Source: Bifidobacterium breve
GTDB lineage: Bacteria > Actinomycetota > Acidimicrobiia > Acidimicrobiales > Acidimicrobilacustridaceae
Length of the DNA stretch: 64,000 nucleotides
NCBI GenBank assembly: GCA_945862505.1
Contig: CAMAYJ010000002.1
Span: 17,775 to 81,774, forward strand
Direction: 5' to 3'
The notes under the pieces are model-generated. The model worked only from the letters and a program-made list of their open reading frames with translations, was not told the DNA's origin and made no database searches. The translations under genes and the position numbers were made by a program. How positions within the stretch are numbered: position 1 is the first letter of the stretch; each line of letters starts with the position of its first letter. Below, piece by piece: positions 1 to 64,000 of this stretch.

Positions 1-1597
1 ATCGAGCGCGAGAGCGTTGAGGGAGCGAGGGAAGAAGCGTGTCGCTCCAGTTACTCGTGAGATCGATGAGCGCCGGCATGACTCCGCCCTTAGGAGCGGT
101 TGCAGCCGGAGCGCTTGGCGCTGGTTCGGCGACTGGTTCGGCGACTGGCTCAGGGGTGAGTTCTGCGATTGGTTCTGCGATGGGTTCGGCAACCGACTCA
201 GATGCCGGTTTAGGTAGTGGTTCAGCGACTGGCGCTTTGGCAGCGCTGGAGGCAGCGGTTGCGCCAGGACGACCAGGACGAGCGGGACGGCTCGGTGGGC
301 GGGTTGCAGCGCGACTCGGACGTGCCGGTTCTTCGCCACCCGTTCGACGGCGAAGTTCCTCGCGAGCAACATCGGCAGGACGGCTACCTGCTGCTGGCAT
401 GGGACTGGAATCGACCTGCTCGTCGTCGGCGACGGGAGGTGGCAGTGCGTTCGGCCGCGCCGGGCCTGGGGCCTTAGATGCCGCGTTGGTCGAAACGACG
501 ACGCTATCGCGTTCGAGTCGTGAAATGCGATCGGCGAGTGAAGACAGCGACACGTCGGCGTCGTCGCGAGTGAGCCGGACTAACGCGACTTCGAGCGGGA
601 TGCGTGGGTCGAGAGCATCTTGAATGCCCACGAATGCTTCTCCGAGTGCTTCAAGCGCACGCGTTGCACCGGCAGCACCGAGACGTCGGCCCTGTTCGGT
701 GGCACGAGCACGGTCGGTATCAGTCAGGCGAGAAAGGTCAGCACCAACCGAGGCAAGGAAGACATCGCGCAGCCGTGCAATGAGGGCTTCGCCAAGAACC
801 CGTGGATTACGCCCACGCGAGAGTGCACCCTCGACAACAATGAGTGCGCGACCGGTGTCGCGTTCGCACAATGCTTCGACAAGTTCATCGACGGCATCTT
901 CGGAATCGGGAATTCCGCCAGCGGCAACGACACGATCGAGTGCAGAGAGCGTGTCGCGAGCAGAACCAGCGCCGACGCGCAAGACATAGGAGCGACCTTC
1001 AGATGACAATTCAAGGCCAGCATCGGCGACGACGTAGTCGACGAGTCCTTCAAGATCGGCGGCCGAAAGCAGGTGCACTTCAAAATGTTGCGTGCGGCTT
1101 CGGATCGTTGGAAGAACCTTCTGCGGATCGGTTGTCGCCAAGACGAAGATGACATGTGATGGCGGTTCTTCAAGGGTCTTTAACAATGCATTCGAAGCCG
1201 CGGTCGAAAGCATGTGGACCTCATCGAGGATGTACACCTTGTAGCGACCAGGTGTGGCGAGTGACGCGCTTGAGATGAGATCGCGGATTGCATCGACGCC
1301 ATTATTGGAAGCAGCATCGAGTTCATGGACATCGAAACTGGTTCCCGCATCGATGGAAAGGCATGAGTCGCACACACAACATGGCTCGCCCGCTTCGGGA
1401 TTCTGACAATTGAGAACCTTGGCGAGGATGCGAGCGGTAGAGGTTTTGCCGGTGCCTCGCGGGCCAGAGAAGAGATAGGCGTGGCCTAGGCGATCTTCGG
1501 TGACAGCGTTGCGCAGCGCGGACACAAGGTGCTCTTGGCCGCGAACCTCACTGAAGCGGCTCGGGCGATAGCGGCGATAGAGCGACTGATAGGACAT
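1..1597 (-). CDS. dnaX: DNA polymerase III subunit gamma/tau, partial (C-terminus runs off the left edge)
   Basis: Reverse-strand translation from ATG at 1597: MSYQSLYRRYRPSRFSEVRGQEHLVSALRNAV...GPRGTGKTSTARILAKVLNCQNP...CCVCDSC...DEVHMLSTAASNALLKTLEEPP; classic DnaX clamp-loader motifs. Missing from the ORF track because it has no stop in the window. Confidence 0.96.
   Translation of the reverse strand, partial: MSYQSLYRRYRPSRFSEVRGQEHLVSALRNAVTEDRLGHAYLFSGPRGTGKTSTARILAKVLNCQNPEAGEPCCVCDSCLSIDAGTSFDVHELDAASNNGVDAIRDLISSASLATPGRYKVYILDEVHMLSTAASNALLKTLEEPPSHVIFVLATTDPQKVLPTIRSRTQHFEVHLLSAADLEGLVDYVVADAGLELSSEGRSYVLRVGAGSARDTLSALDRVVAAGGIPDSEDAVDELVEALCERDTGRALIVVEGALSRGRNPRVLGEALIARLRDVFLASVGADLSRLTDTDRARATEQGRRLGAAGATRALEALGEAFVGIQDALDPRIPLEVALVRLTRDDADVSLSSLADRISRLERDSVVVSTNAASKAPGPARPNALPPPVADDEQVDSSPMPAAGSRPADVAREELRRRTGGEEPARPSRAATRPPSRPARPGRPGATAASSAAKAPVAEPLPKPASESVAEPIAEPIAELTPEPVAEPVAEPAPSAPAATAPKGGVMPALIDLTSNWSDTLLPSLPQRSRAR
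110..240 (-). repeat. Degenerate tandem (V/I)AEP repeats inside the DnaX C-terminal linker
   Basis: dnaX frame reads ...APVAEPLPKPASESVAEPIAEPIAELTPEPVAEPVAEPA...; repeated ~12-nt units visible in the DNA (ggttcggcgact ggttcggcgact). Confidence 0.75.
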
Positions 1598-1663
1598 TGG
1601 TGGCGAGCCTACCGATCGGCTGGGACTGCCATCGCCCTGATCTATGGGCAATGGGCGGAAAAA

Positions 1664-1799
1664 GACCCGCTCTCCCGTGTGACGGTCAGGCGACCTGCGG
1701 CACATCGGTGATCCCGTTGAGAGCTGCTGCCTTCCGGCCCTGACTCGATTCGCGGGTTCCGATTGCACAGGACCCGACCGCCACACGCGAGAGCGGGTC
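1664..1799 (-). ncRNA. ffs: Signal recognition particle RNA (small bacterial type)
   Basis: Reverse strand contains GTCAGGGCCGGAAGGCAGCAGCTCTCAACGG (SRP domain IV motif) enclosed by complementary ends GACCCGCTCTCGCGTGTGGCGGTC / GACCGTCACACGGGAGAGCGGGTC; located directly upstream of dnaX. Confidence 0.9.
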
Positions 1800-1857
1800 G
1801 GGAGGAACGATACCCTGTCGGCTCGGAACACCGTCCGGCACAAATGGATGGTCCCCG

Positions 1858-1945
1858 GGAGGGGTGCGAGAGCGGCCGAATCGGCACGCTTGGAAAGCGT
1901 GTGTGGGGCAACTCACCGTGGGTTCGAATCCCACTCCCTCCGCCA
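1858..1945 (+). tRNA. tRNA-Ser (anticodon GGA)
   Basis: Acceptor GGAGGGG/TCCCTCC, anticodon arm cacgc-TTGGAAA-gcgtg, long variable arm, T-loop GGTTCGAATCC, encoded CCA. Confidence 0.95.
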
Positions 1946-1981
1946 GTAAGTACAGACGAACTCAACGTGATCGGAGACTGA

Positions 1982-2470
1982 ATGGGAGTTGCAACTGACA
2001 CCCCCGAGTCCTCCGATCACGGGCTTTCTGATTTTGACCTCATGGGCTTGGCCCTTGAAGAAGCTCGACTCGCTGGCGAACAAGGTGAAGTGCCGATCGG
2101 TGCCGTTGTGGTGATCGATGGCAAGGTCGTTGCTCGTCGTCATAACGAACGTGAGCAGTCACAGGACCCCACCTCGCACGCAGAACTGCTTGCGGTTCGA
2201 GACGCCGCTGCTGCCATAGGTTCTTGGCGACTCGAGAATGCCACCGTGGTTGTCACTCTGGAGCCCTGCGCCATGTGTGCTGGGCTCATGGTGAACGCTC
2301 GTGTTGGCCGTGTGGTCTTCGGTGCACGGAGTTATGAAAATGGCGCCTGTGGTTCGCTGTATCAGCTCGGGAGTGATCCTCGACTCAACCACGAGTTCGT
2401 GACGGTTGCCGATGTTCGAGCAGACGAGTGCAGCGAACTGCTCTCGTCTTACTTCGCTGGCCTGCGCTGA
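1982..2470 (+). CDS. tadA: tRNA-specific adenosine deaminase
   Basis: HAEL and PCAMCAGLM zinc deaminase motifs, 162 aa. Confidence 0.93.
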   Translation: MGVATDTPESSDHGLSDFDLMGLALEEARLAGEQGEVPIGAVVVIDGKVVARRHNEREQSQDPTSHAELLAVRDAAAAIGSWRLENATVVVTLEPCAMCAGLMVNARVGRVVFGARSYENGACGSLYQLGSDPRLNHEFVTVADVRADECSELLSSYFAGLR

Positions 2471-2532
2471 ACCCTTTCTGATCCCCACGGCGCGTTGGCC
2501 CCTTTCCAACAGGGGCAACTAGTGTCGAAGAC

Positions 2533-2622
2533 GGAAAGTTGCCAGAGCGGACGAATGGGGCGGCCTCGAAAGCCGTTGTGGCCTTCGGGTCACCGAGGGT
2601 TCGAATCCCTCACTTTCCGCCA
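2533..2622 (+). tRNA. tRNA-Ser (anticodon CGA)
   Basis: Acceptor GGAAAGT/ACTTTCC, anticodon loop CTCGAAA, long variable arm, GGTTCGAATCC, CCA. Confidence 0.95.
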
Positions 2623-2628
2623 TCAATG

Positions 2629-2648
2629 CCGGCGCCCTAGGGCGCCGG
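2629..2648. repeat. 20-bp perfect palindrome CCGGCGCCCTAGGGCGCCGG after tRNA-Ser(CGA)
   Basis: Read directly; could fold as an 8-bp stem with CTAG tetraloop; no T-tract follows. Confidence 0.7.
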
Positions 2649-2704
2649 TGGCGCGTTGGGCGCCGAGAGTCAATGTGCTCGGTCGGTCCTAACCTGAGCG
2701 GACC

Positions 2705-4585
2705 ATGATGCCTAGTTCCCTCCACATGATGATGTCCGGAAATCGCGACGCGATTGCCAATGCATCAATCGGCCGCCGCACCGTTCTTCGAGTGCTCTCC
2801 TATGCCCGCCCCTATCGGTGGGCAATCTCTGCATTCATCTTTGTCATTGTTATTCAGGCCTTGCTTGGGCTCATACCGGCATTGCTCTTCCGACAGATCA
2901 TCGACTCGGCCATTCCTGAAGGAAATCGTGGACTCCTTCATGTCCTCGCCGGCATCGTGATCGCTGCAGCAGTGTTTTCTTCGGCAATGTCATTTTTCGA
3001 GCGGCTCTATTCATCGCGCATTGGCGAAGGATTGATTTACGACCTACGCGTGAAGTTGTTTGATCATGTTTCCGCTATGCCCATCGGGTTTTTCACGCGA
3101 ACTCAAACCGGCGCGTTGATGAGCCGCCTCAATAACGATGTCATTGGAGCTCAGCGCGCGGTGACGACAACGCTTGGGTCGGTCGTATCAAACGTCATCG
3201 TGCTTATCACCACGCTGATCGCGATGTTTTACCTGGAATGGCGCCTCACGCTTATTGGAATCTTGGTTCTGCCAATTTTCATCATTCCGGCCAAGCGTGT
3301 TGGGCGTCGACTGTCGGCGATCACTCGTCGGGGTTTCGATCTCAATGCAGCGATGAACACACAGATGACTGAACGCTTCAATGTTTCAGGTGCTCTCTTG
3401 GTGAAGTTGTTTGGTAACCGCAAGCGCGAGACCAAACAGTTTTCCGATCGCGCCTCCGAAGTGCGCGACATCGGTATTCAGAGCGCGATGTACAGCCGAA
3501 CATTTCTCATTGCTCTCGCCCTTGTTGGTGCAATCGGGACTGCACTGGTTTATTGGATCGGTGGGCAACTTGTTATCTCCGATGCCATCACTCTTGGCAC
3601 GCTGGTTGCCTTAGCCGCATTAGTGACGCGCATTTACGAACCGCTGACCGCGCTTTCAAGTGCTCGAGTCGACATTATGACGGCGCTCGTTTCCTTCGAC
3701 CGTGTTTTTGAAGTGCTCGATCTTCGTAATTCACTCGATGACAAGGACGATGCAATCGATCTTCCGCCGTCAAAAGGTGCGATCGAGTTCGATCACGTCA
3801 CCTTCCGCTATCCGTCAGGTGCCGAAGAGTCACTGGCATCGCTCGAGATAGGTCTGAGCGGTTCGGTCGACGATGGCCCAGGAGCCGAAGTTCTTCACGA
3901 TGTCTCTGCGTCGATTCTCCCAGGGCAACTCATTGCGCTCGTAGGTCCTTCAGGTGCGGGAAAGACCACGATGAGCTCGTTGGTGCCGCGTTTGTACGAC
4001 GTCTCCGAGGGTTCGGTGCGCATCGACGGGCACGATGTTCGCGATCTCACGCTCGATTCGTTGCGCAGCGCTGTTGGTGTCGTGTCGCAGGATCCCCATC
4101 TCTTTCACGACACGGTTGCCGAAAATCTTCGATACGCACGGCCCGACGCGACCGATGCCGAAATTGTCGCCGCGTGCCAGGCCGCTCAAATTCATGATGT
4201 GATCATTGGCTTTCCCGACGGGTACAACACCGTTGTCGGTGAGCGTGGCCACCGCCTCTCTGGTGGAGAGAAGCAGCGTTTGGCGATCGCCCGAGTGTTG
4301 GTGAAGGCACCGGCCATCATCGTTCTCGATGAGGCCACGAGTCACCTCGATTCAGAAAACGAATCGCTTGTGCAACAAGCCCTTGCAACAGCACTTGAGG
4401 GAAGAACTTCGTTGGTCGTCGCCCATCGATTGTCAACGATCACCGGGGCCGACCAAATTCTCGTTCTCGAGTCCGGCCGCATTGTTGAGCGAGGGCGTCA
4501 CGAAGAACTGTTGGCCGCCGAGGGGTTGTATGCCGATCTCTATCGCACGCTGGTTCGTCAAGACCTCGAAGGCATCGACGTCTAA
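2705..4585 (+). CDS. ABC transporter, fused permease/ATP-binding protein (ABCB/MsbA type)
   Basis: N-terminal TM domain, Walker A GPSGAGKTT, signature LSGGEKQRLAIARVL, Walker B IIVLDEATSHLD. Confidence 0.93.
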   Translation: MMPSSLHMMMSGNRDAIANASIGRRTVLRVLSYARPYRWAISAFIFVIVIQALLGLIPALLFRQIIDSAIPEGNRGLLHVLAGIVIAAAVFSSAMSFFERLYSSRIGEGLIYDLRVKLFDHVSAMPIGFFTRTQTGALMSRLNNDVIGAQRAVTTTLGSVVSNVIVLITTLIAMFYLEWRLTLIGILVLPIFIIPAKRVGRRLSAITRRGFDLNAAMNTQMTERFNVSGALLVKLFGNRKRETKQFSDRASEVRDIGIQSAMYSRTFLIALALVGAIGTALVYWIGGQLVISDAITLGTLVALAALVTRIYEPLTALSSARVDIMTALVSFDRVFEVLDLRNSLDDKDDAIDLPPSKGAIEFDHVTFRYPSGAEESLASLEIGLSGSVDDGPGAEVLHDVSASILPGQLIALVGPSGAGKTTMSSLVPRLYDVSEGSVRIDGHDVRDLTLDSLRSAVGVVSQDPHLFHDTVAENLRYARPDATDAEIVAACQAAQIHDVIIGFPDGYNTVVGERGHRLSGGEKQRLAIARVLVKAPAIIVLDEATSHLDSENESLVQQALATALEGRTSLVVAHRLSTITGADQILVLESGRIVERGRHEELLAAEGLYADLYRTLVRQDLEGIDV

Positions 4586-4589
4586 ACGG

Positions 4590-5558
4590 TTAATCGTTTG
4601 CGAGCTCGGCTCGTAATCGGGGAAGGACTTCTGCCCCCAACGCAGCAATCTGCTCCCGAGCGGCTTCGGCCGCAATGCCGGGCGCATGAAGACGCAGGTT
4701 GATGCATGTGGTGTTCGTGGTTCGCAGAGCGTCAGCGAGTTCTTGCGCGAGTGCAGCGCCGTCGTCACCACAGATCCATCCGTTATCTCGCCAATGAGAA
4801 AGTGCCTCGGTTGTGGAATAGCTCTGATACACCTCGAACTGCGCTTCGAAGGCTTCCTTCGGTGGGGGCCCTAACCACACTCGGCGAATGAGAATTCGCG
4901 CTGCTGTACCGCCGGCCTCGAGATAGGCATCAGAAAGCATTCGCAGGCGATCGGGGTTACTCCCACCGTCGTAAATGACTCCCGCTCCCGCAGCGGCGGA
5001 TCGGCGCACCGCGGCGGGACTCATGGCGGTGCTGATCACAGGGATCGGCTGTGTTGTGAGTTCGCGTAGCGCTCGGTCTCCATCAATGACGCCGAGTTCG
5101 CGACCTGAAAGCATCTCGACGAGGCGAGGAAGATCGCGTTTGAAAACGTCGACCGCTGTGCTTTGGTCGACGTTCATTGCTTCAAAGTCGAGCGGCAACG
5201 AACCCGAACCGACACCAATGCCAACGCGACCGGGGTAGCGCGCGTTAAGCCAGGCGACTTCTTCGGCCAACATCGCAACCGGGCGCAATGGCAAGAGCAC
5301 CGGGCAGGCCGCTGCCCACCCTTGTGACATGGAAGCGAGTTGGAAGCCACTGATCTGCAAAGGGTTCGGCAAGTAGCCAGCGAACCCTCCGTGATGTTCT
5401 GAGGTCATAACCCCATCGAAACCAACGTCAGCGGCGATCGCTGCTTGTGTGCACAACTGATCGACGATGGAGACGGCATCGAGTTCGTTGTGGGGGTAGA
5501 GGCGAAGCGAGATCGAACCATCGGCAAACACGGCGGTGGAGTCGGATCGTTGAGCCAT
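4590..5558 (-). CDS. LLM-class flavin-dependent oxidoreductase (luciferase-like)
   Basis: MAQRSDSTAVFADGSISLRLYPHNELDAVSIVDQLCTQAAIAADVGFDGVMTSEHHGGF... bacterial luciferase-like fold motifs; start set to ATG at 5558. Confidence 0.85.
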   Translation of the reverse strand: MAQRSDSTAVFADGSISLRLYPHNELDAVSIVDQLCTQAAIAADVGFDGVMTSEHHGGFAGYLPNPLQISGFQLASMSQGWAAACPVLLPLRPVAMLAEEVAWLNARYPGRVGIGVGSGSLPLDFEAMNVDQSTAVDVFKRDLPRLVEMLSGRELGVIDGDRALRELTTQPIPVISTAMSPAAVRRSAAAGAGVIYDGGSNPDRLRMLSDAYLEAGGTAARILIRRVWLGPPPKEAFEAQFEVYQSYSTTEALSHWRDNGWICGDDGAALAQELADALRTTNTTCINLRLHAPGIAAEAAREQIAALGAEVLPRLRAELAND

Positions 5559-5620
5559 CCCCGGAGGATACGACTCGGGGAATGCGGACGCTGGGGTGTG
5601 GCTGGTCCTACGCTCCGACC

Positions 5621-6148
5621 ATGGCATCTCTAGACCTGACTGAGATCGTGGAACGACTGTGGGCGCATGAACAGATCCGTCAACTGGCATCGCACTACGC
5701 CGTTGCTGTGGACTCCCGAGATCTCGATGCACTCGTTCTGCTCTTTGTCGACGACGTTCGCGTTGGACGCGACACCTACGGTCGGGAAGCGTTGCGTGCG
5801 TCCTTCTCAGAATCCCTCGGTGCAATCGGGATCTCGATGCTGAATGTTGGGACTCACGCAATTGATCTCGTCGATACCGATCACGCAACTGGTCAGGTCT
5901 ATTGCCATGGACAGATCCAAGATGGCGAGCGCTGGATTCACCAGTTCATCCTTTACCGCGATACCTACGAGCGACGCGACGGCCAGTGGCTCTTCGTTCG
6001 CCGCGTCCATGAACTTTGGTACGGCGAAGAAGCGCCGAATTCACCGATGTCATTGCCATCTGCTGAATGGCCGAAGAATCATGACGGGATCGGCACGGTT
6101 CCTGGTTCCTGGCCGTCGTGGACAAAGTTTTGGGCCACCAAGGCCTGA
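5621..6148 (+). CDS. SnoaL-like / nuclear transport factor 2-fold protein
   Basis: MASLDLTEIVERLWAHEQIRQLASHYAVAVDSRDLDALVLLFVDDV...; SnoaL_4-type pattern. Start set at 5621 rather than 5447 to avoid overlap. Confidence 0.8.
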   Translation: MASLDLTEIVERLWAHEQIRQLASHYAVAVDSRDLDALVLLFVDDVRVGRDTYGREALRASFSESLGAIGISMLNVGTHAIDLVDTDHATGQVYCHGQIQDGERWIHQFILYRDTYERRDGQWLFVRRVHELWYGEEAPNSPMSLPSAEWPKNHDGIGTVPGSWPSWTKFWATKA

Positions 6149-6269
6149 CAGATTCTTGAGTGAGAAACCTCGCACCGCTGATGTGGTTACTTTCTCTGAA
6201 AAATCCCGAGTGGCCGGGTAGCGTCGTCGAAACGGCGCACGGGCGTCGCCTGAGTCCACGGGAGAACTG

Positions 6270-7007
6270 ATGACCGATTTACCGCCGCCGCCGCCACCAC
6301 CGCCGCCACCACCGCCGCCGCCACCACCAACCGGCGGTACGCCGCCGCCACCACCACCGCCGCCGCCACCACCAACCGGCGGTACGCCGCCGCCACCACC
6401 ACCGCCAACCGGCGGTACGCCGCCGCCACCGATGGCTCAAGCGGGTGGCGCGCCGAATCCGAATAACGGAATGGCTGTTGCTGCACTGGTACTCGGCATC
6501 TTGACCTTCGTCTGCCTTGGTCCGATTGCGGGCATTCTCGCGATCATTTTTGGCTTCCTCGGAATGAAGAAGGCGAAGGAAATGGGCGGGACCGGAAAGG
6601 GTATGGCTCTTGCTGGACTCATTCTCGGGGCGGTTGGAACCGTGCTTTCGGTGATCTTGTTTATAGTATTTGTTGTTGTTGCAGGAACGACAACGGTTGC
6701 AATCATGGATGCGACTGGTGCCGCTGATCCGGCGAACTACAGCATCAAAGTCACTACTTGCGAGACTGATTCCGCTGGATACCCCCTTATGGCGGGCACA
6801 ATCGAGAACAAGACCTCATCGGTGAAGAGTTATATGTTTGATTATGAGTTCCGAGATGGGAACAATGTCCTGATCGATAGCGGGATCTCATTCTTAGTGC
6901 CAATTCCCAAGAATGGAACTATTTCTTGGGATGTCAATTCGTTTAAGAGTTCAAAGGCAAAAGTTGTGAAGTGTGAAATCACTCAGGTGAATAACTGGTT
7001 CAATTGA
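6270..7007 (+). CDS. Polyproline N-terminus, DUF4190-like membrane protein
   Basis: P-rich TGGT-spaced repeats, two TM helices (GMAVAALVLGILTFVCLGPIAGILAIIFGFLGMKKAKEMGGTGKGMALAGLILGAVG) and an extracytoplasmic C-terminal domain. Confidence 0.8.
   Translation: MTDLPPPPPPPPPPPPPPPPTGGTPPPPPPPPPPPTGGTPPPPPPPTGGTPPPPMAQAGGAPNPNNGMAVAALVLGILTFVCLGPIAGILAIIFGFLGMKKAKEMGGTGKGMALAGLILGAVGTVLSVILFIVFVVVAGTTTVAIMDATGAADPANYSIKVTTCETDSAGYPLMAGTIENKTSSVKSYMFDYEFRDGNNVLIDSGISFLVPIPKNGTISWDVNSFKSSKAKVVKCEITQVNNWFN
6282..6430 (+). repeat. Polyproline-coding repeat (CCG/CCA runs separated by accggcggtacg units)
   Basis: Unit aaccggcggtacgccgccgccaccaccaccgcc recurs nearly identically three times. Confidence 0.9.
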
Positions 7008-7035
7008 ACGATCCGATCAACAAGATCTGATTGAG

Positions 7036-7062
7036 CAGAGCCCGGCCAAGCGCCGGGCTCTG
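7036..7062 (+). terminator. Putative intrinsic terminator hairpin
   Basis: cagagcccggc-caagc-gccgggctctg, downstream of CDS 6270-7007; weak T-tract (ttgcgt). Confidence 0.55.
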
Positions 7063-7093
7063 TTGCGTCTAGGGCAATCGCTAGCGTGACGGC

Positions 7094-7999
7094 ATGAGAG
7101 TTGCGTTTGTGACCACAAGTGATCTCGACGCGATTGATGACGACGTCGACCTTCCATTGCAACTCATCGCCTTTGCCAATGCCGGAATCGACCTTGTTCA
7201 AGCGGCGTGGGAAGACGAATCGGTGGCGTGGGATTCGTTTGATCTGATCGTCGTTCGAAGTCCTTGGAATTACGTCGAGAGGCTGGACCCGTTTCGAAAA
7301 TGGCTCGGTGATCGGAGCGGTCTGACGACGTTTCACAACCCCGTCGAACTCATCGAATGGAATATCGACAAGCGCTACCTCGCTGATCTTGCACATCGAG
7401 GTGTTCCGATCGTTCCGACTGCCTTTGTTGATTCAATCGAAGAGCTCCGTTCGGCAGCGCAATCTTTTGACAGTGCGGAAATTGTGGTGAAGCCATCGGT
7501 GTCGGCAGGAAGCCGGTTGACCGGTCGCTTTCTAAAGGCTGATCGAGCCGCTGAAACGCTTGCTACTGAAATCTTTGCCAACGACCTAACGGTGATGGTT
7601 CAGCCGTTTGCAGCGCGGATCGACGCTGAAGGCGAAATCGGAACGGTGCTTTTCGACGGGGTGATTTCTCACTCGTTCAACAAAGCAGCATTGCTGGCTG
7701 AAGGTGGTCAGCTTGTGGACGGCGAGTATCGAGAGCAGATCACGTCTGTGCGAACCCCCGACGATGTGGGGGCTGTAGTTCATGCTGCAGCCACAGCGGT
7801 AACGGACATTGCTCGTGAGGGCGGTTGGATCTCAACGCACGAGGAACTTCTCTATGGCCGATACGACGTAGTGCGTCTCGATGACGGATTACTCGCGCTC
7901 CTCGAAGCGGAACTCTTTGAGCCCTGTTTTTTCTTACCGACTGATGTAGATGCTGCCGACCGATTCGTTGGCGCTGTTCTTCGCCGACTCAGCGCTTAA
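7094..7999 (+). CDS. ATP-grasp domain protein (glutathione synthase/RimK-like)
   Basis: MRVAFVTTSDLDAIDDDVDLPLQ...VRSPWNYVERLDPFRKWL...EIVVKPSVSAGSRLTGRF...; ATP-grasp-like pattern. Confidence 0.75.
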   Translation: MRVAFVTTSDLDAIDDDVDLPLQLIAFANAGIDLVQAAWEDESVAWDSFDLIVVRSPWNYVERLDPFRKWLGDRSGLTTFHNPVELIEWNIDKRYLADLAHRGVPIVPTAFVDSIEELRSAAQSFDSAEIVVKPSVSAGSRLTGRFLKADRAAETLATEIFANDLTVMVQPFAARIDAEGEIGTVLFDGVISHSFNKAALLAEGGQLVDGEYREQITSVRTPDDVGAVVHAAATAVTDIAREGGWISTHEELLYGRYDVVRLDDGLLALLEAELFEPCFFLPTDVDAADRFVGAVLRRLSA

Positions 8000-8000
8000 T

Positions 8001-8810
8001 TCACGAAGGGCTGGCGAGAGTGCCGCCAAAGATCTGCCAGGCGAGTGCGCTCTTCGCAACAAGGCTGAGTACGAGGTACACCTTTTCGCCATAGAGATAA
8101 TCGGCGAACTTTCCCTTTCCTCGGTACTGCAGCCATTGATTGAGAGCGAAGCAGTTGAACAAGAGGAAGAGTGAAACGACGATTCCGTAAACGAACGGTG
8201 GTATTCCATCGGCATTCGCAGGAATGCCGTTGATCATCGTGTTGTCGGTGGCTGCTGAGTAGAGCCCGATCACGATTGCGATCCACGGGATGATCCCGGT
8301 AATGCAGCCGAAGATGAATGGCCACCAGTTCACGGAGTCCCGATTTTGGTTGACCTGTTCCATCACAAGCCCGAACAAAATCATCGCTGCGTTGACGCCA
8401 AAGATCGCTACTAGAGCGTAGAAGTTGTTAATGCCGTTCAAGAGGCAAATCAGGAGAATCATGATTGACGCGCTGACTGAGTATTCAATCCAACGCGCGT
8501 AGTTCACTCCGCGAAGCAAGTTGCGCTCGTACCAGGACCGAATGGGGGTTACTGAGGTAAGGAGATGATCGCCAGCAGCGAGAAACAAAAAGATTGCGAT
8601 GGCAATCGCAAAGTTGAAACTGAAGAAGGTCTTACTTGCAGTCGTGAGTGAACCTTCGGCTCCGGGGGGGCCGGTCTGCACCGCCGCGACGATCGGAATT
8701 GCAAAGGATGAACTCAGCACAAGGATGAGAATTCCTTGCACGAGATGAAGTCCACCGACGCCGATGTTCCATTTGCGAAGGTTCACGAGACGTTCTGTGT
8801 GATCAGTCAT
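8001..8810 (-). CDS. Heliorhodopsin
   Basis: 269 aa, seven hydrophobic segments; heliorhodopsin motifs GGLHLVQ, ARWIEYSVSASIMI (counterion Glu), AIFGVNAAMILFG, GCITGIIPWIAIVIG, FVYGIVVSLFLLFNCFALNQWLQYRGKGKFADYLYGEKVYLVLSLVAKSALAWQIFGGTL (Schiff-base Lys253). Confidence 0.96.
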   Translation of the reverse strand: MTDHTERLVNLRKWNIGVGGLHLVQGILILVLSSSFAIPIVAAVQTGPPGAEGSLTTASKTFFSFNFAIAIAIFLFLAAGDHLLTSVTPIRSWYERNLLRGVNYARWIEYSVSASIMILLICLLNGINNFYALVAIFGVNAAMILFGLVMEQVNQNRDSVNWWPFIFGCITGIIPWIAIVIGLYSAATDNTMINGIPANADGIPPFVYGIVVSLFLLFNCFALNQWLQYRGKGKFADYLYGEKVYLVLSLVAKSALAWQIFGGTLASPS

Positions 8811-8870
8811 GAGTGGAGAGTACGTCGTCGCTGAAGGAAAGGGGTGGTTTCGTCGCCGAGGAGTGGCGGA

Positions 8871-9779
8871 ATGGTGAACAATGACCACATGCAGGTACAT
8901 CTGGTCGACGGCACGTACGAACTTTTTCGCCATCACTTTGCGCTTCCGTCTCGTATGAATAGCGATGGCATGGAAGTTGCGGCGACTCGCGGCGTGGTGA
9001 TGTCCATGTTCAACATGCTCGATGAAGGGGCGACCCACGTTGGCGTCGCAACAGATCGCACGGTGGATTCTTTCCGCAATGCCATGTGGGATGGCTACAA
9101 ATCTGGTGAAGACCTTGATCCTGAATTAGGTAATCAGTTTCCGCTCCTCGACGAAGTGTTGGATGCTGCTGGTTTCACCGTGTTCTCGATGATCGAACAC
9201 GAAGCCGACGATGGCATGGGTTCTGCTGCTGCAAGAGCTGCAGCCGATAAAAGTGTCGATCAGGTGCTGATTTGCACTCCCGACAAAGATCTTGCCCAGT
9301 GTGTGGTCGGAACTCGTGTGGTGCAGTTCGATCGTCGCAAAGGCCAGATGTTTGATCACGATGGCGTGATCGAGAAGTTTGGCGTTCCACCGGAATCGAT
9401 TCCTGACTACCTCGCATTGATGGGCGATGCATCCGACGGTTTCCCGGGTTTGCCCGGTTGGGGGGCAAAGTCAGCGTCAACAGTTCTTGGTCGCTATTTG
9501 CATATCGAGAATATTCCTGCTGACCCCGAGACCTGGGATGTTCAGGTACGAGGTGCAGCAAAACTCGCGGCAACGTTGCAGGAACAGATGGATCTTGCGA
9601 TGTTGTTTCGCAAGATCGCCACGGTCGTCACCGATGCGCCAACGTTCACAAAGGTTGACGAACTTCGCTGGACTGGACCGCAAGCCTCGTTCGCTGAAGT
9701 GGCGGCACGCATCGATGCGCCGCGTCTTGTCGAACGGGCCCAGAAGTTGGCCCAGAAAGTGACTCAGACGCGAAACTGA
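8871..9779 (+). CDS. 5'-3' exonuclease (PolA N-terminal / flap nuclease family)
   Basis: MQVHLVDGTYELFRHHFALP...VGVATDRTVDSFRNAMWDGYKSG...ICTPDKDLAQCV...DYLALMGDASDGFPGLPGWGAKSA. Confidence 0.88.
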   Translation: MVNNDHMQVHLVDGTYELFRHHFALPSRMNSDGMEVAATRGVVMSMFNMLDEGATHVGVATDRTVDSFRNAMWDGYKSGEDLDPELGNQFPLLDEVLDAAGFTVFSMIEHEADDGMGSAAARAAADKSVDQVLICTPDKDLAQCVVGTRVVQFDRRKGQMFDHDGVIEKFGVPPESIPDYLALMGDASDGFPGLPGWGAKSASTVLGRYLHIENIPADPETWDVQVRGAAKLAATLQEQMDLAMLFRKIATVVTDAPTFTKVDELRWTGPQASFAEVAARIDAPRLVERAQKLAQKVTQTRN

Positions 9780-9837
9780 CCAACCCGAGGGCCGGTCAGT
9801 CGCCAGAAGTAATGCTCAGCGCCAATCGGCGCGAACT

Positions 9838-10047
9838 TCAGGAGTCAGACGAATCGGTGGACTCTGTGGCCTTCGAGTCGGTTTCTGACTTTGAATCTTT
9901 CGAGCCCTTGGACTCGCCTTCCTTGAGACCCTTTTCGAATTCACCTTTGGCAGAACCAAGGGAGCGAGCGAGTTTGGGGAGCTTTGCGCCGCCGAAGAGC
10001 AGTGCGATGATCCCGAGGACGATGACAAGTTCCCAACCGTTCGGCAT
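9838..10047 (-). CDS. tatA: Sec-independent translocase TatA-like protein
   Basis: MPNGWELVIVLGIIALLFGGAKLPKLARSLGSAKGEFEKGLKEGE..., 69 aa. Confidence 0.88.
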   Translation of the reverse strand: MPNGWELVIVLGIIALLFGGAKLPKLARSLGSAKGEFEKGLKEGESKGSKDSKSETDSKATESTDSSDS

Positions 10048-10164
10048 GAGGGTCCTTCCATAAGAGGGAGAGCAAAAGACTGAGGTCAGCCTAGGCCCAT
10101 CTGGGCCAACAGACGCTTTGGGGAGGTTTCGGCCTCCTCCGATGGGCTGGGTAGTGTTGGCGCC

Positions 10165-11721
10165 ATGTCTGAACACCCCATGACCGAGCGCCTGGCCCAA
10201 CTGGCCGAGCTCAAAGAACAAGCCCTCCACGCCGGTTCGGAGCGTTCCGTTGAACGCCAGCATTCCAAGGGAAAGATGCTTGCCCGCGAGCGGCTCGACT
10301 ACCTCTTGGACGAGGGTTCGTTCCACGAACTCGACATGCTCGCTCGGCATCGTGCCCATGAAAGTGGCATCGAAGAGCGCCCTTACACCGACGGTGTTGT
10401 CACCGGTTGGGGAACAATCGATGGCCGCAAAGTGTTCGTGTTCTCGCAGGACTTCACCGTCTTCGGCGGCGCGCTTGGCGAGGTCTTCGCCGAAAAGATT
10501 CACAAGGTTATGGACCTGGCTCTCTCTGTTGGAGCCCCGCTTATCGGTTTGAACGATGGTGCTGGTGCTCGTATCCAGGAAGGTGTGGTGTCGCTCGCAA
10601 GTTACGGCGGCATCTTCCACCGAAATGTTCTCGCTTCAGGTGTCACACCGCAGATCTCGGTAATCCTGGGCCCATGCGCCGGCGGCGCGGTGTACAGCCC
10701 CGCAATGACCGATTTCATCTTCATGGTCGACGAAACCTCGCACATGTTCATCACCGGCCCCGATGTTGTGAAGACCGTGACCGGCGAAGAAGTCACGCTC
10801 GAAGAACTTGGTGGCGCAAAGTCACACGCGAGCAAGTCGGGTGTGGCCACATTCGTTTCTCCAGACGAGAAGTCATGTCTCGACGACGTGAAGTATCTGT
10901 TCTCGTTCCTTCCGTCGAACAATCTCGAGACAGCTCCAACGATGCCGACCGCCGACGATCCGCAACGCAGCTGCCCCGAGTTGATCGACATCATGCCGGC
11001 GAGCCCGAACATTCCCTATGACATGAAGAAGGTCATCGCATCAGTCGTCGACGATGGCGACTTCTTCGAGTACTTCCCTCGGTGGGCGGGGTCCATCGTG
11101 TGCGGTTTCGCTCGTCTCAATGGTGAATCCGTCGGCATCGTCGGCAATCAGCCGATGGTGCTTGCTGGTGTGCTCGACATTGAATCTGCAGAAAAGGCAG
11201 CACGTTTTGTGCGCACCTGCGATGCGTTCAATATTCCACTTGTCACCTTCGTCGACGTTCCTGGTTTCCTTCCCGGCGTCGATCAGGAATACGGCGGCAT
11301 CATCCGCCACGGCGCCAAGTTGCTCTACGCGTTCTGCGAGGCAACCGTTCCTCGCATTCAGGTCATCACTCGTAAGGCCTACGGCGGCGCATATGTCGTC
11401 ATGAACTCGAAGTCGATCGGTGCCGACCTTGCGTTCGCATGGCCATCGGCCGAACTTGCAGTCATGGGTCCGAATGGTGCAGTTGAGATTCTTTATCGCC
11501 GCGAAATCCAAGGCGCCGCTGATCCCGAAAAGCGTCGTGCAGAACTCATTGATGACTATACCGAGCGGTTCGCGAATCCGTATATCGCTGCCGAGCGCGG
11601 CTTCATCGACGATGTCATCGATCCTGCCGATACCCGCATGAAGGTCATCGCTGGTCTTGAAATGCTTAAGTCCAAGCGTGAAGAACTTCCGCATCGCAAG
11701 CACGGGAATATCCCGCTGTGA
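10165..11721 (+). CDS. Acyl-CoA (propionyl-CoA) carboxylase beta (carboxyltransferase) subunit
   Basis: 518 aa; RERLDYLLDEGSFHELD, GPCAGGAVYSPAMTDF, FVDVPGFLPGVDQEYGGIIRHGAKLLYAF, ITRKAYGGAYVVMNSK. Confidence 0.95.
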   Translation: MSEHPMTERLAQLAELKEQALHAGSERSVERQHSKGKMLARERLDYLLDEGSFHELDMLARHRAHESGIEERPYTDGVVTGWGTIDGRKVFVFSQDFTVFGGALGEVFAEKIHKVMDLALSVGAPLIGLNDGAGARIQEGVVSLASYGGIFHRNVLASGVTPQISVILGPCAGGAVYSPAMTDFIFMVDETSHMFITGPDVVKTVTGEEVTLEELGGAKSHASKSGVATFVSPDEKSCLDDVKYLFSFLPSNNLETAPTMPTADDPQRSCPELIDIMPASPNIPYDMKKVIASVVDDGDFFEYFPRWAGSIVCGFARLNGESVGIVGNQPMVLAGVLDIESAEKAARFVRTCDAFNIPLVTFVDVPGFLPGVDQEYGGIIRHGAKLLYAFCEATVPRIQVITRKAYGGAYVVMNSKSIGADLAFAWPSAELAVMGPNGAVEILYRREIQGAADPEKRRAELIDDYTERFANPYIAAERGFIDDVIDPADTRMKVIAGLEMLKSKREELPHRKHGNIPL

Positions 11722-11921
11722 CCAACGGGTCAACGAGCGTGCGCATCACGCCTGAACCGACCATCGAAGAAGCCGCGGCAATTGCAGCCGCGATTGAGAT
11801 CACGGGGCCGCGCATCATGGTCGGCCAAGAAGTTGAACCTGAACCCCGCTGGCGATTCAGTGGTCGTTGGTGGTCTCGGCCGGTGGCATCACGCCGCGCC
11901 CGCCCGGCTGCTCGCCACTAA
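11718..11921 (+). CDS. Small acyl-CoA carboxylase epsilon-like subunit
   Basis: 67 aa, 4-bp overlap with the carboxylase beta gene; RITPEPTIEEAAAIAAAI... and Trp-rich tail as in AccE-type proteins. Confidence 0.6.
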   Translation: MTNGSTSVRITPEPTIEEAAAIAAAIEITGPRIMVGQEVEPEPRWRFSGRWWSRPVASRRARPAARH

Positions 11922-12009
11922 GGCACAACGACGACGCGCAATCCAGTACTCCTGATTTGTCAGGAAATGGGTGTCCAGCCATTGGTCCCCGCCCGTTAAC
12001 GTTTGCCTC

Positions 12010-13134
12010 GTGCCGAATCCGCCTCTATCTGATCTGCGCGTCGTCGATATCTCAACCGTCCTTGCTGGGCCTGGATGTGCGCGGCAACTGGCCGATTTTG
12101 GCGCCGACGTCATCAAGGTTGAGCGGCCCGGCACTGGAGACACAGTCCGCGACATGGGATGGCGGGATCCTTCTGACGACGTCACGTTGTTCTGGAAGAT
12201 GGTTGGGCGCGGAAAGCGCACGATCGTTCTCGATCTGAAATCCGAAGAAGGGATCTCAGTTCTGCGCAAGTTGCTCGAGACCGCTGATGTTCTTGTCGAG
12301 AATTTTCGTCCGGGAAAACTTGAAGCACTTGGGCTCGATCCAGAGATTCTCCTTGCGGCTAATCCCAAACTTGTGATCACTCGAGTAACGGGTTTTGGCC
12401 AGACCGGTCCGTACCGAGATCGTCCGGGTTTTGCTTCGATTGCCGAAGCGATGTCGGGTTTTGCCAATGTCAACGGCGAACCCGACGGCGGACCAACGCT
12501 TCCACCCATTGCATTGACCGATGAAGTGACCGCAATCGTGGCGGCCTTCGCGACCATGGTTGCGGTGCATTCAGGTGTGGGGCAGATCGTCGATGTGAAC
12601 CTTCTCGAATCCATGCTGCATTTGATGGGTCCGCTCGTGTCGGCAAATGCACTCACTGGCTATGAACAACCTCGACTTGGATCAGGAATCCCATACACAG
12701 TGCCGAGAAAGACCTACGAATGTGCTGACGGTAAGTGGGTCGTGGTCTCCACGACGGCAGAGTCAGTGGCCCAGCGATTTATGGCAATGGTCGGTGTCGC
12801 CGATGATCCCCGATTCAAGGGATTCGAGAACCGAGTTGCCAACCGCGAACTTATCGATCAGATCGTGAGCGACTGGATCGGCGAGCGAACGCTTGAACAA
12901 GTTCTCGACGAAGCTGGACGTGCAGAAGTCGCGGTCGCCCCTGTGTACTCGATGACCGAAGTTGTGAATGATCCTCATCTTCGGGAACGCAAAGCAATCG
13001 TCGATATCGATGGTGTTCCGATGCAGAACGTGATCGCTCGTTTGTCAGCAACTCCTGGCGGAATCAGGTTTGCAGCCCGAGCGCTTGGTGAAGACACCGA
13101 AGCCGTGATCGCTGAACTGAACGACCAGGCGTAA
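12010..13134 (+). CDS. CaiB/BaiF family (class III) CoA transferase
   Basis: LPSDLRVVDIS-like start, VLAGPGCARQLADFGADVIKVERPGTGDTVR, FRPGKLEALGLDPE, GFGQTGPYRDRPGF; GTG start at 12010. Confidence 0.92.
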   Translation: MPNPPLSDLRVVDISTVLAGPGCARQLADFGADVIKVERPGTGDTVRDMGWRDPSDDVTLFWKMVGRGKRTIVLDLKSEEGISVLRKLLETADVLVENFRPGKLEALGLDPEILLAANPKLVITRVTGFGQTGPYRDRPGFASIAEAMSGFANVNGEPDGGPTLPPIALTDEVTAIVAAFATMVAVHSGVGQIVDVNLLESMLHLMGPLVSANALTGYEQPRLGSGIPYTVPRKTYECADGKWVVVSTTAESVAQRFMAMVGVADDPRFKGFENRVANRELIDQIVSDWIGERTLEQVLDEAGRAEVAVAPVYSMTEVVNDPHLRERKAIVDIDGVPMQNVIARLSATPGGIRFAARALGEDTEAVIAELNDQA

Positions 13135-13137
13135 GTC

Positions 13138-15114
13138 TCAGCGACGAGTCTCGATAACAAGATCGGCGATATCGCTCATGATGTGTCCGAGTTCAAAGTC
13201 TTTTGGTGTGTAGACGCGAGCCACACCGGCATTGAGCAACGTCAGTTGATCGCCTTCAGGGATGATCCCGCCGACAATGACCGGGCAGGTCACGCCTTCG
13301 GCACGAAGTCGATTCACCACGTCAGGGACGAGGTCGAGATGACTCCCCGACAGAATCGAGAGGCCGACGACATCGACATCTTCATCTCTCGCTACTGCGG
13401 CGATCTGAGCTGGCGTAAGGCGGATGCCTTGATAGATGACTTCCATGCCTGCGTCGCGGGCTGCAACCGCGATTTGTTCGGCGCCGTTGGAATGGCCGTC
13501 GAGGCCGGGCTTGCCCACCAACAACCGCGGGGGACCGCCAGGCATCGCCTTCACTCGTTCGGCAACGACTCGGAGGTCTTCAGGCAGTGTGCCAACGCCA
13601 GCGGCAGCAGCCACGCCCGTTGGGGCGCGGTATTCGCCGAAGACTTCGCGCAGTGCGCCGGCCCACTCGCCTGTGGTGCCACCGGCGAGAGCTAACGCGA
13701 TAGTTGCGCCCATGATGTTTTCATCGCTGTTGGCGACTCGGCGAAGTTCTGTAAGTGCCGATTCGAGCGCTGCGCTGTCGCGTTCGTCGCGCCAGGCCTC
13801 AACCTCGGCAACAGTCTGGGCTTCAAGCGCGGGATCGACTCGAAGAATGGATTCATCCCCCGCAAGTGGTGACTCGGCAGCTTCGGTGAACCGATTGACG
13901 CCAACGACAACTTGTTCGCCAGTTTCGATGCGGCGGACGCGCTCGGTATTCGAAGAAACGAGACGACCCTTCAGTTCTTCGATGGCGGCAAATGCGCCAC
14001 CCATAGCAAGAACCTCGTCGAGTTCAGCCTGTGCTGCGGCGACGAGTTCATCAGTGAGGCCTTCAATGACGTGTGAGCCATTAAAGATGTCGTCGTATTC
14101 AAGAAGATCGGATTCAAATGCGAGAACCTGCTGCATGCGCAACGACCACTGCTGATCCCACGGACGGGGAAGACCAAGTGCCTCGTTCCATGCTGGCAAC
14201 TGCAACGAGCGGGCACGAGCATCTTTCGAGAGTGTGACGCCAAGCATTTCGAGAACGATGCGTTGCACATTGTTTTCTGGCTGAGCTTCGGTGAGCCCAA
14301 GTGAGTTCACCTGCACGCCGTAACGGAATCGACGGGCCTTGGCGTCGGTTACTCCGTAACGCTCGAGGCAGATTTGGTTCCACATCTTGGTGAAAGCTCG
14401 CACCTTGCAAACTTCTTCAACGAAGCGAATGCCAGAATTCACAAAGAACGAAATCGATGCGACTACGGCAGGCATGCGGTCAGCGGAAACCTGGCCACTG
14501 TCGCGAACAGCATCAAGGACATCGATTGCAGTTGCGAGTGAATACGCAATCTCCTGAACCGGGGTCGCACCCGCTTCTTGAAGGTGGTAGCTGCAAACGT
14601 TCATCGGGTTCCAGGCGGGGATGTTCTCTGAGCACCACGCAACCATGTCGACAATCAGTCGACGTGAAGGAATTGGAGGGAAGATGTATGTGCCTCGCGA
14701 CAGGTACTCCTTCACAATGTCGTTCTGCGTTGTGCCCCGGAGTTCCGAAGACGCAATACCGTTCTCTGCCGCGTAGGCGACATACAGCGCCAGCAGCCAA
14801 GCTGCCGTTGCGTTAATCGTCATCGAGGTGTTCATGCCCCCGACGGGAATGCCCTCAAGGAGTTCGCGGATGTGGCCAAGTTCAGCGACCGGCACTCCGA
14901 CCTTTCCGACCTCACCGCGTGCACGCGGATCATCAGGGTCGTACCCGGTTTGAGTTGGGAGGTCGAAGGCAATGGAAAGACCGGTTTGGCCCTTGGCCAA
15001 ATTCGTTCGGTACAACTCGTTTGAAGCGCGCGCGGTCGAATGCCCTGAGTAGGTGCGCATCATCCACGGCCGATCAGCGGATCGGATGGAATCTCCAGAG
15101 GGGGTCGTGCTCAT
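13138..15114 (-). CDS. Acyl-CoA mutase, ethylmalonyl-CoA mutase (MeaA/Ecm)-like, B12-dependent
   Basis: RPWMMRTYSGHSTARASNELYRTNLAKGQTGLSIAFDLPTQTGYDPDDPRARGEVGKVG...; C-terminal B12 domain with GLDGHSNGAEQIAVAARDAGMEVIYQGIRLTP. Confidence 0.85.
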   Translation of the reverse strand: MSTTPSGDSIRSADRPWMMRTYSGHSTARASNELYRTNLAKGQTGLSIAFDLPTQTGYDPDDPRARGEVGKVGVPVAELGHIRELLEGIPVGGMNTSMTINATAAWLLALYVAYAAENGIASSELRGTTQNDIVKEYLSRGTYIFPPIPSRRLIVDMVAWCSENIPAWNPMNVCSYHLQEAGATPVQEIAYSLATAIDVLDAVRDSGQVSADRMPAVVASISFFVNSGIRFVEEVCKVRAFTKMWNQICLERYGVTDAKARRFRYGVQVNSLGLTEAQPENNVQRIVLEMLGVTLSKDARARSLQLPAWNEALGLPRPWDQQWSLRMQQVLAFESDLLEYDDIFNGSHVIEGLTDELVAAAQAELDEVLAMGGAFAAIEELKGRLVSSNTERVRRIETGEQVVVGVNRFTEAAESPLAGDESILRVDPALEAQTVAEVEAWRDERDSAALESALTELRRVANSDENIMGATIALALAGGTTGEWAGALREVFGEYRAPTGVAAAAGVGTLPEDLRVVAERVKAMPGGPPRLLVGKPGLDGHSNGAEQIAVAARDAGMEVIYQGIRLTPAQIAAVARDEDVDVVGLSILSGSHLDLVPDVVNRLRAEGVTCPVIVGGIIPEGDQLTLLNAGVARVYTPKDFELGHIMSDIADLVIETRR

Positions 15115-15146
15115 ATCCCCATGCTCGCCCACTGAAGGTGCAGTTG

Positions 15147-15827
15147 TCACGATGAAACCTCCGAAAGGAAGGGGCGAACGGGAATTGTTAAGGCCTCGCT
15201 GAGTTTTGAGAGGTACTGGGAGCGGGGAATGGCGATTGCTCCGAGGGTGGCGAGATGCGGGGTGAGCCACTGGACATCGAGCAGGGCCACGCCGATTTCC
15301 TGGAGATGCGCGACCAATGCGACGAGGGCAACTTTCGAAGCATCGGTGCTGCGGTGGAACATCGACTCACCGGCAAAGAGTCCGCCGATATGAATGCCGT
15401 AGAGCCCGCCAACGAGTTCGCCAGTTACGCGATCGCAGGTTTCGACCGAGTGGGTCCAGCCGAGGGTATGGAGGCGCGAATACGCCGAATGGATTTCGGA
15501 AGTAATCCATGCGCCGTCGCGGTCAGGGTTGGCACATGCGGAAACGACAGCCTCGAATGCAGTGTCGATTGTGATCTCGTAGCGCTCAATGGAGTGGCGA
15601 AGCGATCGCGATATTCGCAAGCCATCGAGCGGAAGCACTCCGCGGGGATCGGGCGACCACCAACCGACGGTGTCGCTGTGATCGATCGGCATCGGAAAGA
15701 TTCCAGCCCGATAGGCAGCGAGGATCGTTCCTGGCTCGAGGTCTGCGCCAATGCCAATCAGTCCGTTCTCATCAGCAATTTCCGGCGCGGGAAACTGCCA
15801 CTCAGAATGTGGCGGAGCTATCGGCAA
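15147..15827 (-). CDS. aat: Leucyl/phenylalanyl-tRNA--protein transferase
   Basis: WQFPAPEIADENGLIGIGADLEPGTILAAYRAGIFPMP...WWSPDPRGVLPLDGLRISRSLR...GGLYGIHIGGLFAGESMFHR. Confidence 0.95.
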   Translation of the reverse strand: MPIAPPHSEWQFPAPEIADENGLIGIGADLEPGTILAAYRAGIFPMPIDHSDTVGWWSPDPRGVLPLDGLRISRSLRHSIERYEITIDTAFEAVVSACANPDRDGAWITSEIHSAYSRLHTLGWTHSVETCDRVTGELVGGLYGIHIGGLFAGESMFHRSTDASKVALVALVAHLQEIGVALLDVQWLTPHLATLGAIAIPRSQYLSKLSEALTIPVRPFLSEVSS

Positions 15828-15860
15828 TGCGAATGGTCGGTCATCGGCGATGACAGCGAC

Positions 15861-16721
15861 TCACTTTCGGTAGTCGTAAAAACCGATGCTGGACTTTCGA
15901 CCCAGATGACCAGCGGTGACCATGCGCCGAAGTCGCGGAGCAGGCGAGAAGTTCGGATCGCGAAACTCGTCGTACAACGCATCAAGAATGGCTACCGACG
16001 TGTCGAGACCAACGAGGTCGAGCAATTGCAACGGTCCCATGGGGAAGTTGCAGCCACCCTTCATCGCAGTGTCGATGTCGTCACGAGTAGCGATTCCGTT
16101 TTCGAGCAACTTCACGGCGTTGTTGAGGTAGGGGAAGAGCAGTGCGTTCACAATGAAACCGGCACGATCAGCAACTTCGACGGGGTCCTTGCCGCATGCT
16201 TGAGCAAACGCAGTCACCTCGGCGATGGTGGCGTCGTCGGCGGTCATGGGGCGAACGATTTCAACAAGGCTCATGGCCGGCGCTGGATTGAAGAAGTGAA
16301 CGCCACACACTTTGCCCGGTCGATTTGTGGCCATCGCCATTTCCACAACCGGCAGTGTTGAAGTGTTGGTTGCGATGATCGCATCGGCTTTCACGATGCC
16401 ATCGAGTTCGCGGAAAAGCGCAAGCTTCACATCGAGGTCTTCGACGACTGACTCAAGAACAAGATCGCAGTCGGCGAGATCAGCGAGGTCCGCTGTGGCG
16501 GTAACGCGTGCAGCGATGGCGTCGGCGTCAGCCTGTTCGCGGCGACCCTTTTCGACCTGGCGGGCAAGCGACTTCTGCAATCCGGCGAGCATCGCGTTCG
16601 CGCTATCGATTGAACGCGAGCGGAGCACCACGGTGTGGCCGGTGCTGGCGGCAACCTCGGCGATACCCGAGCCCATGATTCCCGAGCCAATGATTCCGAT
16701 TCGTTTGATTGCCACAGCCAT
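15861..16721 (-). CDS. 3-hydroxyacyl-CoA (3-hydroxybutyryl-CoA) dehydrogenase
   Basis: IKRIGIIGSGIMGSGIAEVAASTGH, ATNTSTLPV, GVHFFNPAPAMSLVEIVR, GGCNFPMGPLQLLDLVGLDT. Confidence 0.93.
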   Translation of the reverse strand: MAVAIKRIGIIGSGIMGSGIAEVAASTGHTVVLRSRSIDSANAMLAGLQKSLARQVEKGRREQADADAIAARVTATADLADLADCDLVLESVVEDLDVKLALFRELDGIVKADAIIATNTSTLPVVEMAMATNRPGKVCGVHFFNPAPAMSLVEIVRPMTADDATIAEVTAFAQACGKDPVEVADRAGFIVNALLFPYLNNAVKLLENGIATRDDIDTAMKGGCNFPMGPLQLLDLVGLDTSVAILDALYDEFRDPNFSPAPRLRRMVTAGHLGRKSSIGFYDYRK

Positions 16722-16830
16722 TCCTCCGTCAGTTGTCCCGGGCCATCCGGGGGAGCGCAAGACGTTACCGCTGGGTAGGTTTCGTTGCGCAAAGCGCTGC
16801 CGGATCGACCGAAGGGGGTGTCCTACTAGC

Positions 16831-17361
16831 GTGATTGCCGTGTCAAAGCCCGGAACCGTGATCGTTGAAGGAAACCGCCGGTTCCCCCGGTCGGTGGACG
16901 CAGCCCTTGATCGCCGCAGGGCAGAAGCGTTGCAGCGAGCCCAAGAACGAGTTCTTGACCTGTCCGATCCTGCCGCTCGGACAGTGGTCGCAAGAGCCAT
17001 CGATGGTCAGGCGGCGGCCGAATGGGACTGGGTGATCTCGGTCGCTGAGCTCATCCGATTTCCTGACCTCTCAGCGGCGCTTGGGGCGATTGACCGTCTG
17101 TTGGCGCCGGGAGGCCGCCTCCTAGCGGTTGAGCCGGTAGTTCGGCCCGGCACGATTCGTGTGTTCGCTCTCGCCCCATGGGGCGTGTCGCCATGGGTTC
17201 GCGGATTTCATGTTGGACGAGATGTGGTCGCGGCGGTGCGAACGACGACACTTGTCAATGACGACATCGATCGATTCACTTTTCGAACCGCCGTTGCTCC
17301 GCTTCGGCACTTTGTGTCAGTCGGGGCGCGTCGCGTTGAACTCAAGACGGAGGAAAAGTAA
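16831..17361 (+). CDS. Methyltransferase-like protein (class I fold C-terminal half)
   Basis: VISVAELIRFPDLSAALGAIDRLLAPGGRLLAVEPVVRPG resembles class I MTase motifs; no obvious GxGxG motif I. Confidence 0.5.
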   Translation: MIAVSKPGTVIVEGNRRFPRSVDAALDRRRAEALQRAQERVLDLSDPAARTVVARAIDGQAAAEWDWVISVAELIRFPDLSAALGAIDRLLAPGGRLLAVEPVVRPGTIRVFALAPWGVSPWVRGFHVGRDVVAAVRTTTLVNDDIDRFTFRTAVAPLRHFVSVGARRVELKTEEK

Positions 17362-18038
17362 TGAGTGGACCATTAGCACTTGTCGGTGGCGGCGAATTTT
17401 CCGAAGGATGCACGTTTGACGCAGAACTTCTTGCTGCAGTCGGAGCCACTGAAGTGACACTTCTTGCGACGGGGTGGGCGTATGAGAATCCTCAGAAGTC
17501 CGTGGACGCTGCCCGCTCCTGGTTCGCCAACATCGGAGTAACGGTTCGTGAAGTGCCCGTGTACACGCGCACCGATGCGTTAGATGCCGCCAACGCTGCT
17601 GCCGTCGCGAATGCGAAGTTCATTTACCTCACCGGCGTTTCGCCGATGCACATCAGATCGGTGCTCAAAGGAACCCCGGTATACGAAGCACTACTCGGAG
17701 CGTGGAGTGGTGGTGCCGCATTAGTCGGAAGCGGCGCTGGTGCTGATGTGTTGTGCGACCCGATGGTCGACACGCGTGGCGGAGCATTCACCGTCGGGCT
17801 TGGACTTCTGCCTGGTCTTGCCGTGATCGCCCGTAGCGACGAATGGTCGCCCGACAAAGTTCGACGCACGATTGACCTTGCGTCGTCCGGGGTGGTGCTC
17901 CTTGAGCTTCCGACTCGGACCGCAATCATCGACGATGTTGGCAGCGGCGGATGGCGCGTGGCCGGTGCCGGTTCTGTGATCGTGCACCGAGACGGAAAAC
18001 TTTCCGATATCTCTGCGATACCTGAAGCAGTCTTTTGA
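17361..18038 (+). CDS. Type 1 glutamine amidotransferase-like / peptidase S51 (cyanophycinase-like) protein
   Basis: LALVGGGEFSEGC, IYLTGVSPMHIRSVLKGTPVYEALLGAWSGGAALVGSGAGADVLCDPMVDTRGG. Confidence 0.65.
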   Translation: MSGPLALVGGGEFSEGCTFDAELLAAVGATEVTLLATGWAYENPQKSVDAARSWFANIGVTVREVPVYTRTDALDAANAAAVANAKFIYLTGVSPMHIRSVLKGTPVYEALLGAWSGGAALVGSGAGADVLCDPMVDTRGGAFTVGLGLLPGLAVIARSDEWSPDKVRRTIDLASSGVVLLELPTRTAIIDDVGSGGWRVAGAGSVIVHRDGKLSDISAIPEAVF

Positions 18039-18048
18039 TCGAACTTCG

Positions 18049-18729
18049 TTAGTTCGCTGCAGTTCCTGGAGTTGCCCCTACTGACGCCGAGATCAAGTCG
18101 ACGACGAAGATGAGCGATTCATCAGGAGCGATGTTTCCCTGACCAGTCGAGCCGTAGCCAAGGTCGGGCGGAATAATCAGCAGTCGGCGTCCGCCTGGTT
18201 GCATGCCCACGAGACCTTGTGACCAACCAGTGATTACCTGGTTGAGCGGGAACGTCACGGACTTTCCTGCGGCCCAAGACGAATCGAAGATCTTGCCGGT
18301 GGAACATGACACGCCGATGTAGTTCACCGTGACGGAGTCGCCCTTTGCGACGGGAGTTCCCGTTCCTGTCACAAGGTCTTTGACGACAAGTGAATCGGGG
18401 ACAGTTCCAACAGGCATGGTCACATCGGGGGCACCGGCCGGAAGCGTGTCGTTGAAATTGACGCAGGGCTTTCCGGCTGCCGATGGGAGATTCTGCGAAG
18501 GATCGGTCGTGGTCGGTGACAGCGATGTTGTTGTCGTAGCGGTGGTGGTTGAGGTCGAACTGTTGTCACTTAACGCAATGAACAGCCCGGCGGTCGCCAC
18601 GAAAATGACGGCAGCCCCGACGATCGTGAAGAGGCGCCGGCGACGTTGGTCGCGGCGATCGAGTGTTCGTTCAACATTCAGACGGGCCTTATGGCCGGCC
18701 TTTTGGCGTTCACGCTTCGCGGTTCCCAT
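18049..18729 (-). CDS. FKBP-type peptidyl-prolyl cis-trans isomerase, membrane-anchored
   Basis: Basic N-terminus + TM + Thr-rich linker, then KGDSVTVNYIGVSCSTGKIFDSSW...ITGWSQGLVGMQPGGRRLLIIPPDLGYG. Confidence 0.92.
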   Translation of the reverse strand: MGTAKRERQKAGHKARLNVERTLDRRDQRRRRLFTIVGAAVIFVATAGLFIALSDNSSTSTTTATTTTSLSPTTTDPSQNLPSAAGKPCVNFNDTLPAGAPDVTMPVGTVPDSLVVKDLVTGTGTPVAKGDSVTVNYIGVSCSTGKIFDSSWAAGKSVTFPLNQVITGWSQGLVGMQPGGRRLLIIPPDLGYGSTGQGNIAPDESLIFVVDLISASVGATPGTAAN

Positions 18730-18781
18730 CGGGCGGCGACGCTAGCAAGGCTCTGACCATGAGAGCCATCGCGGGCGTTTG

Positions 18782-19621
18782 TTAGCTGGGGATTGCTCCA
18801 CTGCGGACGATGCTGATCGATTGGATCGTTACCAATGATGTGGGTTTTCCGGACTGGCTGGCCAATGTGTTGATGGCAGCAATTGTCGTGTCACCACTGA
18901 GCATGATTCCGAGCGGTGTGACCTGTTGATCGTTATCGGGGGCTTGATCAAAGGTGGCAACGACGAGTTGTCCGCCGATGCCGCCGGACGTCGAAGCGGG
19001 GGTCATGGAGAGTGCGCCGGGCGTGAAGACAGTTCCCTTTGCGGGGATCTCACCAGGAATGGCAAACCCAGGTTGATTGGTGCCGCCAGAGAACGCCATG
19101 CCGATAGTGAATGATGCGCGCGTGCGAATGTCAGTTATCGGTTGGCCGTCGTAATAGTGATAGCGGGAGAGTACGACGAAGGTATTGACCGTTTGTGGAG
19201 AAACTCGTGGGTTGAGCTGCACCGTCATCGGACCTTTCGAGGTCGTAATGGTCGCGGTGTAGAAGTGGTCAGTCTCGATGCACATCGATGGGGCTGAAGT
19301 GAACGATGTCGTTCGTGCCGACGAACCATCTTCGGCGGGACAGGGCGTGGCGCCTGTGAGCGTGGCGCCGAGCGCTACCGCCGGCGGGGTGATGCCGTTG
19401 GTTTGCAATGTGGTTGAAGTCGGAACAGTCGTCGTTGTCGGCTTCGACGAAGACGAACGCGAACCGAGGAAGGCGCCGAGTGTCGAGAGCACGACGATGA
19501 CGGCAACGGCCCCTGCAGCCAATTGCTTGCGCCGGCGATCTTTTCGTTGGCGGGCCGTTGACGCAGCCTGCGCCTTTTGGCGGGCTAACTGTTGCTGTCG
19601 GCGGTCCGAGGTGCGAGCCAT
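18782..19621 (-). CDS. Cyclophilin-like (peptidylprolyl isomerase domain) protein, membrane-anchored
   Basis: RKDRRRKQLAAGAVAVIVVLSTLGAFLG TM anchor, FYTATITTSKGPMTVQLNPRVSPQTVNTFVVLSRYHYYDGQPI cyclophilin fold start. Confidence 0.8.
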   Translation of the reverse strand: MARTSDRRQQQLARQKAQAASTARQRKDRRRKQLAAGAVAVIVVLSTLGAFLGSRSSSSKPTTTTVPTSTTLQTNGITPPAVALGATLTGATPCPAEDGSSARTTSFTSAPSMCIETDHFYTATITTSKGPMTVQLNPRVSPQTVNTFVVLSRYHYYDGQPITDIRTRASFTIGMAFSGGTNQPGFAIPGEIPAKGTVFTPGALSMTPASTSGGIGGQLVVATFDQAPDNDQQVTPLGIMLSGDTTIAAINTLASQSGKPTSLVTIQSISIVRSGAIPS

Positions 19622-19672
19622 GGTTGGAGAACCTACAAGTGATTCGGGATCAGGTCGGGGCGGCCGGTAGCG

Positions 19673-20914
19673 TTGCAGTTCGTGGCTCTCCTTGTTCAAA
19701 AGTTCGGTGGCACCTCGGTCGGCGATCCCGAGCGCATGCGCGCTGTCGCTGGCCATGTGGCGCGCACGGTGCGAGAGGGCAATCAGGTCGTGGTGGTGAT
19801 TTCGGCCATGGGCAAGGAAACCGATGACCTGCTGCGCATTGCCGCCGAGGTGTCCGATACCCGCCCCGGTCGCGAGATGGACATGCTCGTCACGGCAGGC
19901 GAGCGCAAGGCGATGGCGTTGTTATGTATGGCGATCGCCGATACGGGTATCGAGGCTGAATCATTTACTGGCTCACAAGCCGGATTTCTCACTGACTCCA
20001 CACACCGCAACGCAAAAATCGTCGACGTCAAGCCCGCTCGGGTTATCGAGGCATTGGCCGCTGGTCGCGTTGCGGTAGTTGGTGGCGCGCAGGGTGTTTC
20101 GCCCGAATCCAATGTCACATTTCTCGGTCGCGGTGGTTCAGATACAACTGCGGTTGCGCTCGCTCACGCGCTTGGTGCCGATTCATGTGAGCTCTATACC
20201 GACGTCACCGGAGTGTTCACCACCGATCCGAGGATCGTGGCGAACGCGCGCAAAATGGAAAAAATCAGTTTCGATGAATTGCTCGAGATGACGGCAAATG
20301 GTTGTCCCAAACCAGCGATGCGCTCTGTTGAGTTCGCCCGTACCCACGGTGTTGATCTTCATGTGCGTTCAGCCTTTACGTGGGAAATCGGAACGATCGT
20401 CACCCAGGAGGACGAGACCATGGAACAAGCAATTGTTTCGGCAGTTGTGCACGATGCCGATGAAGCCAAAGTCACAATTGGTGGTGCCGCTGATCGACCC
20501 GGTATCGCCGCTCTGATGTTTCGCGCATTGGCCGATGCAAACATCAACGTTGATTTGATCGTGCAGAACACGTCAGATCGCGGAGTCACCGACATTTCCT
20601 TCACGGTTCCGCATAGTGAACTCGATGCCGCAATTTCGATCTGTGAAGAACATGCTGCTGATATTGGCGCGACCCACATCACAAGCGACCCGGCCATTGC
20701 GCGAGTCAGCGTTGTTGGCGCGGGCATGAAGTCGCACCCGGGAGTTGCGGCGACGGTGTTTGAAACGTTGGCTGCGAACAACATCAATATCGAGATGATC
20801 GCCACGTCGGCGATTCGTGTGAGCTGCGTTGTGGCCGAAGCCGACATTGAGCGAGCCGTGGTTTCTTTGCACGATGCTTTCGGCTTGGCCGATGGGCCCG
20901 TCTACGTCGATTGA
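19673..20914 (+). CDS. lysC: Aspartate kinase
   Basis: VQKFGGTSVGDPERM, GRGGSDTTAVALAHALGADSCELYTDVTGVFTTDPRI, two ACT-domain repeats; true start may be GTG 19682. Confidence 0.95.
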   Translation: MQFVALLVQKFGGTSVGDPERMRAVAGHVARTVREGNQVVVVISAMGKETDDLLRIAAEVSDTRPGREMDMLVTAGERKAMALLCMAIADTGIEAESFTGSQAGFLTDSTHRNAKIVDVKPARVIEALAAGRVAVVGGAQGVSPESNVTFLGRGGSDTTAVALAHALGADSCELYTDVTGVFTTDPRIVANARKMEKISFDELLEMTANGCPKPAMRSVEFARTHGVDLHVRSAFTWEIGTIVTQEDETMEQAIVSAVVHDADEAKVTIGGAADRPGIAALMFRALADANINVDLIVQNTSDRGVTDISFTVPHSELDAAISICEEHAADIGATHITSDPAIARVSVVGAGMKSHPGVAATVFETLAANNINIEMIATSAIRVSCVVAEADIERAVVSLHDAFGLADGPVYVD

Positions 20915-20955
20915 GCGCCTGTAGCGCTCGTTCGGGGCCTGAATCTGGGCTTTGA

Positions 20956-22041
<1,086 letters not shown>

Positions 22042-22075
22042 TCACTTAATCGGTCGTCACTGATCATTGAATCGA

Positions 22076-22106
22076 AAAGGACCCCAACCAAAGGCTGGGG
22101 TCCTTT
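22076..22106 (+). terminator. Rho-independent terminator-like hairpin after asd
   Basis: aaaggaccccaacc-aaa-ggctggggtccttt. Confidence 0.75.
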
Positions 22107-22112
22107 CACATG

Positions 22113-22189
<77 letters not shown>

Positions 22190-22240
22190 TAAGGAGAGGT
22201 CACCCTATCGGACGACCTCGGTGGCAATGAAAGCCGGATC

Positions 22241-22696
22241 TCAGGCTTGAAAGGCCAGACCAGCGGCATCGCCCGACGCGAGATTGATCGGGTCGGCATA
22301 CGCCTCGCCGGCCAGAAGCGCATCGGCGGCCTTGCGTAAACGCAGTGAATCGAGTGGCTTGACGAGATAACCGTCGGCATCGCAACGCTGTACCTGGAAC
22401 ACGTCATGAGCCCGATCGAGCAGCATGAGCACCGCGGTGATCGGGATGGCGTCCATGCCTTCAGCGTTTCGAATGGCCATGCACGTGGCGATTCCGCCCA
22501 TGTTGCCGATCTGTTCATCGATGATGACGAGATCGGGGCTTAACTGGGTGATGGCCTCGAGCACATCGATGCCTGCTCGCACTCGGTACACGTTCGTCGA
22601 TTCGTCGGCGAGGGAGGCATCGACCTCTTCGAGAATCCAGTCGGCATCGGTGGCGAGAAGGATGATGGGCACGTCGCAGACAGTACCGGCTGGCAC
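22241..22696 (-). CDS. Response-regulator receiver-like protein
   Basis: VPIILLATDADWILEEVDASL...SPDLVIIDEQIGNMGGIATCMAIR...VLMLLDRAHDVFQVQRCDADGYLVKPLDSLRLRKA; receiver fold with D and K positions. Confidence 0.75.
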   Translation of the reverse strand: MPAGTVCDVPIILLATDADWILEEVDASLADESTNVYRVRAGIDVLEAITQLSPDLVIIDEQIGNMGGIATCMAIRNAEGMDAIPITAVLMLLDRAHDVFQVQRCDADGYLVKPLDSLRLRKAADALLAGEAYADPINLASGDAAGLAFQA

Positions 22697-22738
22697 CGGG
22701 CCCGCCCAACCATCGGCTCCGCGGTTCTTTGGAGGTCG

Positions 22739-23806
22739 TCAGGTTGGGGTTAACCAGCGAGAGAGGCGGCCGAGGCCTTCAAGGTCGTGAACGTCGGTAT
22801 CAAGGAATGGGACGTTCACGACCACGCCATCGGTCAGGGTCCGTGTGAGTGTCTCAAGCACGTTCTGCTCACCGGCAGCCACCTGTTGCGATTCGTGCAG
22901 CACCGTGATGAAAGGTGCAAGCGGTCCTTGGGCGAGACCGCGCAACTCATTCGTGCCGAAGCGGGGGTGTACGCGATTGACGACGAGTGCTTCCACGTTG
23001 ATGTCAGCTTCGGCCAGTTTCTCAACGAAAATGGTGGCGTCATCGATTGTGTCGTTGCGGGGAACAGTTACAAGAACAAACGATGTGGTGTCGGCAATAA
23101 GGAGGTTGTGAACTGCGACAGCGCGGTCGCGGAATCCTTCTTCCATTCCATCGAACGTGGCGAAGAACTCGATGGCGTCATCGACGACCGACGCGCTCAC
23201 GATGCGAGCGACTGTGCGCAGGACACTTTGCGCTGCGAAGTTCACGACTCGAGCGAAACTCCCACTTGGGGCAACAAGCACTTTGTAGAGGCGGTGATCG
23301 AGAAAGTCCGTGATCCGATCGGGGGCTTCGAGGAAATCGATGGCATTGCTTGTTGGGGGAGTGTCGACGATCACGAGATCGAAACGGTCGTCGTTGTCGA
23401 GTTCGTACAACTTCTCCATCGCCATGTATTCGTGCGCGCCCGACATTGAATCAGCGATGTTCCGGAAGAAATCGTTCGTGAGAATGTTGTTCGCTTGTTC
23501 ATCGTTGAGCGCGTAGGTTCGAATGAGGGCATCGAACGTGGTTGATGTATCGAGCATGACGGCCCACAACTCGCCGTTGACTGCGACATCAACTCGCTGT
23601 GGTTCGTTGCTGAGTGGAGCGTCTGCGCCAAGACCCATCGCATCGGAAAGCCTTCGTGCGGGGTCGATCGTGACAACACAAACGCGTCTGCCCCGGTTTG
23701 CTGCTTCAAGAGCGAGTGCTGCGGCGGTGGTGGTTTTTCCGACGCCACCAGCACCGACACACACGATGACGGAACGTTCGTGAAGAAGCGCCGCAAGTGA
23801 GTTCAT
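22739..23806 (-). CDS. ArsA/Get3-family ATPase (subunit with GAGGVGKT P-loop)
   Basis: VIVCVGAGGVGKTTTAAALALEAANRGRRVCVVTIDPARRLSDAMGL; VIVDTPPTSNAIDFLEAPDRI. Confidence 0.88.
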   Translation of the reverse strand: MNSLAALLHERSVIVCVGAGGVGKTTTAAALALEAANRGRRVCVVTIDPARRLSDAMGLGADAPLSNEPQRVDVAVNGELWAVMLDTSTTFDALIRTYALNDEQANNILTNDFFRNIADSMSGAHEYMAMEKLYELDNDDRFDLVIVDTPPTSNAIDFLEAPDRITDFLDHRLYKVLVAPSGSFARVVNFAAQSVLRTVARIVSASVVDDAIEFFATFDGMEEGFRDRAVAVHNLLIADTTSFVLVTVPRNDTIDDATIFVEKLAEADINVEALVVNRVHPRFGTNELRGLAQGPLAPFITVLHESQQVAAGEQNVLETLTRTLTDGVVVNVPFLDTDVHDLEGLGRLSRWLTPT

Positions 23807-24774
23807 GCGGCATCCTCGGTGAGTTTGTTTATTCCTATCGTGAGCGAATCTGCCAATGTCTCGAGTTCTCGTGGTCCGGGTGCCGAAGTAAAGAGTTGAG
23901 GTGTCGTGAGTTGGGCGAGAGGCAGGCTGTCGGAAAGGCGCGCAACCTGTTCTCGTTGACGTACCGCCCAGCGCAAGCGGAACGCGGCGGCATCACGCAA
24001 CGCCGCAACGTCGCTCGTTGAAAGTTTCGGAGCGTTCTTAGCGAGAAGGGCGTCGAGGTCTCCATCGAGTCCTTCGGGAACATCGACCAAGCCGTTCACG
24101 ATCACGGGCCCGAGTGCGACACCGATTTCGTCTTCAAGGGCGAACGCGGTTTCGATCACTTCGTTCACCGGGGTTTCCTCGGCCAAGGTAACGAGCATTA
24201 CCCGGCACCGCTGAGGGTCGGCCAACATCGCCAGCACATCGTCGGCCTGAGTGGCGATGGGGCCTGCCCCGACGGCGCGGCGCAGACCAGTTGGTGATTG
24301 CAGGAACGACACCGCGTGGCCTGCGGCGGGAGCATCGAGGACGATGAGGTCGGCGGCCTTCATGGTTTCCATCGCCTTGACCCGACCCAAAACGAGGAGA
24401 TCTCGAATACCTGGGGCAGCAGTAGTGACCACGTCGATAGCGCCAGTGGACGCCAAACGCCGGGTGATTCGGGCCAGACCGTGATCGGCGAGATACTCCG
24501 CCAGTGCCTTGTCAGGGGTCACCAGACGGCCTCGGACATCAGCGTCTCCGCCCTGTCCACCACCGGGATGGAGGGTCTGTTCGAGAGTCGTGAGCTCGGG
24601 CTGGGCAAAGAGGCGGCTGATGGGCCCGCCCGGGGTCAGACGGATGAGAAGGGTGGAAATACCGGCTCGGGCGGCGGTCCGGGCCAGGGCCGCGGACATG
24701 GTGCTTTTGCCCACGCCTCCCTTCCCGGCCACGATGAGGACCCGTGATGCTGCGAATAATCGTGCAGGGTCCAT
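23803..24774 (-). CDS. ArsA/Get3-family ATPase (subunit with GKGGVGKS P-loop)
   Basis: VLIVAGKGGVGKSTMSAALARTAARAG; IVLDAPAAGHAVSFLQSPTGLRR; 4-bp overlap with the next ArsA-like gene. Confidence 0.88.
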   Translation of the reverse strand: MDPARLFAASRVLIVAGKGGVGKSTMSAALARTAARAGISTLLIRLTPGGPISRLFAQPELTTLEQTLHPGGGQGGDADVRGRLVTPDKALAEYLADHGLARITRRLASTGAIDVVTTAAPGIRDLLVLGRVKAMETMKAADLIVLDAPAAGHAVSFLQSPTGLRRAVGAGPIATQADDVLAMLADPQRCRVMLVTLAEETPVNEVIETAFALEDEIGVALGPVIVNGLVDVPEGLDGDLDALLAKNAPKLSTSDVAALRDAAAFRLRWAVRQREQVARLSDSLPLAQLTTPQLFTSAPGPRELETLADSLTIGINKLTEDAA

Positions 24775-24794
24775 TTTCCCCTCGGAGGCTCGAC

Positions 24795-26174
24795 ATGCGC
24801 AGACTACCCACCGCTGCTGCCATGACTGCTGTCGTGGCGCTGATGATTGGTGTCATCGGCTTCGCCGTGAATGCGATGACGGGCCCCGTGTCGGCCGAAA
24901 CGTCAACAACGATCATCAATGAAGGCAGCCCCGATGGCTTTGTCGCGGTTGTGAAAGTCAGCGGTCTTCTTGATCCGGTGATGGTGGATTTCATTCGTTC
25001 TTCGATCGATGGCGCAAATAGCGAAGGAGCACTCGCACTCGTTCTTCAAACCGATTCGAACGGTGTCGTCGTCGATGACGCGACGTTTGAAGCGTTGTTG
25101 AACGCGATGCTTGCTTCACCAGTTCCGATTGATGTATGGGTTGGTCCCTCGGGTTCGCATCTCACTGGTCTGCCTGCGCAACTCGTTGGTGCTGCTGATC
25201 AGGTCGGTATGGCCCCAGGTTCACGACTTGGTGATGCTGGCCAACCGGTCGTTTCCGGTCTTGATTCCAAACGACTCGCTCCCATCACGGACAAGACCGT
25301 GAATGCGCAAGAAGCTGCTGACCTTGGGGTCACAACGGTGGCTGCACCAACTATCGGCGATTTCCTCGTGAATCTGCCCGGAGTGGCGACTCGTGAAGTC
25401 ACTGCTGACAACGGCGAAACGCGCCGAGAGCCGTTGACGCAAGTTCGCTTCGGTCAACTCTCGCTGGTGTCGAATCTCATGCATACGGTGGCCAGTCCCG
25501 CAGTGGCGTATTTGCTGATCACTGTTGGTCTTGCGCTCATCATCTTCGAACTCTTTACCGCTGGAGTTGGAGTTGCGGGTGTTGTCGGCGCAGGAGCTTT
25601 CATTCTTTCTGGATATGGAATGTGGGTGTTGCCGACGCATTGGTGGGCGTTTGTCTTGCTCGCCATTTCGATCTTTGCATTCGCGATTGATGTGCAAACC
25701 GGTGTGCCGAGGGTGTGGACCGGTATCGGCATTGTGTTGTTCGTGGTGTTTTCATTCACCGTGTTCGACGGCATGTCGATGTCGTGGATCACGTTGCTTG
25801 TAGCGGTCCTGGGTATGGCACTGACCTTTCTTGCCGGGATGCCATCGATGGTGCGCACGCGGTTTTCCACGCCAACGATTGGGCGTGAATGGATGATCGG
25901 CGAAATGGGTCGGGCCGTCACCGGAATTAACCCCGACGGCGTTGTCCAGATCCGAGAGGCCCTTTGGCGGGCATCGACCAATCGCTCCACTCCCATCGAG
26001 GACCTCGATCGAGTCCGGGTGGTGAGCATCGATGGCTTGGTGCTTGAGGTCGAGCCCGAAACGGGTGGGGCCAAGGACTATCGCGATCGCTCCGGAGGCT
26101 CCGATCCCAAGGGGCAGAACGAATCTCCTGCCGAAACGGCTGAGAATTCAGAGGATGATCAGGCTGCTGACTGA
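24795..26174 (+). CDS. NfeD-family membrane protein (ClpP/S49-like N-terminal domain + NfeD C-terminal domain)
   Basis: Signal/TM, VAVVKVSGLLDPVMVDFIRSSIDGANSEGALALVLQTDSNG, IDVWVGPSGSHLTGLPAQLVGAADQVGMAPGSRLGDAG, multi-TM, NfeD OB-like C-terminus. Confidence 0.82.
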   Translation: MRRLPTAAAMTAVVALMIGVIGFAVNAMTGPVSAETSTTIINEGSPDGFVAVVKVSGLLDPVMVDFIRSSIDGANSEGALALVLQTDSNGVVVDDATFEALLNAMLASPVPIDVWVGPSGSHLTGLPAQLVGAADQVGMAPGSRLGDAGQPVVSGLDSKRLAPITDKTVNAQEAADLGVTTVAAPTIGDFLVNLPGVATREVTADNGETRREPLTQVRFGQLSLVSNLMHTVASPAVAYLLITVGLALIIFELFTAGVGVAGVVGAGAFILSGYGMWVLPTHWWAFVLLAISIFAFAIDVQTGVPRVWTGIGIVLFVVFSFTVFDGMSMSWITLLVAVLGMALTFLAGMPSMVRTRFSTPTIGREWMIGEMGRAVTGINPDGVVQIREALWRASTNRSTPIEDLDRVRVVSIDGLVLEVEPETGGAKDYRDRSGGSDPKGQNESPAETAENSEDDQAAD

Positions 26175-26283
26175 CGGCCTTCCTCTCTCATTGAGCGGGA
26201 TGTGACATTCGTCGCATTTTTTCTTGCAATGGGGGCGAGCCCGGTTGTACGTTCGCCATCCGGAGTAGGGAGGCAGTTCTGTA

Positions 26284-26547
26284 ATGAGCATTCAACGTAG
26301 TGACGTCGATTGGCAGATGGAGGCGGAATGTCGGGGACCACAAGCCGTGGTGTTCTTCCCGCCCTCACAATTTGAGCGCAAGGAAGACAAACTTCAGCGC
26401 GAGAACCGAGCCAAAGAGATCTGCACCGAGTGCTCGGTGCAACCAGATTGTCTTGATTACGCCCTGTCGATCCGTGAACCGCACGGCATCTGGGGTGGAC
26501 TCAATGAACTTGAACGAAAGGCCCTGCTGACACAGCACGCGGTCTGA
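26284..26547 (+). CDS. WhiB-family iron-sulfur transcriptional regulator
   Basis: AECRGP...FFPP...AKEICTECSVQPDCLDYALSIREPHGIWGGLNELER; four Cys and GIWGG motif. Confidence 0.95.
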   Translation: MSIQRSDVDWQMEAECRGPQAVVFFPPSQFERKEDKLQRENRAKEICTECSVQPDCLDYALSIREPHGIWGGLNELERKALLTQHAV

Positions 26548-26592
26548 AAGGCCTGCGACATTGGTTCGGGGGGACCAATGCTCGCTGCAGAC

Positions 26593-26637
26593 CCAGCGTC
26601 GGGTTCGGTTCTTCCGACCCGGCGCTGGGGCATTTTT
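26593..26637 (+). terminator. Rho-independent terminator after whiB-like gene
   Basis: ccagcgtcgggttcgg-ttctt-ccgacccggcgctgg followed by ggcattttt. Confidence 0.8.
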
Positions 26638-26696
26638 GCGGTCAAGTGCCCACAACACGACGGCCTCCCCGAGATACTCACCGATACGCTGACATT

Positions 26697-27176
26697 GTGG
26701 CTTTGACTCTGTTCCTCGTGTTTGTCGTCTTCCCGCTCATCGAGCTGGGTGTCGTCATCTTCGTGGCCGACGCGATCGGCATCTTCCCGACGATTGCGCT
26801 GCTCATCGCCATGAGCGCGTTCGGTGCATGGCTCGTGAAACGCGAAGGGATCGGCGTGATGCGCCGAACACGACTTGCGGCCAATCGCGGCGAACTCCCC
26901 GGCGACGAAATGCTCGACGGAGCAGTGTTGGCGATCGCCGGCGTGTTGTGCATTGTGCCCGGATTCATCTCGGGCACGATTGGTCTTCTGTTGCTTATCG
27001 GGCCACTCCGACGACCAGTTGGTCGTCGCCTTTTGCGTCGGTGGACCCGTGTGGTGTCAGTGGTCGGTTTCGCTCGTGGTCGCCGTGATGTTGTTGAGGT
27101 GGAATGGGTGGGCGATGTCACGCCTGCGCATTCGCCACCGAACGCGGCGATCGAACTTGGGCCAGTGAATGACTGA
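26697..27176 (+). CDS. FxsA-family membrane protein
   Basis: FPLIELGVVIFVADAIGIFPTIALLIAMSAFGAWLVKREGIGVMRR...GDEMLDGAVLAIAGVLCIVPGFISGTIGLLLLIGPLR. Confidence 0.9.
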   Translation: MALTLFLVFVVFPLIELGVVIFVADAIGIFPTIALLIAMSAFGAWLVKREGIGVMRRTRLAANRGELPGDEMLDGAVLAIAGVLCIVPGFISGTIGLLLLIGPLRRPVGRRLLRRWTRVVSVVGFARGRRDVVEVEWVGDVTPAHSPPNAAIELGPVND

Positions 27177-28017
27177 CACCTTCTCCCCTGAACCGCCGTT
27201 GATTCATGACGTGCCGCAAACAATTTCGCCACTCGTTGAACGCATCACCGCTGCGAATCCGTCTCATATGACCGGAGCAGGGACAAACACCTATCTGATT
27301 GGTCAGAACGAGATTGCTGTGATCGATCCTGGTCCCGAGGACGAAGTTCACACCGCGGCGATTGTGAAAGCGGCGAAGGGTCCGATCCGATGGATTCTCT
27401 GCACGCATACACATCCAGATCATTCGCCAGGGGTTCCCGCACTGAAGGCGGCGACCGGTGCCGAAGTCATTGCGTGGAGCAACCGAAACGGTTTGAAAAC
27501 CGATCGGCGCATGCGCGACGCCGATCGGCTCATCACTGACGAATTTGAACTCACCGCAGTGCACACGCCGGGCCATGCCGGCAATCACCTTTGTTTCTTC
27601 CTTGAAGGTGAACGTCTGTTGTTCACCGGCGATCACATCATGCAGGGCTCAACAGTGGTGATTACGCCACCCGATGGCGATATGGGCGCCTATCTCGAGT
27701 CATTGGCCAAGGTGCGGGCGCTGACACCGTTGGCGATTGCGCCGGCTCACGGACACGTCATCACTGACCCCAATGCGGTGATCGACTGGTACGTCGCACA
27801 TCGGCTTGAACGAGAAGCGCAATTGCACGGCCTGATGATCGATATGGGGAGCGCACGAATTGGGCAGCTCGTCGAGGCTGCCTATGTCGACCTTGACCCG
27901 ATTCTCATTCCGATGGCGAAACGTTCGGTGCACGCTCATCTGCGAAAGCTGGCGCAAGAAGGCAAGGTCGAAGGCGACGGCGCTCGCAGCGTTTGGTCGA
28001 CGATCAAACCGAACTGA
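27169..28017 (+). CDS. MBL-fold metallo-hydrolase (LACTB2/Rv3677c-like)
   Basis: NTYLIGQNEIAVIDPGPEDEVH, CTHTHPDHSPG, HTPGHAGNHLCF, LFTGDHIMQG. Confidence 0.9.
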   Translation: MTDTFSPEPPLIHDVPQTISPLVERITAANPSHMTGAGTNTYLIGQNEIAVIDPGPEDEVHTAAIVKAAKGPIRWILCTHTHPDHSPGVPALKAATGAEVIAWSNRNGLKTDRRMRDADRLITDEFELTAVHTPGHAGNHLCFFLEGERLLFTGDHIMQGSTVVITPPDGDMGAYLESLAKVRALTPLAIAPAHGHVITDPNAVIDWYVAHRLEREAQLHGLMIDMGSARIGQLVEAAYVDLDPILIPMAKRSVHAHLRKLAQEGKVEGDGARSVWSTIKPN

Positions 28018-28025
28018 TTCGTTCG

Positions 28026-29414
28026 TTAGTCCGGTGGGTGATCGGGGAATCGGTCGTACCGCCACAAGACCGGGAACAAAACGATCCAGGCGATGACGAC
28101 ACCGATCGTTGCAACGCCGCCGAGAACCACGGCCCGTCCGGTTCCGAGTAACTGACCAGCAACACCGGATTCAAACGCGCCGAGTTCGTTCGAAGCTCCA
28201 ATAAACACGCCTTCGACGGCCATCACCCGGCCACGAGCCGAGGATGGGGTTACGAGCGGAACCAAAGTGCTGCGGATGTACACGCTTACCGAATCAGCGG
28301 CGCTTAACAGCATGACGCTCAGGAACGCGATGGCGAAACTGTGGGTGAGGCCAAGGGTGATGGTGAACACGCCGAAAAGGGCCACGGAGATGAACATCAC
28401 CGGCCCAGTGCGTCGCCGAATCGGTTTGATGCTCAACAGAATCGTCACAACTGCTGCGCCGATACCACCGGCGGCGCGCAGCCAACCCAGTCCCACAGCA
28501 CCAACGTTCAATCGGTTTTCAGCGATTGCCGGTAGCAGCGCCACTGCGCCACCGAACAAGACTGCAAAGAGGTCAAGTGAAATGGCGCCAAGAAGTGCGG
28601 GATTGCGGCGAATGACCCGGAACCCCTCGAAGGCTTCATGGAATGTGCGCTTCTTCTTCGTTTTAACGTCAGAAGTTGCTGACGGGGCCGTCGAACCATG
28701 AGCGATGTGTTCAGCGTTGTGTTCGCCGAGGACATCGAGCATTTCTGCCGGTCGCATTTCGTCACCAAGTTCAATAATCGACGCGTCTTGTCCGCCGGCA
28801 AGCGAAACGCCTGGTGCAACGCGATCGTGGCGGGGCTTGGCGAATTGAATCAGCACCGCTCCAGTTGCGGCCAGGATCATGCACGCGATGAACGGCCAAG
28901 AAGGTGAGCCGACAAACAGGAAGCCCGCTAGTACTGGTCCGATAATCGCGCTGGCCTGCCATCCGCCAACGTGAAACGCGATAAGCCGAGGTAGACCACC
29001 GTCAGGCGCGATATCGGCAGGCATCGATCGTGTCGCTGGGCTAACAAACGCACGCCCTATTCCAAATGCGATCACGATGGCAAAGATCGGCGTTGTGTCG
29101 GTAGGGCTGGTCGAGACGTACCAGGCCAACATGCCGGTGGTGATGACCTCGACAATGAGGCCTATCGATGCGATGTGTCGGCGGTCGTAACGGTCGGCAA
29201 AGGAACCGGTGACGGTCATCAGAAAAAATGCTGGCGCGAATTCGGCGAGCCCAAGAAGGCCAAGGTCGAGATCGCGTCCGGTCATGTCGTAGAGCTGTTT
29301 GCCCAGAGCGGTGATCTGAATCATCGTCGCCATCGTTGAAGCGACCGACGCCAAGAGGAATGGCTTGACTGAACGACTCCGGAAAAGTTCTTTTGCAGAA
29401 ACCGGTGCGGTCAT
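28026..29414 (-). CDS. MFS transporter (EntS/Bcr-like)
   Basis: 12-TM pattern; LGLAEFAPAFFLMTVTGSFADRYDRRHIASIGL. Confidence 0.88.
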   Translation of the reverse strand: MTAPVSAKELFRSRSVKPFLLASVASTMATMIQITALGKQLYDMTGRDLDLGLLGLAEFAPAFFLMTVTGSFADRYDRRHIASIGLIVEVITTGMLAWYVSTSPTDTTPIFAIVIAFGIGRAFVSPATRSMPADIAPDGGLPRLIAFHVGGWQASAIIGPVLAGFLFVGSPSWPFIACMILAATGAVLIQFAKPRHDRVAPGVSLAGGQDASIIELGDEMRPAEMLDVLGEHNAEHIAHGSTAPSATSDVKTKKKRTFHEAFEGFRVIRRNPALLGAISLDLFAVLFGGAVALLPAIAENRLNVGAVGLGWLRAAGGIGAAVVTILLSIKPIRRRTGPVMFISVALFGVFTITLGLTHSFAIAFLSVMLLSAADSVSVYIRSTLVPLVTPSSARGRVMAVEGVFIGASNELGAFESGVAGQLLGTGRAVVLGGVATIGVVIAWIVLFPVLWRYDRFPDHPPD

Positions 29415-29419
29415 TTGTT

Positions 29420-30541
29420 TCAGGACTCGACGCGGTACTCGAAACCTTCATCGGCAGGACGGCGCTCTGCTTTGCCGGCCAGACGGAGGTTTTCGAGGTG
29501 GGCGTAGGTTTCGCTATCAGCCATTGGCCCTCGACTTCGCGGCGAGAACAAGAATTCAGACCACTTTGTGATCGGAGCCCAACCGGCTTCCATGCTCGCG
29601 TCAACAAGTAGTTGCAAGCGCGAGGCGTGATGATCCTTAATTGCGTCGCAGCGACCAGAAAGGTCAGTGAAGGGATGACCATGAGCGGGAAGCACCGTGG
29701 TGATTCCCTCAAGCTGGGCAACTTTGTCAAGGTTCTGCAGGTAGTTCGACAGCGGGTCGCCGCCCATGAAGCCAGCAATATGCGGGGTGATCGTGGGCAA
29801 CACATGGTCACCCGAAAGCAGCACCCCGTCTTCGGGGTTCCACATACACAGGTGATCGTGGGTGTGTCCGGGAGTGAAGACTGCGACCCAGTCGCGGTCG
29901 CCCATACGAACCCGTTGGGCATCGTCGACAACGATTGTCGGGCGTGGTGCTTTCATCCATGACACTTCTTCAATACGGCCATCGGCGATTGCCGCACGGA
30001 TGCGGTCACGAAATGCCTTGAACCCCGGGAACGATTGTTCCATCTCGGCTTCATCGGTCGAACCAATGGCATCGAGGATTGTTCCGGCCTCGCTGGCGTC
30101 GGCTGGATCAAGCGGTTCAAGAGGTGTTTCGTTGAGATCAAGAAGGTCGGTCCACTTACGAAACATCGTGGAAGTCAGGATGTCGGCATTGCTGGACTCG
30201 ACAAGTCGATGCGCTCCACCGAAGTGATCGGGATGTGAATGAGTGATGTACACGGTGTGCACTCGCGCCAGTGGAATATTTGCGTCACGCATGCGGTCTT
30301 GAAGTGCAGCCCAAGATTCATCGCTTGGTAGGCCGGGATCGACCAACGTGAAGCCGCGTGAATCCTCGATGGCGTAGGTGTTGACGTGTCCGAGGCCGGT
30401 GAAGTCGGTCGGAAGTTGCAGTCGAAGAATGCCGCGCGCGACTTCAGTGATTTCGGTGGACGCGTCTTCTTGTTCCTGACGCAACACGCGAGGCGCCTCA
30501 GCACCATGTGTATGTCCGCTGTGATTGTGCGCTTCCCCCAT
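29420..30541 (-). CDS. MBL-fold metallo-hydrolase
   Basis: HVNTYAIEDSRGFTLVDPGL, VYITHSHPDHFGGAH, VFTPGHTHDHLCM, LLSGDHVLP. Confidence 0.9.
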   Translation of the reverse strand: MGEAHNHSGHTHGAEAPRVLRQEQEDASTEITEVARGILRLQLPTDFTGLGHVNTYAIEDSRGFTLVDPGLPSDESWAALQDRMRDANIPLARVHTVYITHSHPDHFGGAHRLVESSNADILTSTMFRKWTDLLDLNETPLEPLDPADASEAGTILDAIGSTDEAEMEQSFPGFKAFRDRIRAAIADGRIEEVSWMKAPRPTIVVDDAQRVRMGDRDWVAVFTPGHTHDHLCMWNPEDGVLLSGDHVLPTITPHIAGFMGGDPLSNYLQNLDKVAQLEGITTVLPAHGHPFTDLSGRCDAIKDHHASRLQLLVDASMEAGWAPITKWSEFLFSPRSRGPMADSETYAHLENLRLAGKAERRPADEGFEYRVES

Positions 30542-30602
30542 GACGCTCCGACACTACCGCTCACTGGGGTCGGGGCCTTCAGTTGCCCCGGTGTACGGCT
30601 CG

Positions 30603-31163
30603 TTAGGCTTCTGACGCTGATTCTTCAGGAGTGAGGAGACAGAACGTGTCGCGGTAGTAGCGAAGTTCAAAAACACTTTCCCGGATGTCATCGAGGGCAC
30701 GGTGTCCTTCGGCTTTTCGGGGAGCTCCCTTAAGCAGCGTCGGGTTCCATCGCTTGATGAGTTCCTTCAGGGTCGAAACATCAACGGATCGGTAATGCAG
30801 AAAATCTTCGATCTCTGGCATGTAGGCGGCCAAGAACCGTCGGTCAGTGCCGATGGAGTTTCCGCATAAGGGGACGGTGCGGGGCTCGGCGATGTGCTCT
30901 CGCAGGAAGGCCATGGTCGCATCATTGGCTTCTTGAAGACTGATGGTGGACGCTTCGATCGCAGGCAGTAAGCCGCTGCGAGTATGCATGCCGACGACGA
31001 CTTCATCCATAAGCGCCATGGCTTCCGGCGGTTGATGGATGACGAGATCAGGACCCTCGGCGATGATCTCAAGCGAGTCGTCGGTGAGGAGTGTTGCGAT
31101 CTCGACGATCACGTTTTTGGCAGTATCGAGGCCGGTCATTTCGAGATCAATCCAAGCGAGCAT
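30603..31163 (-). CDS. orn: Oligoribonuclease
   Basis: [28 protein letters not shown]...[19 protein letters not shown]...[19 protein letters not shown]. Confidence 0.95.
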
Positions 31164-31197
31164 GACCGGATCCTACGCACCGTCCTACGATCGGCTG

Positions 31198-31644
31198 GTG
31201 CTTGAAGTTCCGGTGATGCGTCTCGACCCCGATTTAGAGCTGCCGTCCTATGCCCGAGTGGGCGATGCCGGGCTCGATCTCGTGGCGCGCGAGAACGTGG
31301 TTTTGTTTCCAGCCGGCGGGCGGGCGCTTGTCGCTACTGGTCTTGCGATTGCAATTCCTGAAGGTCACGCTGGGTTTATCCAGCCGCGCAGCGGCTTGGC
31401 TCTGAAACACGGAGTGACCTGTCTCAATACGCCAGGGCTCATCGATAGCGGTTACCGCGGTGAACTGAAAGTGTTGCTGATTAATACCGATCCCGCCGAA
31501 CCATTCGAAATCAAGCGTGGTGAGCGGATTGCGCAACTCGTGGTGCAAAAAGTCGAACATGTAGTGCTGCAACCCGTTGACGATTTTGATCATCTTGGTG
31601 AATCAGAGCGCGGCGACGGCGGATTTGGTCACACTGGCCACTAG
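31198..31644 (+). CDS. dut: dUTP diphosphatase
   Basis: [61 protein letters not shown]-terminal [11 protein letters not shown]. Confidence 0.95.
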
Positions 31645-31712
31645 TCAGGATCATTCCAAACCACGAGCCTTGCGCTCAGTCTTTGCGAATCGATTTCGAA
31701 CGCAATGTTTAG

Positions 31713-34076
31713 TTAGTCAGTTGATGTCGGCTGAGGAAGCGACCAGTCGGTCATCCGCCATCCAACTTCGATGATGGCCGCCGCGATCACGCCAATGCCG
31801 ATCGCACTTGCAATATCGCGTGTGTCGGGAAGTGGAAGGTCGAAGTAGTTCCGCATTCCAGGTAGGGCAAGAGCGCCGATGAAGGCAGTCGCCATGGCGA
31901 TGATGAGCAGATATTTCCACCAGGACATCGGGCGACAAAGAATCGCTAGAACCCAAATGGCAATCGTGAACAGCGTGATGACTGCGACTGTCCGTGATTG
32001 GTCCAGTGGCACGTCAGCATTTCGCACAATGAGATAAGCAACGAGGGTTGCAATTGCGGCAATCACACCGGCCGGTATGGCAAATCGCAGAACTCGGCGG
32101 AGGAAACCCGACATCGCTCTGCGATTGTTTTGTGACAACGCAAGGATGAACCCAGGGATACCAATAGTGAGTGCCGAGAGGATGGTGAAGTGGCGCGGAA
32201 GAAAGGGAAAGGGGAACCGCCCAAGGCCAACCACGACCGCGAGTACTACTGCATAGAACGTCTTTGTGAGGAAGAGATTGGCAACGCGTTCAACGTTGGC
32301 AATGACTCGGCGTCCTTCATTCACGACTGAAGGAAAGACAGCGAAGTCATTGTCGAGAAGCACGAAACGGGCAACGGCACGTGCGGCGGCAGAACCTGAA
32401 CCCATAGCGACGCCAACGTCGGCGTCTTTAAGCGCGAGTGTGTCGTTAACTCCGTCACCGGTCATCGCAACAACGTGGCCACGAGATTGCAATGCGTGCA
32501 CCATCGCGCGCTTTTGTTGAGGCGTGACTCGTCCGAATACTGAATGCTTCTCGAGAACATCAGCGAGTGCTTCTTGATCTTCCGGGAGGGTGCGCGCATC
32601 AATTGGTTCGTCGGCTCCGGGAACACCGCATCGCGTTGCGACAGCACCAACCGTGACGGGGCTATCTCCAGAAATGACCTTGACGGCGACACCTTGATCG
32701 CCGAAATACGCGATCGTTTGCGGTGCGGCTTCGCGAAGTTGCTCATCGAGAACGACAAGAGCGATTGGCTGGAGTCCGTTCGGAAGAATTTCACCGTTCA
32801 GCCCCGACGAGGATGCCGCAAGTAAGAGCACGCGCTGGCCCTGGCTCGCATAGTGCTCCATTCGTGTGCGGGCGGAATCAACGGTGGCATTCGCTGCAGC
32901 TTGGTCAAGAAGAATGTCGGGGGCACCGAGATACCAGGAACCATGTTCAGCGAACTGTGCGGCGCTCCATTTCCGGGCAGAGGAAAACGCAATCGAATCG
33001 GAAAGCGTCCATCCCGGGCCGTCGGGATACTTGGCAACAATTGCGGCAAGACTCGGATTGGGGTGATTGTCCGACGCTCCGATGGCCGCGAGAACCAGCG
33101 CGAGGTCAACGGTTGAAGCGGCTTGGTTGCCGAGGTGCTCAACGGTGGAAAGAGAGAGTGAGCCCTCGGTAAGGGTTCCTGTCTTGTCGAGGCAGATTGT
33201 GTCGACACGAGCGAGGCCTTCGATGGCAGCGAGTTCTTGGGTGAGAACTTTTTTGCTTGCCAACCGAGTTGCGCCGACGGCAAAAGCGATGCTTGTAAGA
33301 AGAACAAGACCCTCGGGCACCATTGCGACCAGGCCAGCGACCGAACCTTGAACTGCAGCAACGAATCCGTCATGCGTTGCCAGTTGAGAACTGATGAGCA
33401 TGAGAGCAACGGGAATCATCATCCAGCCGACGATGGCGATGACTCGATTGATGCCCGTTCGGAGTTCGCTCTTCACTAATGAGAAGCGTCGAGCCTCGCT
33501 CGAAAGTCGGAATGCGTAGGAATCGGCACCGACCGCGGTGGCTCGCATGATGCCGTTTCCGGCAACGACGAAACTGCCTGACATCACTGTGTCGCTCTTG
33601 GCTTTATCGACCGATTCGGCTTCGCCGGTCAGTAGAGACTCGTCTATTTCGAGATTTGAGCTTTCAAGCACCTCGCCATCGACAACGATTTGATCGCCAA
33701 GCATGAGCACGATGATCTCGTCGAGAACGACATCTTTTGAAGCAATGGTTTTGTCGACTCCATCTCTTCGGACGGTCGATTGTGGAGCATTGAGCACTGC
33801 GAGTGCATCAAGTGATCGTTTGGACCGAATCTCCTGAACAATGCCGATGAGCGCATTCCCCACAAGAACAAAACCGAACAACCCGTCGCGGTACTCGCCG
33901 ACTGCAAGGATGATGACGAGCAAAATGCCGAGTAGGAGATTGAAAGGCGTGAAAACATTTGCCTTGATGATCTGGCTGATTGTTCGACTCGTCGGATTCG
34001 GAACGTCATTGCTACGGCCGTCACTGATCCGCTGTGCGACGTCATTGCTGCTCAAGCCTTGAATCGTTGTTTCCAT
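31713..34076 (-). CDS. P-type cation ATPase, CtpE-like
   Basis: [65 protein letters not shown]; 787 aa. Confidence 0.9.
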   Translation of the reverse strand: METTIQGLSSNDVAQRISDGRSNDVPNPTSRTISQIIKANVFTPFNLLLGILLVIILAVGEYRDGLFGFVLVGNALIGIVQEIRSKRSLDALAVLNAPQSTVRRDGVDKTIASKDVVLDEIIVLMLGDQIVVDGEVLESSNLEIDESLLTGEAESVDKAKSDTVMSGSFVVAGNGIMRATAVGADSYAFRLSSEARRFSLVKSELRTGINRVIAIVGWMMIPVALMLISSQLATHDGFVAAVQGSVAGLVAMVPEGLVLLTSIAFAVGATRLASKKVLTQELAAIEGLARVDTICLDKTGTLTEGSLSLSTVEHLGNQAASTVDLALVLAAIGASDNHPNPSLAAIVAKYPDGPGWTLSDSIAFSSARKWSAAQFAEHGSWYLGAPDILLDQAAANATVDSARTRMEHYASQGQRVLLLAASSSGLNGEILPNGLQPIALVVLDEQLREAAPQTIAYFGDQGVAVKVISGDSPVTVGAVATRCGVPGADEPIDARTLPEDQEALADVLEKHSVFGRVTPQQKRAMVHALQSRGHVVAMTGDGVNDTLALKDADVGVAMGSGSAAARAVARFVLLDNDFAVFPSVVNEGRRVIANVERVANLFLTKTFYAVVLAVVVGLGRFPFPFLPRHFTILSALTIGIPGFILALSQNNRRAMSGFLRRVLRFAIPAGVIAAIATLVAYLIVRNADVPLDQSRTVAVITLFTIAIWVLAILCRPMSWWKYLLIIAMATAFIGALALPGMRNYFDLPLPDTRDIASAIGIGVIAAAIIEVGWRMTDWSLPQPTSTD

Positions 34077-34164
34077 AGTCAGCGTTCAGGCTTCTTCGTC
34101 AGTTTGGGTGGACGACCACGACCGGGCAGTTTTCGTCTTGCACGCATTGTTGACTGTTCGATGG

Positions 34165-34632
34165 TTAACGCTTGACGACAGGCACGAGAAGGACTGGAAC
34201 GTTGCTGCGCCTTACGAGTTCTTGGGCCACGCTGCCAAACATGAGGTGATGCATTCCGCCGTGGCCGTGCGTTCCCAAGACGATGTGCGAAGCGTTTAGT
34301 TCGGTAATCGCGGTGAGCAGTGTTTCCGACGCGGGCCCCATGATCACTAAGGGGTGAACCTCGACCCCAGTGGTGTCGGTGAGCGTTTCTGCCAGTTCTC
34401 GGACTTTGCGATGCTCATCGGTCAGTTTGCCGGCGCGGGCGGAACGGGTGAAGGAACTGATGTCTTCTTTGTCGTAGCCAGCAAGGACGGGTTCACCGGC
34501 CGCGACATGCACCAAATGCAATGAAGACCCGGCAGCGCGGGCCAAGAGCAGTCCTTCTCGGACGATTTGCTCGCCATGATCGGAAAAGTCAACGGCCGCT
34601 ATGACGGTGGTACCGGAGGGCGAGGAACTCAT
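34165..34632 (-). CDS. Universal stress protein (UspA)
   Basis: TVIAAVDFSDHGEQIVREGLLLARAAGSSLHLVHV...HIVLGTHGHGGMHHLMFGSVAQELVRRSNVPVLLVP. Confidence 0.93.
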   Translation of the reverse strand: MSSSPSGTTVIAAVDFSDHGEQIVREGLLLARAAGSSLHLVHVAAGEPVLAGYDKEDISSFTRSARAGKLTDEHRKVRELAETLTDTTGVEVHPLVIMGPASETLLTAITELNASHIVLGTHGHGGMHHLMFGSVAQELVRRSNVPVLLVPVVKR

Positions 34633-34741
34633 GGGTCGAGCCTACGGGCTCTCCGACACGTCAAGCCCGTGAATTGATGGCTGGGGCGAAGAAGAGCGGT
34701 CGCGTTGGAGAAAGGCTCGGATTCTGCGAAGATGCAGGCCC

Positions 34742-35320
34742 ATGGATGTCCAGTCCTTCTCGTTCTTCTACGCAGTGCTCGCTCTTGCTTGTTGGGCAGG
34801 TACTGCAGCCATCGTCGTGGGCGCGCTACTACGCCGCTTCGGAAATCCTGACGCGTTTGTTGAATCACGAGCGCAGTTAGGCAATGTTGCGCTTCCGCTG
34901 GCATGGATCATTGCGCTTGTCACCACGGCGGGGTCGCTTTATTACTCAAGGGTGCAGGGCTATGTGCCGTGCGAGTTGTGTTGGTATCAGCGCATCTGCT
35001 TGTACCCATGGTCGGTGATCCTCGGAATTGCTGCGTGGCGACGCGACGCGGCAATCAAGGTCTATGCCGTTCCCGTTCTGAGCATCAGCATTGTGATTTC
35101 GGCCTATCACTCATGGATCCAGTGGTTCCCGCCGTCAACCGGAACCTCGTTCTGCACCGCTGACGCGCCGTGCACTACCAAATTCGTGAACGAATTCGAT
35201 TTCGTCACTCTTCCGTTCATGGCACTTTCAGCTGCTGTGTTCATGATTGCGTTGTTGTTAGCAAGTGATCCGTCCGACAGTGATTTTGAAATCACCGAAG
35301 AAGTAGAGGTAACCGCGTGA
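34742..35320 (+). CDS. DsbB/BdbC-like disulfide bond formation membrane protein
   Basis: YVPCELCWYQRICLYPWSVILGIAAWRRD and second Cys pair CTADAPCTTKF. Confidence 0.88.
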   Translation: MDVQSFSFFYAVLALACWAGTAAIVVGALLRRFGNPDAFVESRAQLGNVALPLAWIIALVTTAGSLYYSRVQGYVPCELCWYQRICLYPWSVILGIAAWRRDAAIKVYAVPVLSISIVISAYHSWIQWFPPSTGTSFCTADAPCTTKFVNEFDFVTLPFMALSAAVFMIALLLASDPSDSDFEITEEVEVTA

Positions 35321-36045
35321 GTAACCGTCCCGGTAAATCCAAGTCCGCATCACAGCGCGTTCGAGCTGCATCGAATTCGGGCAAGGGAAAGTCCACATCA
35401 TTTATTTGGATTGCCATCGTTGGAGTCGTGATCGCGGTCGGCATCGTCGCAATCGTGGCTGGTCGCGGAACGAGTTCCTCTGGTGGGGGCGCCTCACCGA
35501 GCGGCGGCACCGTTGTGCCGAACGGGAACCTTGAATATGGCCAGGTTGCGGTGTCTGGAACGGCGCTGACTCCGAAGCCTGATAGCGGTGCCGATCCGAT
35601 GGTCGGAACAGTCTTCCCAACGGTGACCGGCCAGCAGTTCGACGGTAAGCAACTCACTATTTCTGCCGACGGTAAGCCGCACATCATCATGGTCGTTGCG
35701 CATTGGTGCTCACATTGCCAAGCCGAAGTGCCGCGTGTTCAGAAGTGGCTCGATAAAGATGGCATGCCGACCGACGTCGAACTCGTCACTCTTGCAACGT
35801 CCAATGATCCAGCGAAGGGTAACTTTCCGGCCGCCGATTGGCTGCGTCGTGAAAAGTGGAGCGTCCCGACGATTGTTGACGACAAGCAAGGCAAAGCCGG
35901 AGCTGCCCTCGGCATCTCGGGTTTCCCGTACTTCATTGTCACCGACGCGCAAGGCAAGGTGGTCTACCGAACGAGCGGAGAAATCACTGAGGCTCAGTGG
36001 AACGATCTGCTTGTGGCCGCTCGCACGGGTAAGTCCCCGGTCTGA
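35317..36045 (+). CDS. Thioredoxin-fold (TlpA/ResA-like) secreted protein
   Basis: N-terminal TM, VVAHWCSHCQAEVPRVQKWLDKDG (WCxxC), VPTIVDDKQGKAGAALGISGFPYFIVTDAQGKVVYR; 4-bp overlap with the DsbB-like gene. Confidence 0.88.
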   Translation: MSNRPGKSKSASQRVRAASNSGKGKSTSFIWIAIVGVVIAVGIVAIVAGRGTSSSGGGASPSGGTVVPNGNLEYGQVAVSGTALTPKPDSGADPMVGTVFPTVTGQQFDGKQLTISADGKPHIIMVVAHWCSHCQAEVPRVQKWLDKDGMPTDVELVTLATSNDPAKGNFPAADWLRREKWSVPTIVDDKQGKAGAALGISGFPYFIVTDAQGKVVYRTSGEITEAQWNDLLVAARTGKSPV

Positions 36046-36073
36046 TCGCTCGTCCGCAACCGTTTCGAACGAC

Positions 36074-36107
36074 GAAGCGCCCACCAAATGGTGGGCGCTT
36101 CGAGCGT
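36074..36107 (+). terminator. Rho-independent terminator
   Basis: gaagcgcccacc-aaat-ggtgggcgcttc then gagcgtttt. Confidence 0.75.
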
Positions 36108-36111
36108 TTTG

Positions 36112-36188
36112 TGGTGCCTCCGGTGGGGGTCGAACCCACGATCGTCGGATTAAAAGTCCGCTGCCTTAACCAACTTGGCCACAGAGGC
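36112..36188 (-). tRNA. tRNA-Lys (anticodon TTT)
   Basis: Reverse strand GCCTCTGTGGCCAAGTTGGTTAAGGCAGCGGACTTTTAATCCGACGATCGTGGGTTCGACCCCCACCGGAGGCACCA. Confidence 0.95.
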
Positions 36189-36248
36189 GTGAAGCAACAC
36201 GTTACCGGTCTCCCCGGACCTCGCCGACGCCACAGGTAGCGTCGTGTC

Positions 36249-37526
36249 GTGCCTTCCTCCCCCATACCGAGCGAATCAGAGCTCGTCGGCGAAGCAAAAA
36301 CGGGGGTGTTGGGCCGCGCCCCTTGGGTCGATGCAGCCGCACTCTGGACTGCTGTCTTTGCTGCGCTCTTTCTCGCAGTGTGGCTCGGTGCTCGTGGGCC
36401 GTTTGCGAGCTACGGCGGCGTAGCCCCTTATGCGGGTTCTGGAATGTTTGGCGGTTGGCTTCGGTTCGACGGCAATTGGTACACACAGATTGCAACCACC
36501 GGTTATTGGTATGCGGGCTCAGAAAGTCAGTCTGCAGTGGCGTTTTTCCCGGCCTATCCAGGGACATTGTGGGGGCTTCATTCCGTCACGACCCTGTCAG
36601 TGAAACTGCTCGGATCGTTGGTGACGATCGTGTGCGGATTTGGTGCTGTCCTTGCCATTTTTTGTTGGTTCCGCGATCGAGTTCCCGATCGAGTTGCGCG
36701 TGTTTCACTCATCACGCTGTTGCTCTATCCCTACGTCTTCTATCTCTTCGGCGCGGTGTACGGCGATGCACTTTTCTTATTTGCCGCAGTCGGAGCGTTT
36801 CTTCTTCTCGAGCGCGATCATACGATCCTTGCGGGTCTCGCTGGCGCAGTGGCAACCGCAACCCGACCAGTTGGCATTGCGCTCATCGTCGGACTCGTTG
36901 CCGTTGCTCTTTGGCGCCGGCATGTGATCGAATCGGGCGAATCTCGCTGGCGACCGCGCGTGATGTGGCGCCGACTGCGCCCTGCTGACGCTGGCGTGCT
37001 GCTTTCGCTGGGAGGTCTTGTCGGTTACATGACCTATCTCGGCATTCGTTTTGGTCATCCACTGGCGTTCAATGAAGTGCAGCGCGCTCCGGGATGGGAT
37101 CAGGGCTCAGGCCCAAGGACTTGGTTCAAGGTCACGTGGTTCCAGCAGATTAAAAATTTGCCGCGCTGGTCGTGGGATTGGTTTCAGAACGGCGACACCG
37201 TCACGTTTGAAAAAGTGCAATACGCCGTAACGGTGATTGTTCAGGGGCTCTTTGCTCTGGGCTTCCTCTTTCTGGCCTGGCAGGTCTGGAAGAAGTTCGG
37301 CTGGGGCTATGGCCTGTACTGCTTCTCTATGCTGGCGGTTGCCCTCGTGGGCACGAAAGATTTTCAGGGGACAGGCCGTTATCTGCTGGCTACATTCCCG
37401 TGTTTCCTTGTGCTCGGTGGGTTTTTGGCGGATCGTCGGGCACTGCGCTGGGGGTGGTGGTCGATCAGCGGAATTGTCCTACTGGTATGGGTCTTCGCAT
37501 TTGGGCGTGGCTACTACGTAGCCTGA
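36249..37526 (+). CDS. Mannosyltransferase-family (PIG-V-like) integral membrane protein
   Basis: GGWLRFDGNWYTQIATTGYWYAGSESQSAVAFFPAYPGTLWGL..., multiple TM helices. Confidence 0.75.
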   Translation: MPSSPIPSESELVGEAKTGVLGRAPWVDAAALWTAVFAALFLAVWLGARGPFASYGGVAPYAGSGMFGGWLRFDGNWYTQIATTGYWYAGSESQSAVAFFPAYPGTLWGLHSVTTLSVKLLGSLVTIVCGFGAVLAIFCWFRDRVPDRVARVSLITLLLYPYVFYLFGAVYGDALFLFAAVGAFLLLERDHTILAGLAGAVATATRPVGIALIVGLVAVALWRRHVIESGESRWRPRVMWRRLRPADAGVLLSLGGLVGYMTYLGIRFGHPLAFNEVQRAPGWDQGSGPRTWFKVTWFQQIKNLPRWSWDWFQNGDTVTFEKVQYAVTVIVQGLFALGFLFLAWQVWKKFGWGYGLYCFSMLAVALVGTKDFQGTGRYLLATFPCFLVLGGFLADRRALRWGWWSISGIVLLVWVFAFGRGYYVA

Positions 37527-37530
37527 GGCC

Positions 37531-38313
37531 ATGGCGCATTTCGAGAGTCTCACGATTTTCTACCCAATGTGGAACGAAGAAGAGACGATCGAACGCGCCG
37601 TCGCGGCAGCGTTCGAAGCAGGCGATGCGTTGATCGAAGCGGGAGAGATCGCTCGCTGTGATGTTCTCATCATCAACGACGCATCGACCGACGCAACCGG
37701 CAAGATCGCCGACGAGATGGCCGCGGCCGACGAGCGGATCTCAGTTGTTCATCACGAAATAAATAGAAAGCTTGGTGGCACGCTCAAGACGGGCTTCGAA
37801 AACGCCAAGGGCGAAATCGTGCTCTATACCGATGCCGACCTCCCATTCGATATGGCGGAAGTGTCGAAGGCAGTTCGACTGCTTCGGATTTACGAAGCCG
37901 ACATTGTGAGCGCGTACCGATTCGATCGCACGGGTGAAGGTCCTCGTCGTCTCGCTTACAGCTACGTTTACAACCACTTGATTCAAACGATGTTCGGGTT
38001 ACGCCTTCGTGACATGAATTTTGCTTTCAAACTCATGCGGCGCACACTGCTCGACAACGTCAAACTCCAGAGCGAGGGTTCGTTCATTGACGTTGAGTTA
38101 CTTGCTCGTGCTCAGAAGCTCGGATTCAGCATCGTGCAATTCGGCGTCGATTACTTCCCACGCACACGCGGAATTTCAACGCTGTCTTCGAACTCGGTGA
38201 TCCTCAAGATCCTTCGCGAGATGTATGAACTGCGCAGCGAACTCCAATCGCTCGAACCATTACCGATCGAGGTGCGCCAACCCTGGAACTCAGGGGGCGG
38301 CGCGGCCTCGTGA
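37531..38313 (+). CDS. Family 2 glycosyltransferase
   Basis: LTIFYPMWNEEETIERAVAAAFEAG...VLIINDASTDATGKIADEM...EIVLYTDADLPFDM. Confidence 0.92.
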   Translation: MAHFESLTIFYPMWNEEETIERAVAAAFEAGDALIEAGEIARCDVLIINDASTDATGKIADEMAAADERISVVHHEINRKLGGTLKTGFENAKGEIVLYTDADLPFDMAEVSKAVRLLRIYEADIVSAYRFDRTGEGPRRLAYSYVYNHLIQTMFGLRLRDMNFAFKLMRRTLLDNVKLQSEGSFIDVELLARAQKLGFSIVQFGVDYFPRTRGISTLSSNSVILKILREMYELRSELQSLEPLPIEVRQPWNSGGGAAS

Positions 38314-39170
38314 AGTCGTCAAACGACGAAGCACCCATTCTGATTGTTTCTGCTGATGACTTCGGCCTCACGGCACGAGTCTCTCAAGGGATCATTGAGG
38401 CTCATGAACGTGGAGTCGTGACGTCAACGTCAGTCATCGCTGTAGCGCCAGCATTTAGGTCTTCGGCGAAGCAATTGCGCGATGTCTCAAGTCTTGGAGT
38501 GGGTGCCCATTTCACTGCAGTCGGTGAGGATCCTCCGCTTCTGTCGGCTCGCGAAGTTCCTTCGCTGGTCGACAAACGAGGAAATTTCTGGCCAACCTGG
38601 AAAGCATTTTTGCCTCGTGCTGCTGCTCGTCGAATCGATCCCGATGATCTCCGTCGAGAGTTTGCTGCTCAACTTGAAGCCATCTCTGGCGAGGGCCTTG
38701 TTGTCGATCATTTTGATACGCATCAACACATTCATCTCTGGCCATCTGTGAGTCGAGTGCTACTTGATCTTGGTGATGTGAATGGCGTTCATGCCATGCG
38801 TGTGACGCGGTCGAATGCGCGCGGTCCGGTGGGTGTTGTGGTCCGACGTCTTGCGCGTCAACTCGAGGCGCAGTTGCGTGAACGGCACTGGGCCTGGACA
38901 GGAGCGGCGACAGGTCTTGATGAAGCTGGATCACTCGGCACCACGGAAATGGTTCAAGCGATTCACCTCTTGGCTGCTTCAGGTGCGACAAGTGTGGAAA
39001 TTGGAAGTCATCCCGGATTACCAGATGACCCCGAACGCGATCGCTACCGATGGAACTACAACTGGGATCTCGAGTTCACTGCGTTGTGTTCGGACACCGT
39101 GCGCTCGGCGATTGAAGACTCGGGCTTTCGACTCGGGACTTTCGCTGATCTTCCTAGGTGGGGAATGTGA
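38310..39170 (+). CDS. ChbG/HpnK (YdjC) family deacetylase
   Basis: LIVSADDFGLTARVSQGIIEAHERGVVTSTSV, GVGAHFTAVGE, VVDHFDTHQHIHLWPSV. Confidence 0.9.
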   Translation: MKSSNDEAPILIVSADDFGLTARVSQGIIEAHERGVVTSTSVIAVAPAFRSSAKQLRDVSSLGVGAHFTAVGEDPPLLSAREVPSLVDKRGNFWPTWKAFLPRAAARRIDPDDLRREFAAQLEAISGEGLVVDHFDTHQHIHLWPSVSRVLLDLGDVNGVHAMRVTRSNARGPVGVVVRRLARQLEAQLRERHWAWTGAATGLDEAGSLGTTEMVQAIHLLAASGATSVEIGSHPGLPDDPERDRYRWNYNWDLEFTALCSDTVRSAIEDSGFRLGTFADLPRWGM

Positions 39171-39850
39171 GGCCACCTCGTTCGGTGGCAGCGAAACGAA
39201 CGCTTGCACTGTGGCGAGATTTACCCCGGTCTGCGCGCCTTCATACAAACATTCGATGGAGGACAGCCCCTTTCGAGGCACTTGAAGTTCAGGTGCCGCG
39301 TTCAGGAAACATTCTCGAAGTCGGTTGTGGTCACGGAGTTTTCACGACGTTCCTCGCCGTTTCCTCTCCAGACCGCAGCGTCGTAGGTATTGACATCGAT
39401 GGAGAAAAGATCGCGCTCGCTAAGCAGTCGGTTCTCGGCCTTCGCAATGGTGAAGCAAACCTTTCGTTTGAACACCGAGCATCTGGCGATGTGCCGCTCA
39501 TTGATGGCGGTTGGGATGCGATTGTTTTCGCCGATGTGCTTTACCTTTTACCGGTCGAAGCACGAACAGCGCTGCTCGCCGAATGCGTTGAAGCGCTCTC
39601 GCCTTATGGACTTTTGGTCGTGAAGGAAGTCGACACTTCGCCGAAGTTCAAGGCACAGATGGCGCAGTTCCAAGAGTTCCTTGCAACAAAAGTGCTGCGA
39701 ATCACCCACGGCAATGCATTGAACTTTCCTTCTGCTGTTGAACTCGAAGCGATTATGACGTCTGACGGACTCGAAACGAAGATGTCGCGCCTTGATAAGG
39801 GCTACTTCCATCCGCATTGTGTGGTCATAGGCCGAAAAAGACAGGCGTGA
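39158..39850 (+). CDS. Class I SAM-dependent methyltransferase
   Basis: NILEVGCGHGVFTTFLAVSSPDRSVVGIDIDGEKIALAKQ...GWDAIVFADVLYLLPVEARTALLAECVEALSPYGLLVVKEVD. Confidence 0.9.
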   Translation: MGNVRPPRSVAAKRTLALWRDLPRSARLHTNIRWRTAPFEALEVQVPRSGNILEVGCGHGVFTTFLAVSSPDRSVVGIDIDGEKIALAKQSVLGLRNGEANLSFEHRASGDVPLIDGGWDAIVFADVLYLLPVEARTALLAECVEALSPYGLLVVKEVDTSPKFKAQMAQFQEFLATKVLRITHGNALNFPSAVELEAIMTSDGLETKMSRLDKGYFHPHCVVIGRKRQA

Positions 39851-39853
39851 GCT

Positions 39854-40432
39854 CTAAAACAGCGTGAGGGGCGAATCGGTTTCTTCTTCCGGTTGCGGTG
39901 CTTCTCCGTCGACATCTTGAGCAATTCCGGTTTCGCCAAAAGAAATGGCCATGAGAAAGCCGCGCGCGCGTTCTGCGAGTGGGTACTCAGCAACGAGTGC
40001 GTTGAACGCGGGAGAGTGGTTCGCTTCAACAAGATGAGCGAGTTCGTGGACGATGACGTAATCCAGAACCCATGGCGGATACGCCGCTAGCCGGTTCGAG
40101 ATTCGAATTTGACCATTCGTCGTCGTACACGATCCCCACTGACTTCGCTGATCGGCCCACTCCACTGACGTGGCTTTGGGAAGTGAGAATCGTTTTGACA
40201 GGCGCAGCGCGCGTGATTCGAGATCGACAGTCTCGGATCGAAAGCGGCGTTCGAGACGAGTGACGAGGTAATGAACATGCTCATTGAGTTCGCGCTCGGA
40301 CATAGAAGCGGGTGCTTGGACGCGAATGACACCGTCGACGATGGTGGCCTGCACCGTCTTTCGACGACGCCGCGACCTAACAATCTCTACTGGGAGCGAG
40401 GAACGTTGGGGCTCGGTCATCGGATCATTCAA
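39854..40432 (-). CDS. YgjP/SprT-like metal-dependent hydrolase (M48-like, DUF45)
   Basis: RSQWGSCTTTNGQIRISNRLAAYPPWVLDYVIVHELAHLVEANHSPAFNALV. Confidence 0.92.
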   Translation of the reverse strand: MNDPMTEPQRSSLPVEIVRSRRRRKTVQATIVDGVIRVQAPASMSERELNEHVHYLVTRLERRFRSETVDLESRALRLSKRFSLPKATSVEWADQRSQWGSCTTTNGQIRISNRLAAYPPWVLDYVIVHELAHLVEANHSPAFNALVAEYPLAERARGFLMAISFGETGIAQDVDGEAPQPEEETDSPLTLF

Positions 40433-41040
40433 ATCTGATCGGGAATGGTGATTTCATCGTCCTCGACGAGAACCACGCGTTCGCCGATTTCGAGGCGGTC
40501 GCCATGGTGGACAAACACGCGTCCGCCGAGGTTCGGCATGCGTTGCCATTGTTCAGAATGTTGGACCTCAAGAGTGCCGATCACGCCACCGTGTGTGAGC
40601 ACGAGGACATCGGCGCCTTCGTACTCGGTGTGGATACGGTCGAGTGCTGCGCGGGTGCGAACAAGCAATTCATCGTGCAGTTCGTAGCCAGGAGGCCATT
40701 TGTCGTGGCCGAGGTATCCCGGCCACTCGGTGTCGATCTCGGCGCGGGTCAGGCCTTCCCACTCGCCAGCATCGCGTTCCATGAGATCGGGATCGATCAC
40801 GATGGGACCGACGCCAATTTGAGAACTAATGATTTGTGCCGTTTCAAACGCGCGAACGAGCGGTGAGGCAACGATGACGTCGACCGAGCCGATTCGCTGT
40901 GCGGCATGGAATGCCTGCTGTCGGCCGAAGTCGGTGAGTTCGGGGTCGGCCTTTCCCTGCCAACGGCCTACGGCGTTCCATTCGGACTGTCCGTGGCGGA
41001 CGAGTAGGAGGCGGGTCACGGCGTGACGGTACCCGACCAT
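40429..41040 (-). CDS. Histidine phosphatase family protein (phosphoglycerate mutase-like)
   Basis: RLLLVRHGQSEWNAVGRWQGKADPELTDFGRQQA; VLVLTHGGVIGTLE. Confidence 0.93.
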   Translation of the reverse strand: MVGYRHAVTRLLLVRHGQSEWNAVGRWQGKADPELTDFGRQQAFHAAQRIGSVDVIVASPLVRAFETAQIISSQIGVGPIVIDPDLMERDAGEWEGLTRAEIDTEWPGYLGHDKWPPGYELHDELLVRTRAALDRIHTEYEGADVLVLTHGGVIGTLEVQHSEQWQRMPNLGGRVFVHHGDRLEIGERVVLVEDDEITIPDQI

Positions 41041-41079
41041 CGAGACCGAGGTGAGTCGGTGACCACGTAACCTTTGTTC

Positions 41080-41322
41080 GTGGCTTCTCTTCGTCTGTTC
41101 GCTTCGGCCCGGGAAGTGGCCGGCACAAGCCGAGATGAGATTCCGGGGTCAACCGTCGACGAAGTTCTTGGCGAGGCGGCCCGACGTTACGGACCTGCGT
41201 TTGCCGAGGTCGTGGCAACGAGTCGTGTGTGGTGCAATGGCGAGCCCGTCACTGGCGACGCTGCCGTCACTGACGCCGATGAAATTGCAGTGCTTCCGCC
41301 TGTTTCTGGTGGGTACTCGTGA
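41080..41322 (+). CDS. MoaD/ThiS family ubiquitin-like sulfur carrier
   Basis: VASLRLFASAREVAGTSRDEIPGSTVDEVLGEAARRYG...DEIAVLPPVSGGYS. Confidence 0.88.
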   Translation: MASLRLFASAREVAGTSRDEIPGSTVDEVLGEAARRYGPAFAEVVATSRVWCNGEPVTGDAAVTDADEIAVLPPVSGGYS

Positions 41323-42089
41323 GTGGCACCAAAGCCAATTCCACGATTGTTCGTCGACTCGTCTATCTCCCGAAGCCAGACGGCCCACACGCGCGGTTAG
41401 GTGTGTTGTGGTTCATCGCGGCATGCGCGGCTTGCGCCTTGGGAACGATTGCAGTTGCCGTGCTCTTTTCGGTGCTTGCAGCAGTGGCGGCAATGCAAAC
41501 TGTTCGCGCATGGGTTGATGCCGGGCGAAAATCCAATCCAATCGTTAGCGGTGTTGCTGCCGCAGTCGTTCCGATTGCCGCACTCGCTGGCTCCATTGGA
41601 TTTGGAGCTGGTCTTATGGTTGCGACAACAGTTGTTGTTGTCAGTGGCGTTCTTCGGAGCAATGTTCTTGTTGGACTCAGGTCGACGATTCTTCCTGCGC
41701 TTGCTGCTGGCTCGGTCGTACTCACCGGACGTACCAATATGGGTGCGCTTGTCGTTCTGCTGATCCTCATCAGTGCCTATGAAACGGGCGACTATCTCAT
41801 GGGTTCGGAAGCGGAAAGCATTTTCGAAGGTCCATTGTCGGGAATCGCAGCGGTGATGGTTGTGACCTTTGCTGAAGCGGTGTTCCAAATTGGGCCATTT
41901 GAGACTCGTGCCGGTTGGGTGTTTGGCGCTCTTGTAGCGGTACTTGCTCCCCTCGGTGCGTTGTTGGCTTCGGTATTGGCCCCAACCTCAGAGTCCGCCG
42001 GTCCAGCCCTTCGACGGCTTGATGTGTGGCTGGTCGTTGCCCCGGTGTGGTGTTGGATGCTGACCAACTATCTCTCTCGTATCGGCTGA
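41319..42089 (+). CDS. Integral membrane protein, weakly CdsA (phosphatidate cytidylyltransferase)-like
   Basis: Multiple TM helices; AYETGDYLMGSEAESIFEGPLSGIAAVMVV...SAGPALRRLDVWLVVAPVW; GTGA overlap with moaD-like gene. Confidence 0.5.
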   Translation: MSGTKANSTIVRRLVYLPKPDGPHARLGVLWFIAACAACALGTIAVAVLFSVLAAVAAMQTVRAWVDAGRKSNPIVSGVAAAVVPIAALAGSIGFGAGLMVATTVVVVSGVLRSNVLVGLRSTILPALAAGSVVLTGRTNMGALVVLLILISAYETGDYLMGSEAESIFEGPLSGIAAVMVVTFAEAVFQIGPFETRAGWVFGALVAVLAPLGALLASVLAPTSESAGPALRRLDVWLVVAPVWCWMLTNYLSRIG

Positions 42090-42193
42090 CGCCGCCAGCG
42101 GATACGAGGTTTGCCGCCCGAGATCGCAGTTTTGGAGCGGATCGAACCTCCGAAGGGTTTCTGGGGGCTCTCTCCCCGTAGCGTGTAGGGGTC

Positions 42194-43411
42194 ATGCAAT
42201 CCCTAGCGGTACTTTCGCTTCACACCTCCCCCCTTGCGCAACCTGGCAGTGGCGATTCGGGCGGGATGAATGTGTACGTGCGCGAACTCGTCGGCGCGCT
42301 CGCACAAGCTGGCGTTCGAACCGAGGTCTACACGAGGCGTTCGGCCGAGGATCAACCCGATTTCGTTGATGTTGAGCCGGGCTTCCGGGTTGTGCATATC
42401 GATGCTGGCCGGCTTGACCTTGCGAAGGAAGACCTTCCTGAGGTTCTTGACGAGTTCGGCGATGGGGTTGCTCGGCACTTGCGCCGGGCCGATGGACCCG
42501 ACGCGATCCATGCCAACTATTGGTTGTCGGGCGTGGTCGGTCATCGCCTCAAGCACGAGCTGTCGTTGCCGCTGGTCTCGACGTTTCACACCCTTGCCCG
42601 CGTCAAAGCTGAAACTGGCGATGCCGAACCAGAGCGTCGAATTCAGGCCGAGACCGAAGTCATTGCGTGTTCCGATGCGATCCTCGCCAACTGTGCGGCG
42701 GAAGTGACGCAACTCGTTGAGTTGTACGGAGCTGACCCAACCCGAATCGAAATAGTTCCGCCTGGCGTTGATCATGCGTTCTTCTCCGCTGGGGATCGTC
42801 GCGGCGCGCGCCTTGCACTCGGCCTTGGCGATCACCCGGTGTTGTTGTTCGCTGGGCGTATTCAGCCACTCAAGGGTCTGACTATCGCGATAGCGGCATT
42901 GGCTGAGTTGTCCGAATCGCATCCCGATGCGTTGTTGTTAGTCGTGGGCGGAGCGAGCGGCGCCGAAGGCCGCGCTGAACTCGACGCCGCAACGTCGTTG
43001 GTCGATGCGCTTGGTCTGACTGGGCGTGTCCGATTTGTTCCACCTCAGCCTCATCATCTTCTTTCCACCTACTACCGCGCTGCCGATGTGTGCATTGTTC
43101 CGAGTCGTTCTGAATCCTTTGGGCTCGTCGCACTTGAAGCTGCCGCTTGTGGAACACCGGTAGTCGCCGCTGCTGTCGGTGGTTTGTTAACGCTGGTCGA
43201 TGACGGAGTCACTGGCTTCCTGATCGATAACCGTGACCCTCGCGAGTATGCCGAGGCGATCGGGACCATTCTCGATACGCCGTCATTCGCAGAATCGATT
43301 GCTGCAGCCGCCGCCGAAAGTGCGTCGCACTACACATGGTCGACAACGGCGGCCCGTCTGCGCCGTTTGTATGCCGATCTCACCTCTCGCGCACTAGTGG
43401 AATGCCGATAA
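42194..43411 (+). CDS. mshA: Glycosyltransferase family 4, MshA-like (D-inositol-3-phosphate glycosyltransferase)
   Basis: SLHTSPLAQPGSGDSGGMNVYVRELVGALAQAGVRTEVYTR, VSTFHTLARVK, IVPPGVDHAFF, LLFAGRIQPLKGL, PSRSESFGLVALEAAACGTPVVAAAVGGL. Confidence 0.85.
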   Translation: MQSLAVLSLHTSPLAQPGSGDSGGMNVYVRELVGALAQAGVRTEVYTRRSAEDQPDFVDVEPGFRVVHIDAGRLDLAKEDLPEVLDEFGDGVARHLRRADGPDAIHANYWLSGVVGHRLKHELSLPLVSTFHTLARVKAETGDAEPERRIQAETEVIACSDAILANCAAEVTQLVELYGADPTRIEIVPPGVDHAFFSAGDRRGARLALGLGDHPVLLFAGRIQPLKGLTIAIAALAELSESHPDALLLVVGGASGAEGRAELDAATSLVDALGLTGRVRFVPPQPHHLLSTYYRAADVCIVPSRSESFGLVALEAAACGTPVVAAAVGGLLTLVDDGVTGFLIDNRDPREYAEAIGTILDTPSFAESIAAAAAESASHYTWSTTAARLRRLYADLTSRALVECR

Positions 43412-43414
43412 CCC

Positions 43415-43882
43415 ATGGCCGATGACATCGCTGACGAACAGCAACTTGATCTGATCGAGATCCAAATCAGCGAGTGGTTGGCAAATGAACTTGCCACGAA
43501 TCCGATAGTTGCAGCAGTTGAACGCGGTGAGCCTTCGGAACGTCGTTGGTATATCCGAGTTCTTGGTGAGAGCAAAGACATCTTCACGATTTGGTTCACG
43601 TTGCGTCAGAGAACCCTGCACTACGAGACCTACGTAATGCCAGCACCCGACGAGAATCACGCACAGTTTTTCGAGCATCTTCTCCGGCGAAACCGAAAAG
43701 TAAACGGGATGTCATTCTGCATTGGTGAAGAAGACGCAGTCTTCCTCGCTGGCTCACTACCGGTTCATGTAATTGACAACGGGGAACTCGACCGAATCCT
43801 CGGTTCGATCTACACCTATGTCGAGCAGTTCTTCTTGCCGGCGTTGCGCATCGGATTCGCCACGCGTTTTGCTACGAACTAG
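43415..43882 (+). CDS. YbjN domain-containing protein (Rv0487-like)
   Basis: IQISEWLANEL...RRWYIRVLGESKDIFTIWFTLRQRTLHYETYVMPAPDENHAQFFEHLLRRNRKVNGMSFCIGEEDAVFL; follows mshA as in mycobacteria. Confidence 0.82.
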   Translation: MADDIADEQQLDLIEIQISEWLANELATNPIVAAVERGEPSERRWYIRVLGESKDIFTIWFTLRQRTLHYETYVMPAPDENHAQFFEHLLRRNRKVNGMSFCIGEEDAVFLAGSLPVHVIDNGELDRILGSIYTYVEQFFLPALRIGFATRFATN

Positions 43883-44082
43883 TGGCGATAGGCGCGGGCG
43901 AATCGCTCGTTTGGCCCATGCGCCGCTGAACCGTCGGCTCGTACTGTCACGGTCGTCCGGGTGGCGCGAACCGCTGCATTCATCGGGGAAGTGGGTGTGT
44001 CGGATCGACCACCCGGACAACGATCCAATGGCGAGTGTGAATCGGTAGAGGCCGACTTGCGCCGATTGGGTAGCGTCTGACC

Positions 44083-44874
44083 ATGATCCGACTTCAAATT
44101 GTTGGTGGCGGTCGCATGGGAGAAGCCCTTCTCGGGGGACTCCTCGATGCTCGTTGGGCCGAACCAAGTGAACTCGCAGTTGTCGAACGCGTCGCCGATC
44201 GGCGCGCCGAACTGACACGACTTTTCCCCGGCGTTGTTGTGAGCGATTCGCTCGTCGAGGCTGACGGCGCGGTCATCGCCGTGAAACCCGGTGATGTCGC
44301 CGACACCTGTCGGGTATTGGCGGAAGCGGGTGCAAAACGCGTGTTGTCGATCGCCGCAGGCGTCACAACCACCTCATTGCAGAAATCACTTGGCGATGGC
44401 ATCGCAGTGGTGCGGGCCATGCCGAACACTCCTGCAGTCGTTCGTTCCGGAGCTGCAGCGATTGCTCCGGGCTCTTCGGCCAATGACGCCGATCTCGATT
44501 GGGCAGCATCGGTCCTCGAGGCAGTCGGTGTTGTAGTTCGTGTGTCCGAAGACAAACTCGATGCGGTCACTGGCCTTTCCGGTTCAGGTCCGGCGTATGT
44601 CTTTGTTATGGCCGAAAGCATGATCGAAGCTGGTGTGCTTGTTGGGCTTCCTCGAGATGTCGCCGAAGTGCTTGCGGTGCAGACACTCTTGGGTTCGGCC
44701 AGCCTCCTTGAATCAAGCGCTGAAGCAGCCGCAACCCTGCGGGCGCAGGTCACCTCACCGGGGGGAACGACTGCTGCTGGCCTCCGTGCCCTCGAATCAG
44801 GTGGATTCCGTTCCGCGGTGCTCGATGCCGTTGCTGCAGCAACCGAACGTTCTCGTGAACTCGGTCTGGACTGA
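44083..44874 (+). CDS. proC: Pyrroline-5-carboxylate reductase
   Basis: LQIVGGGRMGEALLGGLL, AVKPGDV, VRAMPNTPAVVRSGA, TGLSGSGPAYVFVMAESMIEAGVLVGLPRDVA, VTSPGGTTAAGLRALE. Confidence 0.95.
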   Translation: MIRLQIVGGGRMGEALLGGLLDARWAEPSELAVVERVADRRAELTRLFPGVVVSDSLVEADGAVIAVKPGDVADTCRVLAEAGAKRVLSIAAGVTTTSLQKSLGDGIAVVRAMPNTPAVVRSGAAAIAPGSSANDADLDWAASVLEAVGVVVRVSEDKLDAVTGLSGSGPAYVFVMAESMIEAGVLVGLPRDVAEVLAVQTLLGSASLLESSAEAAATLRAQVTSPGGTTAAGLRALESGGFRSAVLDAVAAATERSRELGLD

Positions 44875-44906
44875 CGTCGCCGACCTGCCGGTAACGTAAC
44901 CGTTCC

Positions 44907-45767
44907 ATGCCGCGCTACGACACTGTTTCCTTCCTTTCCGACTACGGCCGCGTCGACGAATTCGTCGGTGTTGTGCATTCAATCATTCGATCGATTGCAC
45001 CCGAAGTTCGAGTCATCGATATCACGCATGACATTGCGCCCTACGACGTTCGCTCAGGCGGACTCGCTCTGGTGCGGGCAGCGAACTATCTCGCTCCCGG
45101 TGTCGTTGTCGCCGTGATCGACCCAACGGTCGGTACTCCGCGCCGACCAATTGCGGTGGAAATTGGTGGCGGTTCATCAGTTCTTGTCGGCCCCGACAAT
45201 GGCGTCCTGGCACCGGTCGTTCAATTGTGCGGCGGTGCCGGCCGCGCTGTTGAAATCGTTAATCCTGAGTACCGTTTCACGACTGAGCCGGGAACGTTCG
45301 ATGGTCGCGATGTTTTTGCACCGGCGGCTGCTCATCTTTGTAACGGTGTCGATCTTGCCGAACTTGGGCCTTCCATTGATCCCATTTCGTTGTTCCCAGC
45401 GATGATCCCATTGACTCGTGAAGACGAGGGTCGACTCCACTCAGAAGTTTTGTGGGTCGATCACTACGGCAATGCGCAACTCAACGTCGACCCCGATGAG
45501 CTCGAAGACTTCGACGATCACGTACGTCTGGTGATGGACGACGGTTCTCGTGTGGCTCGGCGTGTCTCAACATTTGCTGATCTTGAAAACAATGAACTCG
45601 GACTCATCGTCGATTCCTACGGACTTATAACGATCGTTCTCGACAAGCGATCCGCTGCCGAAGAACTTGGTTTGTCGACCGCTTCTGCAGTGACCATCGA
45701 ACAATTCGACGAAACTCGCCCGCCAAGCGTGATTACGCCCGTACAACTCGGCCAGCGCCGAAGCTGA
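44907..45767 (+). CDS. SAM hydroxide adenosyltransferase (DUF62 family)
   Basis: VSFLSDYGRVDEFVGVVHSIIRSIAPEVRVIDITHDIAPYDVRSGGLAL...VVAVIDPTVGTPRRPI...GPDNGVLAPV. Confidence 0.9.
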   Translation: MPRYDTVSFLSDYGRVDEFVGVVHSIIRSIAPEVRVIDITHDIAPYDVRSGGLALVRAANYLAPGVVVAVIDPTVGTPRRPIAVEIGGGSSVLVGPDNGVLAPVVQLCGGAGRAVEIVNPEYRFTTEPGTFDGRDVFAPAAAHLCNGVDLAELGPSIDPISLFPAMIPLTREDEGRLHSEVLWVDHYGNAQLNVDPDELEDFDDHVRLVMDDGSRVARRVSTFADLENNELGLIVDSYGLITIVLDKRSAAEELGLSTASAVTIEQFDETRPPSVITPVQLGQRRS

Positions 45768-45776
45768 GGAAGAACA

Positions 45777-45866
45777 ATGCGACCAGGAACCGTTATCGCC
45801 GTCGGAACATTGCTCTTTGTGATCTTGTTTGCCGCAGTGATGCAGTTGTTCGTACTTGCGCACTAG
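45777..45866 (+). CDS. Candidate 29-aa single-TM small protein
   Basis: MRPGTVIAVGTLLFVILFAAVMQLFVLAH* preceded by gaggaagaac (SD-like); below the ORF-track cutoff. Confidence 0.5.
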   Translation: MRPGTVIAVGTLLFVILFAAVMQLFVLAH

Positions 45867-45879
45867 CAGTTCAAGCCGT

Positions 45880-46650
45880 TTAGGCAACGTCTGCGTTTGG
45901 TGCTCGCCACGCATCTGGTTCAGCTACAGCACGCAACTGAGCGGAAGTTCCCGAACTCGTCAGTAGGAATCCAACGAAGATCACAGAGATTCCGGCGACA
46001 AGAGAAATGGCGAATCCGTCCATCTCATTCACCACTGAGTTCAGGATGCCGCCTGCACTCAGGATGAGTGTGCCGGCGGCGATGATCAGATTCGCAATCG
46101 CTAAACGTCGTGGTGAAGGCGCGCCGGTTCCGCGAGCACGCGTATCGGAGCCAGCGCGCCACACACGAAACAATCGCCACGCGCTCCAGACCGCTCCGCC
46201 GATGATGACCAGCGCGGCAACTCCGGAACCGACAGCGGCTGCAATTCGTGGACCGGGGCCGAAAACTTCTTTGCCTTGAGGAAGCACTTCGGAATTGATG
46301 ACCCCAGTAAGGGGCGCTGCTACGACAATGCCTGTGCAGAACGCTCCAAGCATCGCGATGATGGCCATCCATCGTTTGCCGTGTTTTGGTCCGGCCAAGA
46401 GTTCGATGGTGCCGAGAGCGAGGAACGGGACATTGAGAATGGCCCCGAACAGATAGAAGGTCTTAAACGACCATTCGCCCCATCCGACCGATGCTCCCCA
46501 CCACAGCGAAACCGAACCAAGCGCAAACATGAAGAGCGAAATCGTCCAGGCCGCTTCGTGGCGCTGTCGGCTCCGGAACCACCGCTCGCCCGTTGAGAGA
46601 GCGAAGGCCAGCGACACCAAAGTGGCGGCGGCAGCGAGGGCGGCATGCAT
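45880..46650 (-). CDS. Multi-TM membrane protein of unknown function
   Basis: About 7 hydrophobic segments; MHAALAAAATLVSLAFALSTGERWFRSRQRHEAAWTISLFMFALGSVSLWWGA... Confidence 0.7.
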   Translation of the reverse strand: MHAALAAAATLVSLAFALSTGERWFRSRQRHEAAWTISLFMFALGSVSLWWGASVGWGEWSFKTFYLFGAILNVPFLALGTIELLAGPKHGKRWMAIIAMLGAFCTGIVVAAPLTGVINSEVLPQGKEVFGPGPRIAAAVGSGVAALVIIGGAVWSAWRLFRVWRAGSDTRARGTGAPSPRRLAIANLIIAAGTLILSAGGILNSVVNEMDGFAISLVAGISVIFVGFLLTSSGTSAQLRAVAEPDAWRAPNADVA

Positions 46651-46709
46651 GTCGACATCCTAAGGGGGATCAGGGCCAGAGCCCCAAGGGGGCATGGCCC
46701 AGCGGCACA

Positions 46710-46727
46710 TTGTGAACAAGAGAACAA
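46710..46727. promoter_or_regulatory. Candidate Rex operator (ROP) upstream of rex
   Basis: TTGTGAACAAGAGAACAA versus consensus TTGTGAAnnnnTTCACAA: left half-site perfect, right half 4/7. Confidence 0.4.
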
Positions 46728-46747
46728 GGTCGGTAGCGTGGTCATTT

Positions 46748-47440
46748 GTGGAGCGCCAACGCCGGATACCTGAAGCCACTGTGGCCCGACTGCCCGTCTA
46801 TTTGCGCACCCTTCTCGACGTCCAGACCGATGGCGTCACCACGATCTCATCCGAGCGCCTTGCTGAACTGGCTGGTGTGAACGCAGCCAAAGTTCGCAAA
46901 GACCTTTCCTATCTCGGCTCCTTTGGGACTCGTGGTGTTGGCTACGACGTAGATCACCTTCTGGTTCAGATGAGTCGGGAACTCGGACTCACTCGTGATT
47001 GGCCAGTGGCGATCGTCGGTGTCGGAAACTTGGGCGCGGCGCTCGCGAACTACGGCGGATTCGGCGACCGTGGTTTTCCCGTTGCTGCGTTGATCGATGC
47101 CGATGCGGCCAAAGTCGGAACAACCTTTGGCGGCCACACGATTCGCCATCTCGACGATTTGCCGGCGTTGGTTGACGAACTCGGAATTGCAATTGGCATC
47201 ATTGCAACGCCGGCAGTCGGTGCACAGGAAGTTGCTGACCGATTAGTGGCTGCAGGAGTGACATCTATTCTGAACTTTGCGCCCGCGGTGGTCACTGTTC
47301 CGGAGCAAGCCACATTGCGCAAAGTCGATCTCGCTCTCGAACTTCAGGTGCTCAGTTTTTATGGTCAGCGCGACTCCATCGGTTCGGCGTTACGCGAAGA
47401 ACTCGGTGTCGCCGCTGTGGTAAAGAACTCGGGGGCGTGA
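46748..47440 (+). CDS. rex: Redox-sensing transcriptional repressor Rex
   Basis: IPEATVARLPVYLRTLLDV...AELAGVNAAKVRKDLSYLGSFGTRGVGYDV...VAIVGVGNLGAALANYGGF; GTG start at 46748 preferred over 46694. Confidence 0.94.
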   Translation: MERQRRIPEATVARLPVYLRTLLDVQTDGVTTISSERLAELAGVNAAKVRKDLSYLGSFGTRGVGYDVDHLLVQMSRELGLTRDWPVAIVGVGNLGAALANYGGFGDRGFPVAALIDADAAKVGTTFGGHTIRHLDDLPALVDELGIAIGIIATPAVGAQEVADRLVAAGVTSILNFAPAVVTVPEQATLRKVDLALELQVLSFYGQRDSIGSALREELGVAAVVKNSGA

Positions 47441-48066
47441 CGATGCCATTCGCGGAACCGCTCTATCCGGTAAATCTTTCGCTAGCTGGCCGTCGCTGTT
47501 TGGTTGTTGGGGGCGGTCCCGTCGCGTTGTCCAAGGCTCGAGAACTCGTGGTGTGTCGTGCAGTGGTCGATGTTGTCGCCCCAGAAATCCTCGAAGATTT
47601 CGCTTCGCTCGACGGGGTTATCTGTCACAAGCGGCCCTACGAGGCCGGCGAGGTCGCCGGCTATCGCCTAGTCATCACGGCTACGAGCGATCCAGCGGTG
47701 AACCGTCAGGTCTTTCTTGAGGGCGAAGCGGCCGGGATTTGGGTCAATAGCGCCGACGATCCGGCCAACTGTGCCTTCGCTTTGCCAGCCCGAGTCCGGC
47801 AGGGGCCGCTGTTGGTCACGTTCTCCACCAGTGGGTCATCACCGGCGCTCTCCACATGGCTCCGACGTCGCTATGGTCCTGAGTTCGGACCTGAGTACGC
47901 CGTACTGGTCGAGATCCTCACCGAATACCGAGCCCGGCTTCAGGCCGAAGGCACGTCGACCGAGGGTCTGGACTGGCAAGGAGCGCTCGATTCGGGAATG
48001 CTGGAACTCATCCGCGAGGGTCGCCTCGCCGAAGCCAAGGAGCGCCTCCAGGCGTGTCTGTCGTAG
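47437..48066 (+). CDS. Precorrin-2 dehydrogenase / siroheme synthase N-terminal domain protein
   Basis: YPVNLSLAGRRCLVVGGGPVALSKARELV...VITATSDPAVNRQVFLEGEAAGIWVNSADDPANCAFALPARVRQGPLLVTFSTSGSSPALSTWLRR. Confidence 0.92.
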   Translation: MTMPFAEPLYPVNLSLAGRRCLVVGGGPVALSKARELVVCRAVVDVVAPEILEDFASLDGVICHKRPYEAGEVAGYRLVITATSDPAVNRQVFLEGEAAGIWVNSADDPANCAFALPARVRQGPLLVTFSTSGSSPALSTWLRRRYGPEFGPEYAVLVEILTEYRARLQAEGTSTEGLDWQGALDSGMLELIREGRLAEAKERLQACLS

Positions 48067-49313
48067 TCGTTGGACTGAATCACCGAACGGTTCCACTCGC
48101 TCTACTCGAGCGAGTCACGATCGATGACGCTCGGCTACCGAAAGCGCTGCACGATGTGCTCTCACAAGACCATGTGAGTGAAGCCGTGGTGCTGTCGACA
48201 TGCAATCGCACCGAGGTCTACGTCGTCGCTGAAAAGTTTCACCCCGCCTACGGCGACCTGCGGACGTTCTTCTCTGAACTCGCCTTCGCCGATCCAGAAG
48301 AACTTGCCGGTCACCTTTACGTTCACGATGCCGATGCTGCTGCCGGACATCTCTTCCGCGTTGCATCTGGCATCGACTCGGCCGTCGTAGGCGAAGCCGA
48401 AATTCTCGGACAGGTTCGCCGGGCTTGGGACATTGCGCAGACCGAAAACGCTGCTGGGTCTCAACTCAATCTGCTTTTCCGCCATGCCCTCGAAGTCGGA
48501 AAGCGCGCTCGAACCGAAACCGGCATTGGCCGCCACGTCGCATCGGTTTCTACCGCTGCAGTCGCCATGGCCGCACAGCACCTTGGTTCGCTCGAAGGTC
48601 GTTCCATCTTGGTGATGGGTGCTGGCGAAATGGGCGAGGGCATGGTTCGTGCGCTTGCTAGCAACGGCGTCTCCGACATTCGCATTGCCAATCGCACGTG
48701 GGAGAACGCTGCAGATCTCGCAGAGCGACTTGGCGGAACTGCAATCCGTCTGGCCGATCTCGATGCAGCTCTTTCCGAGGTCGATCTTCTGCTCACTGGC
48801 ACTGGCGCCAACTCGATGATCATCGAACACGCTGACATCGAACGAGTCATGCGTGCACGCGGCGATCGCGAAATTCTCGTTGTCGATGTTGCGGTTCCTC
48901 GTGACGTCGATCCTGCTGCTGCCGATATCCCGGGTGTCACCATCCTCGACATGGACGACCTTCGAGCGTTTGCCGAAGCAGGCATGGCCGAGCGTCGACG
49001 CGAAGTCGCGTCAGTCGAAGCAATGTGCGGCGAAGAACTCGAGCGTTTCTTGGCGGTAAGTTCAGCTCGTGAGGTGGCGCCGTTGATTTCACGGTTGCAC
49101 GAAAAGTCCGATGAAATTCGCCTTGCCGAACTCGAGCGTCTCCGTGCTCGTTTTGGCGACCTTGATGAACGTCAACTCGAGGCCCTTGATTCGCTGACAA
49201 AAGGAATCGTGGCCAAGTTGCTGCATCAGCCAACCGTGCGGTTGAAAGATGCTGCTGGTTCGCCGCGCGGTGAACGCCTTGCCGAGGCCCTTCGCGATCT
49301 CTTTGAGCTCTGA
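48054..49313 (+). CDS. hemA: Glutamyl-tRNA reductase
   Basis: VVVGLNHRTVPLALLERV, VVLSTCNRTEVYVVAEKFH, VGEAEILGQVRRAW, ILVMGAGEMGEGMVRAL, DVAVPRDVDP. Confidence 0.96.
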   Translation: MSVVVVGLNHRTVPLALLERVTIDDARLPKALHDVLSQDHVSEAVVLSTCNRTEVYVVAEKFHPAYGDLRTFFSELAFADPEELAGHLYVHDADAAAGHLFRVASGIDSAVVGEAEILGQVRRAWDIAQTENAAGSQLNLLFRHALEVGKRARTETGIGRHVASVSTAAVAMAAQHLGSLEGRSILVMGAGEMGEGMVRALASNGVSDIRIANRTWENAADLAERLGGTAIRLADLDAALSEVDLLLTGTGANSMIIEHADIERVMRARGDREILVVDVAVPRDVDPAAADIPGVTILDMDDLRAFAEAGMAERRREVASVEAMCGEELERFLAVSSAREVAPLISRLHEKSDEIRLAELERLRARFGDLDERQLEALDSLTKGIVAKLLHQPTVRLKDAAGSPRGERLAEALRDLFEL

Positions 49314-49320
49314 TCCCACA

Positions 49321-50259
49321 ATGTCCGGGGGCGGTCCCGACGCAGTGACACTCCGATTAGCAACGCGTGGTAGTGCTCTTGCGTTATGGCAGGCCGATCA
49401 CGTGGCAGAACTGCTCCAGCACCATGCTTCGGCCAATGGGATTGATTTGTCGATCGAGAAAGTGATCGTCGAGACGATGGCCGATCAACGCCTCGACATT
49501 CCGATCGACGCCATGGGCGGCAAGGGCGTCTTCGTAAAAGAAATCCAAGCAGCGGTGCTCGATGGCCGCGCTGATTTCGCGGTGCACTCTGGCAAAGACC
49601 TTCCTGCACTCACTCCCGACGAACTCGTCATCGCTGCCGTTCCCGAGCGTGGCGATGTTCGCGACGTCCTGGTTGGATCGACCATCGACGGATTGCCGCA
49701 GGGTGGACATGTCGCAACCGGGTCTATTCGTCGGAAGGCACAACTCGCATCGCTGCGTCCCGACATTTTGTTCTCAGGATTGCGCGGCAACATCGCAACC
49801 AGACTTGAAAAGGCCGCTGGGTTCGATGCCATCGTGATGGCGGCGGCCGCGATCGAACGTCTTGGTATTTCGATGGACGATCGAGTTGTACAGGTGCTCG
49901 CGCCTTCGGTGATGCTGCCTCAGGTTGCGCAAGGCGCGCTTGTTCTCGAATGCCGTACCAACGATGCGCCAACTCTTTCGTTGCTTTCTGCAATCGATCA
50001 CGGACCAAGTCGTTTATGTGTCGACGCCGAACGAGCGTTCCTTGCCGAACTTGGTGGCGATTGCGATCTGCCGGTTGCGGCCTATGTCGTCATCGACGGC
50101 GATGAACTCGTTTGTGACGCGCTTGTCGCTGCGCCCGATGGTTCGACCATCCTCCGTGATTCTCGTCGGTGTGCAATGGGCGACGGCGAGAGAACTGGAC
50201 GCCTAATGGCTCGCTACTTACTTGATGATGCGGGCGGCTCCGCTCTGCTTGGGCGTTAA
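49321..50259 (+). CDS. hemC: Porphobilinogen deaminase (hydroxymethylbilane synthase)
   Basis: LRLATRGSALALWQADHV, GGKGVFVKEIQAAVLDGRADFAVHSGKDLPA, GSIRRKAQLASLRPDILFSGLRGNIATRL, AERAFLAELGGDCDLPVAAY. Confidence 0.96.
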   Translation: MSGGGPDAVTLRLATRGSALALWQADHVAELLQHHASANGIDLSIEKVIVETMADQRLDIPIDAMGGKGVFVKEIQAAVLDGRADFAVHSGKDLPALTPDELVIAAVPERGDVRDVLVGSTIDGLPQGGHVATGSIRRKAQLASLRPDILFSGLRGNIATRLEKAAGFDAIVMAAAAIERLGISMDDRVVQVLAPSVMLPQVAQGALVLECRTNDAPTLSLLSAIDHGPSRLCVDAERAFLAELGGDCDLPVAAYVVIDGDELVCDALVAAPDGSTILRDSRRCAMGDGERTGRLMARYLLDDAGGSALLGR

Positions 50260-50264
50260 GTGCA

Positions 50265-50921
50265 ATGGTCGATGTTCATGAGGGCGATGAGTCGCCAGAG
50301 AACGATGACCGTGAAGTCGGAGTCGGACCCCACCCTTTGCCGTGGCCCGATGATGCGCGATTCGATCCGGAATTTCTTGAACACGGAGATCGCCGAAATG
50401 TTGGTGATGGCTATCGCTATTGGTCGAACGAAGCGATCGTCGCCGATCTTGATTCGCGCCGGCATTCGTTTCATGTCGCGATTGAAAACTGGCAGCACGA
50501 TCTGAATATCGGAACCGTTGTCCGAACGGCGAACGCGTTCAATTCGGCTGGGATCCACATTGTTGGGAAGAAGCGCTGGAATCGTCGAGGTGCGATGGTC
50601 ACCGATCGCTATATGCACGTGCATCATCACGAAGACATCGCTGCGCTTGTGGATTGGTCGGCGAGTAACGATCTGCATGTGGTGGCGATCGATATCGTTC
50701 CCGGCGCAGTGCCGCTCGAGACAGCAGTACTTCCCGAACGCACCATGTTTCTGTTTGGACAAGAGGGACCAGGGTTGAGCGACGAAGCCTGTGCGTCAGC
50801 GGCGATGGTGTGTTCAATCGCTCAGTTCGGTTCCACTCGTTCCATCAATGTCGGCGTTGCGGCAGGAATCGCGATGCACTCATGGATTCGTCAGCACCCG
50901 GCCCCTCCTGCTGCTTCGTAA
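50265..50921 (+). CDS. TrmH/SpoU-family RNA methyltransferase
   Basis: WQHDLNIGTVVRTANAFNSAGIHIVGKKRWNRRGAM...MFLFGQEGPGLSDEAC...SINVGVAAGIAMHSWIRQH. Confidence 0.92.
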   Translation: MVDVHEGDESPENDDREVGVGPHPLPWPDDARFDPEFLEHGDRRNVGDGYRYWSNEAIVADLDSRRHSFHVAIENWQHDLNIGTVVRTANAFNSAGIHIVGKKRWNRRGAMVTDRYMHVHHHEDIAALVDWSASNDLHVVAIDIVPGAVPLETAVLPERTMFLFGQEGPGLSDEACASAAMVCSIAQFGSTRSINVGVAAGIAMHSWIRQHPAPPAAS

Positions 50922-50938
50922 ACGCCTAAGTTCCTGCC

Positions 50939-52432
50939 GTGGACACGGTCTGGCTTCTTGGCGATCAACTTCGTCGTGACACCGGCGCACTCGCTGGAGT
51001 TCGTCCGGGCGAGGCCCGAGTGCTCATGGTCGAGAGCGATGGGAAAGTCGGATCGGGGCGTTGGCATCGGCAGCGACTTCATTTCATTCTGGCGTCAATG
51101 CGCAGGTTCGCCGAGGAACTCCGGGTCGAAGGTTTCGCAGTCGACTATCGCCACGCTCCGTCATTACGGGCGGGGTTCGCGGCTCACAACTCTGAGTTCA
51201 AACCAGACCGGGTAACGGCGATGTCGCCCATGTCGTTCGATGGGCGAGCAATGTTGGAAGAACTCGAGGTGAACGTGATCGAGAACGATCAGTTCCTCTG
51301 CAGCGCCGAAGCATTTGCAACTTGGGCGGGTGGCCGCGCCAATCTGAAAATGGAGGACTTCTATCGGCGGCAACGCCAACGACTGAACATCCTCATGGAT
51401 GGCGACAAACCGGTTGGCGGAACCTGGAACTACGACGCAGAAAATCGCGAGCCGCCACCGAAAGATGGTCGTTCGTGGCCAAGTTCGATTGTCGAACCCC
51501 TTGATGCCATCGATGCTCGCGTAATCGCCGACATCGCACGGCGCGCGCCCGACGCGTTCGGGTCAGCGTTCGATGGGCTGTGGGCAACGACTCGCACCGG
51601 CGCTTTGGCACGGCTTCATCAATTTATTGACGAGGTGTTGCCACTGTTTGGCCCGCACGAGGATGCGGTGCTGTCGTCAGAATGGAAGCTTGCGCACTCG
51701 ATGTTGAGCCCGTATCTCAACATTGGTCTGCTTCATCCTCGTGAAGTTGTCGAGGCGGCACACACTGCATTTAATGAAGGACGTATTCCGATTGCCTCGG
51801 CCGAGGGCTTCATTCGTCAGATCATCGGCTGGCGTGAGTACGTATGGGGTCTCTATTGGTTGTGGATGCCGGAGTATCAGGAGCTGAATGCTCTGAACGC
51901 TGATCAACCGTTGCCGGTGTCGTTTACAGGTGGCGAAACGCAAATGGCGTGTGTATCGCACACCGTGAAGGCGATTGATGATCGCGCATGGGCTCACCAC
52001 ATTGAACGACTCATGATCTTGGGCAATCTCGCACTCACGTCTGGTGTTCGTCCTGGTGCGCTCGTGGACTGGATGTGGAAGTCATTCATCGATGGAGCGG
52101 AATGGGTGATGTTGCCGAACGTGATTGGCATGGCGCTCTACGCGGACGGTGGACGAATGTCGACAAAGCCCTATGCCTCGGGCGGTTCGTACATCAACAA
52201 GATGAGCGATCACTGCGGTGACTGCCGGTATGACCCTAAAAAGCGGATCGGTGAACATGCGTGTCCGTTCACAACCCTCTATTGGGATTTTTTGGCGCGC
52301 AACGAGCCCGCGCTTCGATCGAATCATCGACTTGGCAATCAACTGGGCTCAATGCGCAAGCTCAAAGATCTCGACGCGGTTCGTGAAAGAGCAGTTGAAG
52401 TGCGATCGCGTCTTGCCGACGGCTCTCTCTAG
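50939..52432 (+). CDS. FeS-type cryptochrome/photolyase (FeS-BCP / PhrB-like)
   Basis: VWLLGDQLRRD..., KMEDFYRRQRQRLNILMDGDKPVGGTWNYDAENR, IRQIIGWREYVWGLYW; four Cys with spacing C-x87-C-x2-C-x12-C, the same spacing as Agrobacterium PhrB Cys350/438/441/454. Confidence 0.93.
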   Translation: MDTVWLLGDQLRRDTGALAGVRPGEARVLMVESDGKVGSGRWHRQRLHFILASMRRFAEELRVEGFAVDYRHAPSLRAGFAAHNSEFKPDRVTAMSPMSFDGRAMLEELEVNVIENDQFLCSAEAFATWAGGRANLKMEDFYRRQRQRLNILMDGDKPVGGTWNYDAENREPPPKDGRSWPSSIVEPLDAIDARVIADIARRAPDAFGSAFDGLWATTRTGALARLHQFIDEVLPLFGPHEDAVLSSEWKLAHSMLSPYLNIGLLHPREVVEAAHTAFNEGRIPIASAEGFIRQIIGWREYVWGLYWLWMPEYQELNALNADQPLPVSFTGGETQMACVSHTVKAIDDRAWAHHIERLMILGNLALTSGVRPGALVDWMWKSFIDGAEWVMLPNVIGMALYADGGRMSTKPYASGGSYINKMSDHCGDCRYDPKKRIGEHACPFTTLYWDFLARNEPALRSNHRLGNQLGSMRKLKDLDAVRERAVEVRSRLADGSL

Positions 52433-52446
52433 AGCATCGCTACCGA

Positions 52447-52653
52447 TTAGCTGACTGACGCAATCTCGTAGCCAGCTTCACCAACTGCGGTGCGAACATC
52501 AACTTCGGTGATCTCGCCGATGACAGTGACGGTTTTTGCGTCGATGTCCACGATCGCGCTTTCAACGCCGTCGAGCGGTGCGAGTTCGCCTTCGATGGCT
52601 GCCTTGCAGTGACCACAAGAAATGCCGGGAACGGAATAGGTGCGTTTCGTCAT
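52447..52653 (-). CDS. Heavy-metal-associated domain copper chaperone (CopZ-like)
   Basis: [44 protein letters not shown]; GxxCxxC. Confidence 0.92.
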
Positions 52654-54938
52654 GGTTGATCCTTTGCGGGGGAGTGACGGCGAACGCCTTTAAATCTTCG
52701 CAGGCGAAGCGAATTGGTGACGACGAAGACTGACGAGAATCCCATGGTCCCGGCGGCGATCATCGGATTCAACACGCCGAATGCAGCGAGCGGAATTGCG
52801 GCAACGTTGTAGGCGAACGCCCAAAACAGGTTGCCCTTAATGGTCGCAAGGGTTCGGCGGGACAGGGCAATGGCATCGGCAGCGGCGCGGAGGTCTCCGC
52901 TCACAATGGTGAGATCGCTGGCTTCGATGGCGACATCGGTCCCGGTGCCAATAGCGATACCGAGGTCGGCCTGGGCAAGTGCGGGTGCATCGTTGATGCC
53001 GTCGCCCACCATTGCGACCATGTGGCCTTGCTCTTGGAGTCGACGCACTTCAGCAACCTTGTCGGCGGGGAGAACTTCGGCCACAACGCGGTCGACGCCA
53101 ACTTCAGCGCCGATCGATTCAGCAGTGCGACGGTTATCTCCAGTGAGAAGCACAACCTCAAGACCGAGTGCGTGAAGATCGGCAACGGCTTCGGCACTGG
53201 TTGGTTTGAGTCGATCGGCGACAACGAGCACCGCTTGGGCGACAAGCGGGCCATCAGAATGTTCCGCCCAACCCGCAAGGACCGCTGTGCGTCCGGCGGT
53301 CTCGGCCGACACCTGAGCATCGGTGAGTTGCTGATCAATGGGTTCGAAGAGCGAAGTGCGTCCAACCCCAACGGTCCATTCGATTCCCGAATCGCTCATG
53401 ACCTTTGCAGTAACGCCTCGACCGGGAAGATTCTCAAAACCTTGGACTTGAGAATCGGACGCGTCGCCCGGCCGGCGGGCATCGGCGCCGGCAACAATCG
53501 CCGCGGCAATCGGATGTTCGGAACGAGCCTCAACCGCGGCTGCGAGTCGAAGAGCGGTATCGGCGGTAGTCGTTGACATGGTGATGACATCAACGAGTTC
53601 CATGCGACCCTCGGTGAGGGTTCCGGTTTTGTCGAGAACAGCCACATCGACTCGACGCGTCTGTTCAAGCACCTCGCCACCCTTGATGATGATGCCAAGC
53701 TGAGCGCCGCGACCAGTGCCGACCATAATCGCCGTCGGCGTGGCCAGACCGAGTGCGCAAGGGCACGCAATGATCAGTACCGCAACCGCTGCAGAGAACG
53801 TGTCTTGAGCGGAGTGGCCGGTAACGCTCCATCCGATGATGGTCGCTATAGCGATACCAAACACGATTGGTACGAAAACGCCGGCGACTCGATCAGCGAG
53901 TCGTTGAATCGGGGCGCGTGAACCTTGCGCGTCTTGAACAAGTTTCACGATTTGAGCAAGGGCTGTTTCGTCGCCAACTCGTGTTGCCTCAACCACAAGG
54001 TGACCGTTTGCGTTCACCGTTGCGCCGACAACATCATCGCCAGGTCCAACTTCAACTGGCACTGGTTCACCCGTGATCATTGACATGTCGATAGCGGAGT
54101 GACCGTCGACGATGACACCGTCGGTTGCAATTTTTTCTCCCGGCCTCACCACGAAACGAATGCCAACAGTGAGTTCCTCTAACGCAATCTCAGTTCCGTC
54201 TTCGAGACGAGCAGTTTTGACGCCGAGTTCAGCAAGTTTTCGAATTGCATCGCCGGAGCGACGACGAGCGCGCGCTTCAAACCACTTTCCTAAGAGGATG
54301 AGCGAAATGATGACGCCAGCGGTTTCGAAATAGACGTGAGCAGTGTCGGTCGACGATGACATCCCCGACATCGCACTCATCGACGACGAGTCCGCATCGG
54401 CTGCGTGCAAGAACACAAGGGCAACAGTTGACCAAGTCCAGGCAGCCAGAGTTCCCATTGAGACGAGCGTGTCCATCGTGACAGTGCCGTGCCGGAGGTT
54501 GATCGCCGCAGCGCAATGAAACCCCCAACCGCTGTAGAAGACCACGGGAGTGCAGAGTGCGAACGCCACCCACTGCCAATTAGCGAACATGAATGCTGGA
54601 ACCATCGAAATAAGCAGCAGCGGGACCGTGAGTACCGCTGCGAAGATCAATCGGATCCCGAGAGTTCTGGAATAGTCGGCTTCGGCTTCGTCATGTCGAT
54701 CGATAGCGGGAACGTGATAGCCGAGGGATTCGATTTTGGTGGTGAATGCGGTTCGCCCAGTGATTGATGGGTCGAAATGAACAGTGGCACGTGCTGCCGC
54801 AAGGTTCACATCGACCTGAGTGACGCCTTCGAGTTTGCCAAGTCCCTTACCGATGCGAGTCGCACACGCGGCGCAGGTCATTCCCTCAATGGGAAGATCA
54901 ATGCGCTCAAGCGATGAAGGATTTCTCGCGTTTACCAT
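52650..54938 (-). CDS. copA: Copper-translocating P-type ATPase
   Basis: [93 protein letters not shown]. Confidence 0.94.
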
Positions 54939-54971
54939 CGATTCAGGATACGGCGACTTCGTCGTTGTGCA

Positions 54972-55799
54972 TCACTGTGCTGGTCGCACCATGCTCAGAA
55001 CAATTCCGTTCGGCATTGTCTCGCTTAGCGAACGGTCGTATTTGTAGCCCTCGGGATGACGAAACTTTGTGAGTGCTTTCGGATCGTCAGCGCCGGTTTC
55101 GAGGATGTATCGAACAAGCGCACCTTTTAACAATTTGTTCCAATGATTGACCGTAGTGAAAGTTCGGACACCCTTTACGGGAGTTCCCTCGTCGAGAAAC
55201 TTCACCGAGAACATCGCACTAGGAGTTTTGGCTGTGCTCTCGGCGTAACCAAGAGGATCCCATGCACTGTCATGTTCTTTAGGCAACAGATTCCAAACAA
55301 CTGCAGCGGCAACTGATTGCTCAAGCGCCGGCGTGAGTGATTCACGCCACCAGGTCGAGAGCTTCCCGATCGGGGCGATTGTTGCTCCCATCTTCATTTT
55401 GTAATCGGGGATCATGTCGTGGGGTCGCACAACGCCCCAGAGGCCGCTGAAGATGAGAACCTGGCTGTTCAATCGTTTGCGATCGCGTGCTGACAGCGAG
55501 TCAACATCAAGCGCGTCGTAAAGCACGCCCGTGTAGCGCTCAATCGCCGGCATGGTTGGCGATGTCAGTACTGCAAGATTTGCTGCAGTCGCTGACGCAA
55601 GGGCAGTGCCCTTGACGCCAAGTAATTTTGATCGTGTTGCTTCAGGGCCCTTCATCGCGGCAGTGAGGGCAGAGCGAACTGCCGTGCGCTGCTTTTCAAG
55701 CTGAGGAAACGAGAGCCCCGAAATCTTCAGCTTCGGGCCAGTGCCGCCCTCGGCCTTACCCTCCGAGGGGGGCAGGAGAATCACTGGTGCAGTTGGCAT
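54972..55799 (-). CDS. YaaA/UPF0246 family peroxide stress protein
   Basis: VILLPPSEGKAEGGTGPK, ERYTGVLYDALDVDSLSARDRKRLNSQVLIFSGLWGVVRPHDMIPDYKMKMGA. Confidence 0.9.
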   Translation of the reverse strand: MPTAPVILLPPSEGKAEGGTGPKLKISGLSFPQLEKQRTAVRSALTAAMKGPEATRSKLLGVKGTALASATAANLAVLTSPTMPAIERYTGVLYDALDVDSLSARDRKRLNSQVLIFSGLWGVVRPHDMIPDYKMKMGATIAPIGKLSTWWRESLTPALEQSVAAAVVWNLLPKEHDSAWDPLGYAESTAKTPSAMFSVKFLDEGTPVKGVRTFTTVNHWNKLLKGALVRYILETGADDPKALTKFRHPEGYKYDRSLSETMPNGIVLSMVRPAQ

Positions 55800-55953
55800 C
55801 TCTCCATCCTGCCCGACGGTGAACGTTCCATGGACGAAGCACGAATTCACTCCGTCGGCGGAATTCGATGGGGGCAAATGAGGCCCTAGATGCTAGAAAG
55901 TGTCTGTCTTGTCGATAAAACGTCGGCGTCGATATCTCAAGGAGGTGACCCAT

Positions 55954-56019
55954 ATGCCAGCAAGCGAGCCCCCAAGTACGTGCTTTCTGTCGTACGTCGC
56001 CTTCTTTGCTTCCAACTGA
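55954..56019 (+). CDS. Candidate upstream ORF / leader peptide (21 aa)
   Basis: aaggaggtgacccatATG -> MPASEPPSTCFLSYVAFFASN*; near-perfect anti-SD complement at good spacing, 72 nt before the next CDS. Confidence 0.5.
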   Translation: MPASEPPSTCFLSYVAFFASN

Positions 56020-56091
56020 GATTCTTCGTGATTCGGATTCAGTGAGGTAGAGCGGGCGTGGTCCGTCCGTGTTCTAGCTCTGGAGTCGGTT

Positions 56092-57426
56092 ATGCCGCAG
56101 ACCCTCAATGCATCGCGTGCCATTGCGCAACGCCGTAAACAACGAACAAAACGTCTCCTTGCCCTCGAGGCTGTTGCCGAGTCCCTGCTTTCTGTGTCGG
56201 GACTCACTGGCGCGCCGGTTGTGCATTCCTCCGGTATCGAAGTCGGCCGGTTGGTCGATCTTGTTGTTCGTTGGGAAGGCGAGCCCTACCCGCCCCTCAC
56301 CGGTCTGGTGGTTCGCGTGGGGCGACAGCTCACGTGGGTATCGGCCGACAAGATCGGGGAGATGGAGCAACGCCGTGTTGTCCTTCGTTCGGCCAAAGTC
56401 GACCTCCGTCAGTTCGCTCGCCGTGACAATGAAGTGAAACTTGTCGACGACGTCATCGACCATCAGATGGTTGATGTTGATGGAGTTCGAGTCTTTCGCG
56501 CAGCGGATCTGTTTCTTGCGCGCGTTGGTGGCGGCTACCGCTTGGTGGGTGCCGATGTTGGGTTCTCAACCTTGTTGCGCCGTCTTGGTCCTGCCCGTTG
56601 GCGAGTGCGTCCGCATCCAGATCGAGTGATTGACTGGGCTGCCATTCAGCCGTTCTCCGATCCGGGCGAACCCGTGCGTTTGAGCCGCGCCAATAGCGAA
56701 CTTCGTCGGCTTCGCCCAGGCGAGCTCGCGGATCTTCTTGAGGAACTCGGTCGATCGCAGCGCCAAGAACTTCTTGCTGCCCTCGACGCTGAGACCGCAG
56801 CCGACGCGCTTGAAGAAATGGAGCCAGACGAACTGGCAGTGCTCCTTCGTGATGCAGATCCCGCGCAAGCAGCAGCTCTGCTTGCGGAAATGGAGCCCGA
56901 TGAAGCCGCCGAGGCTCTTCGAGATCTGGACGATGAAACTCGTGAAGAGCTGTTGTCGGCGATGGACCAAGAAGATGCTGCGGTTCTCGTTCGTTTGGTT
57001 GGGTACGACGAAGAGACTGCAGGTGGCCTCATGACCACTGCACTCTTTGCGTTCGATGCCGACCTGACTGTTACTGCAGCGCGTCAATTACTTGAGGAAG
57101 CGGAAGACATCGCGCGACTGGAATCAATTCTCGTGCTCGATGGCGATGGCACATTGCTTGATGACATCTTGATGATCGACCTGTTTATGGCCAAGCCCGA
57201 AGACACGCTTCGTTCCCTTATCGGTACGCCTTGGCCGGTCACCGTCACTGTGGAAGCCCCGATCGAAGATGTGATCGAGTCGTTCGTTGAGAATCGTGGT
57301 TCATCAATTGTGGTTGTCGATGATGACGGACGTCCGATCGGGCGAATCCTTGCTGACGATGTGGTTGACGCACTCATCCCGCAACATGATTCCAGCCGCC
57401 GACCCTTCGCTCGACTGCTCGCGTGA
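56092..57426 (+). CDS. PRC-barrel / MgtE N-terminal / CBS domain protein (no channel domain)
   Basis: GRLVDLVVRWEGEPYPPLTGLVVRVG; LADLLEELGRSQRQELLAALDAETAADALEEMEPDELAVLLRDADPAQAAALLAEMEPDEAAEALRDL (MgtE_N repeats); GGLMTT...; CBS pair; no TM segments. Confidence 0.9.
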   Translation: MPQTLNASRAIAQRRKQRTKRLLALEAVAESLLSVSGLTGAPVVHSSGIEVGRLVDLVVRWEGEPYPPLTGLVVRVGRQLTWVSADKIGEMEQRRVVLRSAKVDLRQFARRDNEVKLVDDVIDHQMVDVDGVRVFRAADLFLARVGGGYRLVGADVGFSTLLRRLGPARWRVRPHPDRVIDWAAIQPFSDPGEPVRLSRANSELRRLRPGELADLLEELGRSQRQELLAALDAETAADALEEMEPDELAVLLRDADPAQAAALLAEMEPDEAAEALRDLDDETREELLSAMDQEDAAVLVRLVGYDEETAGGLMTTALFAFDADLTVTAARQLLEEAEDIARLESILVLDGDGTLLDDILMIDLFMAKPEDTLRSLIGTPWPVTVTVEAPIEDVIESFVENRGSSIVVVDDDGRPIGRILADDVVDALIPQHDSSRRPFARLLA

Positions 57427-57437
57427 ACTGAGCTGTT

Positions 57438-58727
57438 ATGGCCGAGTCAACCAACGAACCAGCGAAGGTGCCTGGCGCGCGGCCGCCCGCGCCCAAACGA
57501 CGCCGTCGTTGGATGATTTGGCTTGCCGTTCTTGGCCCGGGGCTCATTGCGGCAAACGCGGGCAATGATGCCGGTGGTATTGCGACCTACGCATCGGCCG
57601 GTTCGCAATTCGGTTACCGAACCTTGTTCGTGATGATGCTTGTGACAATCGCTCTCGTGATTGTGCAGGAAATGTCTGCACGGCTCGGCGCGTTCACGGG
57701 CGAAGGGCTGATGTCGCTTATTCGCGAGCAATTCCCGCTGCGCGCTTCGACATTCGCCATCGTCTGTTTGCTTATCGCCAACCTCGGACTTGTTGTTTCG
57801 GAATTTGCCGGTATTGGGGCTGCATTCGAACTCTTCGGAGTCTCTCGCTACATCTCGATTCCGATCGGAGCCTTTGCAATTTGGGCCGTGGTCGTCTTCG
57901 GCAACTACCGCTATGCCGAACGAGTCTTTCTGTTGCTGGGGCTGGCGTTCATCACGTATCCAATTGCCGCGATTCTTGGAAAGCCTGATTGGGGAGCGGT
58001 CGTAAGCAACACCCTCATTCCACACATGCTGGGAACAAAGGAATTTCTGTTTCTTGTTGTTGCACTTATTGGCACCACGATTACCCCGTACATGCAGCTT
58101 TATCAAGCGGCTGCGGTAGCTGATAGCGGGCGCGGTCCCGACGAATATCGAATGGTTCGTATCGACACGATTACCGGTGCACTATTCGCCAACTTCATTT
58201 CGATGGCGATCATCATTGCAACCGCTGCCGCAATCGGTGGAACGGGAGTATTGCAATCAGCAGAACAAGCGGCCCAAGCACTGGAGCCTGTTGCTGGAGC
58301 AGCTGCAGAGGCTCTCTTTGGCATCGGGTTGCTCGGTGCATCAGCGCTCGCTGCTGCAGTGGTCCCATTGGCAACTTCGTATGCAGTTGCAGAAGCAGTC
58401 GGCGTCGAGCGTTCGGTTTCTAAGACGTTCCGCGAAGCGCCACTGTTCATGGGGCTATTCACTGCGTTGATCGTGGTCGGCGCTGCAGTGGCGTTGGTTC
58501 CGGGCAACTTGATCTCGCTGCTCATCAACATGCAGGTAGTCAATGGCTTAATCACGCCAATCATCTTGATCTTCATCTTGATCTTGGCGAACCGACGATC
58601 AGTGCTGGGCAACGCAGTGAATGGACCAAAGTTCCGCCTTGCTGCACTCGTCTGCGTGGTTGTCATCGCAACTCTTGCCGTTGTGGTGTTGCTACAAACG
58701 ATTGCTGGTTGGCTCGGGCTTTACTAA
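57438..58727 (+). CDS. NRAMP-family divalent metal transporter
   Basis: LGPGLIAANAGNDAGGIATYASAGSQFGYRTLFVMM..., 11-TM pattern. Confidence 0.9.
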   Translation: MAESTNEPAKVPGARPPAPKRRRRWMIWLAVLGPGLIAANAGNDAGGIATYASAGSQFGYRTLFVMMLVTIALVIVQEMSARLGAFTGEGLMSLIREQFPLRASTFAIVCLLIANLGLVVSEFAGIGAAFELFGVSRYISIPIGAFAIWAVVVFGNYRYAERVFLLLGLAFITYPIAAILGKPDWGAVVSNTLIPHMLGTKEFLFLVVALIGTTITPYMQLYQAAAVADSGRGPDEYRMVRIDTITGALFANFISMAIIIATAAAIGGTGVLQSAEQAAQALEPVAGAAAEALFGIGLLGASALAAAVVPLATSYAVAEAVGVERSVSKTFREAPLFMGLFTALIVVGAAVALVPGNLISLLINMQVVNGLITPIILIFILILANRRSVLGNAVNGPKFRLAALVCVVVIATLAVVVLLQTIAGWLGLY

Positions 58728-58804
58728 CGGCTCGCTCAGGCGGGGTACGCACACTGCAGTCGGGGTGGAATTCGCCACTCGGGCATTTGTGGCAATCTCA
58801 CGTC

Positions 58805-59179
58805 GTGGATTACTTGCGGATTTGGGCCGACGAAGATGGTGAGAGTCACTTCGAAGACGTCACGCTCGACCGTGTGGTGAACCCGGCCGAACGAGGCGTG
58901 GCTGAACTTTGGGTTTCTCCTGGCGCGGATGTCGATTGCGTGCAGTTCCTTACCGTGCAAGCGGTGGACCAAGTGCCGGCTGCGCATAATGCACCGCGGC
59001 GACAGTTCGTGGTCTTCCTCGACGGCTGGGTGCGGATCACCACCAGCGATGGCGAAACGCGAACATTGCCAGCGGGTTCCGTGGTGCTTGCCGAGGACGA
59101 ACATGGCAAGGGTCATGTCACCGAACTTGAACCGGGTGTGAGGCGAGTACTGCAGATTCCTGTTGAACCACTCGGCTAG
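58805..59179 (+). CDS. Cupin-like domain protein
   Basis: VDYLRIWADEDGESHFEDVTLDRVV...RRQFVVFLDGWVRITTSDGETRTLPAGSVVLAEDEHGKGHVTE. Confidence 0.72.
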   Translation: MDYLRIWADEDGESHFEDVTLDRVVNPAERGVAELWVSPGADVDCVQFLTVQAVDQVPAAHNAPRRQFVVFLDGWVRITTSDGETRTLPAGSVVLAEDEHGKGHVTELEPGVRRVLQIPVEPLG

Positions 59180-59239
59180 CCCGGCTGTGTACGGTTCAGT
59201 AAAACTGGTCAAAAATCGAAACCGGGACTAAAGGCTTTT

Positions 59240-60802
59240 ATGAATTCAGAAACTATTTATCGCCGACGCTGGTGGATTCTTGTTGTACTCGCCCTCAGCG
59301 TCTTTCTCGTTGTTGTCGACAACACGATCGTGAATGTGGCACTGCCCACGTTGAGTCGAGATCTCAATGCATCGACCACTGATCTTCAGTGGATCGTTGA
59401 TGCCTACAGCCTTGTGTTCGCTGGACTCCTTCTTGCCGCCGGCGGTTTGGGTGATCGCATCGGCCGCAAGGGAACAATGCAGGTCGGTCTCGTTGTCTTC
59501 GCTGCGACATCAGTCGTTGCAGCGTTCTCAACCAGTTCGGGTCAATTGATTGCTTCTCGTGCCGCTATGGGTATCGGCGCCGCATTGGTGTTTCCTGCAA
59601 CGCTCGCCATTCTCACCAACGTCTTCACCGATCCGACGGAACGAGCAAAGGCGATCGGTGCATGGTCAGCCGTTTCCGGTATGGCGGTTGCTTTCGGACC
59701 AGTCACCGGCGGCATCTTGCTTGAACACTTCTGGTGGGGATCAATTTTCCTCGTGAACGTACCGATCGTTGCGATTGCACTTCTCGCCGGCTGGTTCCTT
59801 GTTCCCACGTCCCGCGACCCTGATTCGGGTGCATTCGACTGGGTCGGTACGGTTGTCTCAATCCTCGGTGTTGGCCTGCTCGTGTACACCGTCATCGAAG
59901 GACCGCACGCCGGCTGGAACTCGGTGGCGACGATCGGTGGCTTCATCGGTGCTGCGGTCTTGCTCGCCGTCTTTGTGGTTTACGAGCTTCGCCGAGAGCA
60001 TCCATTGCTCGATGTCCGCGTGTTTCGCATCGCGCGTTTCAGTGCAGCGGCTGGATCAATCGCTATCGCCTTCTTCACGCTCTTCGGATTTATTTTCATC
60101 GTTACGCAGTATTTCCAGTTCGTGCGCGGGTACTCGACGTTGTCTGCAGGCCTGCACACTCTCCCGTTTGCGATCTTCGCCGCGATCACCGCGCCAAACG
60201 CGGCGCGGCTTGCTCTGCGGTTTGGACCGCGGCGTGTAGTGGGAACTGGTCTGCTTACGATGATGATTGGCTTCATCATCATCGGTTTCTGCGATGCCGA
60301 TACGGCGTACTTCGGACCAGTCGTGATTTCGATGGCGTTCATCGCAACGGGTCTTTCGCTCGTTACGTCACCCTCAACCGCAGCGGTCATGTCGTCATTG
60401 CCGAAAGAAAAAGCAGGCGCGGGTGCAGCAGTCAATGACACCACGCGTGAAATCGGTGGAACGCTGGGTGTGGCGGTGGTGGGCAGTGTGTTCGCATCGG
60501 TCTACGCCCCAAAGATCGGTGAGTTCCTCGCGAAGTTTCCTCAGGTTCCGGCCGAAGCGGTTACTGCAGCAAAAGCCTCTATGGCTGCTGCGATCGTGGT
60601 TGCGTCACAAGCGCCCACCGAAGTTCAAGAACTTTTCCAAACCTCTGCTTCTGACGCGTTCATGCAAGGAATGCGCCTTGGGTGCTTCGTGTGTGCTGGC
60701 GTCGCATTGTGTGGATCGATTGCGGCATTCGTCTTTCTTCCTGACCTCGAGTCCGAGGAAGCTCCGCATCCGGGTGAATGGTATGATCTCGAACAATCTT
60801 GA
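59240..60802 (+). CDS. MFS transporter, DHA2/EmrB-QacA family
   Basis: VVDNTIVNVALPTLSRDLNASTTDLQWIVDAYSLVFAGLLLAAGGLGDRIGRKG; 14-TM pattern. Confidence 0.93.
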   Translation: MNSETIYRRRWWILVVLALSVFLVVVDNTIVNVALPTLSRDLNASTTDLQWIVDAYSLVFAGLLLAAGGLGDRIGRKGTMQVGLVVFAATSVVAAFSTSSGQLIASRAAMGIGAALVFPATLAILTNVFTDPTERAKAIGAWSAVSGMAVAFGPVTGGILLEHFWWGSIFLVNVPIVAIALLAGWFLVPTSRDPDSGAFDWVGTVVSILGVGLLVYTVIEGPHAGWNSVATIGGFIGAAVLLAVFVVYELRREHPLLDVRVFRIARFSAAAGSIAIAFFTLFGFIFIVTQYFQFVRGYSTLSAGLHTLPFAIFAAITAPNAARLALRFGPRRVVGTGLLTMMIGFIIIGFCDADTAYFGPVVISMAFIATGLSLVTSPSTAAVMSSLPKEKAGAGAAVNDTTREIGGTLGVAVVGSVFASVYAPKIGEFLAKFPQVPAEAVTAAKASMAAAIVVASQAPTEVQELFQTSASDAFMQGMRLGCFVCAGVALCGSIAAFVFLPDLESEEAPHPGEWYDLEQS

Positions 60803-60835
60803 GCACGATTGTCCAGCATTCGCGAGACTGCATGA

Positions 60836-61342
60836 ATGCTCACAACCGACGAACTCATTGCACGCGCCGAGATCACCGATGTGATTCAGCGGCTCGCACG
60901 CGGCACCGACCGGCTTGATCGCGAACTCATGGCATCCTGCTATCACTCCGATGGTTTTGATGATCACAACTCATTCCGAGGTTCGGGCGTTGAGTTCGCC
61001 GATTGGGTGTGCACGGTGCTGCCTCATTTCGCGGCCACGACGCACTTCATCGCCCTCCCTCACATTCGCCTTGACGGTGATGTGGCCCAAGTCGATACCT
61101 ATTGCGTTGCTCACCATGTGAGCCGAGCCGATGAATCTGGCCAAGCAACTGACATGGTCATGGCTCTTCGCTACGTCGACCGTTTCGAGCGCCGTTCAGG
61201 ACAATGGCTCATCGCCAAGCGGGTCTGTGCCTTTGATTGGAACTACACCGTGGCCTTCGATCCGGCGGGAACCTTCCAATGGGAGGAAGATTTCTCTGTT
61301 GGGGCAAGGGATCGCACCGATCTGACCTACGGGGGCGTCTGA
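60836..61342 (+). CDS. SnoaL-like / NTF2-fold protein
   Basis: LIARAEITDVIQRLARGTDRLDRELMASCYHSDGFDDHNSFRGSG... Confidence 0.85.
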   Translation: MLTTDELIARAEITDVIQRLARGTDRLDRELMASCYHSDGFDDHNSFRGSGVEFADWVCTVLPHFAATTHFIALPHIRLDGDVAQVDTYCVAHHVSRADESGQATDMVMALRYVDRFERRSGQWLIAKRVCAFDWNYTVAFDPAGTFQWEEDFSVGARDRTDLTYGGV

Positions 61343-61524
61343 GCCCGGGGAATCGGGACAGAACCCTTTCGGGAGAGGAGATTTCCCGGCGCGATGACGT
61401 TTGTCACTTCCGAAATGAGACAGTAACCTCACTGTTTGCCGTCACCTTGGTGTCGGCCCATGGGGGAGGTCATAACGGCCCACCTCGCACTGATTCCAGT
61501 GCGCTGCAATGCAGGTTTCGCTTG

Positions 61525-61561
61525 TTGTATCGAGTGAAACACCCGATTTCGGTCGGTACAA
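61525..61561. promoter_or_regulatory. Inverted repeat just upstream of the substrate-binding protein gene
   Basis: TTGTATCG ... CGGTACAA (8 bp, one G-U) directly before the aaagggga RBS. Confidence 0.4.
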
Positions 61562-61585
61562 CAGTCATCTACAAAGGGGAATTTA

Positions 61586-62998
61586 GTGCCTAAAAGTAAT
61601 GGAAGTACACCGGTCAAGAGCCGGTCGAAGCGTCGCACCAGCGGCGCCGTGCTGGTTGTGGCGTTTGTCGCCGTTCTCAGCATTTTCGCTGCAGCATGTG
61701 GCGGCAGCAGCCGTTCATCTGGCGACAGCACTGCGACAACGAAGGCTGCTTCAGCAACCGATTTCGGCACCATGGCTTCGCCATGTGGCAAGGGCGATGC
61801 CAAGGGCGCAACCGCCCAGGGCGTGACCGACACTTCCATCACGATTGGTTACGGAGATGATGCGGGTTACTCAGCAGCTCCTGGCCTCAACAAGGAAATG
61901 TCTGACGCCATGAAGGCCATGATCAAGTGGTGTAACGATCAGGGTGGCATTAACGGCCGTCAGGTGACGGGTAAGTACTACGACGCAGCAATTATGAATG
62001 TCAACAACGTCATGACCGAGGCATGTACTCAGGTGTTCATGCTGGTGGGCGAAGGTTGGTCACTCGACTCGGCCCAAGAGAAGACCCGACTTGGCTGCAA
62101 AATGGCTGCAGTTCCCACCTATACGGTGAGTCCAGCATTTGCAAACGGTGCTCTCATGATCCAGCCGGTTCCGAACCCTATTGATAAGACGCCACTTTCG
62201 GGTCCTTACCAGTTGGCCCAACTTTTCCCGACGGCAGTCAAGAAGGCAGCAATTTTCACTGCAAATTATGCAGCAACAAAGGACACCACAGACAAGGCCC
62301 TGGCCGCTTTCCCGGCCGCAGGATGGACGTTCCTTGACTGTGAGCAGGTGTACAACATTGGCGGTGAGTCCAACTGGACTCCGTTCGTTCAGCGTTTGAA
62401 GGATTGTGGCGCTGAAATGGTGTACTTCTCTGGTTCTCCAGCGCCGAACTTCCAGAATGTGCTCGACGCCGCCAAGCAGATTGGCTACGCCCCGAAGTGG
62501 TATTCGGATTCCAATTTCTATGACACGTCTTTCGCAAATTGGAACACCGCTGGGCTGGCGGACAACGTTTATGTTCGTATGGCTTTTTATCCCTTCGAAC
62601 AAGCAAGCGAGCATCCTGCTACTCAGAAGTATCTTGACCTCCTGAAAGCTGCAAATGGGAAGACAGGTCTTCTTGGTGCACAGGCAACCTCGAGCTTCCT
62701 GCTTTGGGCCATGGGGGCAAAGGAATGCGGAAGCACGCTGACAAGTGACTGTGTGTTGGGCAAACTGAAGGCAGTGAACAAATGGGATGCCGGCGGATTA
62801 CAGGCCACCACCAACCCAGGTGCGAATCTCCCTCCAGATTGCGGCATGCTTGTGAAGCTCGAAAGCACCAAATATGTACAGGTTGCTCCGGCGAAAATTG
62901 GCCAGATGGAATGTTCTGACAAGTTCGTTGGCAACGTGGCTGGACCAGTAGTTGCAGCCGCCAAACTTGATGCCAATCGCATCTCGCAAGCCGGCTAG
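61586..62998 (+). CDS. ABC transporter substrate-binding lipoprotein (branched-chain amino acid/amide type)
   Basis: Lipobox FAAAC, ITIGYGDDAGYSAAPGLNKEMSDAMKAMIKWCNDQGGINGRQVTGKYYDAA... Confidence 0.88.
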   Translation: MPKSNGSTPVKSRSKRRTSGAVLVVAFVAVLSIFAAACGGSSRSSGDSTATTKAASATDFGTMASPCGKGDAKGATAQGVTDTSITIGYGDDAGYSAAPGLNKEMSDAMKAMIKWCNDQGGINGRQVTGKYYDAAIMNVNNVMTEACTQVFMLVGEGWSLDSAQEKTRLGCKMAAVPTYTVSPAFANGALMIQPVPNPIDKTPLSGPYQLAQLFPTAVKKAAIFTANYAATKDTTDKALAAFPAAGWTFLDCEQVYNIGGESNWTPFVQRLKDCGAEMVYFSGSPAPNFQNVLDAAKQIGYAPKWYSDSNFYDTSFANWNTAGLADNVYVRMAFYPFEQASEHPATQKYLDLLKAANGKTGLLGAQATSSFLLWAMGAKECGSTLTSDCVLGKLKAVNKWDAGGLQATTNPGANLPPDCGMLVKLESTKYVQVAPAKIGQMECSDKFVGNVAGPVVAAAKLDANRISQAG

Positions 62999-63033
62999 AA
63001 GTTCAAGGCACTTTGGTGCCTTGGTGTTACTGA

Positions 63034-63075
63034 GGGCGGTCGTCGGGAAACCGGCGTCCGCCCTTAGTCGTTTTC
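63034..63075 (+). terminator. Intrinsic terminator after the substrate-binding protein gene
   Basis: gggcggtcgtcgg-gaaa-ccggcgtccgccc then ttagtcgtttt. Confidence 0.7.
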
Positions 63076-63116
63076 CGGCGATGTCGCGAGCCCGCATGTT
63101 CTCGTGCAGCGCGTGG

Positions 63117-64000
63117 TCAGGTGCGAAGAGTGATGGCGATGCCATCACCATTTGCGAGCAGTTCAATCGCTTTCGCAGCGTCTTCAAGTGAGAAATTATG
63201 CGTATGGAGTTGCGCGACAAGATCGGGTGAGGTTTCGATCAGCGCCACTGCTCGTTTGAAGTTAGCCGTGTCAACGGCGCGAACACCTTTGATCGTGAGC
63301 CGACGCATTGCGATTTCATCGGTCGGGAATCCATCGACTGCGTTGCCTTTCATTCCCGCAAGAATGATTGTTCCGCCAGGGCGAACGATTCGAAGCGCGT
63401 CGTGGATGGGTTGCAGGGCATGAGGGGTTGTGTCGACAACAACATCGACGCCCTTGCCATCTGTTGCAGCAAGAACCGCATCGACAGCGCTGTCGGATTC
63501 AGTGTTGATGGCGAGATCAGCACCGAATGATTCCGCAAGTTCGAGCTTCTGGCGGTCGCGTGCACCGAAACCAGTGACAAAAATCTGAGATGCGCCAACC
63601 GATTTTGCCGCGATGACACTGGCCAGTCCTCGTTGGCCGGAACCAAAAATGGCGATTGATTGCCCCGGCTGCAGGTTCGGCGCGTCGACAGCCCAGGCGA
63701 AACCGGCGCCGAGAGGATTGAAGAGGGCAGCGATGGACGCGTCGATTGTGGAAGTGATTTTGATCGGGCGCGACTGTGGCGACAGATACATGTAGTCACT
63801 AAACCCGCCCCAGAGCGATGGCTCGACCGAGGTGGGAAGGAATCCGTGCGTTCCGGGCGAAGCCAGACAATTGTTGCCGTCCTGGCAAGAAGCGCATTGT
63901 CCGCAGGCCAATTCTGCAGGGACAATCACGCGGTCTCCTGCGACAACACCCCAAGCTCGCGATGCCGAGGCGCCAATAGTCTCGATGATCCCGACGGCTT
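63117..64000 (-). CDS. Zinc-binding alcohol dehydrogenase family protein, partial (N-terminus beyond the right edge)
   Basis: AVGIIETIGASASRAWGVVAGDRVIVPAELACGQCASCQDGNNC...SIAIFGSGQRGLASVIAAKSVGA; open through position 64000. Confidence 0.93.
   Translation of the reverse strand, partial: AVGIIETIGASASRAWGVVAGDRVIVPAELACGQCASCQDGNNCLASPGTHGFLPTSVEPSLWGGFSDYMYLSPQSRPIKITSTIDASIAALFNPLGAGFAWAVDAPNLQPGQSIAIFGSGQRGLASVIAAKSVGASQIFVTGFGARDRQKLELAESFGADLAINTESDSAVDAVLAATDGKGVDVVVDTTPHALQPIHDALRIVRPGGTIILAGMKGNAVDGFPTDEIAMRRLTIKGVRAVDTANFKRAVALIETSPDLVAQLHTHNFSLEDAAKAIELLANGDGIAITLRT

Follow-up and report, generated by a model that had tools for sequence, protein, structure and literature searches.

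What does a heliorhodopsin (HeR) do where no partner gene stands beside it and no evident source of retinal is encoded with it? This is the question raised by the window, the 64,000-nucleotide stretch of DNA analyzed here. Its HeR is by itself one more member of a large family, whose physiological role is disputed. The genus makes a good test case for a HeR that would run on scavenged retinal without a neighbor-encoded partner, because HeR is in every sampled genome, often lacks an operon partner, and is accompanied by missing carotenoid and retinal synthesis genes.

Identity and predicted fold of the window HeR

The window gene is a genuine, intact HeR of an already known family, as sequence, fold, retinal-pocket residues and phylogeny together settle. 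The reading frame is intact over 269 codons from an ATG at 8810; the sequence-only reading had placed it exactly, with no mention that it lies on the minus strand. That reading had also called the product a HeR rather than a type-1 rhodopsin, and the Pfam search it proposed bears this out, together with the fold, pocket residues and phylogeny described below. The sole match is PF18761, whose whole profile (positions 1-242 of 242) aligns at 306.9 bits (E 1e-91; cut-off 26.7), and the type-1 rhodopsin family PF01036 gives no match. A type-1 ion-pumping rhodopsin was rejected on the motifs, which are ESL and SLVAK, with neither DTE nor DTD in TM3 and no DxxxK in TM7.

Table 1. Features of the HeR locus in the window and of the related loci with an upstream gene pair.
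Feature	Coordinates	Strand	Basis
HeR gene, 269 aa	8001..8810	-	PF18761, 306.9 bits; PDB matches 6su3, 6uh3, 6is6, 9ljj; AF2 model
K253 codon, Schiff-base lysine (48C12 K241)	8052..8054	-	alignment to 48C12; invariant in 38 homologues
E109 codon, Schiff-base counterion (48C12 E107)	8484..8486	-	alignment to 48C12; invariant in 38 homologues
Intergenic region, HeR / 5'-3' exonuclease, divergent	8811..8888	.	78 bp (exonuclease start 8889) or 60 bp (start 8871)
ATP-grasp-like protein, convergent neighbor	7094..7999	+	by eye; no Pfam match at E 0.001; syntenic in genus
5'-3' exonuclease, divergent neighbor	8889..9779	+	PF02739 + PF01367; syntenic in genus
PqqD/Big_9 + oxygenase unit	L003:1508-3003; L008:6-1519; L015:6443-7943; L018:6411-7941		upstream of HeR

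Among proteins of solved structure, 48C12 (E about 1e-61) and TaHeR (about 1e-55) come closest. Among named records the closest are MAGs of Acidimicrobiia/Actinomycetota at 93-96% identity, in keeping with a family restricted to monoderms and their kin, and several of these MAGs come from lakes or reservoirs, judging by isolate names. The public records behind loci L014 and L015 are titled Bifidobacterium breve and carry a freshwater Acidimicrobiia HeR locus; the labels look wrong. The window genome (G000; 2.32 Mb, 99.55% complete) holds one HeR copy, and dN/dS between it and its relatives is 0.04-0.16, which shows purifying selection. Since this constraint goes with synteny kept in independent MAGs, the frame is not a chance one, and the same preservation of the neighborhood rules out an assembly chimera.

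Aligned to 48C12, the window HeR is identical at 118 of 246 residues. The paired positions (window/48C12) are H22/H23, H82/H80, R106/R104, W107/W105, E109/E107, S113/S111, M117/M115, S249/S237, A252/A240 and K253/K241, and N103 matches as well. The retinal pocket is thus kept at E109, K253, S249, A252, M117, R106, W107, H22 and H82; the sequence-only reading had the motifs and the numbering of H22, H82, E109 and K253 right. The signature motifs of HeRs, ESL in TM3 and SxxxK in TM7 (PMC9601134), are present as E109/S113/L120 and S249/K253. Two glutamines of HeRs, Q148 and Q213, have been tied to absorption (PMC7807009); here the first is replaced by Met150 and the second is retained as Gln225.

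The AlphaFold2 model, built with 38 HeRs, has a pLDDT of 89.6 and a pTM of 0.85, with seven transmembrane helices and a strand pair in the AB-loop. Its best 10 Foldseek matches are all HeRs (TM 0.83-0.93), whereas the type-1 rhodopsins listed reach TM 0.46-0.72 with E of about 2e-4 or worse. Lysine plus arginine number 11 in the N-terminus and the BC, DE and FG loops versus 1 in the AB, CD and EF loops and the C-terminus, and by the positive-inside rule this favors an inverted topology with the N-terminus inside.

The tree of 40 sequences, which includes 48C12 and TaHeR as the sequence-only reading had suggested, places the window protein among the HeRs but in a different subclade from 48C12. 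A long-stemmed group with full support unites the genus clade and one Acidimicrobiia sequence from Lake Baikal, separate from 48C12 and the archaeal HeRs. HeR was found in all 21 sampled genomes of the genus and in 28 of 37 of the family. In one family member whose genome is 100% complete, HeR appears to be split over two reading frames (L108 and L112, in G033:C22), which is either a pseudogene or an assembly error. A comparable split is seen in G030, where two pieces match phytoene synthase.

Gene neighborhood and allelic variation of HeR

HeR is a single-gene unit in the window genome. Its stop codon and that of the convergent ATP-grasp-like gene are one base apart, and the gene on the other side is divergent, so an operon partner in the window is ruled out. 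The informative new context that the sequence-only reading had hoped for is to that extent weak. The order in most of the genus is ABC transporter, luciferase-like/SnoaL, DUF4190, ATP-grasp-like, HeR, 5'-3' exonuclease, TatA, acyl-CoA carboxylase beta, CoA transferase and mutase. Single genes of this neighborhood are missing in some members, and at least one contig (L129, from G009) carries HeR without the usual neighbors. The DUF4190 protein (6270-7007, plus strand in the window) has a long poly-proline/TGG repeat at its N-terminus and evolves fast between species, with 47-69% identity in more distant relatives. No conserved divergent promoter motif emerged between HeR and the exonuclease beyond close species, the intergenic sequence being conserved in these only.

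Four loci (L003, L008, L015 and L018) have genes for a PqqD/Big_9 protein and a 2OG-Fe(II) oxygenase directly upstream of HeR on the same strand, filling the place of the window's HeR-exonuclease intergenic region. The oxygenase has matches in 6 of 37 family genomes. In the four genus genomes among them (G005, G006, G019 and G020, with L018 apparently belonging to G006), it always adjoins HeR co-directionally, at about 33-115 bp. Most other members of the genus gave no match to it, the window genome included, and no such pair was seen beside HeRs from outside the genus among the loci compared. The two principal papers on HeR gene context name neither gene in their main text. The PqqD/Big_9 protein joins a PqqD-like domain to an Ig-like (Big_9) one and ends in ...TG; together the two genes may form a small modification system. 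Directly downstream of HeR, L012 and L013 have an SDR; SDRs are a recognized group of HeR neighbors (PMC11109279).

The alleles at this locus do not share the history of their flanks. The flanks of the window are nearest to those of L009 and L010 (dS 0.36-0.40 for the exonuclease and 0.39-0.54 for the ATP-grasp-like gene) and far from those of L003 and L006 (dS 1.2-1.4 and about 1.8). For HeR itself, dS is 0.60 and 1.11 to L009/L010 versus 0.67-0.71 to L003/L006, and protein identity is 85-87% to L009/L010 and 93-96% to L003-L006. The AU test rejects a HeR tree constrained to the grouping of the flanks (p 0.023), and it also rejects flank trees constrained to that of HeR (p 7e-5 for the exonuclease and 2e-5 for the ATP-grasp-like gene). 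The test is only moderately strong on the HeR side since the gene is itself mosaic; in L009, nucleotide identity to the window is 80% in codons 1-200 and 97% after. The conflict of the HeR tree with both flank trees supports an exchange of HeR alleles between species at a fixed locus.

Retinal supply and possible function

The sequence-only reading had found no retinal genes within the window, which holds, and had proposed a wider search of the genome. That search yielded one type-1 rhodopsin (L082:1417-2175) and neither of the synthesis genes, phytoene synthase and Blh. This rhodopsin is xanthorhodopsin-type and proton-pump-like; the solved proteins nearest to it are Gloeobacter rhodopsin and the xanthorhodopsins, and it has D-T-E in TM3 as read by eye. 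It has Ala at what we take to be the position of the antenna glycine of xanthorhodopsin and Gloeobacter rhodopsin, consistent with the absence of a carotenoid antenna. A type-1 rhodopsin was detected in 8 of the 21 genus genomes. Just upstream of the one in the window genome is a TerC-like gene, recognized by eye (the two spanning L082:302-2175), and TerC is a reported neighbor of some HeRs (PMC11109279).

Phytoene synthase (SQS_PSY) was not found in the window genome, with matches in 7 of 14 control genomes; nor was Blh (BCD), for which a family member but no control genome matches; nor was an RPE65-type carotenoid oxygenase, for which two control genomes match. SQS_PSY and BCD were each found in none of the 21 genus genomes, and both occur elsewhere in the family, outside this genus. 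The CrtI-family search gave only partial, sub-threshold matches confined to the initial part of the model, and since all 14 controls also match, it is uninformative on desaturases. No carotenoid route is known to work without SQS_PSY, and as this gene was not found, the chromophore is probably scavenged from outside, uptake itself being assumed.

Carrying HeR genus-wide without retinal synthesis genes is mildly surprising, but there is a precedent in 'Ca. Actinomarinales', which have both rhodopsin types without those genes (PMC7771536). Blh is also missing in most Luna-1 genomes (PMC12422013). The rhodopsins of actinobacteria that lack blh can still work, in Rhodoluna when retinal is added and in Aurantimicrobium with none added, the latter making its own through a pathway not yet known (PMC7734400).

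We consider it quite probable that the window HeR is a functional type-3 rhodopsin, a slow, non-pumping photosensor that binds scavenged retinal and acts on a partner protein; the scavenging, photocycle, signaling function and partner are what we infer. Lying in the membrane with the N-terminus on the inner side, the protein would bind all-trans retinal at K253, and E109 would serve as counterion to the protonated Schiff base. Light would isomerize the retinal and lead to a long-lived state in which the cytoplasmic face is altered; a partner protein in the cytoplasm or the membrane would respond with changed activity, and no ion would be pumped. HeR and the type-1 rhodopsin would most likely both be loaded with retinal from the surrounding community, since no gene for carotenoid or retinal synthesis was found. 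A role as light sensor or regulator, as the sequence-only reading had proposed, would agree by analogy with the literature, in which known HeRs regulate enzymes or transporters encoded beside them and no ion pumping is on record for bacterial HeRs (PMC9529153, PMC11109279, PMC8612252). The viral V2HeR3 is reported to transport protons (PMC9448325), so sequence alone does not decide against transport by the window HeR. Its context lends no support to a signaling output, since in the window genome it has neither an operon partner nor a fused domain, and no kinase lies next to it.

Other explanations share some of this evidence. If HeR were usually or always an apoprotein, kept for a light-independent role such as scaffolding or lipid or carotenoid binding, the lack of phytoene synthase and Blh in the genus and of the carotenoid oxygenase in the window genome would follow readily. 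However, the lysine and counterion are invariant in 38 homologues, and 'Ca. Actinomarinales', Rhodoluna and Aurantimicrobium, cited above, also argue against this role, which we regard as very improbable. HeR might instead belong to a DNA-repair or light-stress module through the short divergent promoter region it has in common with the exonuclease, an adjacency kept in most of the genus; the Trichococcus HeR is reported to help photolyase (PMC9769723). Yet two genes part HeR from the exonuclease in four relatives, the intergenic conservation is limited as noted, and the photolyase-related gene of the window is 42 kb away, which makes such a module very unlikely. That gene (50939-52432, plus strand; PF04244 DPRP, 184 bits) probably encodes an FeS-type photolyase/cryptochrome.

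It is also rather unlikely that HeR acts on the upstream 2OG-Fe(II) oxygenase/PqqD-Ig-like pair or on the downstream SDR, with the window HeR an orphaned operon remnant. The oxygenase is beside HeR and co-directional in 4 of 4 genus genomes that have it, and the SDR has its standing as a HeR neighbor, but a gene undetected in most genus members, the window genome among them, cannot be the general partner of HeR. As an extension of the photosensor reading, we raise with considerable doubt that HeR is selected for allele exchange among co-existing species of a genus dependent on community retinal, so that it would signal both light and retinal from outside. In this reading alleles replace one another within a fixed locus, with mosaic genes and differing AB-loop types on the extracellular side among the outcomes; the selective reason is speculation.

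Comparison with known systems

The window HeR resembles 48C12 (PDB 6SU3, 6UH3) in fold (TM 0.84-0.93), in the E, K and H residues of the pocket, in the ESL and SxxxK motifs and in freshwater actinobacterial origin. It differs in being 44-48% identical and in another subclade, in having longer AB and EF loops, which the predicted topology places outside the cell, and in M150 in place of Q148. TaHeR (PDB 6IS6, 7U55) shares the fold and catalytic residues, but it is archaeal, 41% identical and on the other side of the tree. In 'Ca. Actinomarinales' (PMC7771536), HeR likewise accompanies a type-1 rhodopsin without retinal synthesis genes and keeps a fixed chromosomal place, but its neighbors are nuo operons rather than the exonuclease and the ATP-grasp-like gene. 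The systems AbHeR-glutamine synthetase, OcHeR-OmrDE and TfHeR-photolyase (PMC9529153, PMC11109279, PMC9769723) are of the same family and have the regulatory role that the window HeR would share, but theirs is exerted with operon partners present, whereas the window HeR stands without one.
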